This document shows positions 1-64,000 of a stretch of DNA of 64,000 nucleotides, one piece after another. The notes beneath the pieces were generated by a model. The model ran no database searches, was not told the DNA's origin, and was given only the letters and a program-made list of their open reading frames with translations. How positions within the stretch are numbered: position 1 is the first letter of the stretch; the number at the start of each line of letters is the position of its first letter. Source of the stretch: Burkholderiales bacterium C2 (GTDB lineage Bacteria; Pseudomonadota; Gammaproteobacteria; Burkholderiales; Burkholderiaceae_C); assembly GCA_005503085.1 (NCBI GenBank), contig SCOI01000014.1, positions 62,001-126,000 of the forward strand, written 5' to 3'. Position numbers and translations under genes: made by a program.

Positions 1-95
1 TCGAAGTCCATCATGGCCTGCACGATGGCGCTCTCGTCGAAGAGCGCCAGCATCTGCGGCGTGGACAAAAAACCCTCGAATACCAGCACTGACAT
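1..95 (-). CDS. 3-carboxy-cis,cis-muconate cycloisomerase-like protein (N-terminal fragment)
   Basis: Only the first 31 codons are inside the window; the rest lies beyond the left edge. The reading begins MSVLVFEGFLSTPQMLALF and continues into an acidic helix ending MMDFE. This is the style of the N-terminus of PcaB-type members of the fumarase/adenylosuccinate lyase superfamily (F-x-G-F-x-S-T-P-x-M, then a helix starting the first all-alpha domain). If correct, the enzyme acts in the protocatechuate branch of the beta-ketoadipate pathway. The start at base 95 is preceded by an AGGA-like ribosome site. The fragment is too short to exclude a related lyase, so no symbol is given. Confidence 0.5.
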   Translation of the reverse strand, partial: MSVLVFEGFLSTPQMLALFDESAIVQAMMDF

Positions 96-197
96 CAACC
101 CATCCTGAGGATCTTTGCAGCGATGCTAACGAGGGCTGGCGGGGCTGCGAGCCCGGGGCTTACCCGCAGCGGGTTTGCCCCGGCGTCGTCTGCGGAC

Positions 198-950
198 TCA
201 GGCAGCGGCGCTGTGCGCCTGAGCCAGACGGCTCATATTGCCCATCGAGACACGGTGCATCTCGATCAGACCCAGCAGGCCGCTGCGGTGCAGCTGCAAC
301 ACCTTCTCGTCTTCCAGCTGCGCGAGCTTGTCTTCGTTGATGGCCAGGAAGCCGTCGACATCGATCTTCTCGCCATTGGGCAGCGTGGCCTCGAAGCGCA
401 TGTCCTGCAGCAGGTCGAACTCCTGCAGCTGGGCGCAGACCATGCGCGTGCGCTCGGCCTCGCGCTCGAAGCTCTCGAGGAAGTTCTTCGCGTTGACGGT
501 GAACTCGGTGGGCTGGCCGTCGGCGGCGAACAGCAGCTGACCCTCGGTCTGCGAGAAGCCCTTCCACTGCTCGTCAAAGCAGACGGCGATGTCGTCGCTG
601 TTGTTGATGCGGGCCATCGCGAAGGGGTAGCGACGCAGGTAGGCGGGCAGGTAGTTGCCGGTCCACTGGCCGTCCTTCAGGAACAGATTGCTGCCCGGCT
701 TCAGGCCGAACACGGCCAGCGGGGCCACGGCCGGCTTGGCGCCTTCAGCAGGTTGCTGCGCGCTGTCGCCGACGCGCACGAACACGATAGGGAATTCCTT
801 GCAGGCATCGGCAAACTCGACCGCCGTCAGGAACAGCGAGTTCAGGCCGGCGACGCGCTCCAAGGTCGGCAGCTCGGCCTGCAGGCGCAGGTTCTTGTGC
901 TGTTCACGGTCCAGCGGCACCAGCGAGCCGTACAGAGGGGGGTTGCTCAT
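198..950 (-). CDS. SapC family protein
   Basis: The 250-residue protein matches the SapC family in length and pattern: an N-terminal stretch starting MSNPPLYGSLVPLDREQHKN, a central 'YLPAYLRRYPF' block (about residues 101-111), and an acidic C-terminal half with 'GFLAINEDKL'. SapC was first described as a surface-layer-linked protein in Campylobacter, but in proteobacteria like this one its role is not established. No signal peptide or membrane segment is visible. Its ATG overlaps the TGA of the upstream CorC-type gene by four bases, so the two are probably co-transcribed and translationally coupled. GGAGA lies about ten bases before the start. Confidence 0.8.
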   Translation of the reverse strand: MSNPPLYGSLVPLDREQHKNLRLQAELPTLERVAGLNSLFLTAVEFADACKEFPIVFVRVGDSAQQPAEGAKPAVAPLAVFGLKPGSNLFLKDGQWTGNYLPAYLRRYPFAMARINNSDDIAVCFDEQWKGFSQTEGQLLFAADGQPTEFTVNAKNFLESFEREAERTRMVCAQLQEFDLLQDMRFEATLPNGEKIDVDGFLAINEDKLAQLEDEKVLQLHRSGLLGLIEMHRVSMGNMSRLAQAHSAAA

Positions 951-2248
951 TTCTCATCATCTCCATCTTGAGCCAGTCGTTCGACCAGCACCTTGTCCAC
1001 ACGCTTGCCATCGAGGTCCACGACCTCGAATCTCCAGGCGTTCCACTCCACCACATCGGCCGTGCGCGGCAAACGCCCCAAGAGCAGCATGATCATGCCG
1101 GCCAGGGTGTTGTAGCGCCCACGATCCTCTTCGGGCAGTTCCTTCAGGTCCAGGCGGTCCTTCAGCTCGGGGCTGGGAATCAGGCCGTCCATCAGCCAGC
1201 TCCCGTCCTCGCGTTGCACCGCCCAGGCATCGCCATCGCTGGGCGCCGAAAACTCGCCCGCAATCGCTTCCAATACATCGCGCACCGAGATCACGCCCTG
1301 GACCTCGCCATACTCGTCGACGACAAAGACCAGCTGCGCATCCGAGCCGCGGAAATGGTCCAGCAGCTCCATGCCCGACAAGGTCTCGGGCACGAAGATC
1401 GGCGCCTCCAGATCGTCGCCCAGATTCAGCGGCTGGCCCGACAGCGCGCGCTGCAGCAGGGTCTGGGCCGAGACCACGCCGATCACATCATTGAGCCCTT
1501 CGCGGCAGACCGGGTAGCGGCTGTAGCCATGGGCTTGCAGGATGGCCAGCACCTGCGGCGCCTCGTCATGGATATTGAGCCAGGCGATCTCGGCGCGCGG
1601 AATCATCATCGAGCCGACCTGGCGCTCATCGAGCCGGAACACATTGCGCACCATCTGGTGCTCCTGCTCCTCGATCACACCGGCGTCCAATCCCTCTTCC
1701 AGGCTGGCCGCGATCTCTTCTTCGGTGACGCCGCGCTGCGCCCGGCCGCGCAGGCCCAGCAGGCCCAGCACCGCATTGGTCGCAAAGCTCAGAAACACCA
1801 CCAGCGGCCGCGCCACCAGGGACAGAAAATCCATCGGCGGCGCCACCAGACGAGCCACCGTCTCCGGAAACATCTGGCCCAGGCGCTTGGGCACCAGTTC
1901 GCCGAAGATGATGGTGGCCACGGTCAGTATCACGACGACCAGGCCGGTGGCCGTGTACTGCGCGATGTGCTGGGCCAGGCCCAGCGAGCCCAGCCACAGC
2001 GCCAGCGGGCCGGCGAACGCGGCCTCGCCGACGATGCCGTTGAGCACGCCGATCGAGGTGATGCCGATCTGCACCGTGGACAGGAACTTGGTCGGGTTCT
2101 CATGCAGGTCCATCGCCGCCTGGGCACCGGACTCCCCGCCTTCCACCATCACCTGCAGCCGGGCCTTGCGGGCGGCGGTGAGCGCCATTTCCGACATCGC
2201 GAAAAGGCCGTTGAGCAGAATCAGAAAAATGACTAGGGCGGTATCCAT
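947..2248 (-). CDS. Hemolysin-family / CorC-HlyC membrane protein with CBS pair
   Basis: A 433-residue integral membrane protein of the CNNM/UPF0053 transporter family. Residues 1-190 hold the CNNM transmembrane region, opening with a hydrophobic helix (ALVIFLILLNGLFAMSEMAL); the E of 'SEMAL' is a family hallmark. Two CBS repeats follow at about 205-330, the second carrying 'VVDEYGEVQGVISVRDVLE', and then a C-terminal CorC_HlyC domain with 'YNTLAGMIMLLLGRLP'. Family members are implicated in Mg2+/Co2+ efflux or resistance; real haemolytic activity is unlikely. The start at base 2248 was preferred over an upstream in-frame ATG because the upstream 31 residues are not membrane-like. The 3' end overlaps sapC. 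Confidence 0.85.
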   Translation of the reverse strand: MDTALVIFLILLNGLFAMSEMALTAARKARLQVMVEGGESGAQAAMDLHENPTKFLSTVQIGITSIGVLNGIVGEAAFAGPLALWLGSLGLAQHIAQYTATGLVVVILTVATIIFGELVPKRLGQMFPETVARLVAPPMDFLSLVARPLVVFLSFATNAVLGLLGLRGRAQRGVTEEEIAASLEEGLDAGVIEEQEHQMVRNVFRLDERQVGSMMIPRAEIAWLNIHDEAPQVLAILQAHGYSRYPVCREGLNDVIGVVSAQTLLQRALSGQPLNLGDDLEAPIFVPETLSGMELLDHFRGSDAQLVFVVDEYGEVQGVISVRDVLEAIAGEFSAPSDGDAWAVQREDGSWLMDGLIPSPELKDRLDLKELPEEDRGRYNTLAGMIMLLLGRLPRTADVVEWNAWRFEVVDLDGKRVDKVLVERLAQDGDDEK

Positions 2249-2348
2249 TGGCAGCGCGAGCCTCGGGTAAACCCGGTCGCGCATCGGTTCTTTCGGGGGC
2301 GCAAGCGTAGCAGAAGGCCATGACACAAACCCACCGCACAATCCCGGT

Positions 2349-3176
2349 ATGAACTATCTGATCGGTGATCTGCAAGGCTGCTGCGACGCGCTGGAGCGCC
2401 TGCTGGCCACGCTGGACTTCTCTCCCTCGCGCGACCGGCTCTATCTGCTGGGCGACCTCGTCAACCGCGGCCCGGCCTCGCTGGCCACGCTGCGCCGCCT
2501 GCAAGGCCTGGGCGACGCGGCCCGCTGCCTGCTGGGCAACCACGACCTGCACCTGCTGGCCGCGGCCGCCGGCACCCGCAAGCCGCACCGCAGCGACACG
2601 CTGAGCGAGATCCTGGACGCGCCCGACCGCGAGGCCCTGCTGGACTGGCTGCGCCAGCAGCGCCTGGCGCGGCACGAGCAGGGCTGGCTGATGGTGCATG
2701 CCGGCGTCGTGCCGCAATGGGACACGCTGCAGACGCTGGCCCTGGCCGGCGAGGTCGAGGCGCTGCTGCGCGGGCCCGATCTGCAGGACTTTCTGCAACA
2801 GATGTATGGCAATGAGCCGCTGAGCTGGGACGAGTCCTTGGCAGGAACCGCCCGATGGCGATTCATCGTCAATGTGCTGACCCGGCTGCGCTTTTGCGAT
2901 GCCCAGGGGCGGCTGGACCTGAAGACCAAGGACGCCGACGGCGCCCCCGAAGGCTTCCTGCCCTGGTTCGATGTGCCCGACCGGCGCAGCGCCGGCACAC
3001 CGATCGCCTTCGGCCACTGGTCGACCCTGGGCCTGCTGCAACGCCCCGACCTGCTGGCGCTGGACACCGGCTGCGTCTGGGGCGGCCGCCTGACGGCCGC
3101 CCGGGTCGAGACCGGCCGCGTGCTGGAGATCATCCAGGTGGACTGCGCACAGGCCCAGAAGCCGGGCCTCGCATAG
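2349..3176 (+). CDS. apaH: Symmetrical bis(5'-nucleosyl)-tetraphosphatase ApaH
   Basis: The 275-residue protein hydrolyses Ap4A to two ADP and belongs to the calcineurin-like metallophosphatases. The metal-binding signatures are in order: GDLQGC near residues 6-11 (Asp and Gln in place of the usual GDxHG), GDLVNRGP at about 36-43, GNHDLHLL at about 64-71, and later 'VHAGVVPQW' and 'FGHWSTLGL'. Length agrees with the family (about 270-280). It is transcribed divergently from the CorC-type gene across 100 bases and is followed by a tRNA gene on the same strand. The first ATG at 2349 gives the canonical N-terminus MNYLIGDLQGC. Confidence 0.95.
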   Translation: MNYLIGDLQGCCDALERLLATLDFSPSRDRLYLLGDLVNRGPASLATLRRLQGLGDAARCLLGNHDLHLLAAAAGTRKPHRSDTLSEILDAPDREALLDWLRQQRLARHEQGWLMVHAGVVPQWDTLQTLALAGEVEALLRGPDLQDFLQQMYGNEPLSWDESLAGTARWRFIVNVLTRLRFCDAQGRLDLKTKDADGAPEGFLPWFDVPDRRSAGTPIAFGHWSTLGLLQRPDLLALDTGCVWGGRLTAARVETGRVLEIIQVDCAQAQKPGLA

Positions 3177-3211
3177 CGGCTAGAATGCGCGCTCTGCGCA
3201 AGGCAGAAACC

Positions 3212-3299
3212 GGAGGCTTGGGGGAGTGGTTTAACCCAACAGTCTTGAAAACTGTCGACGGGCAACCGTCCGTGAGTTCGAATCTCACAGCCTCCGCCA
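3212..3299 (+). tRNA. tRNA-Ser (anticodon TGA)
   Basis: An 88-base cloverleaf with an encoded CCA end. The acceptor arms GGAGGCT and AGCCTCC pair perfectly, the anticodon stem ACAGT/ACTGT encloses the loop CTTGAAA with anticodon TGA, and a long variable arm (CGACGGGCAACCGTCCG region) is typical of class II tRNA-Ser. The T arm contains GTTCGAATC. The anticodon reads UCN codons. Confidence 0.95.
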
Positions 3300-3306
3300 A
3301 GCGGGC

Positions 3307-3846
3307 TCACCCCCCCTTGATACGCACCGTGAAGGTGATCTTGTAGCTGCCGCCATCGCCGCTGTAGCTCAGCGGGGACAGCGAGGTCTCGGTGGTCACC
3401 AGGGGCACGACGAAGCTGTGCGAGCCCAGGTACTCATCGTTCGACAGCGTGCTCTTGAGCAGATCGGTCAGCTTCGGTCGGACGATGGAGCGCAGCTGAT
3501 CGCTGTTCAGATTGGCCCAGGCACTGCCGCCGTAGATGTTCCAGACCGACTGCATCATCAGCTGCAGGACGCCGCCGCTGCCGAGGTCGGGGTCGAAGTC
3601 CTCTTCCAGCAGCCAGGCGAAGACAAAGGCGCCGCCGGCCTCGGCCTCGTTGACGATCTGTCGCATATTCATCGTCTTGCCGGCGAGGAAGGCGCCATCC
3701 CAGTCGGGATCGCGCACGCGGATCAGCTTGCCGCCGGGCACATTGCGATGCCCCATAAAGACCATCAGATAAGGCGCATCGCTGCCGCCCTCGCTGGTGT
3801 CATCCAGGCACTTGATCTGCGTAACCATGAGTTGACGGGTGGGCAT
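3307..3846 (-). CDS. Unrecognised 179-residue protein
   Basis: I do not recognise the family with confidence. The protein starts MPTRQLMVTQIKCLDDTSEG, has no signal peptide or membrane helix, and carries a 'SDAPYLMVFMG' strand-like block followed by charged loops rich in Asp and Gly (WDGAFLAGK; LLEEDFDPDLGSGG) and a C-terminal beta-rich segment ending 'YKITFTVRIKGG'. The alternation looks like a single globular beta domain. The start was placed at 3846 because GGAGGTG lies directly upstream at good spacing; an in-frame start 51 bases further upstream lacks one. It converges on the tRNA-Ser, ending seven bases from its CCA. No neighbour suggests a function. Confidence 0.65.
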   Translation of the reverse strand: MPTRQLMVTQIKCLDDTSEGGSDAPYLMVFMGHRNVPGGKLIRVRDPDWDGAFLAGKTMNMRQIVNEAEAGGAFVFAWLLEEDFDPDLGSGGVLQLMMQSVWNIYGGSAWANLNSDQLRSIVRPKLTDLLKSTLSNDEYLGSHSFVVPLVTTETSLSPLSYSGDGGSYKITFTVRIKGG

Positions 3847-3978
3847 GCTGCACCTCCATTGCTGACTGACAGGCGCTAGGGCCTTGGCGGTCGCCAAAGA
3901 CTCGGCCGTGTCGTAAGTCAGGCTAGGTGCGCCCCCTGCCCTGGCCCATCCCTAGGAGTGGTGGGATGCGCAGGCAGC

Positions 3979-5889
3979 TCAGGGCTGCAAGGTGTACCGC
4001 GTCACCAGTCGTCGCCCCGCACCGTCCTGGGCCGTGAGCCAGAGTTCGTAGGCCAGCGGCGTCTGGCCGGCCTGGGCCGACAGCGCCGGCAGGCTCAGCG
4101 TGCTGGCGGGCGGGAAGGCGGGCGTAAAGTCGCTGATCGTCACGCTGCCGCTGTAGCGGGTCACCGCCCGCACGTTGCTCAGCCGCAGATCGGGGTTGGC
4201 GCTGGCCCAGCTCGACCAGTTCAGTGCCAGGCCGCTGGCCAGGGCGGCGGCGCTCAGCGGGGCGCTCGCGCTGACGCCGTCCAGGGCCGGATGGCGGGCG
4301 GCAGCCGGCACGCTGGCTGGCAGCTCGGCGCGCAGCCAGCTGTTGCGGGTCTCGGCCGTGCCGGCCAGCGTGTAGCTGGCCAGGTAGCGGGCGGCGCGCA
4401 AGGTGTCGGCGCCGCCCAGCCAGCCCAGGCTGGTGGGTTGCAGCAAGGTGTCGGACAGCGCGCCGCTGGCCACGGCCGAGGTCGCGCCGGCGGCCGCGCT
4501 GATGCACAGCCAGCGCTGGCCGCAATAGGCCAGCGGGATGCTGAAGCCGCCGGGGGTCTGCACCGTGGCCTTGTCGAGCAGCGCCGTGCCGGCACTGTCC
4601 TGCCCCTGCAGCAACAGCTGCACGCCCAGGCCTGGATTGCTGGCCGGCGAGACGATGCTGGACAGCGCGCCGCTGGCCTCCAGGCCCAGCCAGGAGACCG
4701 GCAGCAGGCTGAACTCCAGCTTCTTGCCATTGCCCTTGAGCAGCCACTTGGGCTTGGTGAGGCTCAGCGCATCGCTGAATAGCGCGACCGTGCTGCCGCT
4801 GCTGTCGCTGATCGGCGCGGCCACCAGCACCCGGTTGCAGCCGGCCGTCACCGCCACATCGTCGGCACAACCGCTGAGCTGGAAGCGGCCGAACTGCCAG
4901 TTCTTCTGCGCATAACTGGCCAGCAGCGCCGAGAGCTCGGCGAGCGTGCGGCCGTTGTGGCCTTCGTAGCCGACCAGCAGCTCGGAGGCGGCAAAGGTGG
5001 CGGCGCTGGCGCCCTGGGCGATCAGCTTGTTCAACGCCGCGCCCAGCTCGTCCAGCGAGGCCAGCTCGGGCAGCACCTTGGCGGCGCCGGTGGTGGCCTT
5101 CAGGGTGGAGCTGATCGCATTGGCCGGCGCCGCATCGGCGCTCTTGGCCAGCTCGGTCTTGGCCGTGGCCAGATCCACCAGCACCTCGACCGGCTGATTG
5201 ATCAGCAGCTTGTTGCCCAGCTGCAGCTGTTCGACGCCCTTGCTGTTCGTGGCCAGGCTGATGCGCAGGCTCTCGATCAGCAGATCCTGGCTATTGCTCT
5301 TGACGGCCGCGAAGCCGGCATCGCCCAGCAGGTTCAGGGCGGCCGCATCGCTGATCTTCAGTTCGGTCAGCTGGGTCTTGACGATGGTCTTCAGGAAATC
5401 GGCGGCGGCGCTGGCCTTGCCCAGGCTGGCCAGCAGGGCCGCGTTGTCGGCGGCCTTGGCGAACACCGGCCGCGGGTCGGTGCCCAGGGCCAGCGCCACG
5501 GCGGCGTCGCTCAGCGGGGTCAGCTGGGCCGTCATCGTCGCGGCAGCGGTCTGCACGGTGCCGTGCAGCACCTGCGGCTGGCCGGCCGCGTCCATGCCGC
5601 GCGCCTGCAGCAGCAGCGGCATCGCCGGGCTCTGGGTCGACAGCGTCAGGCGGTAGGTGCCCTCGACCGGGTGGGCCACGGCCGAGCCGACGCTGGCACC
5701 CTTGGCATCGACCACGCTGATGCGGGCGCCGCCCAGCGGCGCGCCGACGGCGGCCACGCCGCTGAGCACCAGATCGGCAGCCGGCGTCGTGCCGCTGTCG
5801 CCGTCCGCCCCCCCGCCGCCGCCGCAGGCAAGCAGACACAGGGCGGCCATCAGGCTCAGCAAGCGGGCGGCAATAGAGGGCAAGCGCAT
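3979..5889 (-). CDS. Large secreted lipoprotein of unknown function
   Basis: A 636-residue predicted lipoprotein. The N-terminus has basic residues, a hydrophobic helix (LLSLMAALCLLAC) and a lipobox cysteine at about residue 22, followed by a Gly-rich spacer (GGGGGADGDSG) typical of Burkholderiales lipoproteins. Residues 40-100 resemble a carboxypeptidase-regulatory-like beta-sandwich (VLSGVAAVGAPLGGARISVVD). The middle (about 100-330) is Ala/Leu-rich and predicted helical, and the C-terminal half is Ser/Gly-rich and beta-like. No enzymatic motif is visible. The start at 5889 was chosen over an upstream in-frame ATG because it opens directly into the signal sequence. It is probably monocistronic; a terminator of the upstream gene lies before it. 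Confidence 0.75.
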   Translation of the reverse strand: MRLPSIAARLLSLMAALCLLACGGGGGADGDSGTTPAADLVLSGVAAVGAPLGGARISVVDAKGASVGSAVAHPVEGTYRLTLSTQSPAMPLLLQARGMDAAGQPQVLHGTVQTAAATMTAQLTPLSDAAVALALGTDPRPVFAKAADNAALLASLGKASAAADFLKTIVKTQLTELKISDAAALNLLGDAGFAAVKSNSQDLLIESLRISLATNSKGVEQLQLGNKLLINQPVEVLVDLATAKTELAKSADAAPANAISSTLKATTGAAKVLPELASLDELGAALNKLIAQGASAATFAASELLVGYEGHNGRTLAELSALLASYAQKNWQFGRFQLSGCADDVAVTAGCNRVLVAAPISDSSGSTVALFSDALSLTKPKWLLKGNGKKLEFSLLPVSWLGLEASGALSSIVSPASNPGLGVQLLLQGQDSAGTALLDKATVQTPGGFSIPLAYCGQRWLCISAAAGATSAVASGALSDTLLQPTSLGWLGGADTLRAARYLASYTLAGTAETRNSWLRAELPASVPAAARHPALDGVSASAPLSAAALASGLALNWSSWASANPDLRLSNVRAVTRYSGSVTISDFTPAFPPASTLSLPALSAQAGQTPLAYELWLTAQDGAGRRLVTRYTLQP

Positions 5890-5977
5890 GGCAAACGACA
5901 ACTCGGGCAGGAAGATGCGGCGAGTATGGCCAGGGCGCATCGGGACAAATGCCGCATCAGCGCCGGAAAGTGCGGCC

Positions 5978-6004
5978 AATAAAAAACGGCCCGCAGGCCG
6001 TTTT
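5978..6004 (-). terminator. Rho-independent terminator of the SBP gene
   Basis: A perfect 9-bp stem (AAAACGGCC / GGCCGTTTT, 5983-5991 and 5996-6004) with a 4-base loop. On the minus strand it is followed by an uninterrupted T run. It lies 20 bases past the stop of the leftward peptide-binding protein gene. Confidence 0.9.
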
Positions 6005-6024
6005 GCCGATCCGTTCGGATCCTC

Positions 6025-7608
6025 TTACTTCGGATTGACCGTGACCCAGGCCGTCTCGAACCAGTTGTCGGCGCGGTGCACCACATTGATATTGTTGCGC
6101 GCGGCCCAGGGGATGACCTGGCGGTGCAACGGGATCACATTGACCTGCTCCTTGACCTCCATCAGCGCGGCCTTGATCAGCTGTTCGCGCTTCTTGGCAT
6201 CGGCCTCGACACTGCTCTGCGCGGCCAGTTGGTCAAACTTGTCGTTCTTGAAGTTGCCGTAGTTGTAGGCCCCCACGCCCTTCTCGCCGCGGTTGCGCAG
6301 CACCGGGGTCATCATGGTCTCGGCATCGGTGATGGCGCCGCCCCAGCCGTACAGATAGACGCTGGTGTCGAGCTTCTCGACCTTGGGGAAGAAGGTCACG
6401 CGCGGCATCGCATTGACCTTGACCTTGACCTTCAGCTGCGCCCACATCGTGGCCACGGCCAGGCAGATCTCCTCGTCGTTGATATAGCGGTTGTTGGGGC
6501 AGTCCAAGGTGACTTCGAAGCCGTCGGCATAGCCGGCGTCGGCCATCAGCTTGCGGGCGGCGGCGATGTCGAAGGGGTAGCGGGTCTCGATGGCCGGGTC
6601 GTTGTAGGAACCCAGCGGCGAGGGCGTCAGCCCGCCGGTGGGCACCGACAGGCCGTTCATCAGCTTGGTGCGCATCGTTTCGACATCGATGGCCTGGTAC
6701 AGCGCCTTGCGCACGCGCTGGTCCTTGAACGGATTCTTGTCGCCCGGCACGGCGCCGTAGAGCAACTTGTCGCGCGCCTGGTCCATGCCCAGCATCACCA
6801 GCCGGTTCTCCGGCCCGTCGACGATCTTCACGCCCTGGGTATTGCGCAGCCGCGGCACATCGCGCGGCGCCGGGTCCAGCACGAAGTCGATCTCGCCGGA
6901 CACAAGAGCGGCCAGGCGGGTCGCGTCATTGCCAATCGGCGTGAACACGATGTCCTGCACATTGCCGTCGAACTTGCCCCACCAGTTCGGGTTGCGCTTG
7001 TAGACGGTCTTCACGCTGGGCTCGCGGGTCACCAGCATATAGGGCCCGGTGCCATTGGCGTTGCGGCTCGTGAAGGCCTCTTCCTTGTTCTTGAAGTCCA
7101 GCGGGCGGGTCACCTTGTGCTGCTCGCTCCAGCTCTTGCTCATGATCCACAGCGTGTCCAGATGCTGCAGAAAGATCGGGTTGAAGGTCTGCAGCTGGAA
7201 CTCGACGGTCAGGTCGTCGATCTTCTTCGGCGTGCCGACGGCGGCCGCATAGACGGCGATCTGCGAGGTCGGCTCCTTGGCGCGGTTGATCGAGTACACC
7301 ACGTCATCGGCGGTCAGCGGCGAGCCGTCGTGGAACTTGATGCCGGGACGCAGCTTGAAGCGCCAGACCAGCGGCGAGGGCTGGCTCCACTCGGATGCCA
7401 GGCCCGGCACGATATTGAGCTTGGCATCGCGCTTGGTCAGCCGTTCATAGACCTGACCGTTCATCATATTGGTCATGCTCTCGTTCTGAGAGTGCGGATC
7501 CATGGTCTGGGGATCACCCTGACTGGCCCAGCGCAGGGTTTGCGCCTGCACGCTCAGTGCACAGGCGGCGGTGACCAGGCCCAGCAGCAAAAACGGCTTT
7601 CTCTTCAT
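6025..7608 (-). CDS. ABC transporter substrate-binding protein, family 5 (peptide type)
   Basis: A 527-residue periplasmic solute-binding protein of the DppA/OppA (SBP_bac_5) cluster. It has a Sec signal peptide (MKRKPFLLLGLVTAACALSV, then QAQ), the entry motif 'LRWASQGDPQTMDPHSQNES', 'WSQPSPLVWRFKLRPGIKFHDGSPLTADDVVYS' read in separate blocks, and the C-terminal lobe with 'MADAGYADGFEVTLDCP'. Such proteins deliver peptides, glutathione, nickel or other small molecules to a membrane transporter; the substrate cannot be read from the sequence. No permease or ATPase gene adjoins it, so it is an orphan that must use a transporter encoded elsewhere. GGGAG lies upstream of the ATG, and a strong terminator follows the stop. 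Confidence 0.9.
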   Translation of the reverse strand: MKRKPFLLLGLVTAACALSVQAQTLRWASQGDPQTMDPHSQNESMTNMMNGQVYERLTKRDAKLNIVPGLASEWSQPSPLVWRFKLRPGIKFHDGSPLTADDVVYSINRAKEPTSQIAVYAAAVGTPKKIDDLTVEFQLQTFNPIFLQHLDTLWIMSKSWSEQHKVTRPLDFKNKEEAFTSRNANGTGPYMLVTREPSVKTVYKRNPNWWGKFDGNVQDIVFTPIGNDATRLAALVSGEIDFVLDPAPRDVPRLRNTQGVKIVDGPENRLVMLGMDQARDKLLYGAVPGDKNPFKDQRVRKALYQAIDVETMRTKLMNGLSVPTGGLTPSPLGSYNDPAIETRYPFDIAAARKLMADAGYADGFEVTLDCPNNRYINDEEICLAVATMWAQLKVKVKVNAMPRVTFFPKVEKLDTSVYLYGWGGAITDAETMMTPVLRNRGEKGVGAYNYGNFKNDKFDQLAAQSSVEADAKKREQLIKAALMEVKEQVNVIPLHRQVIPWAARNNINVVHRADNWFETAWVTVNPK

Positions 7609-7703
7609 TCGGGAACTCCCAACTGTGAACGGACGGTGGCGCGAGTGTAGGCAGGCGCGGCAGCGCGCCGCCCCTGGGATTCACCTGATGGGGCTAGCCC
7701 GGA

Positions 7704-8936
7704 TCAGCCGCGCACAGCGGGCTTGGCCCAGAGCTCGGCCAGATGGGTGAAGCCCCAGTCCTGGGCCAGTTCGCGGCCCAGGATCTTGTCGCTGCAGCCG
7801 GGTGCAGCCAGATCCAGAATCTGCACCGGGATGGGCAGCTTGGACTTGGTCGAGAAGAACACCCGCACAACGGGCGCCACCAGCTTGGCTGGGTTCTGCT
7901 CGATCACCACCGCCAGCCTTCCCGAATGCAGCTTGACCAGCGTGCCGACCGGGAAGATGCCTATGCTTTTGACGAAGGCCTGGAACACCGCCGGGTCGAA
8001 ATGCCCCTGCCACTGCGCCATGCGCTGGATCGAGCCGGCCGGGTCCCAGGCGGTCTTGTAGGGGCGGTTGGAGGTGATCGCGTCATAGACATCGCAGACC
8101 GCCCCCATGCGCGCCATCAGGCTGATCTGCTCGCCGGCCAGCTTCTCGGGATAGCCACTGCCGTCCATTTTCTCGTGGTGGTGCAGGCAGACGTCCAGCG
8201 TCGACTGCGGCACCGCGCCGCCGGCCTTCAGGGCCTGGTAGCCCTGCACCGGGTGGGTGCGCATGGTCGAGAACTCGGCATCGCTGAGCTGGCCCGGCTT
8301 GTTCAGCACCTCCAGCGGCATCATCATCTTGCCGACATCGTGCAAGAGCCCGGCCAGGCCGGCCTCGCGGACGGTCTGGGTCGACAGGCCGAGCTGGCGC
8401 GCCAGCGCCACCATCAGCGCGCACACCGCCACCGAGTGCATATAGGTGTAGTTGTCCTTGGTCTTGAGCCGCGCCAGGCTGATCAGGGCCGAGGGGTTGC
8501 GCTCCACCGAGGCGGTCACATCCTCGACCAGGGGCAGGCATTGCTCGGCATCGATGGCACGACCCATGCGCGCCTCGCCGAACAGGTCCATCACCGCCTG
8601 GCGGGACCGATTCACCAACTCGCCGGCGCGCGCGAGCTCCTCGCCAAGGCTGACGGGCGCGGGGGCCGGCAGCGGGCTCGGCACAGGCTGGGGCGCAGCG
8701 GCGACGGCCGCCACAGCGGCGGGCGCGAGCGCGACAGGCGCGACCGCGGCAGGCGCCAACCCCTTGGAGAGATCGATCCAAACCTCCGGCACCCCGCTGC
8801 CGCGCAAAGCCGCCAGCTCGGCCGGCTCACTGAGCACGAACTTGGTCTTCCAGAACGGGTGGGAGAGCCAGGACCCCTCCAGCGACTGGATGAACATGCC
8901 GAGCTCTACCTGCTGGACCGGAATCTTTTTGAGCAT
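7704..8936 (-). CDS. HD-GYP domain cyclic-di-GMP phosphodiesterase with DUF3391 domain
   Basis: A 410-residue cytoplasmic protein. Residues 1-60 form a DUF3391-type N-terminal domain starting MLKKIPVQQVELGMFIQ. Residues 60-98 are an Ala/Pro linker, and residues about 155-350 an HD-GYP domain. The metal-site HD is at 199-200 in LLHDVGKMMMP, the HHHE block at 252-255, and the GYP signature at 261-263 in DGSGYPEKL, followed by 'AVCDVYDAITSNRPYK'. All hallmark residues are present, so it should hydrolyse c-di-GMP. A C-terminal tail of about 60 residues follows. The start at 8936 was preferred over an upstream in-frame ATG because it gives the family N-terminus. No sensory receiver domain is visible. 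Confidence 0.92.
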   Translation of the reverse strand: MLKKIPVQQVELGMFIQSLEGSWLSHPFWKTKFVLSEPAELAALRGSGVPEVWIDLSKGLAPAAVAPVALAPAAVAAVAAAPQPVPSPLPAPAPVSLGEELARAGELVNRSRQAVMDLFGEARMGRAIDAEQCLPLVEDVTASVERNPSALISLARLKTKDNYTYMHSVAVCALMVALARQLGLSTQTVREAGLAGLLHDVGKMMMPLEVLNKPGQLSDAEFSTMRTHPVQGYQALKAGGAVPQSTLDVCLHHHEKMDGSGYPEKLAGEQISLMARMGAVCDVYDAITSNRPYKTAWDPAGSIQRMAQWQGHFDPAVFQAFVKSIGIFPVGTLVKLHSGRLAVVIEQNPAKLVAPVVRVFFSTKSKLPIPVQILDLAAPGCSDKILGRELAQDWGFTHLAELWAKPAVRG

Positions 8937-9007
8937 GACGCAGCCGTATGCGAAAGCAACAAGCCTCAGTATCGTGCGCACCGTGCCCCTGCATGCGGCG
9001 AACAGGC

Positions 9008-9036
9008 ATAAAAAAGCCGCCTACAAGAGGCGGCTT
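9008..9036 (-). terminator. Rho-independent terminator of cytochrome c4 gene
   Basis: A perfect 9-bp stem (AAGCCGCCT / AGGCGGCTT, 9014-9022 and 9028-9036), 5-base loop, with a T-rich tail on the minus strand. It is 24 bases past the stop of the leftward cytochrome gene. Confidence 0.88.
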
Positions 9037-9059
9037 GATGCCTATCAAAGAGGCAGGCT

Positions 9060-9710
9060 TCAGCGCAACTTGGGCTGCGGCACGACCTTCAGTTCACCCG
9101 GCAGCGAGGCCAGGTACTTGGACATGGCCTTCAGCTCAGCATGGCTGAACTGCTTGACCTGGCCGGCCATGATGGCGTTGCCACGGCCCACGACGGCATT
9201 GCCCTCGACCTGGTAGGACTTCAGCGCGGCATACAGATAGTCGGCGTGCTGGCCGGCGATCTTGGGGTAGCTGCCGTCGATCGGCTTGCTGAAGTTCGCA
9301 CCGTGGCAGGAAGCGCAGGCGCCCTTGTTCAGCAGCTCGGTGACCTGGGCGCTGGCCGGCACGGCCGCCTCGGGCACGGTCGTCGTGCTCTTGCCATGCT
9401 GCTCGTAATAGGCCGAGATGTCGGCGATGTCCTGCTCCGTGAGGCTCAGCGCGATGCCGCGCATCGTCGGGTGCTTGCGCTCGCCCTTGGCATAGGCGGT
9501 CAGCGAGGCGGCGATGTACTTGGCGCCCTGGCCCGAGATCATCGGCACCTTGTACACCTCGGGGAAGCTGGACTGGTAGCCCGGGATGCCATGGCAGCCG
9601 ATGCACATGGCCACCTTCTTCTGCCCGGCGGCCACATCCTGCGCCTGCACCGAGGTCAGGGCTCCGACGGTAGCGGCCAAAGCGAGCGAAATCTGCAGCA
9701 GTTTTTTCAT
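9060..9710 (-). CDS. Diheme cytochrome c4-type protein
   Basis: A 216-residue periplasmic cytochrome with a cleavable signal peptide (MKKLLQISLALAATVGALTS, then VQA) and two class I c-type haem sites: CIGCH near residue 36 and CASCH near residue 132. Each half has a downstream Met ligand candidate (MRGIALSL; IMAGQVKQF). The two-domain duplication and size match cytochrome c4, which carries electrons to terminal oxidases such as cbb3. It is divergent from the moxR-type gene across 99 bases and has its own terminator. The start at 9710 is fixed by the signal peptide; the open frame extends much further upstream as an antisense artefact over the AAA+ gene. Confidence 0.92.
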   Translation of the reverse strand: MKKLLQISLALAATVGALTSVQAQDVAAGQKKVAMCIGCHGIPGYQSSFPEVYKVPMISGQGAKYIAASLTAYAKGERKHPTMRGIALSLTEQDIADISAYYEQHGKSTTTVPEAAVPASAQVTELLNKGACASCHGANFSKPIDGSYPKIAGQHADYLYAALKSYQVEGNAVVGRGNAIMAGQVKQFSHAELKAMSKYLASLPGELKVVPQPKLR

Positions 9711-9809
9711 GGTCCCGAGTGTTGTAGTGCTGGGTCTGGATCTGACACCGGGCGCGATTATAGGGGGCCCGTATACTGGCCCGCTGCCCATCTGTCGTTG
9801 ATCTACACC

Positions 9810-10664
9810 ATGAAGTTTCAAGGCTCGGACCAATACGTCGCCACCGCCGACCTGATGCTGGCGGTCAATGCCGCCATCACGCTGCAGCGTCCCCTGCTCG
9901 TCAAGGGCGAACCCGGCACCGGCAAGACCATGCTGGCCGAGGAAGTCGCCCAGGCCCTGAACCTGCCGCTGCTGCAGTGGCATGTGAAGAGCACGACCAA
10001 GGCCCAGCAGGGCCTGTATGAGTATGACGCGGTGAGCCGGCTGCGTGACAGCCAGCTCTCCGGCATCGAGGGCACGGACAAGGTCCGCAATATCGAGAAC
10101 TACATCGTCAAGGGCGTGCTGTGGCAGGCCTTCGAGGCCGATGCGCCGGTGGCCTTGCTGATCGATGAGATCGACAAGGCCGATATCGAGTTCCCCAACG
10201 ACCTGCTGCGCGAACTCGACCGCATGGAGTTCTACTGCTACGAGACGCGCCAGCTGATCAAGGCCAAGCATCGCCCGCTGGTCTTCATCACCTCCAACAA
10301 CGAGAAGGAGCTGCCCGACGCTTTTCTGCGCCGCTGCTTTTTCCACTACATCAAGTTCCCCGATGCGCCGACGATGCAGAAGATCGTCGACGTGCACTTC
10401 CCCGACATCAAGTCCGAGATGCTGGCCGCCGCGATGAAGACCTTCTTCGACGTGCGCAATCTGCCCGGCCTGAAGAAAAAACCCTCGACCAGCGAGCTGC
10501 TGGACTGGCTGAAGCTGCTGGTGGCCGAGGACATCCCGACCGAGGCGCTGAAGAGCGGCGATGACAAGGTGCTGATCCCGCCGCTGGTGGGCGCCTTGCT
10601 GAAGAACGAGCAAGACCTGACCCTGTTCGAGAAGCTGGTCTTCATGCAGCGCAACAACCGATGA
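9810..10664 (+). CDS. MoxR-type AAA+ ATPase
   Basis: A 284-residue single AAA+ module of the MoxR clade. Walker A is GEPGTGKT at 33-40 and Walker B LLIDEID at 116-122. Sensor 1 is in 'VFITSNNEKELPDAFLRRCFF', where the Arg pair supplies the arginine finger, and an AAA lid follows. MoxR ATPases act as chaperones that insert cofactors or activate complexes, usually with a von Willebrand factor A partner. A CoxE-like VWA gene is encoded on the same strand 4 kb downstream, at 14911, and is the likely partner. The ATG at 9810 has only a weak ribosome site, but the upstream in-frame extension is antisense to cytochrome c4. It overlaps the next gene by four bases. Confidence 0.92.
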   Translation: MKFQGSDQYVATADLMLAVNAAITLQRPLLVKGEPGTGKTMLAEEVAQALNLPLLQWHVKSTTKAQQGLYEYDAVSRLRDSQLSGIEGTDKVRNIENYIVKGVLWQAFEADAPVALLIDEIDKADIEFPNDLLRELDRMEFYCYETRQLIKAKHRPLVFITSNNEKELPDAFLRRCFFHYIKFPDAPTMQKIVDVHFPDIKSEMLAAAMKTFFDVRNLPGLKKKPSTSELLDWLKLLVAEDIPTEALKSGDDKVLIPPLVGALLKNEQDLTLFEKLVFMQRNNR

Positions 10665-10882
10665 GCAGCCAAGACCTGGGCAAGGCCTTCCGGCAGGGGC
10701 TGGCCGACGCCATCGGCTTCGTGCTCGGCGCGCTGGCCGGCTGGCAGCTCGGCCGCTGGCTGGGCTACGACTTCATCGCCAGCACCGCCTGGGGCGTTCC
10801 GGAGCTGATCGGCCTGGCGCTGATCCTTGTGGGCTGCGGTCTGGGCCGCTGGCTGGCGCGCAAACTGATACTGAGAGGCTGA
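10661..10882 (+). CDS. Small two-helix membrane protein
   Basis: A 73-residue hydrophobic protein of unknown function. Two predicted membrane helices are visible, at about residues 16-34 (AIGFVLGALAGWQLGRWLG) and 46-62 (GVPELIGLALILVGCGL), joined by a short loop and ending in a basic tail (RWLARKLILRG). Its ATG overlaps the stop of the AAA+ gene (ATGA), and the next gene begins on the base after its stop, so translation of all three is probably coupled. It may anchor or accompany the AAA+ protein, but that is inference from position only. Confidence 0.75.
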   Translation: MSSQDLGKAFRQGLADAIGFVLGALAGWQLGRWLGYDFIASTAWGVPELIGLALILVGCGLGRWLARKLILRG

Positions 10883-11491
10883 ATGGCAAGCACTGACACG
10901 ACGGCCATCTGCACACCGGTCACGCTGAGCGGCCGCCACGCCACGCTGGCACCGCTGGCCCCCGAGCACGAGGCCGGCCTGCAGGCCGCCGTGCGCGAAG
11001 GCGAGCTCTGGCAGCTCTGGTACACCGCGATCCCGACACCCGAAGGCATGGCCGCCGAGATCCGGCGCCGGCTTGATCTGCACGCCAAGCAGAGCATGCT
11101 GCCCTTCACGGTCTTCGATGCCGACCAGCGCATCGTCGGCATGACCACCTTCATGAATATCGACAACGCGAACCGCCGCGTCGAGATCGGCTCCACCTGG
11201 TATGGCAACAGCGTGCAGCGCAGCCCGCTGAACACCGAGTGCAAGCTGCTGCTGCTGACGCACGCCTTCGAGACGCTCGCCTGCATCGCGGTCGAGTTCC
11301 GCACCCACCGCTTCAACACGGCCAGCCGCCGCGCGATCGAGCGTCTGGGCGCCCAGCTCGACGGCATCTTGCGCGCCCACCAGCGCGCCAGCAACGGCAC
11401 ACTGCGCGACACCGCCGTCTACAGCATCACCGCGACCGAATGGCCCACCGTCAAAACCCATCTGCAATGGCAACTCGCAAAACCCCGCTGA
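10883..11491 (+). CDS. GNAT family N-acetyltransferase (RimJ/RimL-like)
   Basis: A 202-residue Acetyltransf_3-type enzyme. The N-terminal strand 'VTLSGRHATLAPLAPEHEAGL' and the later 'FTVFDADQRIVGMTTFMNID' then 'RRVEIGSTWYGNSVQRSPLN' are the pattern of the RimJ/RimL-like branch of GNAT enzymes, which acetylate protein N-termini or small amines with acetyl-CoA. The 'FRTHRFNTASRRAIERLGA' block is the family's C-terminal helix motif. The start codon follows the preceding stop with no gap. The 3' end overlaps the peptidase gene by 25 bases. The substrate is unknown. Confidence 0.88.
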   Translation: MASTDTTAICTPVTLSGRHATLAPLAPEHEAGLQAAVREGELWQLWYTAIPTPEGMAAEIRRRLDLHAKQSMLPFTVFDADQRIVGMTTFMNIDNANRRVEIGSTWYGNSVQRSPLNTECKLLLLTHAFETLACIAVEFRTHRFNTASRRAIERLGAQLDGILRAHQRASNGTLRDTAVYSITATEWPTVKTHLQWQLAKPR

Positions 11492-13524
11492 AGAAAACCC
11501 CCAAGAAGACCTTCGACGTCGACGCCCTGTGGCAGATCGAGCGTGTCGGTGCCCCCAGCCTGTCGCCCGATGGCGCCCAGGCCGTGGCCGCCGTGACCCG
11601 TTACTCGATGGAGAGCAACAAGGCCCAGTCCGGCCTGTGGCTGCTGTCGACGCTGGGCGGGGCGCCGCGCGCACTGACCAGTGCCGGTGACAAGGACGGC
11701 CAGCCGCAATGGAGCCCGCAGGGCGACCGGATCGCCTTCATCGCGCGCCGCGAGCAGCAAGGCAGCAAGGATGAGGAAGCCCAGCTCTACCTGATCGCGC
11801 CGGACGGCGGCGAGGCCCAGCGCGTGGGCAGCGTCGCCACCGGCGTCGAGGCCTTCAAATGGTTTCCGGACGGCAAGCGCATCGCCTTCATCTCCTGGGT
11901 CTGGCCCGGGCTGAAGGGTGCGGCCGCCCAGGCGAAAGCGCACAAGGAGTTCAAGGAGCGCAAGGCGACTGGCTACGTCACCAGCGAGGCGGTCTACCGC
12001 TACTGGGACCACCATGTGCCGATGGGCCGGGTCGCGCATCTGCATGTGATGGATGTGGCCACCGGCAAGACCCGCGACCTGTTCGAGGGCACGGACATCG
12101 AACTCACCCGCGCCGACCCCGACGCCAACTGCTTCGATATCGCGCCGGACGGCAAGCGCATCGTGTTTGCCTTCGACCCCGCCGCCGAGAAGCGACTGGA
12201 CAACCGCTACGCGCTGGCCGAGGTCGAACTCAAGAGCGGCGCGATCCGCACGCTGCTGCAGGACAAGGACTGGGATCTGCAGGCGCCGCGCTACAGCCAC
12301 GCCGGCCAGCACCTGGCCTTCCTGGCCAGCCACCAGGGCAAGAAGCACACCATGCCCTCGCAGCTGGCGGTGCTGGACACGCAGGGCCATTGGGCCGTGC
12401 TGTCGGAGCACTGGGACTACGAGGTCACCGCGCCGCTGCGCTGGGACGAGGACGATCTGGGCCTGCTGTTCGGCGCCGAGGAGCGCGGCCGGCGCCACCT
12501 CTGGCGTTTCGACGTCAAGACCTGCGAGGCCTTCAAGCTCTTCGAGGGCGGCAATGCGACGGCCTTCGCGCTGGAAGCCGGCACCCTGGTCGTGCAGCAC
12601 GACAGCGTCCAGCACCCGCCGCGCCTGTCGGTGGTCGTCAGCGAGGGTGATGAGGAGGGCCGGGGTCAGGTCATCAGCCGTATCGAGTCCTTCAACGACA
12701 CGCTGCTGGCCGACTACGCCTTCTGCCGCCACGAGGAGGTGGTCTACAAGGGCGCCCAGGGCGACGATGTGCAGATGTGGCTGGTCTACCCGCCCGGCTT
12801 CGATGCGAAGAAGAAATACCCGGTGATGCACCTGATCCACGGCGGCCCGCACACGGCCTTCGGCGACAGCTGGCATTTCCGCTGGAACCACCAGGTCTTC
12901 GCGTCGCAGGGTTATGTGCTGGCCTGCGTCAACTATCACGGCTCCTCGAGCTTTGGCTACCAGTTCCTCGACTCGATCACCCAGCGCTGGGGCGAGCTGG
13001 AGCTGCAGGACGTCGAAGCCGGCACCGACTGGATACTCAAAAAGCCCTGGGCCGACAAGAAGCGCGTCTTCGCCACCGGCGGCAGCTACGGCGGCTATAT
13101 GGTGGCCTGGATGAACGGCCATGTGAAACCGGGCCGCTACCAGGCCTATGTCTGCCACGCCGGCTGCTACGACTGGCAGGCCATGTTCGCCGACGACGCC
13201 TACACCTGGCATGCCAAGGAACTCGGCGCCTGGTACTGGGACGATGCCGCCAAGGTGGCCTCGCAAAGCCCGCACGCCTTCGCGAAAAACATGGCCACGC
13301 CGACCCTGGTGATCCATGGCGCGCTGGACTACCGCGTGCCCGACGCCCAGGGCCTGGCCTACTACAACACGCTGAAGGCCAAGGGCGTCGACGCGCGCCT
13401 GCTCTGGTACCCCGACGAGAACCACTGGATCCTGAAGCCGCGCAACAGCAAGCTCTGGTATGGCGAGTTCTTCGGCTGGCTGGCCAAGCACGACCCGGTA
13501 CCGAGCCGCACGAAGAAGGCCTGA
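11467..13524 (+). CDS. S9 family prolyl oligopeptidase-type serine peptidase
   Basis: A 685-residue peptidase with an N-terminal seven-bladed beta-propeller (PD40-type repeats such as 'SPQGDRIAFIARRE' and 'FPDGKRIAFISW', about residues 20-420) and a C-terminal alpha/beta-hydrolase domain. The catalytic triad can be read: Ser540 in GGSYGGY, Asp621 in HGALDYRVPD and His653 in DENHWIL. There is no signal peptide, and the N-terminus is basic, so it should be cytoplasmic, like acylaminoacyl peptidases or bacterial DPP-like enzymes that trim short oligopeptides. The start overlaps the GNAT gene in another frame. Its TGA directly abuts the stop of the convergent EAL gene. Confidence 0.93.
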   Translation: MATRKTPLKKTPKKTFDVDALWQIERVGAPSLSPDGAQAVAAVTRYSMESNKAQSGLWLLSTLGGAPRALTSAGDKDGQPQWSPQGDRIAFIARREQQGSKDEEAQLYLIAPDGGEAQRVGSVATGVEAFKWFPDGKRIAFISWVWPGLKGAAAQAKAHKEFKERKATGYVTSEAVYRYWDHHVPMGRVAHLHVMDVATGKTRDLFEGTDIELTRADPDANCFDIAPDGKRIVFAFDPAAEKRLDNRYALAEVELKSGAIRTLLQDKDWDLQAPRYSHAGQHLAFLASHQGKKHTMPSQLAVLDTQGHWAVLSEHWDYEVTAPLRWDEDDLGLLFGAEERGRRHLWRFDVKTCEAFKLFEGGNATAFALEAGTLVVQHDSVQHPPRLSVVVSEGDEEGRGQVISRIESFNDTLLADYAFCRHEEVVYKGAQGDDVQMWLVYPPGFDAKKKYPVMHLIHGGPHTAFGDSWHFRWNHQVFASQGYVLACVNYHGSSSFGYQFLDSITQRWGELELQDVEAGTDWILKKPWADKKRVFATGGSYGGYMVAWMNGHVKPGRYQAYVCHAGCYDWQAMFADDAYTWHAKELGAWYWDDAAKVASQSPHAFAKNMATPTLVIHGALDYRVPDAQGLAYYNTLKAKGVDARLLWYPDENHWILKPRNSKLWYGEFFGWLAKHDPVPSRTKKA

Positions 13525-14799
13525 TCAATCGCCTTCGGCCAGGCCCCAGTCGATATCGCCGCACAGCACCCGCAGCTGGCCATCGCGCCAGAAGGCCACC
13601 GAGACGGTGACGCACATGCGGGCGCCATGCAGGCTGAGGTAGGGGCGGGTCAGCTGCACCTCGCCGATCGAGGCGATGGCGCGGCGGAAATACGGGCGGC
13701 GGGCCCAGCGCGCATCGCCGGCCCGCTCCAGCGGCGCATAGCGCGGGTCGGCCACCTCGACCCGGCCCGTGGGCGCGACCCGCTCGCCCTGCTCGCGGCC
13801 CTGCTCGTCCAGCAGATAGCAGAGCTGGGCCTGCTCCAGCCGCAAAAAGGCCGCGCAGGCCTCGGCCAGCGGCCGGCCCTGCTGCAAGGGCTGCAGGGCC
13901 AGGGCCAGCGCGGTGCGGAAGGGCGCAACCCGCTCCTCGTCGGCATGCCGCAGATGCAGATGGCGCTGGTCAAACAGCTCCCAGGCGCTCTCGACCTCGC
14001 CGCTGACGGCCTTGCTCAGCAGTTGCGGTGAGGGATGGCCAAAGGCATAGCCCTGCACCAGGTCGACATCAGCATCCAGCGCCAGATGCGCCTCGTCCTG
14101 GGTCTCGACGCCCTCCAGCAGCACCAGGGCACCGCATTCATGCAGCAGGGCCACCATCTGGCTGAGCACGCGGGCGATGCGCTTGGAGTCCATCGCCCGG
14201 GTCAGCAAGCTGCGATCGAGCTTGACGATCTCGGGCCGGATGCGCCAGATGCGGTCGAAGTTGGAATGGCCGACGCCGAAATCGTCCAGCGCCAGCAGGC
14301 AGCCGGTGGCGCGCGCCTGCTCGACGGCCAGCTCGAACTTGTGATCCTGCGACATCACATCCTCGGTCACCTCGAACACCAGGCGCTGCATCGGCAGGCC
14401 CAGCTGGTGCACGACCTCGACCGCGCGCGCCAGCATCTCGGCCTGCTCGGTGACGTTGACGAACACTGCCGCATGCACATTCAGGAACAGCCAGCTGTCT
14501 TGCGCCTGCTGGGCAACGAAGTTGTGCACATGCAGCAGGCGGCACAGGCGGTCCAGGCGCACCTGCTCCTCGAAGCTGCCGACCCGCTCGAACAGGCTGA
14601 CCGGCGACAGCAGCCGCCCCTGCCCGTCCTGCACCCGTACCAGGGCCTCGTAGCCAACCGGGCGGCGGTGCGGGAAGCTGTAGATGGGCTGGAAGCTGCT
14701 GCTCAGCAGACAGTCGCCATGGCGGCCCTGCCAGATGCCGTCCTGCTCACTGATGGCCTCGTACAGGGCCAGCAAGGTGCTCTCTACTTCGGTGGCCAT
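13525..14799 (-). CDS. EAL domain cyclic-di-GMP phosphodiesterase with C-terminal sensory region
   Basis: A 424-residue soluble protein. Residues about 30-260 form an EAL domain with EALVR at 51-55, 'NVHAAVF', 'FEVTEDV', the DDFGVGHSN loop, 'VKLDRSL', 'LEGVET' and 'VQGYAFG'. All residues usually needed for metal binding and c-di-GMP hydrolysis are present, so activity is likely. The C-terminal 150 residues (RRPYFRRAIASIGEVQLTRP, then 'CVTVSVAFWRDGQLRVLCGDID') resemble a Cache-like ligand-binding fold, but cytoplasmic and placed after the catalytic domain, which is unusual. It converges on the S9 peptidase gene with the two stop codons back to back (TGATCA). It is divergent from the VWA gene. 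Confidence 0.9.
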   Translation of the reverse strand: MATEVESTLLALYEAISEQDGIWQGRHGDCLLSSSFQPIYSFPHRRPVGYEALVRVQDGQGRLLSPVSLFERVGSFEEQVRLDRLCRLLHVHNFVAQQAQDSWLFLNVHAAVFVNVTEQAEMLARAVEVVHQLGLPMQRLVFEVTEDVMSQDHKFELAVEQARATGCLLALDDFGVGHSNFDRIWRIRPEIVKLDRSLLTRAMDSKRIARVLSQMVALLHECGALVLLEGVETQDEAHLALDADVDLVQGYAFGHPSPQLLSKAVSGEVESAWELFDQRHLHLRHADEERVAPFRTALALALQPLQQGRPLAEACAAFLRLEQAQLCYLLDEQGREQGERVAPTGRVEVADPRYAPLERAGDARWARRPYFRRAIASIGEVQLTRPYLSLHGARMCVTVSVAFWRDGQLRVLCGDIDWGLAEGD

Positions 14800-14910
14800 G
14801 GCGCTCCGATCCGGCGGTCTTGTCAGCGCGATGCTAGCGGATACCAGGCTTGGCTGCGGTGCAGCATCGGATGTGGATAATCAAGAGCCCACCCTGCCCC
14901 ACCCGAGCCC

Positions 14911-16092
14911 ATGCTGATCAAGTTCTTCTATACCCTGCGCGCGGCCAAGCTGCCGGTCTCGGTCAAGGAGTTCCTGACCCTGCTGGAGGGACTGAAGGCC
15001 GGGGTGATCGGTGCCGACGGCGTGCCGACGATAGACGACTTCTACTACCTGGCCCGCACCACGCTGATCAAGGACGAGGCCCAGTTCGACAAATTCGACC
15101 GCGCCTTCGCCGCTTATTTCAAGGGCGTCGAGCTGCTGACCGACTTCACGAAGGACGTGCCGCTGGAGTGGCTGCGCAAGCATCTGGAGCTGGAACTGAC
15201 GCCCGAGCAGAAGGCCGCCATCGAGAAGATGGGCTGGGACGAGCTGATGGAGACGCTCAAAAAGCGCTTCGAGGAGCAAAAGGAACGTCATGAGGGCGGC
15301 AACCGCTGGATAGGCACCGGCGGCACCAGTCCCTTCGGCAACAGCGGCTACAACCCGCAAGGCATACGCATCGGTGGCCAGGGCGGCAACAAGAGTGCCG
15401 TCAAGGTCTGGGAGCAGCGCGCCTACAAGGACTATGACGACAACCTCGAGCTTGGCACCCGCAATATCAAGGTGGCACTGCGCCGGCTGCGCCGCTTCGC
15501 CCGCGAGGGCTCGGATCTCGAGCTCGACCTGAACGACACCATCCACAAGACCGCGGCCAACGCCGGCATGCTGGACATCCGCATGATTCCGGAGCGCCAC
15601 AACAAGGTGAAGGTGCTGCTCCTGATGGATGTGGGCGGCACGATGGACGAGCATGTGCACCGGGTCGAGGAGCTGTTCTCGGCTGCCAAGACCGAGTTCA
15701 AGCATCTGGAGTTCTATTACTTCCACAACTGCGTCTACGACTTCGTCTGGAAGAACAACCGCCGCCGCTTCGCCGAGAAGTTCCCGACCTGGGACATCAT
15801 CCGCAAGTACAACAAGGACTACAAGCTGATCTTCATTGGCGACGCGACGATGAGTCCCTACGAGATCCTGCAGGCCGGTGGCAGCGTCGAGTACAACAAC
15901 GAGGAGCCCGGCGCCGAATGGCTGCAGCGGCTCACCCATGCCTTCCCGAAGTACGCCTGGATCAATCCCGAGCCGCAAGGCGTCTGGCAGTACCGCCAGA
16001 GCATCGCGCTGGTCCAGCAGATCATGCATCAACGCATGTTCCCGCTCTCGCTGGCCGGGCTGGAAGGCGCCATGCGTTTGCTGAGCAAATGA
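14911..16092 (+). CDS. CoxE-like VWA domain-containing protein
   Basis: A 393-residue cytoplasmic protein of the CoxE/VWA type that partners MoxR-like AAA+ ATPases. Residues 1-130 are helical (MLIKFFYTLRAAKLPVSVKE), then a Gly/Asn-rich linker (about 130-160, SPFGNSGYNPQGIRIGGQGG), then a VWA domain from about 225 (VKVLLLMDVGGTMDEHVHRV). The MIDAS motif DxSxS is degenerate here (D-V-G-G-T), so metal binding may be weakened. It probably forms a remodelling pair with the AAA+ protein encoded at 9810. Its TGA overlaps the ATG of tamA (ATGA), tying it to outer-membrane assembly genes. The start has a poor ribosome site but matches the family N-terminus. Confidence 0.88.
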   Translation: MLIKFFYTLRAAKLPVSVKEFLTLLEGLKAGVIGADGVPTIDDFYYLARTTLIKDEAQFDKFDRAFAAYFKGVELLTDFTKDVPLEWLRKHLELELTPEQKAAIEKMGWDELMETLKKRFEEQKERHEGGNRWIGTGGTSPFGNSGYNPQGIRIGGQGGNKSAVKVWEQRAYKDYDDNLELGTRNIKVALRRLRRFAREGSDLELDLNDTIHKTAANAGMLDIRMIPERHNKVKVLLLMDVGGTMDEHVHRVEELFSAAKTEFKHLEFYYFHNCVYDFVWKNNRRRFAEKFPTWDIIRKYNKDYKLIFIGDATMSPYEILQAGGSVEYNNEEPGAEWLQRLTHAFPKYAWINPEPQGVWQYRQSIALVQQIMHQRMFPLSLAGLEGAMRLLSK

Positions 16093-17942
16093 GGGGGGGC
16101 ACGCTGCGCACAGGCATCGCGCTGGCGAGTCTGCTGCTGTCGGGCTGCGCCAGCCTGAGCGGCCTGTTCAATGGCGGCAAGCCGGTCGGCGCGCCGGCGG
16201 CCGACCCGCAGAAGATCGCCTATGAGCTCGAGATCGAGGCGCCCGAGGCGCTGCGCCCGCTCTTGCAGGAGCACCTGGATCTGGCGCGCTTTCAGCGCAT
16301 CGGCGAGGACGAGCGGCTGAGCCGTATCGAGCTCGACCGCCTGGCCGCCGCTGCACCGGCCCAGGCCCGCTCGCTGCTGGAGACCGAGGGCTATTTCAAC
16401 GCCGAGGCCCGCTTCGAGCGCCTGGCAGCCGACGAGCGCGGCCTGCAACGCGTGCGGCTGACCGTCACGCCCGGCCCCCGCACCGAGGTGGCCCGGGTCG
16501 ACCTGAGCTTTGCCGGCGCGCTGCAAGAGCCCCAGGGCGAGGATGCCCAGGCGCTGGCCGAGCGCCTGCGGGCCCAGCTGCGCGAGGACTGGAATCTCGA
16601 CCCGGGCCGCTATTTCCTGCAAAGCCGCTGGTCCTCGGGCAAGACCGAGGCCCTGGCCACCGCCCGCGCCGGCGGCTACCCGCTGGCACGCTGGGCCCAC
16701 ACGGCCGCGCGCGTACATGCCGAGACCAACAGCGCCGAGCTGGAATTGCAGCTCGACAGCGGCCCGCTGTTCCGCCTCGGCGAGCTGCGCATCGAAGGGC
16801 TCAAATACCAGCACGAGGAAACCGTGCGGCGCCTGGCCGGCTTCACCCCGGGCCAGCCCTACAGCGAGCGCGGCCTGCTGGACTTCCAGGAGCGGCTGCT
16901 GCAGACCCAGCTCTTCGATGGCGCCAGCGTCGATATCCAGCCCGAGGCCGAGCAGGCCGAGGCCACGCCGGTGCTGGTGCGCCTGCGCGAGGCGCCGCGC
17001 CAGCAGGCCACCACCGGCATCGGCTACAACGCCAACACCGGCCAGCGCGTCACGCTCGAGCACTTGCACCTGATCCCTTTCGGTCTGCCGATGCGCAGCC
17101 TCAGCAAGCTCGATCTGGGCCGCGATCTGCGCGCCGCCTCGCTGGAGCTGACCTCGCACCCGCAGAACGATATGCAGCGCAATCTGGGTTCGATCGCGCT
17201 GGAGGAAGACCGCAGCGAAGGCGAGATCAAGACCAGCCTGACGGCCCGGCTCGGCCGGCTGCGAGAGACCACCCGCGATGAGCGGCTCTACTACATCGAG
17301 CTGCTGCGCTCGCACGAGCGCGCCGACGATCTGAGCGTCAGCGCCGGCGCGCTGTCTATCAACGGCCAATGGACACGCCGGCGGGTCGACAACAATCTGC
17401 TGCCCACAGAGGGGCACACGGCCTCGCTGCAGCTGGGCCTGGGCCGCGCCGACAGCTCGATCGGCGCCAACGGCTTCTTCGGCCGGGTCAATCTGAAGAC
17501 CGCCTGGTACCGGCCCTTCAAGCTCAGCAGCCAGACCTGGTACGCCAACACCCGGCTTGAAGTGGGCCAGGTCTTCGTCAAGCAGGACGTCGGCGTGCCC
17601 GACAAGCTGCTGTTCCGCGCCGGCGGCGACGACTCGGTGCGCGGCTACCCCTACCGCAGCCTGGGCCCCACCGAGGGCGACCAGAGCGTTGGCGGCCGGA
17701 TGCTGTTCGCGGCCAGCGCCGAGATCGCCCGTCCGATCAGCGAAGCCATGCCCAGCCTCTGGGGCGCGGCCTTCATCGACGCCGGCAATGCGGCCGACCG
17801 CTGGGGCGACCTGAAACCGGCCCTGGGCTATGGCGTCGGCCTGCGCTGGCGCAGCCCGGTCGGGCCGCTGCGCATCGACATCGCGCGCGGCCATGAGCTG
17901 CGCAAATGGCGGCTGCACTTCAGTGTGGGTATCGCGCTATGA
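16089..17942 (+). CDS. tamA: Autotransporter assembly factor TamA (Omp85 family)
   Basis: A 617-residue Omp85 protein. The start gives MRGGTLRTGIALASLLLSGC, with a lipobox Cys at residue 20, so this TamA appears lipid-anchored as well as beta-barrel. Residues about 40-290 are POTRA domains ('LEIEAPEALRPLLQEHLDL', 'LETEGYFNAEARF', 'FRLGELRIEGLKYQHEE'). Residues about 290-617 are the BamA-type 16-strand barrel, with 'RAGGDDSVRGYPYRSLGP', the conserved strand-locking RG motif, and a C-terminal 'GVGLRWRSPVGPLRIDIA'. It forms the translocation and assembly module with TamB, supporting outer-membrane protein and phospholipid delivery. It overlaps both its neighbours by four bases. Confidence 0.94.
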   Translation: MRGGTLRTGIALASLLLSGCASLSGLFNGGKPVGAPAADPQKIAYELEIEAPEALRPLLQEHLDLARFQRIGEDERLSRIELDRLAAAAPAQARSLLETEGYFNAEARFERLAADERGLQRVRLTVTPGPRTEVARVDLSFAGALQEPQGEDAQALAERLRAQLREDWNLDPGRYFLQSRWSSGKTEALATARAGGYPLARWAHTAARVHAETNSAELELQLDSGPLFRLGELRIEGLKYQHEETVRRLAGFTPGQPYSERGLLDFQERLLQTQLFDGASVDIQPEAEQAEATPVLVRLREAPRQQATTGIGYNANTGQRVTLEHLHLIPFGLPMRSLSKLDLGRDLRAASLELTSHPQNDMQRNLGSIALEEDRSEGEIKTSLTARLGRLRETTRDERLYYIELLRSHERADDLSVSAGALSINGQWTRRRVDNNLLPTEGHTASLQLGLGRADSSIGANGFFGRVNLKTAWYRPFKLSSQTWYANTRLEVGQVFVKQDVGVPDKLLFRAGGDDSVRGYPYRSLGPTEGDQSVGGRMLFAASAEIARPISEAMPSLWGAAFIDAGNAADRWGDLKPALGYGVGLRWRSPVGPLRIDIARGHELRKWRLHFSVGIAL

Positions 17943-20900
17943 GCGAAGAGCCAAGCGCGCCGGCACCCGCCACGCTGCCTCGCAAGAAGCGCAGCCGCCT
18001 GCTGCTGAGCACCAGCCTGGCCCTGCCGACCCTGGCTGCCGCCGCTGCGCTGGCGCTGTACTGGGGGCTCAAGACCGAGACCGGTACGGCTTGGCTGCTG
18101 CAACAAGCGCCAGGCCTGCAGATCGAGGCGCCGCAAGGCCCGCTGCTGGGCGACTTCTCGGCGCGCCGGCTGCGCTACCAGAGCCCCGGCTTCAGCATCG
18201 AGTTGCAGGACTTGCGCTGGCAGGGCCTGAGCCTCGCCTGGGAGCGCACGCCGCTGCTGTGGGGCCGGCTCGAGATCAAGCGCCTGCAGGCGCGGCGCCT
18301 GACGCTGGGCTGGCCCGACAGCCCGGCCTCGACCGAGCCCAGCACAGCGCCGCAAGACCTGACCCTGCCTTTAGCGGTGCAGATTGCCGACCTGAGCGTG
18401 GACGAGGTGCACGCACCGCCGATGGGCGCGCAGCCGTTGCGCGATCTGCGCGCCGCGGTCTGGCTTGCCGAACAAGAGGGCCAGCGCCATCGCATCGAGC
18501 TGCAGAACCTGACCTGGGACAAGCTCTCGCTCAGCGGCCAGGCCAGTGTGCAGACCACCGCTGAGATGAATGTCGAGGTGCAGGCCCTGCTACGCTCCGG
18601 CGAGCAATGGCAGGCCCAGGCCACGCTCAAGGGGCCGCTGGACGCGCCGGCGCTGCTGGCCAGCGCCGAGACTGCCGGCCAGGCACTGCAGCTGAATGCC
18701 GCGCTGCGCCCGTTCGCGCGCTGGCCGCTGCAGGCCGCCGAGCTGAACGCCGACAAATTCGACCTCGCCGCGCTGCACAGCGGCCTGCCCAGCACCGTGC
18801 TGAGCGGCCATGCGCGGCTCAAGGCCAGCGCCTGGGACCAGCCCGCCCATCTGCTGGCCGAGCTGCGCAATGGGGCGGCCGGCCGCTGGGACCAGCAGCG
18901 CCTGCCGGTGCAAAGCCTCAAGCTTGATCTGCAGGCCCGCCCCGATCATCTGCAAGGCCTGCAGGACCTCAGCAGCCTGAAGGTCGATGTGCTGGAGGCC
19001 CAGCTGGGCAGTGCCGGCGCGCCGGCCGGCCGGCTCAGCGCCCAGGGTACGGGCCTGCAGCTGCAGGCCCGTGTCAGCGAACTGCGCAGCGCCGCCCTCG
19101 ATGCCCGCTTGCCGGCCCTGCGCCTGAACGGCCGCGTCGACCTGAAGGGCCAGCTCGGCGAGCGGCCCAGCCTGGACCTGGATGGGCGGCTCAGCGGCGA
19201 CTGGCAGCAGACTGCCAAGCTGAGCCGACCGGTCGAGCTGCAGCTGCGTGCGAATAGCGACGGCCGCCAGATCGAGCTGCAGCAGGCCCTGCTGCAATCG
19301 GGCGCCTCGCGCCTGGATATCAAGGGCCAGGTCTTGCCTGCCAGCGGCGCGCAGGGCTGGAGCGCCAAGCTCAGCGCTGGCGCCAAGGACTTCGATCCCC
19401 GCCTGCTCTGGGCGGGCGAGGCCGGCTCGGGCTGGGCCAAGGGCCAGCACAGCCTGGATGCCACGCTGCAGGCTGAGCTGCGCCAGGGCCTTGACGCCTG
19501 GCCGCTGGGCACCGCCAAGCTGCAGCTCCAGCCCAGCCTGCTGGCCGGCGTAGGCCTGGACGGCCAGATCAGCTATCAGGCCGGCGGCAAGGCCAAGCCC
19601 GAACTGCAGCTGGACCTCAGCAGCGCCGACAACCGGCTGCGTCTGAGCGCCCAGGGCGGCACCGCGCCACAGGGTCGCGCCGAGATCGCCGCACCGAAAC
19701 TCGCGGCGCTGACACCCTTGCTGACGCTGTGGGCCCCGCAGGCCCAGCTCAGCGGCGGCCTGCAGGGCACGCTGGCAATCAACGGCAAGGAAGGTGGCAA
19801 GGACGGCGGCGGCAGCACCAGCGGCCGGCTCGATATCAAGTCGCTGCAGCTGAAGAACCTGCCCGGGCTGGACAGCCTGCGCCTGGACAGCGCCGCGCTG
19901 GACTGGCAGCTGGACAGCCGCATCGATGCCCCACTGCGCGCCCTGGCTCAGCTCAAGCAGCTGAGCCTCAACGGCAGCCTGGTCAGCCAGGCCCAGCTCG
20001 ATTTGCAGGGCAGCTGGGCGCGCCATCAACTCAAGCTCGACGGCCAGGGGTACACACCCACACCGGCCTGGGCCGCCACCATCGCCGACCCCGCAGGCCT
20101 CAGTGGCAGCCTGCTGCTGGCGCTGAACGGCCAGCTCTCGGCCTCGCCCTGGCTGGCCTGGCAGCAGGCAAAAAAGGATCCGGTCAACTGGCAGGTTCAG
20201 GCCAGCCGGCTGCTGCTGCGGCCCACCCGCAGCGAGCAACCCGACTGGGTCTCGGCGCGCGACGTCAAGCTGAGCCTGCAACTGGGCTCCACGATCACGC
20301 TGCAGCAGGCCGATCTGGCGCCGGGCCGCATCGAGCTGGCCGGTGCCGGGCTGCGCTGGAGCCAGATTCAATGGCTGGCGGCCCGTGACGCCGACGGGCA
20401 GCCGCAACTGAGTGCCGAGCTCGAACTGGAGCCCCTGGCGGTGGCGCCGCTGCTGACGCGCTGGCAGCCCGATTTCGGCTGGGGCGGCAAGCTGGTGATG
20501 GGCGGGCGGGCGCGGGTGCGCAGCGCGCCGCAGGTCGAGGTCGACATCGCGCTCAGCCGTGCCGGCGGCGATCTGACCGTGACAGATGAGGCCGGTGTCC
20601 AGGCCCTGGGCTTGAGCGAGCTTCGGCTGGGCCTGCTGGCCAGCGGCGGTGTCTGGCACTTCACCCAGGCGGTGGCCGGCAGCAATCTAGGCGTGCTGGG
20701 CGGTGCCATCACCAGTCGCACCTCGCCGCAAGCCCTGTGGCCGGCGCCGGATGCGCCGCTGGAGGGCGTGCTGCAGGCCAATGTCGAGAATCTGAGCACC
20801 TGGGGCAGCTGGGTGCCGACGGGCTGGCGCCTGGGCGGCAGCTTCAATGCCGGGCTCCAGCTGGCCGGCAAGGTCGGCGCCCCGGAGATCATCGGCCAGG

Positions 20901-22030
20901 CCAATGGCGCGCAGATCGCGCTGCGCAACCCGCTGCTGGGCGTTGATGTGCGCGACGGCGAGTTCTCACTAAGGCTCGATGGCAGCACCGCCACATTGGA
21001 GCGCCTGAGCGCCCGCGGCGGGGACGGCAAGCTCAGTGCCCAGGGCCGCGCCCTGCTCGGCGACAAGCCCGAACTCACACTGAGCATGACGGCCGAACGC
21101 TTCGCCGCACTGAGCCGGGTCGACCGGCGCCTGAGCGCCAGCGGGCAAGCCAGCCTCAAGATCGACCGCGAGGCCTTCAGCCTCGATGGCCGCTTCTCCG
21201 TCGACGAGGGTCTGTTCGACTTCAGCCGCGGCGATGCGCCCAGTCTGGATGACGATGTGCAGGTGCTGCGCCCCGACCGTGCCGTGCCCGAGGCCGGGCG
21301 CGCACGCGCTAGCGGCCGTGCACCGAAGATCGATGTGCAGCTCGCGCTGGATTTGGGGCGGGCTTTGCGCATCAAAGGGCGCGGCCTGGACACCCGCCTG
21401 CGCGGCGAGCTGAAGCTGGTGCATCAGGGCGTGGGGCCGACGCTGACCGGTGTACTGCGCACCTTCGGCGGCACCTACGATGCCTATGGCCAGCGCCTGG
21501 ACATCGAACGCGGCGAGATCACTTTCGCAGGCGTGGTCGACAACCCGCGCCTGAACGTGCTGGCGGTGCGCCCGAATACCGATATCCGGGTCGGCGTGAC
21601 GCTGACCGGCACGGCACTGAACCCCCGCATCAAACTGTTCTCGGAGCCCGATATGGGCGATACCGACAAGCTCTCGTGGCTGCTGCTGGGCCGTGCGCCC
21701 GATGGCCTGGGCCGCACCGACACGGCCCTGCTGCAGCGCGCTGCGCTGGCCTTGCTCAGTGGCGAGGGCGAGAGTGCCTCGGGCAAGCTGATCAAGAACC
21801 TGGGGCTGGACGAGCTGTCGCTGAGCCAGGGCGAGGACGACTCGCGCGGCACCATCGTGCGCCTGGGCAAGAACATCTCGCGCCGCTGGTACCTCGGCTA
21901 CGAGCGCAGCTTGAACGCCACCACCGGCAGCTGGCAGCTGATCTACCGCATTGCACGCCGCTTCACCCTGCGCGCCCAGGCCGGCGAGGAGAGCGCGGTG
22001 GACCTGATCTGGCAGTGGAAGTGGGAGTAG
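17939..22030 (+). CDS. tamB: Translocation/assembly module protein TamB (AsmA-like)
   Basis: A 1363-residue envelope-spanning protein. A single N-terminal membrane anchor (residues about 28-52, LLLSTSLALPTLAAAAALAL) is followed by a very long periplasmic region of repetitive beta strands (AsmA/TamB-like groove). The C-terminal DUF490/TamB domain runs from about residue 1020, with 'LRTFGGTYDAYGQRLDIERG', 'VRPNTDIRVGVTLTGTALNP' and 'DKLSWLLLGRAPDG', all classic TamB signatures. It ends 'AVDLIWQWKWE' as family members do. Size is in the usual 1250-1450 range. The ATG overlaps the stop of tamA. It works with TamA in outer-membrane assembly and, by current understanding, in glycerophospholipid transport to the outer membrane. 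Confidence 0.95.
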   Translation: MSEEPSAPAPATLPRKKRSRLLLSTSLALPTLAAAAALALYWGLKTETGTAWLLQQAPGLQIEAPQGPLLGDFSARRLRYQSPGFSIELQDLRWQGLSLAWERTPLLWGRLEIKRLQARRLTLGWPDSPASTEPSTAPQDLTLPLAVQIADLSVDEVHAPPMGAQPLRDLRAAVWLAEQEGQRHRIELQNLTWDKLSLSGQASVQTTAEMNVEVQALLRSGEQWQAQATLKGPLDAPALLASAETAGQALQLNAALRPFARWPLQAAELNADKFDLAALHSGLPSTVLSGHARLKASAWDQPAHLLAELRNGAAGRWDQQRLPVQSLKLDLQARPDHLQGLQDLSSLKVDVLEAQLGSAGAPAGRLSAQGTGLQLQARVSELRSAALDARLPALRLNGRVDLKGQLGERPSLDLDGRLSGDWQQTAKLSRPVELQLRANSDGRQIELQQALLQSGASRLDIKGQVLPASGAQGWSAKLSAGAKDFDPRLLWAGEAGSGWAKGQHSLDATLQAELRQGLDAWPLGTAKLQLQPSLLAGVGLDGQISYQAGGKAKPELQLDLSSADNRLRLSAQGGTAPQGRAEIAAPKLAALTPLLTLWAPQAQLSGGLQGTLAINGKEGGKDGGGSTSGRLDIKSLQLKNLPGLDSLRLDSAALDWQLDSRIDAPLRALAQLKQLSLNGSLVSQAQLDLQGSWARHQLKLDGQGYTPTPAWAATIADPAGLSGSLLLALNGQLSASPWLAWQQAKKDPVNWQVQASRLLLRPTRSEQPDWVSARDVKLSLQLGSTITLQQADLAPGRIELAGAGLRWSQIQWLAARDADGQPQLSAELELEPLAVAPLLTRWQPDFGWGGKLVMGGRARVRSAPQVEVDIALSRAGGDLTVTDEAGVQALGLSELRLGLLASGGVWHFTQAVAGSNLGVLGGAITSRTSPQALWPAPDAPLEGVLQANVENLSTWGSWVPTGWRLGGSFNAGLQLAGKVGAPEIIGQANGAQIALRNPLLGVDVRDGEFSLRLDGSTATLERLSARGGDGKLSAQGRALLGDKPELTLSMTAERFAALSRVDRRLSASGQASLKIDREAFSLDGRFSVDEGLFDFSRGDAPSLDDDVQVLRPDRAVPEAGRARASGRAPKIDVQLALDLGRALRIKGRGLDTRLRGELKLVHQGVGPTLTGVLRTFGGTYDAYGQRLDIERGEITFAGVVDNPRLNVLAVRPNTDIRVGVTLTGTALNPRIKLFSEPDMGDTDKLSWLLLGRAPDGLGRTDTALLQRAALALLSGEGESASGKLIKNLGLDELSLSQGEDDSRGTIVRLGKNISRRWYLGYERSLNATTGSWQLIYRIARRFTLRAQAGEESAVDLIWQWKWE

Positions 22031-22104
22031 CAGGGGCTGCGATCCCGGGTGTCGAGCCCGCCGCTCATGCGACAATTCGCGCCGCCCCGGCTCCGGGGCC
22101 ACGG

Positions 22105-22179
22105 CTCTCCGTAGTTCAATGGATAGAACGGCCGCCTCCTAAGCGGCAAATGTGGGTTCGATTCCCGCCGGAGAGACCA
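22105..22179 (+). tRNA. tRNA-Arg (anticodon CCT)
   Basis: A 75-base cloverleaf with encoded CCA. Acceptor arms CTCTCCG/CGGAGAG pair fully, D stem GTTC/GAAC, anticodon stem GCCGC/GCGGC with loop CTCCTAA (anticodon CCT), and T stem GTGGG/CCCGC. It decodes the AGG codon. A leftward secreted-protein operon begins to converge on it 35 bases downstream. Confidence 0.95.
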
Positions 22180-22194
22180 GCCTGTCACACAGGC
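22180..22194. terminator. Hairpin downstream of tRNA-Arg (weak terminator candidate)
   Basis: A perfect 6-bp stem GCCTGT/ACAGGC with a 3-base loop directly after the tRNA CCA, between convergent transcripts. No T run follows on either strand, so intrinsic termination is doubtful; it could aid tRNA 3' processing. Confidence 0.3.
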
Positions 22195-22214
22195 CGTGCC
22201 TCTCTGCGCTTGTA

Positions 22215-22847
22215 TCAGCTCGCGACCGAGACAGCTGTCTGGCGCCGGCGCCACAGTGCCGGCACAAAAGCACCCGCCAGCGCCAGTGCCACCAGTGCAT
22301 ACGACTGCGGCTCAGCCACCGTGGCGCAACTGCCCTGCCCCACTGCGATACAGGCTCGGCCGTAGCTGACATCGGTCAGGCTCTCCCCGCGGCGCCCCAC
22401 CAGATTGATCTCGAAGTCCGGGCTGTTACCAAAGCTCAGGAACGAGAAACCGTCGTTCAGACCGTTGAAACTCAGCGTCATCAAGGTGAAGGCATCGTCC
22501 GTCTGGTCGCCGGCCAGAACATCGTCGTCGCCCTCCAGCGAGAAGGCCTGCACGCCGAAGTCCATCGGCGGCACCGACGCGTCAACGCTGTCCCACAGCC
22601 CCCCGAGTCCGGCGCCCAGCGTATAGCCGGTGAAGCCGATGATCGCCGGGTTGTATTTGATATTGAGATCAAACGCCGAGACGATCTGGCTGCCCAGGCC
22701 ACTGATGTTGACGTCCACGAGATATGGTCCGCCAACGGCCACGCTCATGCTCGACGGCGAGAAGCTGACAACGGGTGCTGCATGCGCCACCGAGCCCGAG
22801 AACAAGGCGGCAGCGACAAGCCCCAGACTGAGTAATTTGTTTTTCAT
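22215..22847 (-). CDS. Cohesin-like PEP-CTERM protein
   Basis: A 210-residue exported protein. Signal peptide: residues 1-23 (MKNKLLSLGLVAAALFSGSV, then AHA). Residues about 25-170 resemble a type I cohesin fold: 'MSVAVGGPYLVDVNISGLG', 'VSAFDLNIKYNPAIIGFTGY', then a strand-rich region with 'FTLMTLSFNGLNDG'. The C-terminus is a sorting signal (AEPQSYALVALALAGAFVPA followed by LWRRRQ). It is of PEP-CTERM type, but with Ala in place of the first Pro, and is processed by exosortase/archaeosortase-like EpsH systems. It lies 35 bases downstream of a gene for a dockerin-bearing protein, so the pair may dock. GAGGTC precedes the start at 22847. Confidence 0.85.
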   Translation of the reverse strand: MKNKLLSLGLVAAALFSGSVAHAAPVVSFSPSSMSVAVGGPYLVDVNISGLGSQIVSAFDLNIKYNPAIIGFTGYTLGAGLGGLWDSVDASVPPMDFGVQAFSLEGDDDVLAGDQTDDAFTLMTLSFNGLNDGFSFLSFGNSPDFEINLVGRRGESLTDVSYGRACIAVGQGSCATVAEPQSYALVALALAGAFVPALWRRRQTAVSVAS

Positions 22848-22882
22848 GAATGACCTCACGGTTTGGAACGAAACACTGCAGA

Positions 22883-24676
22883 TCAGGGCGCGCATTGCGG
22901 CTTGCTGCACTTCATCACGCACAGACGCACATCATTGATCGTGATCTTGTTGTCGCCATTGGCGTCTCGCGCATCGCCCGCCACCGGGGTCTGCCCGATG
23001 CTGCTGCGGATCGCGTTGACATCGGCGATGTCGATGGCGCCGTTCTGATCGATGTCGCAGCTCAAGTTGTTGCTGTTGACGGTCAGGTCATACAGCACCG
23101 GAGAGTCGCCAGCGGTGTTGGCATTGAGCCGTGCCTGGATCTGGATGTAGCGCCCCATGGCGGCGAACTGGACGTTCTTCCCGATGGGCTGATACGCCAG
23201 CAAAGACAAGCCCGCCACGGAGTCCGCGCTGCGGATCTGGACGCCGATGGATGCACCGGTCGGCACCAGATCGGCCCAGTTGACCTTGCCCCATGCCGTC
23301 CCAGCCGCACCGCCATCGAACACCGCCGTCCAGGTGCCAGTGTTGTTAGTGATGTTGCGCGCCGCAAAACCAGCGGCATCGCTGTAGGTGTAGGGCTCGT
23401 TGCCGATCGGGAAGACACCCAAGGGCGTGCCGTCGTTGCCTCGGTACTTGGAGATATTGGCCGTGGTGCGGTGGATCAGCCAGACATCGTTGTTCGCGTC
23501 GACCGCCACACCGCGAACCTCACCGGTCCCGCCCTGCGCCGGCCGCTGCCATAGCACGGTGCCATCGGCTGCGAACTTGGTCACGCCGCCCGAGGAGTAG
23601 TTGCCGGCGATGATGTTGCCGCTGCCATCCACAGCCACACCCAAGGCCCCGTGACTGGCAGCGGCCGGTGCATCGAAGCTGTTGGTAGTGGGGTTGAAGC
23701 GGGCAAACGGTCGACCGCTGGCGCCACTGTAGGTTGCCAGATAGACGCGGTCATTGCCCAGCGCAATGCCGTAGTTCGACATGCCGAAGGAGAAGGTCGC
23801 CACGCTGGAAGGATTGCTCGTATCGAGCTTGCCCAGCCGGGACCCCAGATCCGCGCTCCACAGGATGCCGTTGCGATCAACCAGGCAGCCATAAGGCGTC
23901 AGGCCGATGCTGTGCGGGCCGCTGACGGTGCTGCCATCGGACGATGCCACCTTGTAGTAGGTGCCGTCATTGAACAGCCCCACCCACAGATTGCCGTCCG
24001 GCGCAATGCAAAGCGAGCGCCCGAGCGCGCCGTTGCGGAAGGGGGCAGCAATGCCATCGGGTACGCGGCGTGCCCAGGCAATGCGCTCGTCCTGCAATTC
24101 AGCAGCATCGATATAGCCGTTGCCGTTGGTATCGGCCATCGGCAGGATTTCGGCGCCGGCAATAATGCCGTTGTTGTTCAGATCATTGGAGGTGTCGATG
24201 GAGCCATTGCCATTGCGATCAACCCCGCCCTCGGCCAGAATCTTGATCAGCACGGCCGACTTGCCGTCGAAGTGCCGATTCAGCACATAGGCATTGCCCT
24301 GGATGTCGACCGCCGTGCGCGACGGAGCAGGTCCGGCGTAGGCATTGCCCAGATGCGAGACGAAGCCGGCCTGGCCCGACGGACCGAAACCTGTGCGGTA
24401 GCGCGCGATTTCCTTGTTGTTGTTGGTGTCGATCTTGGACACCGTGTCCTCGCCGGCATTGGCAATCCACAGCACCGGGAAGGTGGTGCCGATGCGGTTG
24501 AGCTGAAGCTGATTGTTGTTGGGCGCATCGTGGTTGACGCCGTCCAGCGCACCGAGATCAAAGTCGGTGTCGGTGGTGTAAGTCTTGGTCGCCGCCGACA
24601 GCGCCAGAGGAAGCAGCAGCATGGCGGCCGCAAGCAGGCCTTGCATGGCCTGCGGGAAACGGACTTGTTGTGTCAT
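22883..24676 (-). CDS. Secreted beta-propeller (NHL-like) protein with C-terminal dockerin domain
   Basis: A 597-residue exported protein. Signal peptide about residues 1-28 (QAMQGLLAAAMLLLPLALSA). Residues about 50-400 contain propeller-like repeats of the NHL/SMP-30 sort ('GNLWVGLFNDGTYYKVAS', 'GILWSADLGSRLGKLDTSN', 'NDVWLIHRTTANISKYRG'). Two embedded Ca2+-loop motifs lie near 150-185 (DRNGNGSID; DTNGNGYIDAAEL). A jelly-roll-like segment follows, then a type I dockerin at about 540-597 with both Ca2+ loops (DIDQNGAIDIADV and DANGDNKITINDV) and a Cys-bearing tail. The start at 24676 has AGGAG upstream. The dockerin probably binds the cohesin-like PEP-CTERM protein encoded just downstream. 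Confidence 0.85.
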   Translation of the reverse strand: MTQQVRFPQAMQGLLAAAMLLLPLALSAATKTYTTDTDFDLGALDGVNHDAPNNNQLQLNRIGTTFPVLWIANAGEDTVSKIDTNNNKEIARYRTGFGPSGQAGFVSHLGNAYAGPAPSRTAVDIQGNAYVLNRHFDGKSAVLIKILAEGGVDRNGNGSIDTSNDLNNNGIIAGAEILPMADTNGNGYIDAAELQDERIAWARRVPDGIAAPFRNGALGRSLCIAPDGNLWVGLFNDGTYYKVASSDGSTVSGPHSIGLTPYGCLVDRNGILWSADLGSRLGKLDTSNPSSVATFSFGMSNYGIALGNDRVYLATYSGASGRPFARFNPTTNSFDAPAAASHGALGVAVDGSGNIIAGNYSSGGVTKFAADGTVLWQRPAQGGTGEVRGVAVDANNDVWLIHRTTANISKYRGNDGTPLGVFPIGNEPYTYSDAAGFAARNITNNTGTWTAVFDGGAAGTAWGKVNWADLVPTGASIGVQIRSADSVAGLSLLAYQPIGKNVQFAAMGRYIQIQARLNANTAGDSPVLYDLTVNSNNLSCDIDQNGAIDIADVNAIRSSIGQTPVAGDARDANGDNKITINDVRLCVMKCSKPQCAP

Positions 24677-24735
24677 CACAGTCTCCTGATGGTTGTTATG
24701 GCGCAATGAATGAGTGGACCTGTGCCACCATCACC

Positions 24736-25770
24736 TCAACGAGCCTGGGCGACGCGGGACGCAGCAGCGGCCGGGCGCACCTGGGGCAGCATGTCCTGCC
24801 CGATGCCGTGCGTCAGACGCTCGACGGCCCCTCCCTGCAGCGAGACGCTGTAGATCGAGGTGCGCACGTCACGCGTGCTGGCAAAGTAGATGCGCTGCCC
24901 GTCGACGGACCATTCCGGTGACATATCGTCAAGCTGGGAATCGCTCAGCGCGCGCGCCTTCGTGCCGTCGACATTCATGACCCATAGGCGGGTTACCCCT
25001 TCGCCACCGGCATTGCTCAGAAACGCCAGATGACGGCCGTCGGGCGAGAAACGCGGCGCCGAGTTGAAGGCCTTGTTGTCGGTCAGTGCACGCCTGTCAC
25101 TGCCATCCAGCGCGATCGAGAAGATCTCGGCGACGCTGTTCTGCCGGGTGGTGAACAGCACACGCAGACCATCGGGCGTGAACTGCGGCTGACTATCGTC
25201 CCGGCCTGGCGAACGCGTCAGGTTCTGTGCAGCACTGCCGTCGGCGTTCATGATCCACAGATCGCGTCGGTTCTCGTTGCGCATGAAGGCGATGCGCTTG
25301 CCGTCCGGCGACCAGACCGGCTCCACATCGTCTTCTGCATACTCGGTCAGGCGCTGCTGGTTCTTGCCGTCCGCATCCATGCGGTAGATGTTCTGGTTGC
25401 CGTCCCGGTGACTGACAAACACCAGATGGCGACCGTCGGGCGACCAGCGCGGACTGTCATTCAGATGATTGCCCTGGGTCAGCTGTCGATGGCTGCCACT
25501 GAGCATGTCGTGAACGAACACATGCGCATAAGCCCCTGCAGCTGCGACATATGCGACGTACCGGCCATCGGGTGACCAGCGCGCATCAAACACCGCCGAC
25601 GGCTGGGCTCCCCGCATCTTCTGCACATCCTGCCCTTGCTGGCGCAGGTGGTAGAGCTCGGCCGCCCCGTTGCGGCTGCTGATCACCAGCAATTCGTCCG
25701 ACACTGTTGCGGCCGAGGCCACACCTGCACTCAACACCGCGAGTAGCGACATGAACCCTTGCAGCTTCAT
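24736..25770 (-). CDS. Periplasmic TolB-like PD40 beta-propeller protein
   Basis: A 344-residue exported protein with a signal peptide (MKLQGFMSLLAVLSAGVASA). Six or seven PD40/WD40-like blades follow, each with a 'WSPDGRxxxF' core: 'ARWSPDGRYVAYVA', 'PRWSPDGRHLVFVSH', 'PVWSPDGKRIAFMRN', 'PQFTPDGLRVLFTT', 'PRFSPDGRHLAFLS' and 'PEWSVDGQRIYFAS'. This is the fold of the TolB C-terminal propeller, but the TolB N-terminal domain is missing and there is no tol-pal context. It is therefore a TolB-like protein rather than TolB. It lies between a small exported protein (9-base gap) and the dockerin protein (59-base gap) in one operon, suggesting a shared extracellular or periplasmic role. Confidence 0.85.
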   Translation of the reverse strand: MKLQGFMSLLAVLSAGVASAATVSDELLVISSRNGAAELYHLRQQGQDVQKMRGAQPSAVFDARWSPDGRYVAYVAAAGAYAHVFVHDMLSGSHRQLTQGNHLNDSPRWSPDGRHLVFVSHRDGNQNIYRMDADGKNQQRLTEYAEDDVEPVWSPDGKRIAFMRNENRRDLWIMNADGSAAQNLTRSPGRDDSQPQFTPDGLRVLFTTRQNSVAEIFSIALDGSDRRALTDNKAFNSAPRFSPDGRHLAFLSNAGGEGVTRLWVMNVDGTKARALSDSQLDDMSPEWSVDGQRIYFASTRDVRTSIYSVSLQGGAVERLTHGIGQDMLPQVRPAAAASRVAQAR

Positions 25771-25779
25771 GGCCGGGCC

Positions 25780-26127
25780 TCACTGAGCAAAGTTGACAGT
25801 GGCCTGAGCCAGCGCGCGGCCACCGGTGTCGGCGACCGTGACCCGATAGCTGCCGGGCAGGGAAGCGACGAGGCGATAACTCAGCTGCCCGTTGCCGTCC
25901 ACAACAGCGCTGTAGCCAGCAGTCTGTCCGCCAGGCGCCGCAACGAAAACCGTCACCGCTGCCCCGGCCGGCAGGCCGTGGCCTTTAAGCACCGCAGGCT
26001 CCGTGGTCTTCAGCACCGAGGGGCCGGAGAGACTGGCAGTTGTTGATGCGGGGGACTGGGCCTGGGCGGAGGCACCCAGGCTCAAACACAGAAGGCCCGA
26101 GACCAGGCCGGGAATCCACTGGGACAT
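25780..26127 (-). CDS. Small exported protein, first gene of the dockerin operon
   Basis: A 115-residue protein with a signal peptide (MSQWIPGLVSGLLCLSLGAS, then AQAQ). The mature part is about 90 residues and looks like a single Ig/Big-like or filamin-like beta-sandwich: 'LKGHGLPAGAAVTVFVAAPG', 'YSAVVDGNGQLSYRLVASLP' and 'YRVTVADTGG'. No catalytic motif is visible. The start at 26127 has a good AAGGAG site; an upstream in-frame ATG would put the signal sequence in the interior. The role is unknown. It heads the leftward operon with the propeller, dockerin and cohesin-like genes. Confidence 0.75.
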   Translation of the reverse strand: MSQWIPGLVSGLLCLSLGASAQAQSPASTTASLSGPSVLKTTEPAVLKGHGLPAGAAVTVFVAAPGGQTAGYSAVVDGNGQLSYRLVASLPGSYRVTVADTGGRALAQATVNFAQ

Positions 26128-26360
26128 GTTTGGCTCCTTCACTTTTCTGGGCGATATTCGCCCGCCGCGTAGAGCCAATACTTTCACTAGAAGCGTCCGG
26201 CGGCAATCGCCCAAACGGCAAAACCCGACATCGGATCCCCCGCGTTCGGGGGGATTTCTGGGCTCATCCCCCTAGTAACAAGGTGTGAATGAAAGGCGTT
26301 ATCAGTTCAACCGGATGCGAGTCGACGCGAGGAAGAAAAGTGCAGGAATGCAACCGGTGC
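26128..26360 (-). promoter_or_regulatory. Upstream region of the dockerin operon with repeated ATCCCCC boxes and dyads
   Basis: This 233-base gene-free stretch holds three copies of an ATCCCCC box: 26235-26241 and 26266-26272 in the same orientation, and 26249-26255 inverted. The first two form a hairpin or an operator dyad. A dyad CCTaGTaACaAGG lies at 26271-26283. A perfect 6-bp hairpin GGGCGA-TAT-TCGCCC lies at 26149-26163, within the likely 5' leader just before the ribosome site. No confident -35/-10 pair can be named. Regulator binding is inferred from the repeat arrangement only. Confidence 0.4.
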
Positions 26361-27971
26361 TCAAGCCCGCCGCATCGCCCGTGACAACATGATCACGGGG
26401 ATCAGCCCGACCAGCACGATGGCCAGCGAGGGCAGCGCAGCCTCGCCCAGGCGTTCATCGCGCGCCAGCTGATAGGCGACAACGGCCAAGGTGTCGCTGT
26501 TGAAGGGCCGCAGCACCAGGGTCGCCGGCAACTCCTTCATCACATCGACAAACACCAGCAGTGCTGCGGCCCAGGCCGAGCGCGCCAGCAAGGGGGCATG
26601 CAACTCGAGAAACATCCGGGTGCGCGAGGCGCCCAGCATGCGAGCGGTCTCGTCCACGGTCGGCGAGATGCGGGCATAGCCGGCCTCCAGCGACTGCAGG
26701 GCCACGCCGGAGAAGCGCACCAGATAGGCATACATCAGGCCGGCAATGGTGCCGGTCATCAGACTGGTCAAGCCCAGCTGCGGCCAGCGCTCCTGCAGCC
26801 AGCCCAGCGGCAGCAGGATGCCGATCGCGATCACCGCGCCAGGCACGGCATAGCCCAGCGACACGATACGGGTCGAGACGCCCAGCAGGGCAGAGCCCGA
26901 GCCGCGCACCCGTCCCAGATAGGCCAGAACCAGGGCCAGCAGCACCGCCAGCAGGGCGGCCAGACCGGACAGCTTCAGGCTGCTCAGGCTCCACTGCACA
27001 AAGCGCGCCAGTGGCAGCCCCAATTCAGCATGCAGGGCCTCCTGCCACAGCAGTTGCAAAAGTACGAGCACCGGCACGACAAAGCCCAGCAGGATGGGCA
27101 GCGTGCACAGCAGCACGGCTGCCAGCGCCGCGCCGCCATGCAACGGCAAAGGACGCGCCTCGGCCGCATGCAGCGCGCCGCTGCGGCTGCTGGCAAAACG
27201 CAGCTTGGCCTGAGCGCGCCGCTCCAGCCACAGCAGGGCGCCGACCGCCAGCAGCAGCACCGAGGCCAGCTGCGCCGCAGCGGTCTTGTCATTCATCACC
27301 AGCCAGGCCTTGTAGACACCGGTGGTCAAGGTGGTCAGTCCGAAATAAGCGCCGACCCCATAGTCAGCCAGCGTCTCCATCAGCGCCAGCGCGATGCCGG
27401 CGGCAAGCGCGGGTCGGGCCAACGGCAGCGCGACCTCGCGCACCCGGCGCGTGGTGCCGGCGCCCAGCATGCGCGCCGCTTCCATCAAGGCCACGCCCCG
27501 CTCGCTCAGCGCGGTGCGGGTCAGCAGGTAGACATAGGGATAGAGACACAGCACGAACAGGCCCACGGCACCGGGCAGGCTGCGCACATCGGGCCAGAGC
27601 GCGCCCTGAGCCCCGGTCATCGCGCGCAGCCAGGTCTGCAAAGCGCCGCTGTACTGCAAGGCATCGGTGTAGGCGTAGGCAGCCACATAGGCCGGCATCG
27701 CCATCGGCAGCAGCAGACCCCATTCGAAGAAGCGCCGGCCCGGAAAGTCAAACAGGCTGACCGCCGCCGCCGTGGCACCGCCGATCAGGGCCACGCCGAT
27801 GGCCACACAGACCGACAGCAGCAAGGAGGCCCAGGCGTACTCGGGCAGCACGGTCTGCAACTGGTGCTGCAGGATGGCCAGGGCCTGCGCATCCAGCGCC
27901 AGCCAGGAACCCAGGATGCCCAGCACGGGCACGGCCAACAAAAGGCAGACAACAGTGATCAGGCGCAGCAT
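26361..27971 (-). CDS. Iron(III)-type ABC transporter permease (two fused permease units)
   Basis: A 536-residue membrane protein with about 12 predicted helices arranged as two BPD_transp_1 modules, as in FbpB/AfuB-type ferric iron permeases. Each half has an EAA-like loop: 'EAARMLGAGTTRRVREVALP' near residues 165-184, and 'ETARMLGASRTRMFLELHAP' near 437-456. These contact the ATPase. It is transcribed divergently from the matching ATP-binding gene across about 106 bases, which contain a Fur-like site. A periplasmic binding protein gene is missing from this locus. Iron is the likely substrate, but thiamine or other FbpB-like substrates are possible. Confidence 0.9.
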   Translation of the reverse strand: MLRLITVVCLLLAVPVLGILGSWLALDAQALAILQHQLQTVLPEYAWASLLLSVCVAIGVALIGGATAAAVSLFDFPGRRFFEWGLLLPMAMPAYVAAYAYTDALQYSGALQTWLRAMTGAQGALWPDVRSLPGAVGLFVLCLYPYVYLLTRTALSERGVALMEAARMLGAGTTRRVREVALPLARPALAAGIALALMETLADYGVGAYFGLTTLTTGVYKAWLVMNDKTAAAQLASVLLLAVGALLWLERRAQAKLRFASSRSGALHAAEARPLPLHGGAALAAVLLCTLPILLGFVVPVLVLLQLLWQEALHAELGLPLARFVQWSLSSLKLSGLAALLAVLLALVLAYLGRVRGSGSALLGVSTRIVSLGYAVPGAVIAIGILLPLGWLQERWPQLGLTSLMTGTIAGLMYAYLVRFSGVALQSLEAGYARISPTVDETARMLGASRTRMFLELHAPLLARSAWAAALLVFVDVMKELPATLVLRPFNSDTLAVVAYQLARDERLGEAALPSLAIVLVGLIPVIMLSRAMRRA

Positions 27972-28028
27972 GCGGTGGTTGGCGCGGACGCCAACGCGTG
28001 GCAGGCCAGCTCTTGATATCGGTCAAAC

Positions 28029-28058
28029 GAGAACGATGCGCATTCGGATGCGCATTCC
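28029..28058. promoter_or_regulatory. Putative Fur box between divergent iron transporter genes
   Basis: GAGAACGATGCGCATTC at 28029-28045 resembles beta/gammaproteobacterial Fur boxes (GAGAATGATTCGCATT-like). Its right half is repeated: GATGCGCATTC occurs at 28035-28045 and again at 28047-28057, a 12-base period. Overlapping half-sites of this kind are common at Fur-controlled promoters. The site lies midway between the permease and ATPase starts and could repress both under iron sufficiency. Confidence 0.55.
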
Positions 28059-28077
28059 AGCCCGGTATCATAGGTCC

Positions 28078-29181
28078 ATGTTTCTCGCACTTGATCAGGT
28101 CGGCCTGCGCTATCCCGGCGCCGCCGGCGGGCCCGCCGGCAAGGCGGCGGTGGACGGCGTCTCCTTCGGCCTGGCACGCGGCCAGATCGGCGTGCTGATC
28201 GGCCCCTCGGGCTGTGGCAAGACCTCGCTGCTGCGCAGCATCGCCGGCCTGGAGCGTCTGCATAGTGGCCGCATCCTGATCGACGGCGAGGCGCTGGCCG
28301 ATGCCTCCACAGGACTGCACCTCGCCCCCGAGGCGCGTCGCATCGGCATGGTGTTCCAGGACTACGCGCTGTTCCCGCACCTCTCGGTAGCCGACAACAT
28401 CGGCTTCGGCCTGCGCCATCTGGCCCGCGAGCCACGCCAGCAGCGCATCGCAGAGGTGCTGGACCTGGTGGGCCTGGCCCACGCGGCCAAGCGCGCGCCA
28501 CACCAACTGTCGGGCGGCCAGCAGCAGCGCGTCGCACTGGCAAGAGCACTGGCCCCGTCGCCACGGCTGCTGCTGCTCGACGAGCCCTTCTCCAGCCTCG
28601 ACGTCGATCTGCGTGAACACTTGTCTCAAGAGCTGCGCGGCATCCTGCGCGCCAGCGGCACCACGGCGCTGTTCGTCACCCATGACCAAGGCGAGGCCTT
28701 CGCAATCGGCGATGTCGTCGGTGTGATGCAGCATGGCCGGCTGGAGCAATGGGACGAGTCCTATAGCGTCTACCACCGCCCGGCCACCCGTTTCGTCGCC
28801 GATTTCATCGGCCATGGCGTTTTTGTTTCCGGCCGCATCGTCCAGGGCAGCACCGACCCGGTGGTGCAGACCGCGCTGGGCGATCTCAGCGATGCCGGCG
28901 AATGCGCGCTGCCCTCAGCCTACCCGGGCGGCGAATGCGAGGTGCTGCTGCGCGCCGATGACATCGTGCATGACGACGATGCGCCGGTGAAGGCCCGGAT
29001 CGAGCGCAAGATCTTTCGCGGCGCCGAGTTCCTCTACACGCTGCGCCTGTCCAGCGGCGAGCAGTTGGTGGCCCATGTGCCCTCGCATCACGACCACCAG
29101 GTCGGCGAGTGGATAGGCATACGCGCCCATGTCGACCATGTCGTGACTTTCGGCAGACCCAGCCCGGTTGCCGCAGAGTAG
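28078..29181 (+). CDS. Iron(III)-type ABC transporter ATP-binding protein
   Basis: A 367-residue ATPase of the FbpC/PotA clade. Walker A is GPSGCGKTS (about residues 42-50), Q-loop 'VFQDYALFPHLSV', ABC signature LSGGQQQR, Walker B 'LLLLDEPFSSLD' and the H-loop His in 'FVTHDQGEAF'. A C-terminal regulatory TOBE-like domain of about 120 residues follows (from about 245, with 'EVLLRADDIVHDDDAPVKAR'), as in FbpC. It should energise the permease encoded divergently. The start MFLALDQVGLRYPG at 28078 matches the family; the upstream open frame is antisense to the permease gene. Confidence 0.92.
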   Translation: MFLALDQVGLRYPGAAGGPAGKAAVDGVSFGLARGQIGVLIGPSGCGKTSLLRSIAGLERLHSGRILIDGEALADASTGLHLAPEARRIGMVFQDYALFPHLSVADNIGFGLRHLAREPRQQRIAEVLDLVGLAHAAKRAPHQLSGGQQQRVALARALAPSPRLLLLDEPFSSLDVDLREHLSQELRGILRASGTTALFVTHDQGEAFAIGDVVGVMQHGRLEQWDESYSVYHRPATRFVADFIGHGVFVSGRIVQGSTDPVVQTALGDLSDAGECALPSAYPGGECEVLLRADDIVHDDDAPVKARIERKIFRGAEFLYTLRLSSGEQLVAHVPSHHDHQVGEWIGIRAHVDHVVTFGRPSPVAAE

Positions 29182-29380
29182 GCCTAAGCAAACTTGTGTA
29201 AAGCGGCGGTATTTCGACGCAAAGAACGCTTGAATGCGCCGAATAGCCCAGCAAATGGGGGCCTCTACCGAGGCTTGCTGTCAAGCAGCGCCCTATACTC
29301 GCTGCAAGGTCTTCGCTTCTGGCTTAGTCTGTGGCGCAAGCTCTGAATGGCTGTATTTCACCGATAGGACACACCGCATC

Positions 29381-30814
29381 ATGGGTGCCAAACTTAAAGT
29401 AGCAGGCTGGGTCGCGTTGGGCGCCCTGGCGGGCGGAATGACCACGATGCAGTTGCAGGCCAACGCCCGCAGCAGCCTGTCGCCATTGCCGCTGGAAGAG
29501 TTGCAGCAGCTCGCGGCGGTGTTCGGCATGGTCAAGAGCGACTATGTCGAGCCGGTCGATGAGAAGAAGCTCATCAACGACGCGATTGCCGGCATGGTCT
29601 CCGGACTCGACCCGCACTCGCAGTTCTTCGACAAGAAGAGCTTCAAGGAATTCCGCGAAGGCACCAGCGGTCGCTTTGTCGGCGTCGGCATCGAGATCGG
29701 CATGGAAGATGGCCTGGTCAAGATCGTCTCGCCGATCGAAGGCTCGCCCGCCTTCCGCGCCGGCCTGAAGAGCGGCGACCTGATCAGCCGCATCGACGAC
29801 ACGCCGGTCAAGGGCCTCGGGCTCGACCAGGCCGTCAAGCGCATGCGCGGCGAACCCAATACCAAGGTGCAGCTGATGATCTTCCGCAAGGCGGAGAGTC
29901 GCAGTTTCCCGGTCACGATCACCCGCGAGGAAATCCGCGTGCAAAGCGTGCGCGGCAAGGTCATCGAGCCCGGCTATGCCTGGCTGCGCGTCAGCCAGTT
30001 CCAGGATCGCACGGTCGACGACTTCGTCAAGAAGCTCGACGAGATCCTCAAGCAGGAGCCCAATCTGAAGGGCCTGGTGCTCGATCTGCGCAACGATCCC
30101 GGCGGCCTGCTGGAAGCCTCGGTAGCGATCTCCGCCGCCTTCCTGCCCAAGGGCGTGGATGTCGTGTCCACCAATGGCCAGATCGCCGACTCCAAGGCCA
30201 ACTTCAAGGCCGACCCCGACTACTACCAGCGCCGTGGCGGCAGCGACCCGCTGAAGAAGCTGCCGGCCTCGCTGAAGACCGTGCCCCTGGTGGTGCTGGT
30301 CAACGAAGGTTCGGCCTCGGCCAGCGAGATCGTCGCCGGCGCACTGCAGGACCATAAGCGTGCCGTCGTGATGGGCGCACAGACCTTCGGCAAGGGCTCG
30401 GTGCAGACGGTGCGCCAGCTCAGCCCGGAAACCGCGCTGAAGATCACCACTGCGCGCTACTACACGCCCAGCGGCCGCTCGATCCAGGCCAAGGGCATCG
30501 TGCCCGATGTGCTGCTGGACGAAACCGCCGAAGGCAATGTATTCGCCGCGCTGCGCATGCGCGAGGCCGATCTTGAAAAGCACCTGAACAACGGCCCCGA
30601 GGAGAAGGATGAGGCGCGCGAGAAGGCCCGCGAGGAAGCGCGCCAGAAGCTCGAGGCCGAGTTCGCCAAGAAGAACGAGCCGCCCAAGCCCCTGCCCGAG
30701 TTCGGCTCGGCCGAGGACTTCCCGCTGCTCCAGGCGCTGAACCAGCTCAAAGGCAAGCCGGTGGCCGTCTCGAAGACCGCGACCGAACGCAAGGCCGAGG
30801 CCAAGATCGACTGA
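29381..30814 (+). CDS. ctpA: S41 family C-terminal processing peptidase (CtpA)
   Basis: A 477-residue periplasmic serine protease. An N-terminal hydrophobic anchor (about residues 5-22, VAGWVALGALAGGMTTMQ) is followed by the S41 N-terminal helical cap, a PDZ domain at about 95-170 ('GRFVGVGIEIGMEDG', 'PAFRAGLKSGDLISRIDD'), and the S41 core with 'LVLDLRNDPGGLLEASVAI'. The catalytic Ser lies in EGSASASEI at 309-317, with Lys338 in FGKGSVQ completing the Ser/Lys dyad. The C-terminal 90 residues are highly charged, with an Ala/Glu/Lys coiled-coil stretch. It cleaves C-termini of envelope proteins. The start at 29381 was preferred over an upstream in-frame ATG because it opens directly into the anchor. 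Confidence 0.93.
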   Translation: MGAKLKVAGWVALGALAGGMTTMQLQANARSSLSPLPLEELQQLAAVFGMVKSDYVEPVDEKKLINDAIAGMVSGLDPHSQFFDKKSFKEFREGTSGRFVGVGIEIGMEDGLVKIVSPIEGSPAFRAGLKSGDLISRIDDTPVKGLGLDQAVKRMRGEPNTKVQLMIFRKAESRSFPVTITREEIRVQSVRGKVIEPGYAWLRVSQFQDRTVDDFVKKLDEILKQEPNLKGLVLDLRNDPGGLLEASVAISAAFLPKGVDVVSTNGQIADSKANFKADPDYYQRRGGSDPLKKLPASLKTVPLVVLVNEGSASASEIVAGALQDHKRAVVMGAQTFGKGSVQTVRQLSPETALKITTARYYTPSGRSIQAKGIVPDVLLDETAEGNVFAALRMREADLEKHLNNGPEEKDEAREKAREEARQKLEAEFAKKNEPPKPLPEFGSAEDFPLLQALNQLKGKPVAVSKTATERKAEAKID

Positions 30815-30833
30815 GCCCGACCCGCACTGCAAG

Positions 30834-30860
30834 AAACGGCCCGCTACAAGCGGGCCGTTT
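30834..30860 (+). terminator. Rho-independent terminator after ctpA
   Basis: An 11-bp perfect stem (AAACGGCCCGC / GCGGGCCGTTT, 30834-30844 and 30850-30860) with a TACAA loop, 19 bases past the ctpA stop. The T tail is short (TTT only), but the flanking A and T runs make it bidirectional in form. Confidence 0.85.
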
Positions 30861-30885
30861 GCATGGTCGGCGCTATGCTTGGTGC

Positions 30886-31650
30886 ATGAACGACGAACAG
30901 CTGTTGCGCTACTCGCGCCATATCCTGCTGGACGAGATCGGCATCGAGGGCCAGCAAGCCCTGCTGCAAAGCCATGCGCTGATCATCGGCGCCGGCGGCC
31001 TGGGCTCCCCGGCGGCGCTCTACCTGGGCACGGCCGGCATTGGCCGGATCACCCTGGTCGACCACGATACGGTGGATCTGACCAATTTGCAGCGCCAGAT
31101 CGCCCACAGCCTGGCGCGTGTCGGCAGACCCAAGGCCGAATCGGCCGCCGCCGCGATCGCGGCGCTGAATCCCGAGGTGCAGGTTCGCACCGTGGCGCAG
31201 CGCGCCGATGCGGCCCTGCTGGATGAACTGGTCGCGAGCGCCGATGTGGTGCTGGACTGCAGCGACAACTTCGCTACCCGCCAGGCCGTCAACCGCGCCT
31301 GCGTCGCCCACCACCGGCCGCTGGTCTCGGGTGCGGCGCTGGGCTTCGATGCCCAGATCAGCGTCTACGACAGCCGCAGCGCCGACGCGCCTTGCTACGC
31401 CTGCCTCTTTCCGCCCGACGCCAGCTTCGAGGAGCAGCGCTGTGCCACGATGGGTGTGTTCGCGCCGCTGGTGGGCATCATCGGCAGCCTGCAGGCGGCC
31501 GAAGCCTTGAAGCTGCTGCTGAAGCTGCCCGGCCTGACCGGGCGCCTGCAGATGCTGGAGGCGCGAAGCATGGACTGGAGCGAAATACTTGTGCACAAAG
31601 ACCCAGCTTGTCCGGTCTGCAGCAGCAAAAGTCGAAGCGCCGCCGAATAA
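30886..31650 (+). CDS. MoeB/ThiF family adenylyltransferase
   Basis: A 254-residue E1-like enzyme that adenylates the C-terminal Gly-Gly of a small sulphur-carrier protein (MoaD or ThiS). The ATP-binding region has 'YSRHILLDEIGIEGQQALLQ', 'IIGAGGLGSPAALYLGTAGI', 'LVDHDTVDLTNLQRQ' (the D-x-V-x-x-S/T-N-L-Q-R motif) and 'VLDCSDNFATRQAVN'. Zinc is held by two CxxC pairs, CYAC near residue 172 and CPVC near 245. MoeB and ThiF cannot be separated on motifs alone, and no moa or thi gene adjoins. The start at 30886 gives the family N-terminus MNDEQLLRYSRHILL. Confidence 0.9.
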   Translation: MNDEQLLRYSRHILLDEIGIEGQQALLQSHALIIGAGGLGSPAALYLGTAGIGRITLVDHDTVDLTNLQRQIAHSLARVGRPKAESAAAAIAALNPEVQVRTVAQRADAALLDELVASADVVLDCSDNFATRQAVNRACVAHHRPLVSGAALGFDAQISVYDSRSADAPCYACLFPPDASFEEQRCATMGVFAPLVGIIGSLQAAEALKLLLKLPGLTGRLQMLEARSMDWSEILVHKDPACPVCSSKSRSAAE

Positions 31651-31762
31651 ATATCAGTTCTGACAGAGAAGTACGCAAGAAAATTCCTCGCAGCCTGACC
31701 TATGCTGCGCCCCGGGCGGCCCGGCCGCCCTTCTCCAGACTGCCCGTCGGGCAGCTTTCCAG

Positions 31763-32650
31763 ATGAACAAGCGCAATCAGCTCACCGCCCGCAATTTCCC
31801 CAGCGCCAAGGAGGAGGCCAAGGCCCTCGCTCAGTCGCCCCCGCTGGGCGACTATGACAGCCCGCAGAGCGCCTACCGCCTGGCCTTCACCGATACCGAT
31901 TTCCTGTTGCGCGAGGACATGCGTCCGATCCGCATGCAGCTCGAGCTGCTCAAGCCCGAGTTGGTGCAGAACGAGCTGGGCATCAAGGCCACCATCGTGA
32001 TGTTCGGCAGCGCCCGCATCCCCTCGGACGAAACCGCACGCGCGGCGCTGGCCCAGGCCAAGCTGGGCGGCGACGAGGTCGTGATCAAGCGTGCCGAGGT
32101 GCAGCTCAGCATGAGCCGCTACTACGAGGAGGCGCGCCGTTTTGCCCACATCGTCACCAAGGCCTCGATGGAGCGGGCCAACCCGATCTATGTAGTGACC
32201 GGCGGCGGCCCCGGCATCATGGAGGCCGGCAACCGCGGCGCCTACGAGGCCGGCGGCAAGAGCATAGGCCTGAACATCGTGCTGCCGCACGAGCAGCGCC
32301 CCAACCCCTACATTACGCCCGAGCTCTGCTTCCAGTTCCACTACTTCGCGCTGCGCAAGATGCACTTCTTGATGCGCTCGGTGGCCCTGGTCTGCTTCCC
32401 CGGCGGTTTCGGCACGCTCGACGAGCTGTTCGAGACCATGACGCTGATCCAGACCGGCAAATGCCGGCGCCGCCCCATCCTGATGTTCGGCCGCGAGTTC
32501 TGGACCCGGCTGATCAACTTCGAACTGCTGATCGAGACCGGCATGATCAGCCCCGGCGACGAGGAGCTGTTCCACTTTGTCGAGAGCGCCGAAGAAGCCT
32601 GGGAGTTGCTGGCGCGCGAGTACGAACTGGGCCAGGTCGGCAGCACCTGA
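31763..32650 (+). CDS. LOG family protein (TIGR00730-like Rossmann fold)
   Basis: A 295-residue protein of the 'lysine decarboxylase-like'/LOG family, which hydrolyses nucleoside 5'-monophosphates to the free base and ribose 5-phosphate and, for some members, makes active cytokinins. The signatures are 'VTGGGPGIMEAGNRGAYEAG' at about 145-164 and PGGFGTLDELFE at 213-224, which carries the catalytic Glu. The N-terminal 70 residues are an extension common in proteobacterial members. It lies 28 bases upstream of the arginase gene, on the same strand, and may share its transcript. The ribosome site before 31763 is weak. Confidence 0.88.
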   Translation: MNKRNQLTARNFPSAKEEAKALAQSPPLGDYDSPQSAYRLAFTDTDFLLREDMRPIRMQLELLKPELVQNELGIKATIVMFGSARIPSDETARAALAQAKLGGDEVVIKRAEVQLSMSRYYEEARRFAHIVTKASMERANPIYVVTGGGPGIMEAGNRGAYEAGGKSIGLNIVLPHEQRPNPYITPELCFQFHYFALRKMHFLMRSVALVCFPGGFGTLDELFETMTLIQTGKCRRRPILMFGREFWTRLINFELLIETGMISPGDEELFHFVESAEEAWELLAREYELGQVGST

Positions 32651-32678
32651 CATCACAAATCACTGAAAGAACCACACC

Positions 32679-33599
32679 ATGACCACACTCAGAGCCGTCT
32701 CCCTGATTGGCGCCCCCACCGATATCGGCGCCGGCGCGCGCGGCGCCAGCATGGGGCCCGAGGCCTTGCGCGTGGCCGGCCTGGGCGCGACCTTGGAGAG
32801 TCATGGCGTCGAGGTGCTGGACCGCGGCAATCTGCTGGGCCCGGCCAATCCCTGGCTGCCGCCGGTGGACGGCTACCGCCACCTGAACGAGGTCGTCGCC
32901 TGGAACCGCTCGGTCCACGAGGCCGTACATGCCGAGCTGAAGCTGGGCCGCATGCCCATCCTGCTGGGCGGTGATCATTGCCTGGGCCTGGGCTCGATCA
33001 GCGCGGTGGCTCGCCATTGCCGCGAGACCGGCAAGAAGCTGCGCGTGCTGTGGCTCGATGCCCATGCCGATTTCAACACCAGTGCGCTGACGCCCAGCGG
33101 CAATATCCACGGCATGCCGGTGGCCTGCCTGTGCGGCTTCGGCCCGCAGGCCCTGATCGAGATCGGTGGCCAGGTCCCGGCCATCAACCCGAAGTGGGTG
33201 CGCCAGATCGGTATCCGCAGCGTCGATGCCGGCGAGAAGCGCTTTGTCCACGAGCAGGAGCTCGAGGTCTTCGACATGCGCTATATCGACGAGATGGGCA
33301 TGCGCCACACGATGGAGCTGGCCCTGGCCACGCTGGATGCCAACACCCATCTGCACGTCAGCTTCGATGTGGATTTCCTGGACCCCGAGATCGCACCGGG
33401 CGTCGGCACCACGGTGCCCGGCGGCCCGACCTATCGGGAAGCCCAGCTGTGCATGGAGATGATTGCCGACACAGGCCGAATGGGCTCGCTCGATGTGATG
33501 GAGTTGAACCCGGCCCTGGATGTGCGCAACAAGACCGCCGAGTTGGCGGTGGACCTGATCGAGTCCCTGTTTGGCAAGAGCACTTTGATGAGAAAGTGA
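32679..33599 (+). CDS. rocF: Arginase
   Basis: A 306-residue ureohydrolase converting arginine to ornithine and urea. The binuclear Mn-binding motifs are GGDHC at 97-101, DAHADFN at 127-133 (Asp127, His129, Asp131), and SFDVDFLDP at 228-236 (Asp230, Asp232). The conserved 'GNIHGMPVA' follows the second motif, and 'ELNPALD' is the C-terminal metal/loop motif. Length fits arginase rather than agmatinase. The final eight codons (GKSTLMRK) and stop are the first of four tandem copies of the same coding end, described separately. It follows the LOG gene closely. Confidence 0.93.
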   Translation: MTTLRAVSLIGAPTDIGAGARGASMGPEALRVAGLGATLESHGVEVLDRGNLLGPANPWLPPVDGYRHLNEVVAWNRSVHEAVHAELKLGRMPILLGGDHCLGLGSISAVARHCRETGKKLRVLWLDAHADFNTSALTPSGNIHGMPVACLCGFGPQALIEIGGQVPAINPKWVRQIGIRSVDAGEKRFVHEQELEVFDMRYIDEMGMRHTMELALATLDANTHLHVSFDVDFLDPEIAPGVGTTVPGGPTYREAQLCMEMIADTGRMGSLDVMELNPALDVRNKTAELAVDLIESLFGKSTLMRK

Positions 33600-33760
33600 G
33601 CTTGCCCTGCCCCTGCGGGACAGACGGCAAGAGCACTTTGATGAGAAAGTGAGCTTGCCCTGCCCCTGCGGGACAGACGGCAAGAGCACCTTGATGAGAA
33701 AGTGAGCTTGTCCTGCCCCTGTGGGGCAGGCGGCAAATCGACCTTGATGCGCAAGTAAGC
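33573..33760 (+). repeat. 53-bp tandem repeat duplicating the arginase 3' end
   Basis: Three full units begin at 33573, 33626 and 33679, and a partial fourth at 33732. Units 1 and 2 are identical. Each unit opens with the codons for GKSTLMRK and a stop, in the frame relative to the unit, then a hairpin. In unit 3 the hairpin is a perfect 8-bp CCTGCCCC-TGT-GGGGCAGG; in units 1-2 it is imperfect. Unit 4 encodes the same eight residues with different codons (AAA, TCG, ACC, CGC, AAG) and ends in TAA. A second small dyad CACTTT/AAAGTG lies in each unit. The array fills the gap to the convergent marR gene. Confidence 0.92.
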
Positions 33761-33765
33761 CCGCG

Positions 33766-34281
33766 CTAGGGCTCCAGCACCGCCAGCAGCGCCACCAGCC
33801 CCGCATCCAGCGCGCGCAGCTCGGCGGCCTTCAGCGGCGCCAGAATGGCATGCTCGTTGTCCACATGGGCGGCCACCGCGCGGTCGATCAGGGCAAGGCC
33901 TTCGGGTGTCAGTTGCACCAGCAGGCTGCGCGCGTCGGCCGGATTGGGCAGGCGCTGCACCAGGCCCGCCGCTTCGAGCCGCTGCATGCGATGGGTCATC
34001 GTGCCGGAGCTGACCATCAGCTGCTGGAACAACGCCGTCGGCGCCAGACAGAAGGGCGCACCGGCCCGCCTGAGCGTGGCCAGCACATCGAACTCCCAGG
34101 CACTCATGCCAAAGCTGGCGAACACCTGGTCCAGGCGCTGCTGCAGCAAGGCGGAGCAGCGCTTGACCCGTCCAATCGTGCCCATCGGCGCCACGTCCAG
34201 ATCGGGCCGCTCACGCCGCCACTGCTGCAGGATGCGATCCACCGCATCCGCTGGTTTCGCAAGGGTCACTGCCGGCTCCAA
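33766..34281 (-). CDS. MarR family transcriptional regulator
   Basis: A 171-residue winged-helix regulator. The MarR fold is visible from about residue 40: 'FASFGMSAWEFDVLATLRRA', the recognition helix region 'ALFQQLMVSSGTMTHRMQRL', and the wing 'GLVQRLPNPADARSLLVQLT' with its D-x-R motif. The first possible start is a TTG at 34281, since an in-frame TAG lies just upstream; GTG at 34269 is an alternative. The target is unknown. An operator-like dyad sits immediately upstream, suggesting autoregulation. It converges on the arginase gene across the repeat array. Confidence 0.85.
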   Translation of the reverse strand: MEPAVTLAKPADAVDRILQQWRRERPDLDVAPMGTIGRVKRCSALLQQRLDQVFASFGMSAWEFDVLATLRRAGAPFCLAPTALFQQLMVSSGTMTHRMQRLEAAGLVQRLPNPADARSLLVQLTPEGLALIDRAVAAHVDNEHAILAPLKAAELRALDAGLVALLAVLEP

Positions 34282-34284
34282 CTG

Positions 34285-34298
34285 TCTCTATGTCGAGA
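34285..34298. promoter_or_regulatory. Candidate MarR operator
   Basis: A 14-bp imperfect palindrome TCTCTATGTCGAGA, one pair short of perfect, lies directly upstream of the marR start. It resembles the TCTCGACATCGAGA-like sites seen upstream of self-controlled MarR genes in proteobacteria. This is inferred from position and symmetry. Confidence 0.45.
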
Positions 34299-34321
34299 TT
34301 ATCCCAGAGGGCCCGGAGCGT

Positions 34322-35323
34322 TCAAGGCACGCGGAGCATATCGCGCTCGTTCACCCTCACCTGCCGAACATCGCCGCCCTCCGGTGCATAGGTGAGCGTC
34401 AACGTTTTGCGTCGACCGGGCGCCGGGTCGCTGCCGGCCAGGCTGTTGTCCACCCGGAGTTCCAGGCGGTTGCGCCGGACCAACTCGCGCAGACGGTCGC
34501 TGACATCCACGGTATTGCTCCCGTAGCCATAGCGGGCACTGATGATGCGCAGCCGGGCGCCGCCGGCCTGGGGCTCATCGCCATCGTCACGGCCGCCGCC
34601 CCAGCCGCCCGACCAGCCGCCGTGGCCCCAGTCGCCGCGTCCCCAGCCGGTGAACTGCGCACCGTCCACCTGGCTGTACTCCTCGTACTCGAAGGTGCGC
34701 TGCTGGCCGTCACGGCCGCGCGCAAAGATGCGCAAGGTCTTGCGGCGGCCCGGATCGGGATCGACACCGAACACATCGTTGACCAGCTTGAAGCGCCGGT
34801 CCTGGCGGGCCAGTTGCTTGAGTTGCTGGGTGACATCGACATGGTGCTTCGCCGTGCCGTAGCGGGCCTGCAGGATCTGGTACTCGCCGTCATCATCGCG
34901 CCCCTGCGGACGCCCGCCGCCGGAAGGACCATCGCCCCAGCCGCCTGACCAGCCGCCGTGGCCCCAGTCACCGCGCCCCCAGCCGGTGAACTGCGAGCCG
35001 TCCACCTGGCTGTACTCCTCGTACTCGAAGGTGCGCTGCTGGCCGTCACGCCCGCGTGCAAAGATGCGCAGGGTCTTGCGGCGGCCCGGATCGGGATCAA
35101 CGCCGAACACATCGTTGACCAGCTTGAAGCGTCGGTCCTGGCGGGCCAGCTGCTTGAGCTGCTGGGTGACGTCGACATGGTGCTGCGCCGTGCCGTACCG
35201 AGCCTGCAGGATCTGGTATTCGCCGTCGTCGTCACGGCCCCGCTGCGCGCTCGCCGTGGCGGCCAGCATCAGCATCAGGACCAGGGCGGTCCAGCCCTGT
35301 CGCAGGATTGTTGCAAGACTCAA
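34322..35323 (-). CDS. Exported protein with three tandem DUF3395-like domains
   Basis: A 333-residue protein with a signal peptide (about residues 10-26, WTALVLMLMLAATASA). It carries three copies of a domain of about 75-80 residues built on I-x-x-A-x-Y-G, D-V-T/S-x-x-L, N-D-x-F-G-x-D-P-x-P-G-R-R-K-x-L. The copies lie at about 35-110, 147-222 and 258-330. Copies 1 and 2, with their Gly/Trp-rich linkers, are almost identical with a 112-residue period; copy 3 is diverged. The motif resembles the DUF3395 domain, of unknown function. The start is TTG at 35323, supported by AAGGGAG upstream at good spacing. The Gly/Trp/Asp linkers suggest a flexible extracytoplasmic protein. Confidence 0.78.
   Translation of the reverse strand: MSLATILRQGWTALVLMLMLAATASAQRGRDDDGEYQILQARYGTAQHHVDVTQQLKQLARQDRRFKLVNDVFGVDPDPGRRKTLRIFARGRDGQQRTFEYEEYSQVDGSQFTGWGRGDWGHGGWSGGWGDGPSGGGRPQGRDDDGEYQILQARYGTAKHHVDVTQQLKQLARQDRRFKLVNDVFGVDPDPGRRKTLRIFARGRDGQQRTFEYEEYSQVDGAQFTGWGRGDWGHGGWSGGWGGGRDDGDEPQAGGARLRIISARYGYGSNTVDVSDRLRELVRRNRLELRVDNSLAGSDPAPGRRKTLTLTYAPEGGDVRQVRVNERDMLRVP
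34568..35239 (-). repeat. Recent 336-bp in-frame tandem duplication inside the DUF3395-like gene
   Basis: Residues 29-140 and 141-252 of the protein correspond to two adjacent 336-bp units. They agree almost base for base through the domain and most of the linker, and only the distal linker of the second differs. The third domain copy (bases below about 34555) has diverged at the protein level. Confidence 0.85.
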
Positions 35324-35412
35324 AATATGCTCCCTTTGTGAGTTGGTTCATCAACGCCGCAGCCGCATGCGCGGTTGTCCACCAGCACGCGCCGGCCTTG
35401 TTTGAATTTGTT

Positions 35413-36243
35413 TCAGGCGCTGGTGATCCAGCCTTCCAAGGGGTCGATCGCTGTCGGCAGACCATAGCCCTCACGGTCCTGTGCCCAGGCCGCCTGCATC
35501 AGACACAGCACCGCATCGAGCCGGTCGCCGCTGGCGTCAGCCACCAGCGCATCACGCTGTGCATGGCTGAGCTTCAGGCGCAGCCCCAGCCGGCTGCGGC
35601 CCTGCTCCAGCGCTTCGAGCAGGTCCTTGCGCGCGATCAGGCGCTCGTCGCTTTGCTTGGCCTTGTCATCGCTCTTGTAGGAGCGCCGCGCGATCAGCTC
35701 GCGCGCCAGCAGGCCCGGATAGGCCTCCAGCGCGACCCGCTTCGCATCACCCGGATGAAGGCCCGGCAGATGGACACCCGCGCCCAGCAGCAGCGGCACA
35801 CCGGCGTGCAGCATATAGGCCACCGGCGGGTTGACCCACTTCATCGCCGGCGAGGCACCGGCCGGCCCGTCGGTGGCGCGGTGGGCAAACTTGGCGCCGA
35901 CCGGACGCGCATCGCAGAAGGCCGCAAACTGCGCGCGGATCTCGGCGCGCGTCAGCGCCGCATAGTGCGCGATCAGCGCCGGCCACTGCTGCGGCCAGTT
36001 CAAGCTCTGCACCAGCTCGCGTGGCAGGCCGAAAGGAAAGTCGAAGCCACCCAGCCAGGGGCCGGGGCGCTGCAGGAATTCGCCGAAGGCCGGCAAGCTG
36101 TCCAGCGCCTCCAGCCGCTCCAGCAGCAAGACCTGGCCCCGGCGCCGGCCCAGCGCGACGGTGATGGGTTTGCGCCGGGTCGGCGCGCTGCTGAAATCGA
36201 CGCCCAGCAACAAGGGATCGGCGAGATGGGCGCTAGAGTGCAT
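35413..36243 (-). CDS. DUF429-like protein (predicted RNase H-fold nuclease)
   Basis: A 276-residue soluble protein. The N-terminal strand 'LLLGVDFSSAPTRRKPITVA' with an acidic D-F-S-S motif and the 'GGFDFPFGLPRELV' block at about 65-78 fit the DUF429 family, whose members are predicted to have an RNase H-like fold with acidic active-site residues. A later 'SGDRLDAVLCLMQAAWAQ' helix carries another conserved Asp. No partner is visible. The ATG at 36243 was chosen over a GTG nine bases upstream. It is divergent from the S10 peptidase gene by 35 bases. Family assignment is from pattern memory and only moderately certain. Confidence 0.65.
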   Translation of the reverse strand: MHSSAHLADPLLLGVDFSSAPTRRKPITVALGRRRGQVLLLERLEALDSLPAFGEFLQRPGPWLGGFDFPFGLPRELVQSLNWPQQWPALIAHYAALTRAEIRAQFAAFCDARPVGAKFAHRATDGPAGASPAMKWVNPPVAYMLHAGVPLLLGAGVHLPGLHPGDAKRVALEAYPGLLARELIARRSYKSDDKAKQSDERLIARKDLLEALEQGRSRLGLRLKLSHAQRDALVADASGDRLDAVLCLMQAAWAQDREGYGLPTAIDPLEGWITSA

Positions 36244-36278
36244 GGTCAGCACTGTAACCAGCCGCGGAGAGCGACACG

Positions 36279-37766
36279 ATGACGAACGAGGACAAGGCCG
36301 GTATCAAGGTCGAGGACAGAGGCGCGCCCATGGTCGAGCGCCTGGTGACGACCGAGCACAAGCTCAGCATCGGCAAGAAGACGCTGGAGTACAGCGCCAC
36401 CTGCGGCACCTTGTTGCTGCGCGAGCTCGAGATCAAGGAGGGCGAACACAAGGGCGAGAAGACACGCGCCAGCGTCTTCTTCATCGCCTACACGCTGAAG
36501 AACCCCAAGAGGCCCGAAAAGCCCGAGCATCGCCCGCTGAGCTTCAGCTTCAATGGCGGGCCGGGCTCCAGCAGCGTCTGGCTGCATCTGGGCATCCTCG
36601 GCCCGCAGCGCGTGCCCGCCGATGAGATGGGCCACTGCGGCTCGCCGCCCTACGGCCTGGTCGACAACGAGTTCAGCCTCCTGCTGGAGTCCGACCTGGT
36701 CTTCATCGACCCGGTCGGCACCGGCCTGTCGCGCATGGCCGACGGCCAGAAGGCCGCCGAGTTCCACGACTACCAGCGCGACCTCGATGCGGTCGGCGAG
36801 TTCATTCGCCTCTACCTGACGCGCTGGGGCCGCTGGGCCAGCCCCAAGTACCTGATCGGCGAAAGCTATGGCACGACACGCGCGGCCGGCCTCGCCCGCC
36901 ATCTGCAGGAAAAGCATGATGTCCATCTCAACGGACTGATGCTGGTCTCGCTGGCGCTGGACTTCCAGACCCTCAGTTTCGACGCCGGCAACGAGCTGCC
37001 CTACCCGCTGTATCTGCCCACCTATGCCGCCACCGCCTGGTATCACAAGGCGCTGCGGCCGGCGCAGCAGAAGAAACCGCTCCAGCAGATCGTGGCCGAG
37101 GCCGAGGCCTTTGCCAACGGCGACTACTGGCTGGCGCTGATGCAGGGCAGCCGATTGACGGCGGCCGAGCGCGCCCATGTGGCCGATCAGGTGGCGCTGC
37201 ACACCGGCCTGAGCGCCGACTATGTGCTGCGCTGCGACCTGCGCCCCACCGAGTTCCGCTTCTTCAAGGAACTGCTGCGCGCGCGCGGCCAGACCGTGGG
37301 CCGGCTGGACAGCCGCTTCCTGGGGTTGGACCGCGACGACGCCGGCGAGCATCCCGAGGACGATGCCGGGATGAACAATCTGATCGGGGCCTATGCCACC
37401 GGCATCCACCGCGTACTGCGCGAGCGCCTGGGCTGGAGCGGCGACCAGCCCTATCTGCTGCATGCACCGCTGTGGAAGACCTGGGCCTGGAAGGGCTACG
37501 AGAACAAATACCTCAGCGTCGGCGACAGTCTGCGCCGCGCGCTGCATGCCAACCCGGCGATGCGGGTCTATGTGGCCAGCGGCTATTACGACCTGGCCAC
37601 GCCGCATGCGGCCGGCGATTACACCTTGGCCCATCTGGGCCTGCGCGAGCCGCTGCAGGGCCAGATCCGGGTCAGCTACTTCGAGGCCGGTCACATGATG
37701 TACATCCACCAGCCTTCGCTTGCGCGCATGGCCGCCGAACTGCGCGACTTTGTGCGCGGCGGCTGA
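36279..37766 (+). CDS. S10 family serine carboxypeptidase-like protein
   Basis: A 495-residue alpha/beta-hydrolase of peptidase family S10. The oxyanion region 'LSFSFNGGPGSSSVWLHLG' (about 87-105) is a hallmark. The triad can be read as Ser196 in GESYGT, Asp438 in GYYDLATP and His472 in EAGHMMY. There is no signal peptide, so unlike eukaryotic carboxypeptidases it is probably cytoplasmic. Bacterial members of this type remove C-terminal residues from peptides. GGAGAG lies upstream of the ATG. It precedes the TPR-GGDEF gene by 26 bases, though the functions seem unrelated. Confidence 0.92.
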   Translation: MTNEDKAGIKVEDRGAPMVERLVTTEHKLSIGKKTLEYSATCGTLLLRELEIKEGEHKGEKTRASVFFIAYTLKNPKRPEKPEHRPLSFSFNGGPGSSSVWLHLGILGPQRVPADEMGHCGSPPYGLVDNEFSLLLESDLVFIDPVGTGLSRMADGQKAAEFHDYQRDLDAVGEFIRLYLTRWGRWASPKYLIGESYGTTRAAGLARHLQEKHDVHLNGLMLVSLALDFQTLSFDAGNELPYPLYLPTYAATAWYHKALRPAQQKKPLQQIVAEAEAFANGDYWLALMQGSRLTAAERAHVADQVALHTGLSADYVLRCDLRPTEFRFFKELLRARGQTVGRLDSRFLGLDRDDAGEHPEDDAGMNNLIGAYATGIHRVLRERLGWSGDQPYLLHAPLWKTWAWKGYENKYLSVGDSLRRALHANPAMRVYVASGYYDLATPHAAGDYTLAHLGLREPLQGQIRVSYFEAGHMMYIHQPSLARMAAELRDFVRGG

Positions 37767-37792
37767 GTCCTGGCTTGGTCTATGCTCGGACC

Positions 37793-39421
37793 ATGGGTCT
37801 CAAGCCATTTGAAGAGTCTGTGGCCGCCGCCCTGGCCGAATCGGCCCGCGGCGACTATCAGGCCGCCACCGAGCGACTCAGCATAGCGCTGCTGCAGTGC
37901 CCGGCCAGCCACCAGCGCGGCAGAGCACGTGTGCTGGCCCAACTGGCCCATGACTACCCGCGGCTGGGCAATCTGCAGGCCAGCGTGCGCTGCGCCAGCG
38001 ACGCGGCCGTGCAGGCCGATGCCCTGACCTCGCTGTCCTTTGTCTATGCGCAGCTGCTGATGGGCCGCGACGCGCTGGAATGCGGGCTGCGTGCGCTCGC
38101 CTGCGCCCGCAGCGGCGCCGATCCGGTGCGCGAGGCCTGGGCGCTGAACCGTATCGGCGTGGCCTACTCCAGCCTCGACAACCCGGTCCAGGCCTGCGAC
38201 ACGACGGCGCAGGCGCTCGAGATAGCACTTCCCCAGGGCAATAGCGAGCTGAGCTTCTCCTGTCTCAACAACCAGGCCTACTACTGGCTGTCGCGGCGCA
38301 CCGAGGCGCACCGTCGCCAGGACGCCGAGGCGCTCGCGTTTGCCCGCACGCAGGCACGCAAGCTCTCTGAGCAGGCCACTGCGCAGGCGCGAGCCTCGGG
38401 CAGTCACTTTCAGGTGGCGGTGGCGGTATCCAACCTGGTCGAAGCCCTGCTGGGCTGCGAAGAGTACTCGGCGGCTCGGCCTCTGCTCGACGAGTTTGAA
38501 GCCCTCGCGCGCCAGCATGGCTATCTGGCGCTGCAATTGCAGGCCACCGTGCAGAGAGCCTTGATACTGAAGGCCAACGGCCAAATCGACGCGGCGTTGC
38601 GGCAGTTGCAGACCTTGATGGATAGCCAGCGCGACCGTCTGCCACCCAAGCTGCTGCGTGGACTGATCTATTCACTGTATGAGACCCACAAGGCCTGCGG
38701 CGACTACCGCGCTGCGCTAGACCATCTGGAACGCCACACCGAGCTGGAACGGCAAACCGCACGCGACACCATGGCCTTGCAGACCGAGGTGATGCTGATA
38801 CGCCAGGAGGTCGAGCAGGCCCATGCCCGCGCCGAGCATGCGATGCAGGACGTGCAGCGTGAGCGCAAGCGTGCCCGCGAGCTCGAGCGTGACCAGTTGC
38901 GCCTGCGCGACCAGGCCGCCGCGCTGGATCGTGCGGCGCACGAAGACGTGCTGACCGGTCTGCACAACCGGCGCCATGCCGAGTTCGCCCTGCCGCTGCT
39001 GATTGAAGGGGCTCGCCAGGCCGGCAAACCCATCAGCCTGGCAATGCTGGATGTCGACCACTTCAAGCAGGTCAATGACGACTTCGGCCACGGCGTGGGT
39101 GACCGCGTGCTGCAGCAACTGGCCCAGCTGCTGCGTCAGAAGGTGCGCAGCGCCGACCTGCTCGCCCGGGTCGGAGGAGAGGAGTTCGTGATCGCCCTGG
39201 TCGGCACGCAGCCAGACCGCGCGCTGGAGATCTGCGAGCGGCTGCGCCAGGCCGTCGCCGACTACCCCTGGGGGCAGGTCGCCCCGGGGCTGCGGGTGCG
39301 CGTCAGCATCGGCTTGGCGGCCGGCGAACCGCCCGCCGAGGCCCGGCTGCTGCAGGAGCGCTCCGACCGCGCCCTTTATGCCGCCAAGCGCAGCGGCCGC
39401 GACCGGGTCTGCAGCGGCTGA
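37793..39421 (+). CDS. TPR-containing GGDEF diguanylate cyclase
   Basis: A 542-residue soluble protein. Residues 1-340 are TPR-like helical repeats ('EAWALNRIGVAYSSLDNPVQ', 'AALDHLERHTELERQTARDT'), then a coiled coil at about 340-385 ('QEVEQAHARAEHAMQDVQRE'), then a GGDEF domain from about 385. The active-site loop is GGEEF at 461-465, with 'DVDHFKQVNDDFGHGVGDRVL' upstream, so c-di-GMP synthesis is expected. No canonical RxxD inhibitory site is evident five residues before the loop (sequence SADLLARV). The start at 37793 follows the S10 stop closely. The TPR region probably senses a protein partner. Confidence 0.92.
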   Translation: MGLKPFEESVAAALAESARGDYQAATERLSIALLQCPASHQRGRARVLAQLAHDYPRLGNLQASVRCASDAAVQADALTSLSFVYAQLLMGRDALECGLRALACARSGADPVREAWALNRIGVAYSSLDNPVQACDTTAQALEIALPQGNSELSFSCLNNQAYYWLSRRTEAHRRQDAEALAFARTQARKLSEQATAQARASGSHFQVAVAVSNLVEALLGCEEYSAARPLLDEFEALARQHGYLALQLQATVQRALILKANGQIDAALRQLQTLMDSQRDRLPPKLLRGLIYSLYETHKACGDYRAALDHLERHTELERQTARDTMALQTEVMLIRQEVEQAHARAEHAMQDVQRERKRARELERDQLRLRDQAAALDRAAHEDVLTGLHNRRHAEFALPLLIEGARQAGKPISLAMLDVDHFKQVNDDFGHGVGDRVLQQLAQLLRQKVRSADLLARVGGEEFVIALVGTQPDRALEICERLRQAVADYPWGQVAPGLRVRVSIGLAAGEPPAEARLLQERSDRALYAAKRSGRDRVCSG

Positions 39422-39436
39422 TCGGGAGACGGCCGC

Positions 39437-40993
39437 TTAGGCCAGCTTGAACACCGACACCGAGCGCGCCAGCTCGTCGGCCTGCATCTGCAGGCTCTGC
39501 GCGGCGGCCGCCGATTCCTCGACCAGCGCGGCATTCTGCTGCGTCATCTGATCGAGATTGGCAATGGCCTGGCCGATCTGATTGATGCCGGTGCTTTGCT
39601 CGCTGGTGGCAGTGCTGATCTCGGAGACGATGCCGCTGACCCGCTCGATCGCCCCCATGATCTCCTGCATGGTCTGACCGGCCCGCTCGACCAGCTGGGC
39701 GCCGTTCTCGACGTTCTCACCACTGGCGGTGATCAAGGCCTTGATCTCCTTGGCCGCCTCCGCGCTGCGCTGCGCCAGCGTGCGCACCTCGCCGGCCACC
39801 ACCGCAAAGCCGCGGCCCTGCTCGCCGGCACGCGCCGCTTCGACGGCCGCGTTCAGGGCCAGGATATTGGTCTGGAAGGCAATGCCGTCGATCACCGAGA
39901 TGATGTCGCTGATCTTGCTGGACGAGGCCGAGATGCGGCCCATGGTGCTGACCACCTCGCCCACCACCGCACCGCCACGCTTGGCCACCTCGGCCGCGTT
40001 CAAAGCCAGCTGATTGGCCTGGCGGGCCGAGTCGGCGTTGTGCGTGACACTGGCGGTCAGTTCTTCCATCGCCGACGCGGTCTCCTCCAGATTCGAGGCC
40101 GCCTGCTCGGTGCGCATGCTCAGGTCCTGGCTGCCCACCGCGACCTCGCGCGAGGCCGTCGCGATGCTGTCGGTGGCGCTGCGCACGCCGCTGACCACCG
40201 AGCTCAGCGAGCCTTGCATCGCCGCCACACCGCGCATCACTGCAGCGGTCTCGTCGGCGCCGGCCACATCGATGCGCTCGCTCAGGTCATGGCGCGCGAT
40301 CTGCTCGGCGCTGGACACGGCCGCCTTCAGCGGCTGCAGGATGGAGCGGATGTTGAAGAAGGTGTAGGCGCCGATGAGGGCAATGGCCAGACCCATGATC
40401 AGCACCAGCGCCGCCCGGATGCGTGCCTCCTGGGCAGCCAGTCGCAGCACCTCCTCGGCCGAGTGCTTCTCGATCAGCTCGGTCATCTCGCCGAGCTGCT
40501 TGTCCAGCGCGCGCACGGGCCCCTTGATTGGCTCGGTCGCCTTGTTGGCCGCCGCGGTGTCAGCAAATGCATTGGCCACGATGTCGCGGTGGATGCCCTG
40601 GAAACCGCTTCTATAGCCTTCGAGCGAGCTCACCATCTGTGGCGGCAAGGCCTTGATCTTGGGCGCGATGTCGAGCTTGGCGACGGCCTTCAGCCCCTCC
40701 GTCACGCGCTCATAGGCGCCGTCCCAGTCCTTCTTGTAGCGCTCCACGGCCTTGGGATCGGCCAGGTTGATCAAGAGATCCTTCTCGTAGCGGCGCAGAT
40801 TGCCGACCCCGGCGCGGATCTCGGCCAGGATGACCAGGGAGGTCACATCATTGTCCTGGTAGTGCGCGAACTGCTCGCGGGCCTGGGACAGGCTCCACAG
40901 CCCGCTGCCTCCGATCGTCAACATCGCCAACATGGACAAGCCGGCCAGCGCATAGAGCCGCGCACGGATCGTGAATCGGTACAGTGCCAGCAT
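39437..40993 (-). CDS. Methyl-accepting chemotaxis protein
   Basis: A 518-residue transmembrane chemoreceptor. TM1 is at about residues 12-32, a four-helix-bundle periplasmic sensor at about 33-185 (4HB_MCP type, with '[20 protein letters not shown]'), TM2 at about 187-210, HAMP at about 210-265, and the signalling domain to the end. The hairpin tip carries '[20 protein letters not shown]' and '[20 protein letters not shown]', the CheA/CheW contact region. No C-terminal CheR-tethering pentapeptide is present. The start at 40993 has an excellent GGAGGT site; a start 21 bases upstream lacks one. No other che or fla genes are nearby. Confidence 0.93.
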
Positions 40994-41105
40994 GGGACCT
41001 CCGGGCACACCCAACGACAGGTGTGCGAGCAGCGTACTGCGGAGCCCTCACGAAAGGAAGGCCCGGAAGGCAACAAGTCCCGGGTTCAGGGGAGTCGAAG
41101 AGGGG

Positions 41106-42503
41106 TCAGGGCTTGCCCCACAACTCGGCCATGCAGGCCGCGAAGTCGCCGCGGATTCGGTCCTCGGCCGGATGGCGTCCCTGCTGCAGCTGCGGCTGGC
41201 CCGCCACATAGACGTCCTGCCAGGCCCGCTCCTGGCTGGCAAACACCAGGCCGTCGAGCAGGCTGGCCGCAGGCAGGCCCAGCAGGCCCGAAGCCTGGGC
41301 ATCCAGCACCAGGAAGTCGGCCCGGGCGCCCGGGACCAGGCCCCAGCTATCCAGCCCGGCCGGCGCCGCGCTGCCGCGCCGGCAGGCCTCGAACAGGCGC
41401 GCGGCGGTCGAGGGCTCGCGGCGCGGCTGCGCGGCCACATTGCGCTGGCGCAGGCCTAGGCGCTGGCCATACTCGAGCCATCGCAGCTCCTCGACCCAGC
41501 CGCGCGTCACATGGCTGTCCGAACCCAGGCTGATCGGTGCGCCGCTGGCGAGCCAGCCCGGCAGATCACACAGGCCGTCGCCCAGATTGCCCTCGGTACC
41601 GGGGCAGATCACGACACCGGCGCCGCTGGCCGCCACCGCATCAATCTCCTCGGGCAGGCTGTGGGTCGCATGCACCAGCTGCCAGCGCGCATCGGGCGCG
41701 AACTCGCTGCACAACCAGGCCATCGGCCGCTGCCCGGTCGCGGCCAGGCAATCGGCCACCTCCTGCTGCTGCTCGCTGATATGGATATGGATGGGCAGGT
41801 CCGCATCCCCGACCAGCTGTTGCAGCCGGCGGATGTCCTCGGCATGGGCGGCGCGCAGCGAATGCAGGGCCACGCCGGCATTCAGCAGCGGCCGGCCAGC
41901 CGCGTTGAGGCGTCGGCTGGCGGTCCAGACCCAGTCGGCGTCGCTGGCGAAGCGGCGCTGGTCGCGCCGCAGCTCGGCTTGAGCAAAACCGGCATGGGCA
42001 TACAGCACCGGCAGCATCGTCAGGCCCAGCCCGACCTGGGCGGCCGCGTCGGCCAGCGCCCAGCTCATCGCCAGCTCGTCGCCGTTGTTGGGGCCATAGG
42101 CGCTGCCGTCCTCGCGGTGCTGCAGATAGTGGAACTCGCAGACCTGGGTGTAGCCGCCCTTGAGCAGTTCCAGATAGAGCTGGGCCGCGATGGCCTGCAG
42201 CTGGGCCGGCGTGATGCGCAGTGCCAGCCCGTACATGCGGTCGCGCCAGCTCCAGAAGTCATCATCACCGGCCTCGCGCCGCTCGGCCAGGCCGGCGAAG
42301 GCGCGCTGGAAGGCATGGCTGTGGGCATCGACCAGGCTGGGGATCACCGGGCCGTCAAGCCGCAGGGCATCGTCCGGCGCCGGACGACCGGCTTCGAAGC
42401 CGCTCCAGTGCCCCGACGAATTGACATGCATCAAGACCTGGCCCTGCCAGCGCCCGTCAAGCCAGGCCTGCGGTGCCCAGAACTGCTTGGCACCGGTGTT
42501 CAT
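41106..42503 (-). CDS. hutF: Formimidoylglutamate deiminase HutF
   Basis: A 465-residue amidohydrolase converting N-formimidoyl-L-glutamate to N-formyl-L-glutamate and ammonia, the fourth step of the five-step histidine route. The metal ligands sit in 'VDAHSHAFQRAF' (about residues 59-70), 'IHIHISEQ', 'VHATHSLPEEI' and 'SLGSDSHVTRGW'. The 'YTQVCEFHYLQH' block is typical of HutF. Length matches the family (about 450-460). It is the last gene of the hutC-D-I-G-F operon and overlaps hutG by four bases. Confidence 0.95.
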   Translation of the reverse strand: MNTGAKQFWAPQAWLDGRWQGQVLMHVNSSGHWSGFEAGRPAPDDALRLDGPVIPSLVDAHSHAFQRAFAGLAERREAGDDDFWSWRDRMYGLALRITPAQLQAIAAQLYLELLKGGYTQVCEFHYLQHREDGSAYGPNNGDELAMSWALADAAAQVGLGLTMLPVLYAHAGFAQAELRRDQRRFASDADWVWTASRRLNAAGRPLLNAGVALHSLRAAHAEDIRRLQQLVGDADLPIHIHISEQQQEVADCLAATGQRPMAWLCSEFAPDARWQLVHATHSLPEEIDAVAASGAGVVICPGTEGNLGDGLCDLPGWLASGAPISLGSDSHVTRGWVEELRWLEYGQRLGLRQRNVAAQPRREPSTAARLFEACRRGSAAPAGLDSWGLVPGARADFLVLDAQASGLLGLPAASLLDGLVFASQERAWQDVYVAGQPQLQQGRHPAEDRIRGDFAACMAELWGKP

Positions 42504-43303
42504 GCTTTCTTCCAGCTCAGCAGTTGCAGCAACAGCCGGCGCAGCAGCGGCTGCACGCCGGCCGCGGCGGCCTCGTCATAAGCATAGGGCGGCTGTTCCT
42601 GCATATAGCAGCGCCAGCACATCTCCAGCTGCACCGCATGCTGGGCCAGGTCGGGTCGGCCGTAGTGGCGGGTGATGTAGCCGCCCTTGAAGCGGCCATT
42701 GACCACCTGGCTGAAGTCGCCCTGCCCGGCCAGCACCTGACCCAAGGACGCGGTGATGGCAGGGTCGCAGGAGCGGCCCTCGGCCGTGCCCAGGTTCAGA
42801 TCGGGCAGCCTGCCCTCGAACAGCCAGGGCAGCTCGGACTTGATGCTGTGCGCATCGAACAGCAGGGCATAGCCGTGGGCCGCCTTGAGCCGGTCCAGCT
42901 CGGCCTGCAAGGCCTCGTGGTAAGGCCGCCAGTAGGTCTCGCGGCGGCGCAGCTTTTCGGCAGCGTCGGGGGCCTGGCCGTCCAGATACAGCGGCTCGCC
43001 GCTGAAGAAACGGGTCGGGCACAGCTCGGTATTCGATGCCCCCGGATACATCGGCGTGTCCTCGGGTGGGCGGTTCAGATCGATCAGATAGCGCGAGTAG
43101 TGCGGGACGATCAGACCAGCGCCCAGCTCCTGGGCAATGCCGCCGTAAAGACGTTCCAGATGCCAGTCGGTGTCCTCGGTCTGCAGCGCACGGGGCTGGT
43201 AGCGTCCGCGCTGGTCCTCAGGAATGGCGGTGCCCACATGGGGCATGCTGATCAGCAGCGGTGTGCTGCCGCGCTGCAGAGTGAAAACCTTGCTGCTCAT
43301 CAT
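42500..43303 (-). CDS. hutG: N-formylglutamate deformylase HutG
   Basis: A 267-residue enzyme of the N-formylglutamate amidohydrolase family, releasing glutamate and formate in the last step of the HutF/HutG branch. The conserved '[20 protein letters not shown]', '[10 protein letters not shown]', '[17 protein letters not shown]' and '[18 protein letters not shown]' blocks are all visible; the last supplies metal ligands. Two ATG codons open the frame (MMSSKVF). The first overlaps the stop of hutI, so the exact start could be either. The 3' end overlaps hutF. Confidence 0.95.
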
Positions 43304-44490
43304 CGTATCTTTCCGGCCCGCACTGCCCGGCGCAGCGGGTTGCGGCCAAAGTAGTAAGCCAGTTCATTGGGATGGGCGATGTCCCAGGCACAGAAGTCGG
43401 CGCGCTGGCCCGCGACCAATTGGCCCCGGTCGCCCAGACCCAGGGCTCGGGCGGCGTTGACGGTGACGCCGCGCAGCGCCTCCTCGGGCGTCAGGCGGAA
43501 CAGGGTGCAGGCCATGTTCAGCATCAGCAGCAGGGACAGGGTCGGCGAGGTGCCGGGGTTGTGGTCGGTCGAGATCGCGATAGGCACGCCGGCCTCGCGC
43601 AGCGCCGCCACCGGCGGCAGCTTGGTCTCGCGCAAAAAATAGTAGGCGCCAGGCAGCAGCGTGGCCACCGTGCCGCTGGCCGCCAGCGCGGCAACGCCCT
43701 CGGGGCTCAGGTATTCCAGGTGGTCGCAGCTCAGAGCCTGGTACTCGCAGGCCAGCTGGGTGCCGCCCTGGTCGCTGAGCTGCTCGGCATGCAGCTTGAC
43801 CGGCAGGCCCAGGCGCCTCGCCGTGTCGAAGACACGTCTTGTTTGTGCGGGGGTGAAGCCTATGCCCTCGCAGAAAGCATCGACCGCATCGATCAGGCCT
43901 TGCGCCTGCAACGTACCCATCCAGTCGCAGACGGCCTCAACATAGTCATCCTGCCGGCCCTGGAACTCCGGCGGCAGGGCATGGGCGCCCAGATAGGTGC
44001 AGCACACATCGGCACCGCGCAGCCGGCGCGCGACGCGCAGGCTGCGGGCCTCCGACGCCAGGCTCAGACCGTAGCCGGACTTGATCTCTATCGTCGTGAC
44101 ACCTTCGGCCAGCAAGGCATCGAGTCGGCGCTGGGCCAGCGCCAGCAGCTCGTCCTCGCCGGCCTCGCGGGTGGCAGCCACCGTCGAGCGGATGCCGCCG
44201 CCGGCCCGCGCGATCTCCTCGTAGCTGGCGCCCTGCAGGCGCAGCTCAAACTCGCGGGCGCGCTGGCCGCCGTAAACCAGATGGGTGTGGCAATCGATCA
44301 GGCCCGGCGTCACGACCGCAGCGCCGAGATCGTGCTCGGCGTCGAAGTCCAGGTCCGGGATCTGCTCGGCCTCGCCGACCCACAGCAGCCGCTCACCCTC
44401 GGTGACCAGGGCACCGTCTGCGATCCAGCCCCAGGGCTGATCGCCGGCCATGGTGGCCAGCCGGCCATTGCGCCACACGACCCGGCTCAT
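43300..44490 (-). CDS. hutI: Imidazolonepropionase HutI
   Basis: A 396-residue amidohydrolase opening the imidazolone ring of 4-imidazolone-5-propionate to formimidoylglutamate, the third step of histidine breakdown. Metal-binding motifs: '[20 protein letters not shown]' at about 61-80, '[15 protein letters not shown]', '[12 protein letters not shown]' and '[15 protein letters not shown]'. Length and order are standard. It overlaps hutD upstream and hutG downstream by four bases each, so translation is coupled through the operon. Confidence 0.96.
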
Positions 44491-45050
44491 GCTGTCTCTC
44501 CCTCAGCCCTGAGGACCAACCACCAGGCCGCACCCGGCGTCGGGCTGTTGAACTCGCAGCGCTGCGCGACCGGCGCCTCGCACCAGGCCAGGCTCATCGG
44601 TGCCAGGCTCATGCTACGGCCCCCATGACTCAAGACCCCGTCCCAGGCGGTGAACAGGCCCAGCCATTGCACACCCTCGGGCAGCAGCGCGCCGTCGGCC
44701 GGCACGACCTCGACGCGGCCATGGCCGCGCCTGTGCATCAGATTGAAATCGCGCGTCATGCCGTCCAGCAGCCGGCAGTCGGGCGCCAGCGCGCCGTCGA
44801 AGGCCAGCAGCCCATCGCCGCAGCGCAGCGCGCGGCCCAGCAGCTCGACGCCACCACCCTGCAGCACGCCGAACCAGCGATCGACGCCGGGAAAGGCCGA
44901 GAACGGACCGTCGGCCTCTATATCGGCGACGCTGATGCGCAGCAGCCATTGATCGGGCCGCGGCCAGGCCAGCAGCTCGCGGGTCCAGCCGCCCCCGTTC
45001 TTCCAGCGCTGCGGCGCCAGGTCTTGTGCGGAAACCGTGCTCCAACTCAT
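44487..45050 (-). CDS. hutD: HutD family cupin protein
   Basis: A 187-residue cupin-fold protein of the HutD/Ves family, common in hut operons, thought to tune histidine-pathway flux by binding a pathway intermediate such as formylglutamate, rather than being an enzyme. It has the family opening '[20 protein letters not shown]' and '[20 protein letters not shown]', followed by '[16 protein letters not shown]'. The start overlaps the stop of hutC and the end overlaps hutI, both by four bases. Confidence 0.92.
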
Positions 45051-45766
45051 GCCTGAAAACTCCCCTCGAGCAAGTAACGAGATCCCGGATGGGTCAGTCG
45101 CACCGTCGTCACGGTCAGCCCGCGGCTGAAGGTGCGGCGTTTGACGACCAGGCAGGGGTCGCGCTTGCCAATGCCCAGCAGCCGGGCTTCCAGTTCGCTG
45201 GGCAAGGTCGATTCAATCGTATACCGAGCCTCGGACAGCGGCGCCACTTCCAGCAGATAGTGGGTCGGCGTTACCGTCGCGAAGTCCAAGCCCAGATAGT
45301 CGGGCGCGCAGGCCGGGTTCACCAGCCGGTCCTCGCACTGAATCGCGACCCCGTTCTCCAGATGGACGATGACGCTGTGGAACAGCATGGCGCCGGCCTT
45401 CAGGCCGAAGTCGGCCGCCTGTTCGGTCGTGGCCTTGAGCCGCTCCAGCAGGTGCACGCGCGACTCGTGGCGATGGCCGCGCGCGGCGATCTCGTCATGC
45501 ACATCGCGCACCGTCAGGGTGCTGGAGATGCGGTGCAGCTGGGCCACGAAGGTGCCGACCCCCTGCACCCGCTCGATCATGCCCTCCTGGCTCAGCTCGC
45601 GCAGCGCGCGGTTGACCGTCATGCGGCTGACGCCGAACTGCGCCACCAGCTCGGCCTCCGAGGGCAGCAGATCGCCGGCCACCCAGTGGCCGGACGCGAT
45701 GTGCTCGCGCAAATGATTCTTGACCTTCAGGTACTGCGGCGCCGGTGCGCTTGTGCTGCTTGCCAT
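45047..45766 (-). CDS. hutC: Histidine utilisation repressor HutC
   Basis: A 239-residue GntR-family repressor. The N-terminal winged helix (residues about 8-75) shows 'YLKVKNHLREHIASGHWVAG', 'SEAELVAQFGVSRMTVNRAL' and 'RVQGVGTFVAQ'. The C-terminal UTRA effector domain (about 95-235) binds urocanate in this family. Of three in-frame ATGs, the start at 45766 is preferred: AGGA lies eight bases upstream, while the ATG at 45775 has no spacing to its ribosome-like site and the one at 45802 would place the operator inside the gene. It heads the leftward operon and is divergent from hutU. Confidence 0.93.
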   Translation of the reverse strand: MASSTSAPAPQYLKVKNHLREHIASGHWVAGDLLPSEAELVAQFGVSRMTVNRALRELSQEGMIERVQGVGTFVAQLHRISSTLTVRDVHDEIAARGHRHESRVHLLERLKATTEQAADFGLKAGAMLFHSVIVHLENGVAIQCEDRLVNPACAPDYLGLDFATVTPTHYLLEVAPLSEARYTIESTLPSELEARLLGIGKRDPCLVVKRRTFSRGLTVTTVRLTHPGSRYLLEGSFQA

Positions 45767-45780
45767 GTCGCCCATCCTAC

Positions 45781-45809
45781 TTGACTGTACTTGTATAGAC
45801 AACTAAAGT
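45781..45809 (+). promoter_or_regulatory. hutU promoter with HutC operator in its spacer
   Basis: TTGACT (45781-45786) and TAAAGT (45804-45809) form a sigma-70-type -35/-10 pair with a 17-base spacer. Inside the spacer lies the dyad TTGTATAGACAA (45791-45802), with the TTGT/ACAA ends and A/T-rich centre of known HutC sites (CTTGTATATACAAG-like). Bound HutC would block polymerase at hutU and, from its position between the divergent genes, probably also control hutC itself. Confidence 0.75.
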
Positions 45810-45842
45810 TCGCGCCATTCCTTCCAGCCCCAGGAGATCCGC

Positions 45843-47525
<1,683 letters not shown>

Positions 47526-47538
47526 GAAGGAAAAGAAG

Positions 47539-49083
47539 ATGAACTTGGAAATCACTCCGGGCGAGCTGACGCTCGATCAGCTGCGCGCGATCCGCAACGG
47601 CAACATCACACTCAGCCTGCACGCCAGCGCTACCGACATCATCCGCCGCAGCGCCGCCGTCGTGCAGGCCGCAGCGGCCGGCGACGCGCCGGTCTACGGC
47701 GTCAACACCGGCTTCGGCAAGCTGGCCAGCACCCGCATCAGCAAGGAAGACCTGGCCACGCTGCAGCGCAATCTGATCCGCTCGCACTGCGTCGGCGTCG
47801 GCGCGCCGCTGGCACCCTCGGTCGTGCGCCTGATGCTGGCCACCAAGGCAGCGTCGCTCGCGCGCGGCTTCTCCGGCGTGCGCGAAGAGGTCGTGCAATG
47901 CCTGCTCGACGCCTTCAACGCCGGCCTGGTGCCCTATGTGCCGGCGCAAGGCTCGGTCGGTGCCTCGGGCGATCTGGCCCCGCTGTCGCACATGACCCTG
48001 GCCCTGATGGGCGAGGGTGAGATGCTGGTCGATGGCCAGCGCCGCCCGGCGCTGGCCGAACTCGAGAAGGCCGGCGTCAAGCCGCTGGTGCTGCAGGCCA
48101 AGGAGGGCCTGGCCCTGATCAACGGCACCCAGACCTCGACCGCGCTGGCGCTGGAAGGGCTGCTGCGTTTCGAGAAGGTCTATGCCTCGGCCATCGTCTC
48201 GGGCGCGCTGAGCCTGGACGCCGCGCGGGGCAGCGATGGTCCCTTCGATCCCCGCATCCATGCGGTGCGCGGCCAGCCCGGCCAGATCGAGGCCGCCCAG
48301 GCCTACCGCCAGATCCTGGCCGGCAGCGAGATCCGCGCCTCGCACCGCGAAGGCGACGAGCGCGTGCAGGACCCCTACTGCCTGCGCTGCCAGCCCCAGG
48401 TGATGGGGGCCTGCCTCGACCAGGCCCGCTATGTGCGCGATGTGCTGCTGCGCGAAGCGAACGCGGTCACCGACAACCCGCTGGTCTTCGCCAACGAGGA
48501 CGGCAGCGCCGCCATGGTGTCGGGTGGCAACTTCCACGCCGAGCCGGTGGCCCTGGCCGCCGATGCGCTGGCCTGCGCAATCGCCGAGGTCGGCGCGATC
48601 GCCGAGCGCCGCATCGCGATGCTGATCGACACCAGCGTCTCCCGCCTGCCGCCCTTCCTGACCGAGAACGCCGGCCTCAATTCCGGTTTCATGATCGCCC
48701 ATGTGACCGCCGCCGCGCTGGCCAGCGAGAACAAGAGCCTGGCACACCCGGCCAGCGTGGACTCCATCCCCACCAGCGCCAACCAGGAAGACCATGTGTC
48801 CATGGCCACCTTTGGCGCGCGCCGGCTAGGCCCCATGCTGGACAACACCGCCCACATCATCGGCATCGAGCTGCTGGCGGCCTCGCAAGGCATCGAGTTT
48901 CTGCGCCCGCTGAAGAGCTCGCGCGCGCTCGAAGAGGTGCATGCCCTGGTGCGCAGCGCCTGCCCGCCGATGCCCGAGGACCACTACCTGGCCCCGGACA
49001 TCGAGCGTGCGACCGAGCTGGTGTTTGCCGGCGAGCTGGCACGACTCGTGCAAAGGGAAGGCAGCATCGTCGTGCTGCCCTGA
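47539..49083 (+). CDS. hutH: Histidine ammonia-lyase HutH
   Basis: A 514-residue enzyme deaminating histidine to urocanate, the first step of the pathway. The prosthetic MIO group forms from Ala142-Ser143-Gly144 within '[15 protein letters not shown]'. Other family motifs are '[14 protein letters not shown]' (catalytic Tyr53) and '[18 protein letters not shown]'. Length is standard. It follows hutU closely, and an intrinsic terminator lies 25 bases after its stop. Confidence 0.97.
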
Positions 49084-49107
49084 GCCTGCCCAACAGCAGC
49101 AGCAAGG

Positions 49108-49131
49108 AGCCGGCCGCGTGCCGGCTTTTTT
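49108..49131 (+). terminator. Rho-independent terminator after hutH
   Basis: A perfect 7-bp stem AGCCGGC/GCCGGCT (49108-49114 and 49120-49126) with a 5-base loop and a run of six T. It separates hutUH from the downstream ABC transporter genes. Confidence 0.9.
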
Positions 49132-49214
49132 GCGCCACCCCGGGTGAATCCCGGGGACGCAAACCAGGCGGCACGCACCATGATGGACACCCCTGCCACG
49201 GAGAACCGCTGACC

Positions 49215-50162
49215 ATGAAGAAGACGCTGTCGCTGCTTGCCCTTGCCGCTTCGCTTGCCACCGCCGCCCAGGCCCAGGAGACCAAGGTCGGCGTCGGCAT
49301 CTCCGGCTGGACCGGATTCGCGCCGCTGACCCTGGCCAAGGAGGCCGGCATCTTCAAGAAGAACGGCCTGGACGTCAGCATCAAGAAGATCCCGCAGAAG
49401 GACCGCCATCTGGCGATCGCCTCCGGTGATGTGCAGTGCGCGGCAACGACGGTCGAGACCTGGATCGTCTGGAACGCCAATGGCGTGGCCACCACTCAAA
49501 TCTTCCAGCTCGACAAGAGCTTCGGCGCCGACGGCATGATCGTCAAACCCGGCATCGCCAAGATCGCCGACCTGAAGGGCAAGACCGTAGCCGCCAGCGC
49601 GCCGGGCACCGCGCCCTATTTCGGCCTGGCCTGGATGCTGAAGAAGAACGGGGTCTCGATCAAGGACGTCAAGGTCGTCAATCTGGAGCCGCAGGCCGCC
49701 GCCAATGCCTTCATCGCGGGCACCGGCGGTCTGGATGCGGGCATGACTTACGAGCCCTATCTCTCCGGCGTGCGCGCCAAGCCCGAGGCCGGCACCATCA
49801 TCGCGACCACGCTGGACTATCCGATGGTGATGGACACCTTTGGCTGCACACCCAAGTTCCTGGCCGAGAACCCCAAGGCCGCCAAGGCCCTGGCCGACAG
49901 CTACTTCGAGGCGCTGGAGCTGATCAAGAAAGACCCGAAGAAGAGCTTCGAAATCATGGGCGCCGACGTCAAGCAAAGCGGCGAGGCGTTTGAAAAGAGC
50001 CAGGCCTATCTGCGCTGGCAGGACAAGGCCGCCAACCAGAAGTTCTTCGCTGGCGAGCATGCGGCCTTCAGCAAGGAAGCGGCGGACCTCTTGCTGGAGG
50101 TGGGCATCATCAAGGCCATCCCGGACCTGAGCAAGCTGGCCGACACGCGCTTCATCCAATAA
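49215..50162 (+). CDS. ABC transporter substrate-binding protein, NMT1/TauA-like
   Basis: A 315-residue periplasmic binding protein with a signal peptide (MKKTLSLLALAASLATAAQA). The entry motif 'VGISGWTGFAPLTLAKEAGI' and 'FKKNGLDVSIKKIP' are typical of the NMT1/SsuA/TauA cluster, which binds sulfonates, nitrate, pyrimidine precursors and related compounds. The later 'LKGKTVAASAPGTAPYFGLA' and 'LEPQAAANAFIAG' are also usual. The substrate is not certain; placement beside the hut genes hints at a histidine-related or other nitrogenous compound. GGAGA precedes the ATG, and the permease gene follows after 6 bases. Confidence 0.88.
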   Translation: MKKTLSLLALAASLATAAQAQETKVGVGISGWTGFAPLTLAKEAGIFKKNGLDVSIKKIPQKDRHLAIASGDVQCAATTVETWIVWNANGVATTQIFQLDKSFGADGMIVKPGIAKIADLKGKTVAASAPGTAPYFGLAWMLKKNGVSIKDVKVVNLEPQAAANAFIAGTGGLDAGMTYEPYLSGVRAKPEAGTIIATTLDYPMVMDTFGCTPKFLAENPKAAKALADSYFEALELIKKDPKKSFEIMGADVKQSGEAFEKSQAYLRWQDKAANQKFFAGEHAAFSKEAADLLLEVGIIKAIPDLSKLADTRFIQ

Positions 50163-50168
50163 GTCAGC

Positions 50169-50948
50169 ATGCGGCCACTGCAAGCGGTATCGCCCGGGGC
50201 CCGCGTGGCCCTGGGTCTGTCTTTCTTCGTCCTCTTCGTCGCCGTCTGGGCCCTCGCCACCTTCGGCGGCTTTGTCGAGAAGACCTTTCTGGCCGACCCG
50301 CTGAGCATGCTTCGTTCAGGCTATGTGCTGCTGACCGAGATGGGCTTCGCGGTCGACATAGCCATGACGGTCTGGCGGGTGCTCGGCGGCTTTGTGATCG
50401 CGGCCGTACTGGCGCTTCCGCTGGGCGTGCTGATGGGGGCCTACAAGTCCATCGAGGCCTTCTTCGAGCCCTTTGTCTCCTTCGCCCGCTACCTGCCGGC
50501 CTCGGCCTTCATCCCGCTCTTGATGCTGTGGGTGGGCATCGGCGAGGCGCAGAAGCTGGCGGTGATCTTCATCGGCAGCTTCTTCCAGCTGACCCTGATG
50601 ATTGCGGTGACGGTGGGCAATACCCGGCGCGATCTGGTTGAGGCCGCCTACACGCTGGGCGTCTCGGACGCCGGCCTGCTCAAGCGCGTGCTGCTGCCCG
50701 GGGCCGCACCCGAGATCGCAGAGATCCTGCGCATGGTGCTGGGCTGGGCCTGGACCTATGTGATCGTGGCCGAGCTGATCGGCGCCTCCAGCGGCATCGG
50801 CCACATGATCACCGACAGCCAGGCCCTCCTGGCCACCGACCAGATCATCTTCGGCATCATCGTGATCGGCCTGATCGGCCTGGTCAGCGACTACGCCTTC
50901 AAGGCCGCGAACCGCGCGCTGTTTCCGTGGGCGCAGCTAGGTAAATGA
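50169..50948 (+). CDS. ABC transporter permease, TauC/SsuC-like
   Basis: A 259-residue inner-membrane permease with about six predicted helices, starting with a helix at about residues 14-36 (VALGLSFFVLFVAVWALATF). The EAA-type ATPase-contact loop is 'EAAYTLGVSDAGLLKRVLLP' near residues 158-177. The pattern 'PASAFIPLLMLWVGIGEAQK' is the standard TauC/SsuC core. It sits between its binding protein (6-base gap) and ATPase gene (4-base overlap, ATGA). Confidence 0.92.
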   Translation: MRPLQAVSPGARVALGLSFFVLFVAVWALATFGGFVEKTFLADPLSMLRSGYVLLTEMGFAVDIAMTVWRVLGGFVIAAVLALPLGVLMGAYKSIEAFFEPFVSFARYLPASAFIPLLMLWVGIGEAQKLAVIFIGSFFQLTLMIAVTVGNTRRDLVEAAYTLGVSDAGLLKRVLLPGAAPEIAEILRMVLGWAWTYVIVAELIGASSGIGHMITDSQALLATDQIIFGIIVIGLIGLVSDYAFKAANRALFPWAQLGK

Positions 50949-51730
50949 GCGACAACAACATCCTGTCCGTGCGCGGCGTCTCGCGCACCTTCACCACCGC
51001 CGGCGGCCAGCAAACCGTGGCCCTGCAGGCCACCGATCTGGACGTGGCCGAGAACGACTTCGTCACCATCCTTGGCCCCTCGGGCTGCGGCAAGAGCACC
51101 TTGCTGCGCATCGTTGCCGGGCTCGACGCGCCCAGCGGAGGTCATGTCTTGCTGGACGGGCGGGCCGTCACCGGCCCCGGCGCCGACCGCGGCATGGTGT
51201 TCCAGAGCTACACCCTGTTCCCCTGGCTGACGGTGCTGGACAATGTCTGCTTCGGCCTGCGCGAGCGCGGCATGGCACGTGCCCAGGCGGTCGAGATCGC
51301 CCAGGGCTTTCTGGCCCAGGTGGGCCTGGCCAGCTTCGACAAGCACTACCCCAAGCAGCTCTCCGGTGGCATGCAGCAGCGCACCGCGCTGGCCCGGGCC
51401 TTGGCCAACCAGCCGCGCATGCTGCTGATGGACGAGCCCTTCGGCGCGCTGGACCACCAGACCCGCGAGCTGATGCAGGAACTGCTGCTGGGCATCTGGG
51501 AACGCGAGCGCAAGACGGTGCTGTTCGTGACCCACGACATCGACGAGGCCATCTTCATGGGCTCGCGCGTGGTCGTGATGAGCGCCCGGCCCGGCCGCAT
51601 CAAGAGCGACCTGCCCTCGCCCTTTCCTCATCCGCGCCACTATTCGATCAAGACCGCACCCGAGTTCGCCGCGCTCAAGCGCGAGCTGACCGAGCAGTTG
51701 CGGGTCGAGGTGCTGGCGGCCCAGGCCTGA
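50945..51730 (+). CDS. ABC transporter ATP-binding protein, TauB/SsuB-like
   Basis: A 261-residue ATPase. Walker A is GPSGCGKST (about residues 45-53), the Q-loop 'VFQSYTLFPWLTVLDNV', signature LSGGMQQR, Walker B 'LLMDEPFGALD' and H-loop 'FVTHDIDEAI'. The 'SYTLFPWLTV' sequence is typical of the nitrate/sulfonate/taurine clade. It overlaps the permease stop by four bases and completes a three-gene transporter. Confidence 0.94.
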   Translation: MSDNNILSVRGVSRTFTTAGGQQTVALQATDLDVAENDFVTILGPSGCGKSTLLRIVAGLDAPSGGHVLLDGRAVTGPGADRGMVFQSYTLFPWLTVLDNVCFGLRERGMARAQAVEIAQGFLAQVGLASFDKHYPKQLSGGMQQRTALARALANQPRMLLMDEPFGALDHQTRELMQELLLGIWERERKTVLFVTHDIDEAIFMGSRVVVMSARPGRIKSDLPSPFPHPRHYSIKTAPEFAALKRELTEQLRVEVLAAQA

Positions 51731-51854
51731 GAGGCGCGTCGTCCGTCGGCCACCGCTGCGGACTGTCCTGCTGCGGCTGCAGTCTGTCACAGCCGGCTCG
51801 CCGGCCGCACCGCGGCGGGCCATAGTGCACGACCGTCGCAACCGGATCCCTGCC
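51731..51854 (+). other. Intergenic stretch with GC-rich dyads
   Basis: A 124-base gap between the ABC ATPase and rhodanese genes. It holds GC-rich inverted repeats (for example GCCGGC around 51792-51806), but no T-tailed terminator and no clear promoter. Confidence 0.3.
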
Positions 51855-53486
51855 ATGGCCAAGTTCCTGATACGCTGGATGCTGCTCGCCTTCAGCCTCT
51901 GCACCTCGCTCGCGGCGCAGGCGAGCGGCCCCCTGGTCGATGCCGCCTGGCTGCGCCAGGCGCTGGCCAGCACCGCGCCGCCGCTGCTGCTCGACGCCTC
52001 GCCGACCCGCCAGCATGGCGCCGGCCACATCCCCGGCGCGGTCAGCGTGGACTTCTACAGCTACGGCGCCCGTGAGGTGGACGCTGCGACGATGCAGGCC
52101 CGCATGCGGTCCTGGGGCATCCGCCATGCCGGCGAGCAGCTGATCGTGATCCATGACCAGGGCGGCACGATGCTGGCCACCTGGCTGTTCTACGAGCTGC
52201 ACCGACACGGCGTCGCGCCCGAACGGCTGCGCCTGCTGGATGGCGGGCTGGCGGCCTGGAAGGCGGCCGGCGGCGCCGTCGTCACCGAGGCCACGCCCGC
52301 GCCGCCGCCCGGCGATGTCCGTGTGGGCGCGCTGCGCGAGGAAGTGCGGGCACGGCTGCCCGAGTTCCTGGTTGGCGCCGGCGACCCGGCCGGCCATGCG
52401 CTGCTGGAGGCGCTGGATCCGCCCTACTACTACGGCGGCGCCAAGTTCTTCAGCCGCGGCGGCCATGTGCCGCATGCGCTGCTGACACCGACCGACGATT
52501 TCTTCCGGCCCGACAAGACCTTCAAGCCACGCGCCGAGCTGGAGGGCTTGATGGCGCATCTGGGTGTGCGCCGCGAGCAGCAGGTCTACAGCTATTGCGG
52601 CGGCGGCGTGGCCGCCAGCGTGCCCTATTTCGCGCTGAAATTCTTGCTCGGCTATCCGCGCGTCGCGCTCTACCAGGGCTCGCAAAAGGAATGGCTGGAG
52701 GACCCGCGCGGCCTGCCGCTGTGGAGCTATGCGGCCCCGGCCCTGCTGCGCGATGCCGACTGGCTCAACGGCTTCAGCAACACCATGCTGCGCACCTTCA
52801 GCCACAGCCCGATCAGCATCATCGATGTGCGCCCGGCCGAGGCCTATGCGCTGGGCCATCTGCCCTTTGCGCTGAGCCTGCCGGCCGAGCGCTTTCAGCA
52901 AGACCTGGCGCGGCCGGAACGCCTGGCCGCACTGCTGGGCCCGGCCGGCGTCGACCCGGCGCATGAGGCGGTGATCGTCTCCGAGGGCGGGCTCAACAAG
53001 CGCTCGGCCCTGGTGTTCGCGCTGCTGGAGCAAGTGGGCCAGCGCAAGGTCTCGCTGCTGCTGGACTCCGTCGACGACTGGGGCCTGCGCGGCCTGAGTC
53101 TGAGCAAGGAACCGACACGGGTCGGTGCGAAGAAACCGGCGCTGGACCCGACCATCGCGCCGGTGGACTACCAAGCGGCGCCTCGCACGGTGCTGGTGCG
53201 CGGCGGAACGGCCCGACCGGGTCTGCCTCTGGTCTATCTGGCCCTGGGCGCGCAGCCGCCCGGCCCGGCGCTGCCGGGCAAGACCGTGCACCTGCCCTAC
53301 GGCCAGCTGCTCGATGCCGGCGGCAAACCCAAGCCGGCACACGAGATCTGGAGCCTGTTGGCCAAGGCCGGCCTGCCGCGCCACGCGCAGATCATCAGCG
53401 TCGGCGACGATGCCGGTGAGGCCGCCATCGGCTACGTCCTGCTGCGGCTGATGGGCTTTGCCGATATCAAGGTCGGGGGGCTGTAG
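51855..53486 (+). CDS. Exported protein with four tandem rhodanese modules
   Basis: A 543-residue protein with a signal peptide (about residues 1-20, FLIRWMLLAFSLCTSLAA). Four rhodanese-like modules can be seen: module 1 at about 25-150 ('LLLDASPTRQHGAGHIPGAV', active-site position replaced in VIHDQGG); module 2 at about 165-285, the only one with the catalytic loop (YSYCGGGVAAS, Cys near residue 249); module 3 at about 310-425 ('IIDVRPAEAYALGHLPFALS', Cys replaced in VSEGGLNKRSA); module 4 at about 440-543, degenerate ('ISVGDDAGEAAIGYVLLRLM'). Sulphur transfer would rest on module 2. The start at 51855 is fixed by the signal peptide. Confidence 0.85.
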   Translation: MAKFLIRWMLLAFSLCTSLAAQASGPLVDAAWLRQALASTAPPLLLDASPTRQHGAGHIPGAVSVDFYSYGAREVDAATMQARMRSWGIRHAGEQLIVIHDQGGTMLATWLFYELHRHGVAPERLRLLDGGLAAWKAAGGAVVTEATPAPPPGDVRVGALREEVRARLPEFLVGAGDPAGHALLEALDPPYYYGGAKFFSRGGHVPHALLTPTDDFFRPDKTFKPRAELEGLMAHLGVRREQQVYSYCGGGVAASVPYFALKFLLGYPRVALYQGSQKEWLEDPRGLPLWSYAAPALLRDADWLNGFSNTMLRTFSHSPISIIDVRPAEAYALGHLPFALSLPAERFQQDLARPERLAALLGPAGVDPAHEAVIVSEGGLNKRSALVFALLEQVGQRKVSLLLDSVDDWGLRGLSLSKEPTRVGAKKPALDPTIAPVDYQAAPRTVLVRGGTARPGLPLVYLALGAQPPGPALPGKTVHLPYGQLLDAGGKPKPAHEIWSLLAKAGLPRHAQIISVGDDAGEAAIGYVLLRLMGFADIKVGGL

Positions 53487-53530
53487 CCGCGCGGCAGCGG
53501 CATCGGCCGGCGTTGCACAATGCCAGCCTG

Positions 53531-54643
53531 ATGCCGATCCAAGCCCTGCTCCGTCGCACCTCGCTGCTGGTCTGCCTGCTGGCGGTGACCCTGCCCGCCT
53601 GGGCCCAGCAGGTCTACTTCATCAACCCCGGCTATCGCGAGGAAACCTTCTGGCGCCAAGCCGGCGAGGCCATGCAGGCGGCGGCCGACAGCCTGGGCAT
53701 GGGCTTCAGCCAGGACTTCGCCGAGCGCGACCCCGAGCGTGCGCTGGCCCTGGGGCGCGCGGTCGCGGCGCGGCCGGCGGCCCAGCGGCCCGACTATGTG
53801 CTGTTGGTGAACGAGAAAGCCACGCTGCTGGCCAATGCCCGGGTGCTGAGCGCGGCCGGCATCAAGAGTTTTGCCGCCTTCAGCGGCCTGCTGCCGCAGG
53901 AGCAGGCGCGCTTTGCACCGCGCCGCGCCCCGCTGGAGCTGTTGCTGGGCAGTCTGGAACCCCACGCCGTGGACGCCGGCTATCTGACCGCCAAGGCCCT
54001 GATCGCGCGGGGCCTGCGAGACGCGCCACGCGGCGCCGATGGCCGCCTGCACCTGCTGGCCCTGGCCGGTGACCGCATCACAACGGTCTCGCTGGACCGC
54101 AATGCCGGCCTGCTGAAGGCCCTGGCCGAGCACCGCAGCGAGGTGGTGATGGATGCGATGCTGGCGACCGACTGGAAGCGCGAGCGGGCCCGCCAGCACA
54201 GCGAGCGCCATCTGCACAAGCACCCCGAGACCGCGCTGATCTGGTGCGGCACCGATCTGATCGCCTTCGGCGCGCTGGACGCGGCCCGCGCCGCCGGCCG
54301 CCGTCCCGGCCGGGACCTGCATGTCTCGGGCATCAACACCTCGGCCGAGGCCATGCAGGCGCTGGTGGACGGAGAACTCAGCGCGCTGGCCGGCGGTCAT
54401 TTCCTGGCCGGCGCCTTCGCGCTGGTGATGCTGTACGACCACCACCGCGGCCGCGACTTCGCCGCCGAGGGGCTGACGCTGGAACACTCGATGTTCATCG
54501 GCTTCGATGCCGAGCGCGCCCGGCGCTTCCTGGCCCGTTTCGGCAGCAGCACGCCGGCCCTGGACATGCGGCCCTTCAGCAAGGTGCTGAACCCGCAGCT
54601 CACGCACTACCGCTTCCCGGTGCAGGCGCTGCTGCTGCCCTGA
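53531..54643 (+). CDS. Orphan sugar-type periplasmic binding protein (PBP1, RbsB-like)
   Basis: A 370-residue exported protein with a signal peptide (about residues 1-25, SLLVCLLAVTLPAWA). The mature protein has the type I periplasmic binding fold: 'VYFINPGYREETFWRQAGEA', 'PDYVLLVNEKATLLANARVL', 'LHLLALAGDRITTVSLDRNA' and 'LIWCGTDLIAFGALDAARAA'. These proteins serve sugar ABC transporters or act as sensors for membrane kinases and chemoreceptors; no transporter gene is nearby. The start at 53531 was chosen over an upstream TTG because it opens into the signal sequence. It converges on clsB. Confidence 0.85.
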   Translation: MPIQALLRRTSLLVCLLAVTLPAWAQQVYFINPGYREETFWRQAGEAMQAAADSLGMGFSQDFAERDPERALALGRAVAARPAAQRPDYVLLVNEKATLLANARVLSAAGIKSFAAFSGLLPQEQARFAPRRAPLELLLGSLEPHAVDAGYLTAKALIARGLRDAPRGADGRLHLLALAGDRITTVSLDRNAGLLKALAEHRSEVVMDAMLATDWKRERARQHSERHLHKHPETALIWCGTDLIAFGALDAARAAGRRPGRDLHVSGINTSAEAMQALVDGELSALAGGHFLAGAFALVMLYDHHRGRDFAAEGLTLEHSMFIGFDAERARRFLARFGSSTPALDMRPFSKVLNPQLTHYRFPVQALLLP

Positions 54644-54658
54644 TCGGACGCAGCGTCT

Positions 54659-54687
54659 CAACAGGGCGCTCTAGTAGCGTCCTGTTG
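54659..54687. terminator. Candidate bidirectional terminator between convergent genes
   Basis: A near-perfect dyad CAACAGGgCGCT / AGCGtCCTGTTG (54659-54670 and 54676-54687) with a 5-base loop that contains the clsB stop codon. It lies between the convergent binding-protein and clsB genes. No T run follows on either strand, so function is uncertain. Confidence 0.4.
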
Positions 54688-55996
54688 CCCCGGCAACCCG
54701 CAGATAGACATAGGCGGCCCAGGCCACCAGGGCGCGGCGCAGCACGCCGCGCAGCCCCCCGCCACCGAGCTCGCGCATATCGACGCGGCGCGACACCGCC
54801 AGCGCGGCCTCGAACTCGGCGGCCACGCTGCGTGCGAACGGCGCGTCGTGCACCACCACATTGGCCTCCAGATTCAGCAGCAGCGACAGCGGATCAATAT
54901 TGGAGCTGCCCACCGTGGCCCAGTCCTCGTCGACCACGCCGACCTTGGCATGCAGATAGGCCGGCGTGTACTCGTAGATCTGCACGCCATGGCCCAGCAG
55001 CTCGGCATACAGAGCCTGGGCCGCCATGCCGGCGATGCGGTAGTCGAGCTTGCCCTGCAGCAGCAGGCGCACCCGCACGCCGCGCCGCGCGGCATCGCGC
55101 AGCGCGCGCCGGAAGCCGTGGCCGGGATAGAAATACGGCGTGATCAGATCGACCTGATCACGCGCCGCACGGATCGCGTCGATATAGCTGCGCTCGATGG
55201 TGCGGCGCTGGCGCAGGTTGTCGCGCAGCACAAAGGCGGCACAGACCGGCGGCAGCTCCTGCTCGCGGCGCTTTTGCTGCTGCGGGCTGTTGCGGCGGTA
55301 GCGGTTGCGCGGCATGCGCAGGCGCCGGGCCAGGCGACGCAGCCGCGCGATCGGCTCGGGGCTGCGCACCAGCGCGCGCAGCTCCTCGCCAAAATCGCGG
55401 CCCAGCCAGGCACGCGTCCAGACCGCCCGCGCCGCCTGCGCCACCGGCTGCACCGCCGGGCCGCAGACGCTGACCGCATAGTCCAGCCGCGGCTCGTCGG
55501 TGGGGCCGTGGTTGAGGTCCATGCGGTCATCGATGATGTTGATGCCGCCGACAAAGGCCTGCACGCCGTCGACCACGCAGAGCTTTTGATGCAGGCGACG
55601 CAGCTGACCCGGCTGCAGCCAGCGCCACCAGCGGTCGATCGGCCGGAACACCGCCAGCGCGACGCCGGAATCCGCCAGCTGCTCGCGCAGCCAGGGCATG
55701 CTGGCCTTGGAGCCGAAACCGTCGACCACCACCCTGACCCGCACATTGCGCGCCGCCGCCGCGCGCAGCGCCGCCGCCAGCTCGGCGCCGGCGCTGTCGT
55801 GGTGGAAGATGTAGGTGGCGACCCAGACCTCGTGCGTGGCGGCATGGATCGCGGCGATCTGGGCCGGGAACAGCTCGTCGCCGCCGCGCAGCAGGCGCAG
55901 CTCATTGCCGCCGCTGAACTCCGGCAGCGCCACCGCATGCCAGCTGATCAGCGGATCGGGCTCCGCAGTGTCCGGGGTCGGTGCAGAGCTGCTCAC
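54671..55996 (-). CDS. clsB: Cardiolipin synthase ClsB (phospholipase D family)
   Basis: A 441-residue PLD-superfamily enzyme. Two HKD motifs are present: LHQKLCVVDG with His136, Lys138, Asp143, and LHAKVGVVDED with His349, Lys351, Asp356. Each is followed by the GGxNI/GSSNID pattern. There is no long N-terminal membrane region, as in ClsB rather than ClsA, and a C-terminal hydrophobic segment (about residues 415-435) may touch the membrane. It makes cardiolipin from phosphatidylglycerol. The start is GTG at 55996, overlapping the stop of the upstream EEP gene by four bases. Confidence 0.92.
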   Translation of the reverse strand: MSSSAPTPDTAEPDPLISWHAVALPEFSGGNELRLLRGGDELFPAQIAAIHAATHEVWVATYIFHHDSAGAELAAALRAAAARNVRVRVVVDGFGSKASMPWLREQLADSGVALAVFRPIDRWWRWLQPGQLRRLHQKLCVVDGVQAFVGGINIIDDRMDLNHGPTDEPRLDYAVSVCGPAVQPVAQAARAVWTRAWLGRDFGEELRALVRSPEPIARLRRLARRLRMPRNRYRRNSPQQQKRREQELPPVCAAFVLRDNLRQRRTIERSYIDAIRAARDQVDLITPYFYPGHGFRRALRDAARRGVRVRLLLQGKLDYRIAGMAAQALYAELLGHGVQIYEYTPAYLHAKVGVVDEDWATVGSSNIDPLSLLLNLEANVVVHDAPFARSVAAEFEAALAVSRRVDMRELGGGGLRGVLRRALVAWAAYVYLRVAGATGRY

Positions 55997-56799
55997 GCCA
56001 GTTCAAGCTCTGCCACCAGCGGCAGATGGTCGGACATGCGGGCCCAGGCCGGGCCCTTGGGCACCTGGGTCGAGACGCAGCGCATGCCGCGGGTGTAGAT
56101 GCGGTCCAGCGAGAAAAACGGCACGCGCGAGGGGAAGGTGGCCTGGCGGCTGCGGCCCGGCGAGATCGCGCGCGTCAGCCCGCTCTCGCGCATCGGCGCA
56201 TCGAGCTTCTCGCCCCAGTCATTGAAATCGCCGGCCACCACCAGCAAGGCCTCGGGCGGCACATGGTTGGCGATGAACTCGGCCAGGCGCTGCACCTGGC
56301 GCACCCGGCCTCCATGCATCAGGCCCAGGTGCGCGACCACCGCATGCACCTCCAGCCCATGCCACTGCACCGGCACATGCAAGAGGCCGCGCTGCTCGAA
56401 GCGGTGGTCGGACACATCGTGGTGGCCGATCTCGCCGATCGGCCAGCGCGACAGCAAGGCATTGCCATGCTCGCCATGCCTGGTCACCGCATTGGTGCGG
56501 TAGGCCACCTCATAGCCCTCGGGCGCGAGAAACTCGGCCTGGCCCTGCTCGGGCCAACCGAACCAGGTGCGCTCGAACTGCTTGGCCTCGCGATGGTGGA
56601 AGTGGCGCACCTCCTGCAGAAACACCAGATCGGCGTCCAGCGCCTCGACCCCCAGGCCCAGGTTGTGGATCTCAAGCCGCTTTTGCGGCCCGACGCCGCG
56701 CACGCCCTTGTGGATGTTGTAGGTCGCGACCCGCAGATAAGGGCTCAGGATGCTGGTCTGCGGCGGCTGGACCGAGTGCTTGAAGGCGGGCTTGATCAT
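55993..56799 (-). CDS. Endonuclease/exonuclease/phosphatase family protein
   Basis: A 268-residue EEP-fold protein with the expected catalytic blocks: 'LRVATYNIHKGVRGVGPQKR' at about 23-42 (metal-binding Asn), 'DLVFLQEVRHF' (Glu), 'VVAHLGLMHGGRVRQVQRLA' (catalytic His), 'LVVAGDFNDW' (Asp/Asn) and 'MSDHLPLVAELEL' (terminal D-H). No signal peptide is seen. Genes of this type sit beside clsB in many betaproteobacteria, suggesting a phospholipid-related or phosphodiester substrate, but the substrate is unproven. It overlaps nudB (ATGA) and clsB (GTGA) by four bases each. Confidence 0.9.
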   Translation of the reverse strand: MIKPAFKHSVQPPQTSILSPYLRVATYNIHKGVRGVGPQKRLEIHNLGLGVEALDADLVFLQEVRHFHHREAKQFERTWFGWPEQGQAEFLAPEGYEVAYRTNAVTRHGEHGNALLSRWPIGEIGHHDVSDHRFEQRGLLHVPVQWHGLEVHAVVAHLGLMHGGRVRQVQRLAEFIANHVPPEALLVVAGDFNDWGEKLDAPMRESGLTRAISPGRSRQATFPSRVPFFSLDRIYTRGMRCVSTQVPKGPAWARMSDHLPLVAELELA

Positions 56800-57272
56800 C
56801 GGGCGCCGTCCTGCGCCAGGAAGCGCGGCAGCTGCAGCACGGCCTCGGCATTGGACGGCGAGAAGCACAGATCCGCCGCTTCGCGCCAGGGCAGCCAGCG
56901 GTATTGCAGATGCTCGCGCGGCGCCAGCGTCACGGCGGTGCCGGCCGGCACCGTCAGGCCGAACACATGCTCGGTATTGCGGGTCACGCCGGGCGCATAG
57001 CGATGCCGCCAGACCGGGTAGATCTCATAGACATTGACCAGGCCCCAGTCGCGCAGCTCGCCCCCGGCAATCCCAGTCTCCTCCCACACCTCGCGCCGCG
57101 CCGTCGCATCCAGCGCCTCGTCGGGCGCATCCAGCGAGCCGGTCACGCACTGCCAGAAGCCGGGCTTGTCGGCTCGCTCCAGCATCAGCACCTGCAAATC
57201 CGGCGTATGAATCACCACCAGCACCGATTCGGGGATCTTGTAGGGCCGGGCCAAGGCTGAGTTGTCGCTCAT
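56796..57272 (-). CDS. nudB: Dihydroneopterin triphosphate diphosphatase NudB
   Basis: A 158-residue Nudix hydrolase that removes pyrophosphate from 7,8-dihydroneopterin triphosphate in folate synthesis. The opening 'YKIPESVLVVIHTPDLQVLM' is diagnostic for NudB, and the Nudix box is 'GSLDAPDEALDATARREVWE' followed by ETGI, with one extra residue between the Gly and first Glu compared with the usual box. Start at 57272 was chosen because it matches the family; an in-frame ATG four codons upstream is also possible. It overlaps the EEP gene by four bases. In many betaproteobacteria nudB directly follows aspS; here it does not. Confidence 0.9.
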   Translation of the reverse strand: MSDNSALARPYKIPESVLVVIHTPDLQVLMLERADKPGFWQCVTGSLDAPDEALDATARREVWEETGIAGGELRDWGLVNVYEIYPVWRHRYAPGVTRNTEHVFGLTVPAGTAVTLAPREHLQYRWLPWREAADLCFSPSNAEAVLQLPRFLAQDGAR

Positions 57273-57296
57273 GGGGGCAAGCATAGCGGAGCGGCA

Positions 57297-58265
57297 TCAC
57301 CCTCGCGCCAGGGCGCGCATCATCCGCTCGGCCGCCAGCGCCAGCCGCTCGCACAGCGCCGCAGGCCCCAGCACCTCGAACTCGACCTCCAGCACGATCA
57401 GCCAGTAGACCAACGAATCGAGCGCATGGGCGCCGCATTGCAGCAGGCAGCGCTGCGCGTCGCCGTCGACCGCCTCCAGCCGCGCGGCCGTGACAGGAAT
57501 GCAGGCGGCCATCTGGGCCAGTGGTGCATGCAGGATCACCCGGGCCTGTTCGGCATGGGGCGAGAGCACCACGGAGCGCGCGACAAAGGCGCGCAGATCA
57601 CCGCCCTCGGGACCGGCGCGCGGCGCGAAATGCCCGCCGACCGCCGCCGCGCCAGCAATGCGGTCGATGCGGAAGGTGCGCCAGTCACTGCGCCCCCGGT
57701 CCCAGGCCACCAGATACCAGCGGCTGCCGGTGTGGACCACGCCCTGAGGCTCGACCTGGCGACGGCTGGGTTCGCCCTTCGCATCGACATAGTCGAAGGC
57801 CAGGCCCAGCTGATCGCGGCAGGCGCCGGCCAGATCGGCCAGCAGGCCGGCATCGACGCTGGGGCCGACCGAATCCATGGCCTGCACCGCCGAGCGCAGC
57901 GCGTCGGCGCGCCGGCGCAGCCGTGCCGGCATCAGCTGCTCCAGCTTGACCATGGCCTGCAGCGCCGGCTCCTCGATGCCGCCGACCTGCCCCGATGCAG
58001 CCGTGCGCAGTGCGATCGCGACGGCCAACGCCTCCTCGTCGTCCAGCAGCAGCGGCGGCATCGCCTGGCCCGGCCGCAAGGCATAGCCGCCGGCCACACC
58101 GCTGCTGGCCGCCACCGGATAGCCCAGCTCGCGCAGCCGGTCGATATCGCGCCGCAGGGTGCGCGGATGCACGGCCAGGCGCTCGGCCAGCTCGGGCCCG
58201 GCCCAATGGCGGCGGGCTTGCAACAAGGACAAGAGCTGCAGCAGTCGGGTGGAGGCACTCAGCAT
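57297..58265 (-). CDS. YafY-type HTH/WYL transcriptional regulator
   Basis: A 322-residue regulator. An N-terminal HTH_11 winged helix (residues about 5-60, 'LLSLLQARRHWAGPELAERL', 'TLRRDIDRLRELGYPVAASS') is followed by a WYL domain at about 130-220 ('GLAFDYVDAKGEPSRRQVEP', 'RWYLVAWDRGRSDWRTFRID') and a C-terminal WCX extension. WYL domains bind nucleotides or other small ligands. The start at 58265 avoids 14 N-terminal residues that overlap the promoter region. It is divergent from the GST gene by 102 bases and probably controls it. Confidence 0.9.
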   Translation of the reverse strand: MLSASTRLLQLLSLLQARRHWAGPELAERLAVHPRTLRRDIDRLRELGYPVAASSGVAGGYALRPGQAMPPLLLDDEEALAVAIALRTAASGQVGGIEEPALQAMVKLEQLMPARLRRRADALRSAVQAMDSVGPSVDAGLLADLAGACRDQLGLAFDYVDAKGEPSRRQVEPQGVVHTGSRWYLVAWDRGRSDWRTFRIDRIAGAAAVGGHFAPRAGPEGGDLRAFVARSVVLSPHAEQARVILHAPLAQMAACIPVTAARLEAVDGDAQRCLLQCGAHALDSLVYWLIVLEVEFEVLGPAALCERLALAAERMMRALARG

Positions 58266-58367
58266 CCGGTCACTGTAGCTTTGATTGAGGGCGGAATCTG
58301 TCCGCAATGCCTTCTACATTGAACACGTCGTCGGCGCTGTGCCGACGCCTCACAAGGAGAGCACACC

Positions 58368-58979
58368 ATGTCCATCGTTCTGTACTGGCACCCGATGTCC
58401 AGCGCCACCCCCGTCGCCTGCGCGCTGGCCGAGCTGGGCCTGCCGCATGAGCGGGTCAAGATCGATATCCGCAGCGGCGAGCAGCATCGCCCGGACTATC
58501 TGGCGCTGAACCCGAATGGCAAGGTGCCGACGCTGACGGTCGACGGCGCACCGATGTTCGAGGCCCTGGCCATCCAGCTGTGGCTGGGCGAGACCTACGG
58601 GGTCGAGCGCGGGCTGTGGCCGGCAGCCGGCACGCCCGAGCGGCTGCAGGCCCTGTCCTGGTGCGCCTGGGCCTATGTCAGCTATGGCGCGGTGCTGGTG
58701 CGCCTGCAACTCGCGACCATGGGCGACGACGCACTGCGCAGCGGTGCCCATGCCGACGAGGCCCGCGCCGGGCTGAATGAGTTGCTGGCCCTGCTCGACG
58801 CTCGGTTGGCACGCCAGCCTTGGATGCTGGGCGACGCGTATTCGCTGGTGGACCTGCTGGTTGGTTCGGTGATCGGCTACAGCATCTATATCGGCGCGCC
58901 GGTGGCCGCCCACGCCCATGTGCAGCAATGGCTGGGCCGGGTCCAGGCCCGGCCGGCGATGCAGATCGAGGGGCTGTGA
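58368..58979 (+). CDS. Glutathione S-transferase family protein
   Basis: A 203-residue GST. The thioredoxin-fold N-terminal domain has 'MSIVLYWHPMSSATPVACAL' with Ser in the usual catalytic position, and the cis-Pro motif is in 'ALNPNGKVPTLTVDGAPMFE', where the acidic residue binds the gamma-Glu of glutathione. The all-helical C-terminal domain carries 'WMLGDAYSLVDLLVGSVIGY', the N-capping-box Asp motif. A clear AAGGAGA precedes the ATG. The divergent YafY-type regulator suggests stress- or ligand-induced expression. Confidence 0.92.
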   Translation: MSIVLYWHPMSSATPVACALAELGLPHERVKIDIRSGEQHRPDYLALNPNGKVPTLTVDGAPMFEALAIQLWLGETYGVERGLWPAAGTPERLQALSWCAWAYVSYGAVLVRLQLATMGDDALRSGAHADEARAGLNELLALLDARLARQPWMLGDAYSLVDLLVGSVIGYSIYIGAPVAAHAHVQQWLGRVQARPAMQIEGL

Positions 58980-58995
58980 GGGCTGCGGCCCTCGC

Positions 58996-59916
58996 TCAGC
59001 GCTGGCGCTGGCTCCACAGCACGCCCGCCACGATCAGCCCCATGCCCAGCAGGCTGGCCGCCTCGGGCCGCTCACCAAACAGCGGCAGGGCCAGCAGGCT
59101 GGCCAGCACCGGCGTCAGCGCGCCCATGCTGGCGCTGCGCTGCGCACCCAGCCGGGCCACGGCATAGCCATAGCTGAGCGTCGAGACCAGGCCGACGCCG
59201 ACGCTTTGCAGCAGCACTTGCAGCAACAGCTGCTCTCGAGACAGCGTCGGTAAAACCAGCGGCCCCTGTGCCAACTGCCAGACCAGCCAGGGCAGCAGCA
59301 GGGCCAACGAGACCGTCGAGATCAGCGCCGCCGCCTCCAGCGGCGCCAGCCGCGCCTCGCGCAGGGCCAGGGTGTAGGCCGACCACATCAGGCTGCCGAG
59401 CAGGAACAGGCCATAGCCCTGGGCCAGGCCGGCCTGGCCGGATTTGAGCGCCAGCATGGTCGCGACGCCGGCCGCGATACACAGCAGGGCCGGCCAGCGC
59501 GCCAGGGCCTGGCGCCCATGCAGGGCCGCCGCCAGCAAGGCGGTGAACAGCGGCAAGGTGCCCGGGATCAAGGTGGCGCCGTCGGCCACCGGCGCATGAC
59601 GCATGCCCCAGCCGGCGATCAGGAAGTAAGGCAGGCCGGCGCCGGCGACGATCAGCAGCCACAGCCGCGCCGGCAGTGCCGCGAAACGGGCACGCCTGCG
59701 CCACAGCAGCGGCGCCAGCAGCAAGCCGGCCGGCCCGAAACGCAGCAGGGCCAGCTCGGCCGGCGGCAGCGAAGCCCGCGCGCCGGCACGCAGCGAGATG
59801 AAGAAGCCGGCCCAGATCAGCAGGGTCAGGGCCAGCGCGGCCCAGCCGGCCAGTTCGGGGCGCGCGGTCGGGGTCGAGGGGGAGCCGATCAGGCCCGGGG
59901 ACGCAGGAGAAGACAT
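58996..59916 (-). CDS. EamA/DMT family membrane exporter
   Basis: A 306-residue membrane protein with ten predicted helices in two EamA halves (about residues 25-155 and 170-300). Typical elements are 'LTLLIWAGFFISLRAGARAS', 'LPPAELALLRFGPAGLLLAP' and 'SMGALTPVLASLLALPLFGE' in the second half. Family members export amino acids or other metabolites. It is divergent from an Lrp/AsnC gene by 132 bases, an arrangement common for amino-acid exporters under Lrp-type control. The ATG at 59916 was chosen over a TTG two codons upstream. Confidence 0.9.
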   Translation of the reverse strand: MSSPASPGLIGSPSTPTARPELAGWAALALTLLIWAGFFISLRAGARASLPPAELALLRFGPAGLLLAPLLWRRRARFAALPARLWLLIVAGAGLPYFLIAGWGMRHAPVADGATLIPGTLPLFTALLAAALHGRQALARWPALLCIAAGVATMLALKSGQAGLAQGYGLFLLGSLMWSAYTLALREARLAPLEAAALISTVSLALLLPWLVWQLAQGPLVLPTLSREQLLLQVLLQSVGVGLVSTLSYGYAVARLGAQRSASMGALTPVLASLLALPLFGERPEAASLLGMGLIVAGVLWSQRQR

Positions 59917-60048
59917 CAGCAACAGGGGTTGGGAACAGGCTCAATTTTCGAGCGCCTCCCCGGGCGATTTCAGCCCATTTCACCCATGGATTGATCCGAT
60001 GAAGCCTTGCTCAGCCAATAATTCGCCATTCATTGACTGATTCAAGCC

Positions 60049-60507
60049 ATGGACCGTATAGACACCGAATTGCTGGAGCTGCTGCAGCGCGAGGGCCGGC
60101 TGACGATTGCCGAGCTGGCCGAGCGGGTGGGCCTGTCGCAAAGCCCCTGCGCGCGCCGGCTCAAGCGCCTGGAAGACGGCGGCCTGATCGCCGGCTACCG
60201 CGCGGTGCTGGATCGCAAGGCGGTGCAATTGGCGACCACGGTCTTCGTCAATGTGCGGCTGATGCACCACCGCGAGGATGCGGTCCAGCAGTTCGAGGCT
60301 GCGATGCAGGCGATGGCCGAGGTGATCAGCTGCCATGTGGTCTCGGGCAGCCACGACTATCTGCTCGAGGTGGTGGTCGGCGAGCTCAGCGACTATGAGC
60401 TGATCGTGCGCCGGCTGCAGGCCCTGCCGGTGGTGCAGGACATCAACAGCAGCTTCGCGATCCGCAGCGTCAAGAGCGGCGCGCCGCTGCCGCTGCGCTC
60501 GCGCTGA
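60049..60507 (+). CDS. Lrp/AsnC family transcriptional regulator
   Basis: A 152-residue feast/famine regulator. The N-terminal helix-turn-helix is at about residues 1-50 ('LLELLQREGRLTIAELAERV', 'GLSQSPCARRLKRLEDGGLI') and the C-terminal ligand-binding RAM domain at about 65-145 ('VISCHVVSGSHDYLLEVVVG'). It is divergent from the EamA exporter gene, which it probably controls in response to an amino acid. Confidence 0.92.
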   Translation: MDRIDTELLELLQREGRLTIAELAERVGLSQSPCARRLKRLEDGGLIAGYRAVLDRKAVQLATTVFVNVRLMHHREDAVQQFEAAMQAMAEVISCHVVSGSHDYLLEVVVGELSDYELIVRRLQALPVVQDINSSFAIRSVKSGAPLPLRSR

Positions 60508-60513
60508 GCCTCC

Positions 60514-62175
60514 TCAGCTCTCGCGCAGCGCGCGCTCGATGCGTGCCGCGCCGGCGCGGATCTGGCCGGCCAGATCGAGCAGCTGCTGGCGGTTGATCAC
60601 CTCGCCGGCCAGCAGCTCGCTGATGCGCTCGGCATGGCCAGCCAGCGTCGCGAGCTCGCCCAAGGCCAGTCGCTGCGGCTGGGCCTTGCCGACCGGCGCC
60701 AGCGAGGCGAGCAGCCGTGCCAGCAGCGCGGCCAGACGCTCGGCGCGGCTGATGTCGGCGCGCGACCAGGCAGCCCCGCCCTCGCGCTGCAGCCACAGCA
60801 AGGCCACGACATGGCCGTTCAGGCGCAGGCCCAGCTCCAGGCGCGCCCGGCCGACCGCGTCGGCCAGGGCCTCGTCCAGCTCGGCACGCCAGGGATGCTG
60901 CTCGGCGCTGCCGCACTGCAGGGCTTCGTCGGCCCGCGTCAGCGCGTCCAGATAAGCGGGCATCCGGCCGGCCTGCAAGGGCCGACTCGCGGGCGACCCG
61001 TCCAGGCCGTGATAGAGCCCGTCACCCTCACGCTCCCACCACAGCTGCAATTGCTGCAGACCCAGCGCCTCGATCAGCTGCGGCCGCAGACGCGCCCAAG
61101 CGCGTTCGAAATCGGCCGCGCCGGCCAGTGTCCAGACCTGGCTGGACAGGCTCAACAGCAAGGCATCGGCGCCCAGCGGGTCGGTATCGAAACGGGCCAG
61201 CGCCTCCAGCTGGGCCGGTAACTGGCCCTGGTGCAGGCTGGACTCCAGGCGCTGGCGCTGCTGCATATGGTGCCAGCTCGGGCCCAGCTCGCCCTGCTCG
61301 CGCATCAGCTCGCCCAGCCGCCCGTGAGCCGCCGCCTGCAAGGGGCGCGACTGCAGGGCCTCGGCCAGGGTCAGGGCTTGCCCGGCCCAGCCCAGCGCCA
61401 CATCGCCGCGCTGCAGCTCGGACAGCAGCAAGGCCGCATTGGCCTGCAGCCAGCGGTAGCCGCAGCCCTGCGCCAGGCTCAGGGCTTGTTGGGCCAGACT
61501 CAGAGCCTGCGCCAGATCGCCACTGTCACGGGCGCAGCGGGCATGTTGGTAGGTGGCCTCGGCGCGGTAGTCCCGGTGGCCGGCGCGGCGGGCCGCCGTC
61601 AGCGCCTCGTCGAGCTCGGGCAGCGCCGCCTGCGGTCCCTGCGTAGCACGCAGCGAGGCGGCGCGGTTCAGCGCGATCTTGGCGCGCATATAGGGGTCGC
61701 GCGGCAGTTTCGCGTAATGCAGTTCGGCCTGATCCAGCACCCGGCCGCCGCGGGCCCAGTCGCCCAGCGCGTAGCAAAGATGAGCCAGGCCGATGCGGGC
61801 CAGGCAGGCACTGCGGGCGTCGTCGCTGGCCCAGTCCAGGGTCTGGCTCCAGGCGGTGCAGGCCTGGCTGTAGTCGCCGCGCTGGTAATGCAGCCGGCCC
61901 AGCGCCTCGCTGAGCTCGGCGGCCTCGGCCAGCGCGCGCTGCGCCTGCGCCTGCTGCAGCGCCTGCTGCAGCTCGGCCTGCAGCTCGGCCGCGCGACCCC
62001 AGCGTTCGAGCACGAAGACCGCGCCCAGCAAGGCGGCGCGGGCGCGGCAGGGGTCGCGCTGGCGCATCGCAGCGCGCAGCTTGGGCAGGGCCAGCGCCGG
62101 ATGGCGCATCACGATGCGCTCCCAGCGCGCCCTCTCAGCCAAACCCAGTGTGGATCCCAGATCGGTCTTGTTCAT
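60514..62175 (-). CDS. TPR protein with GAF-like C-terminal region
   Basis: A 553-residue soluble protein of unknown function. Residues about 60-330 are TPR-like helical repeats, highly Ala/Leu-rich ('ALAEAAELSEALGRLHYQRG', 'AALPELDEALTAARRAGHRD', 'DSGDLAQALSLAQQALSLAQ'). Residues about 350-490 look GAF-like ('ARLELGLRLNGHVVALLWLQ'), and a helical tail ends the protein. The layout recalls signalling proteins in which TPR and GAF domains precede an output domain, but no kinase, GGDEF or DNA-binding output is visible. The start at 62175 was chosen over an alternative codon upstream. It is separated from aspS by a terminator. Confidence 0.7.
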   Translation of the reverse strand: MNKTDLGSTLGLAERARWERIVMRHPALALPKLRAAMRQRDPCRARAALLGAVFVLERWGRAAELQAELQQALQQAQAQRALAEAAELSEALGRLHYQRGDYSQACTAWSQTLDWASDDARSACLARIGLAHLCYALGDWARGGRVLDQAELHYAKLPRDPYMRAKIALNRAASLRATQGPQAALPELDEALTAARRAGHRDYRAEATYQHARCARDSGDLAQALSLAQQALSLAQGCGYRWLQANAALLLSELQRGDVALGWAGQALTLAEALQSRPLQAAAHGRLGELMREQGELGPSWHHMQQRQRLESSLHQGQLPAQLEALARFDTDPLGADALLLSLSSQVWTLAGAADFERAWARLRPQLIEALGLQQLQLWWEREGDGLYHGLDGSPASRPLQAGRMPAYLDALTRADEALQCGSAEQHPWRAELDEALADAVGRARLELGLRLNGHVVALLWLQREGGAAWSRADISRAERLAALLARLLASLAPVGKAQPQRLALGELATLAGHAERISELLAGEVINRQQLLDLAGQIRAGAARIERALRES

Positions 62176-62214
62176 GCCTGCTTCCAGATGCGAGGCGCAC
62201 AGCATAGCCGGGAC

Positions 62215-62240
62215 GAAAAAAGAGCGCCCTCGGGCGCTCT
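62215..62240 (-). terminator. Rho-independent terminator of aspS
   Basis: A 9-bp stem AGAGCGCCC/GGGCGCTCT (62221-62229 and 62232-62240) with a 2-base centre as drawn (a 4-base loop after opening the top pair). On the minus strand it runs into T6. It lies 26 bases past the aspS stop. Confidence 0.9.
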
Positions 62241-62266
62241 CTCCTTCATCACCCGAGTCTCGCGCT

Positions 62267-64000
62267 TCAGGCCGGCGTCACGCCAGCGGCATTGCGCAGG
62301 CGGATGTGCAGCTCGCGCAGCTGCTTCTCGTCGACATGGCTCGGTGCGCCGGTCAGCAGGCACTGGGCGCGCTGGGTCTTCGGGAAAGCGATCACGTCGC
62401 GGATCGAATCGGCCTTGGTCATCATCGTGACAATGCGATCCAGGCCAAAGGCCAGGCCGCCGTGCGGGGGCGCGCCGTACTGGAGCGCGTCCAGCAGGAA
62501 GCCGAACTTCTCCTGCGCTTCCTCGGGGCCGATGTTCAGCGCGCTGAACACCTTGCTCTGCACCTCGGCCTTGTGGATGCGCACCGAGCCACCGCCCAGT
62601 TCCCAGCCGTTGAGCACCATGTCGTAGGCCTTGGCGATGCACTCGCCCGGGCTGGTGGTCATCAGGTCCTCGTGGCCGTCCTTGGGCGCGGTGAAGGGGT
62701 GGTGCACCGCGTTCCAGCGACCGCCCTCCTCGTCCTGCTCGAACATCGGGAAGTCCACCACCCAAAGCGGCGCCCAAACATCGTTGAACAGGCCCGTGCT
62801 CTTGCCGAACTCGCTGTGGCCGATCTTCAGGCGCAGCGCGCCGATGCCGTCGTTGACGACCTTGGCCTTGTCGGCACCGAAGAAGATCAGGTCGCCGTCC
62901 TGCGCGCCAGTGCGGCTCAGGATGTCGGCAATCGCCTGGTCGTGCAGGTTCTTGACGATGGGGCTTTGCAGGCCTTCGCGACCCTTGGCCACCTCGTTGA
63001 CCTTGATCCAGGCCAGACCCTTGGCGCCGTAGATCTTGACGAACTCGGTGTAACTGTCGATCTCGCCTCGGCTCATCGCCGCGCCGCCGGGCACACGCAG
63101 CGCGACGACGCGGCCGCCCTTGGTGGTGGCCGGGGTCGAGAAGACCTTGAAGTCGACATCGCCCATCACATCGGTCAGCTCGGTGAACTCGAGCTTGACG
63201 CGCAGGTCGGGCTTGTCCGAACCGAAGCGGTGCATCGCTTCCGAGTACTTCATCACCGGGTAGTCGCCCAGCTCGACGTTCAGCGCCTTGCGGAAGACAT
63301 GGCGGATCATGCCCTCGAACATCGCGCGGATCTCTTCTTCGGTCAGGAAGGAGGTCTCGATATCGATCTGCGTGAACTCGGGCTGGCGATCGGCGCGCAG
63401 ATCCTCGTCGCGGAAGCACTTGGTGATCTGGTAGTAGCGGTCGAAGCCGGCCACCATCAGGAGCTGCTTAAACAGCTGGGGCGACTGCGGCAGCGCGAAG
63501 AACATGCCGTCGTGGACGCGGCTGGGCACCAGATAGTCGCGCGCACCTTCCGGCGTGCTCTTGGTGAGCATCGGGGTCTCGATGTCGACAAAGCCCTGCT
63601 CGTCGAGGAACTTGCGCACCTCCATGGCCACGCGGTAGCGCAGCATCATGTTGTTCTGCATGTAAGGGCGGCGCAGATCCAGCACGCGATGCGTCAGGCG
63701 CGTCGTCTCCGACAGGTTCTCATCGTCGAGTTGGAACGGAGGCGTCACCGAGGGGTTCAGCACTTCCAGCTCCAGGCACAGCACCTCGACCTTGCCGCTG
63801 GTCAGGGCCACATTCTCGGTGCCGGCCGGGCGCGCACGCACCTTGCCGACGATCTTCAGGCAGAACTCGTTGCGCACATCGGATGCGATCTTGAACATCT
63901 CGGCGCGATCGGGGTCGCAGACGATCTGCACGATGCCTTCGCGATCGCGCAGGTCGATGAAGATCACGCCGCCATGGTCGCGGCGGCGGTGGGCCCAGCC
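62267..64000 (-). CDS. aspS: Aspartyl-tRNA synthetase (N-terminus beyond right edge)
   Basis: The visible 577 codons, read in frame from the window edge, begin in the anticodon-binding OB domain ([20 protein letters not shown]) and run to the stop. Class II motifs are present: motif 1 '[20 protein letters not shown]', motif 2 '[20 protein letters not shown]' and motif 3 '[15 protein letters not shown]'. The bacterial GAD insertion domain lies between motifs 2 and 3. Only about 20 residues are missing at the N-terminus. It charges tRNA-Asp. A terminator follows, so aspS is not co-transcribed with the downstream TPR gene. Confidence 0.97.

Follow-up and report, generated by a model that had tools for sequence, protein, structure and literature searches.

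Cohesin–dockerin pairs build cellulose-digesting complexes, the cellulosomes. C. perfringens and C. thermocellum, whose pairs are compared below, are Gram-positive hosts, unlike the host of the locus described here. Noncellulosomal cohesin–dockerin modules were reportedly the subject of Peer et al. in 2009. The function of cohesins and dockerins outside the cellulosome was called unknown in the available text of PMC5244752. According to the accessible passages of PMC5429695, C. perfringens has a two-protein complex and C. thermocellum docks a single enzyme at its surface. The Planctosome hypothesis likewise proposes a non-cellulolytic surface complex with cohesin and dockerin; its available passages describe a lamin-tail domain anchor, peptidase cargo and Planctomycetes, and contain no PEP-CTERM tail (PMC6461901). 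Proteins of the PEP-CTERM/exosortase system have a signal peptide and a C-terminal PEP-type tail, as here, and that paper contains no mention of cohesin or dockerin (PMC1569441). The system and PepA were linked to exopolysaccharide and flocculation (PMC1569441, PMC9850573, accessible passages). Our literature search found no paper in which PEP-CTERM occurs together with cohesin and/or dockerin, though it covered few subscription papers and an earlier description is possible; dockerin and exosortase occurred together only in a paper on methanotrophic archaea, in its accessible part.

The locus described here holds both folds with no cellulosome found, like the noncellulosomal modules in the available text of PMC5244752. 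It is set apart from them by a recurrent one-cohesin/one-dockerin gene pair, by the exosortase-type tail that the cohesin carries and by the cysteine tail of the dockerin. The pair would work like a noncellulosomal cohesin–dockerin pair. It shares non-cellulosomal pairing with C. perfringens and C. thermocellum, for which a single-binding mode is described, and the two dockerin repeats here, compared by eye, are likewise unequal; the words 'disulfide' and 'clasp' are absent from the paper on those two hosts (PMC5429695). We consider it probable that the pair is a two-component surface-docking module, in which an exosortase-displayed single-cohesin receptor docks a dockerin-tagged protein. The folds, the gene pairing, the co-occurrence, the cysteine pattern and the exosortase enrichment reported below were all obtained by computation.

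Gene layout of the locus

In the window (the whole 64,000-nucleotide stretch of DNA that was analysed), four genes follow one another on the minus strand in the order Ig-like protein, TolB-like propeller, P0002 and P0001. Signal-like N-terminal segments were seen by eye on all four products. The features are:

22215–22847, minus strand: P0001, 210 aa, cohesin protein and proposed surface receptor; signal-like N-terminus by eye, PEP-CTERM-like tail
22317–22778, minus strand: cohesin domain of P0001, residues 24–177, from AlphaFold2 and Foldseek
22218–22316, minus strand: putative exosortase-type sorting tail of P0001, AEP variant followed by a hydrophobic stretch and RRR (PF07589 E 0.067, below cut-off)
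22883–24676, minus strand: P0002, 597 aa, propeller-like with a C-terminal dockerin, proposed docked cargo
22886–23071, minus strand: dockerin of P0002; two loops of Ca2+ type, an N-terminal Cys, an R-x-C motif and a tail with C-x4-C
24736–25770, minus strand: TolB-like (PD40) propeller protein (PF07676 E 9.5e-45)
about 25780–26127, minus strand: small Ig-like protein with a signal-like N-terminus, first of the four genes
22105–22179, plus strand: tRNA-Arg (cct), just downstream, oriented towards the end of the cohesin gene

The sequence-only reading had placed a dockerin gene and a cohesin-like gene 35 bases apart, and both open reading frames were found on the minus strand, with that gap (22848–22882) separating the stop of the dockerin gene from the start of the cohesin gene. 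The TolB-like propeller and small beta-sandwich protein that it named as neighbours are the PD40 and Ig-like genes, which precede the pair in the same orientation. The TolB-like gene probably forms one operon with the pair. The small Ig-like protein had weak, sub-cut-off matches to CarboxypepD_reg, Big_9 and Ca_tandemer, and P0002 had an EF-hand match at about residues 180–195. In a look for a sigma-54 promoter at 26100–26420 of the window, 6 matches were found to a loose GG-N9to11-GC pattern and none to a stricter one. The nearest named relative found was Paucibacter sp. PLA-PC-4, with a 97% identical dockerin and the four genes in two diverged copies, in tandem.

Two tandem repeats were observed elsewhere in the window. 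A 53-base repeat (33573–33760; about 3.1–3.5 copies, 91–95% match) sits at the end of an open reading frame that appears arginase-like by eye (32679–33599), and a 336-base repeat lies at 34597–35227 (1.9 copies, 93% match).

The family profile gave three cohesin places in the window's genome, on three contigs. In line with the claim made from the letters, no scaffoldin carrying two or more cohesins turned up, and the system was therefore not classed as a cellulosome. One of the two criteria by which cellulosome makers are surveyed in the available text of PMC11557425 is a protein with at least two cohesins, of which the window's genome yielded none. With PF00963, no cohesin was found in this genome at E ≤ 0.001. 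Scans of P0002 and of the dockerin protein on contig C33 showed no glycoside hydrolase domain in these two proteins.

P0001 as a cohesin

P0001 is a predicted cohesin by family profile and modelled fold, not by its own PF00963 score. Its single-sequence Pfam scan gave Cohesin at E 0.037, below the cut-off, and the window copy scored 14.7 to 15.5 bits against a curated cut-off of 24.1. The caveat that the cohesin call was by pattern only was fair, because the single-sequence Pfam scores for cohesin, dockerin and PEP-CTERM were all below the cut-offs. A phmmer search of P0001 against the Protein Data Bank (PDB) gave 0 matches. At family level, PF00963 was matched at E ≤ 1 by all 17 domains of the P0001 family (best E 8.6e-5), with no other Pfam family listed for them; the best PF00963 match among 40 cohesin proteins had E 4.2e-15. 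When the cohesin-family profile was run against PDB sequences, the best match (E 3.6e-6) was a scaffoldin cohesin, and the 26 entries at E ≤ 10 were mostly cohesins, from scaffoldins and other proteins, plus a small number of unrelated surface proteins. The AlphaFold2 model of the domain, built with 13 sequences, had a pLDDT of 90.2 and a pTM of 0.86. Foldseek returned 76 matches to it at E ≤ 0.001, the best 50 of which were all cohesins (top E 1.1e-8). Profile search and structure both give cohesin, clearly above chance, which bears out the cohesin-like fold first proposed.

A cysteine-tailed dockerin in P0002

The loops DIDQNGAIDIAD and DANGDNKITIND lie within the last 62 residues of P0002. 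The Dockerin_1 match (PF00404) was below the cut-off (E 0.015, 15.9 bits against 22.9), which the C33 paralogue passed with 34.5 bits. The model of these 62 residues had a pLDDT of 87.4 and a pTM of 0.72. In Foldseek it matched nothing at E ≤ 0.001 (best E 7.3e-3); the first 15 rows were all dockerins with probabilities of at least 0.93, and EF-hand proteins followed lower down, at 0.21 or less. The dockerin profile run against PDB sequences matched a mixture of dockerins and EF-hand proteins, and none of the NCBIfam dockerin models matched the proteins scanned. Loops and model together show a two-repeat architecture of Ca2+ loop and helix with the dockerin fold, so the type I dockerin with two Ca2+ loops described earlier holds, at modest scores. 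By eye, the two repeats differ from each other.

A C-x4-C tail was present in 38/48 dockerin domains of the collected loci, usually at the very C-terminus. A cohesin lay within 4 kb of 32 of the 38 and a PEP-CTERM protein of another family, A7, near three more; the three with neither (L061, L066, L072) were all at contig ends. The 32/38 is not an unbiased rate, because the 48-domain table includes loci fetched via the cohesin. The table excludes the window locus and the C6 pair, drops L043, L046 and L062 as duplicates of L048, L051 and L061, and drops dockerin matches with E over 1e-4, which hides the dockerin beside the G707 cohesin (E 1.7e-4).

Two further cysteines, one just before loop 1 and one in the R-x-C motif, occur only together: of 39 C-x4-C domains, 31 have both, 8 have neither and none has just one, a count that includes the window and is inflated by relatedness. 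Judging from this pattern, one disulfide probably closes the dockerin ends (N-terminal Cys to R-x-C) and a second lies in the C-x4-C tail. The dockerin variants of L068, L088 and L089 have no C-x4-C; in these, loop 1 and the tail each contain one Cys.

Putative sorting tail and exosortases

The tail of P0001 in the window has AEP instead of Pro-Glu-Pro, and its PF07589 match (E 0.067) is accepted by no curated cut-off. The hydrophobic helix and the basic end (RRR) are retained by eye. SEP occurs in the tails of the sister species' cohesin and of the C33 copy, the tail of the C6 cohesin is canonical, with PEP (E 3.1e-7), and many cohesin relatives have PEP at the corresponding position. A genome-wide PEP-CTERM search listed 57 places at E ≤ 10, the window and C33 copies not among them. 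Across 40 full cohesin proteins, PF07589 matched 33 at E ≤ 1 and TIGR02595 matched 26. The cohesin alignment (A8) includes cohesins without a nearby dockerin; it omits duplicates (L043/L046), contig ends (L070/L071), the 1414-aa protein of L093, an antisense open reading frame in L045 and matches with E over 0.01. The P0001 tail is, by its residues, a putative degenerate exosortase (PEP-CTERM) signal. Of the PEP-CTERM-type tail claimed for it, the helix, the basic end and the PEP of relatives stood, and its own AEP failed the cut-offs.

An exosortase in the genome, on which the earlier proposal of anchoring depended, was found twice: two EpsH-family proteins matched strongly (E 2.4e-72 and 3.5e-72). 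Exosortases (E ≤ 0.001) were present in 22/24 pair-bearing versus 11/37 pair-less genomes (Fisher p 1.4e-6), in groups unmatched for size or phylogeny. The 24 include three weak pairs (G091, G707, G777), and the 37 are class genomes outside the cohesin and dockerin matches, taken by handle number. The two pair-bearing genomes in which an exosortase was not found were G628 (99% complete) and G716 (85%).

Conservation of the gene pair

The same cohesin–dockerin gene pairing recurs in many genera and is conserved. P0001 alone, searched against 60 genomes, matched 8 places in 5 genomes, its own included; all 7 others adjoin a dockerin gene or, in the case of C33, stand one gene away. A dockerin profile (A1), seeded with dockerins from the loci of that search, found 16 loci in an 84,980-species collection. 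A cohesin was adjacent in 11 (10 on the same strand; in L060 it lies 842 bases away on the other strand) and another PEP-CTERM protein in 2 (L055, L057). The remaining loci were the near-identical contig starts L061/L062 and L063, which is without Cys tail and cohesin.

In 369 class-level genomes, the cohesin occurred in 15, the dockerin in 19 and both in 13 (expected 0.77, p 9e-18). In 399 order-level genomes, the numbers were 10, 9 and 7 (expected 0.23, p 1.4e-11); both p-values treat genomes as independent, though they are related. The 13 shared class genomes span 9 families, and G000 and G050 among them were also sources for the profiles. The dockerin profiles were seeded from dockerins next to cohesins, and later cohesin profiles from cohesins next to dockerins. 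At 14/16 cohesin places of the class genomes, a dockerin domain lay on the same contig within 3.4 kb. Inspection added weaker adjacent pairs in G091, G777 and G707. Among dockerin-matching class genomes, no cohesin was found in G569 and G739 (no Cys tail) or at the one of four G508 loci that was inspected; G520 was outside the inspection. Conversely, cohesins had no dockerin in the stretch seen in G288/L064, G258/L067, G557/L092 and G608/L093.

With the family profiles, the window's genome has three dockerin and three cohesin places, which coincide on contigs C5 (the window), C33 and C6. On C33 the order is cohesin, a protein that is hydrolase-like by eye, and dockerin protein. On C6 the scores are weak (E 0.0049 and 3.4e-4), yet the two genes are immediate neighbours. 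Pairwise BLAST between the window and C6 cohesins gave only a short match (E 0.007), out of register, and the C6 pair therefore depends on the family profiles. What goes beyond the sequence-only reading is the Cys-tailed dockerin subtype, the presence of two further pairs in the genome and how widely the module is spread.

Related operons and proposed cargo

In L044, L045, L046/L051, L048 (twice), L049, L050, L052, L053, L054, L055 and L075, the dockerin gene comes after an Ig-like and a TolB-like gene; L069 has only the TolB-like gene of the two. Candidatus Accumulibacter contiguus (L055) encodes another PEP-CTERM protein at the fourth position, the operon place of the cohesin. It belongs to A7, a family found after Cys-tailed dockerin genes (L055:10236-10967, L057:10239-10937, L065:5892-6632). 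Neighbourhood alone does not single out the cohesin, because A7 follows the dockerin in these three loci. The dockerins that precede A7 proteins have one look, VK-x-CIP-x-CTR. No profile similarity between A7 and the cohesins was detected, and the Pfam matches of A7 were only to sorting-tail models. A7 as a divergent cohesin was not supported (hhalign probability 0.1, with only 3 sequences). The two may share a common fold, and our guess is that A7 is a second receptor family.

Putative cargo other than propellers comprised a subtilase (L060), a GDSL lipase (L074), a metallophosphoesterase (L078), cadherin/PKD/Ig repeats (L047) and a choice-of-anchor X domain (L042). The dockerin proteins of L079 (E 2.4e-160) and L090 (E 1.6e-200) are ExeM/NucH nucleases; they match the NCBIfam model exonuc_ExeM-GG up to position 726 of 884 and then end in a dockerin. 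From its name, this model presumably describes the ExeM form with a GlyGly-CTERM tail. By domain order, these nucleases are the best hint of a dockerin in place of an anchor. The choice-of-anchor X domain of L042 also points to an exchange of anchors. The cohesin at L079 is a weak match (E 1e-3).

Proposed docking module and alternatives

We infer export, binding, Ca2+ dependence, disulfides, anchoring and the cargo role. P0001 and P0002 would be exported via their signal peptides, and an exosortase would handle P0001 through its PEP-CTERM-type tail, leaving it retained on the outer surface or within the exopolysaccharide matrix. P0002, without a sorting tail of its own, would be caught through its dockerin, which, loaded with Ca2+ and clasped by disulfides, would bind the single cohesin. 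This dockerin would be an exchangeable anchor tag, in place of which some related secreted proteins would carry a covalent sorting tail. The propeller-like cargo, the TolB-like propeller and the small Ig-like protein probably act together. The surface-assembly interpretation first proposed for the locus is supported, with binding as a prediction.

The two proteins might instead be neighbours rather than partners: the dockerin would be a fold element stabilised by Ca2+, the cohesin protein would belong to the matrix independently, and the genes would stay linked through a shared role in one surface structure. The three loci with a non-cohesin PEP-CTERM protein after the dockerin gene would fit this, as would the EF-hand proteins in the PDB that also match the dockerin profile. 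However, the cohesin fold recurs beside unrelated dockerin proteins, some with the dockerin near the N-terminus, and cohesin–dockerin is an established binding pair (PMC5429695, accessible passages), and we regard mere neighbourhood as unlikely. An improbable variant, which overlaps with the docking module as to binding, would have the pair dock off the surface: the cohesin tail would no longer be processed by exosortase in this species, and the complex would be shed or periplasmic. The AEP of the window copy, the SEP of the sister species and C33, a PF07589 score below cut-off and the absence of the window tail from the 57 listed PEP-CTERM places speak for it. Against it, the hydrophobic segment and the RRR cluster of the tail persist, the C6 tail is canonical with PEP, and two exosortases are encoded in the genome.

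It is very improbable that the C-x4-C tail is itself a sorting or lipidation tag like MYXO-CTERM or GlyGly-CTERM, with anchoring not via the cohesin. Its frequency (38/48 domains) and usual place at the very C-terminus would suit such a tag. Against it, internal or near-start dockerins keep the tail in L056, L058, L066, L072, L081 (the second), L082 and L086, and the C-terminal cases have few residues after it and neither a hydrophobic helix nor a basic end. The tail as a C-terminal sorting tag was rejected on finding the same tail internally in long open reading frames.

On the docking reading, the recurrent gene pair is likely a means of attaching secreted proteins to the cell surface. Its minimal adjacent form, with a proposed cell-surface address, makes binding and anchoring testable with two small domains. 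It suggests a role as receptors for some exosortase substrates and offers new, possibly disulfide-stabilised, cohesin–dockerin pairs for protein assembly. Whether this extends to a general Gram-negative pathway, with exosortase-displayed private receptors, a dockerin tag replacing covalent tails and the cohesin swapped for A7 in some lineages, we judge to be evenly balanced; if so, the clasped dockerin would be a transferable anchor tag on proteases, nucleases, lipases and propeller proteins.

Unusual arrangements

In G672 (L081:2328-12493), one cohesin gene stands between two dockerin genes, one with a C-terminal dockerin and one with a dockerin near the N-terminus. In G067, cohesin open reading frames run off two contigs (L070:1-935, L071:4941-5875), and the same end residues begin an open reading frame on a third (L072:46-5237) that holds a Cys-tailed dockerin; the contigs are unjoined, and cohesin and dockerin may be one polypeptide in this genome.
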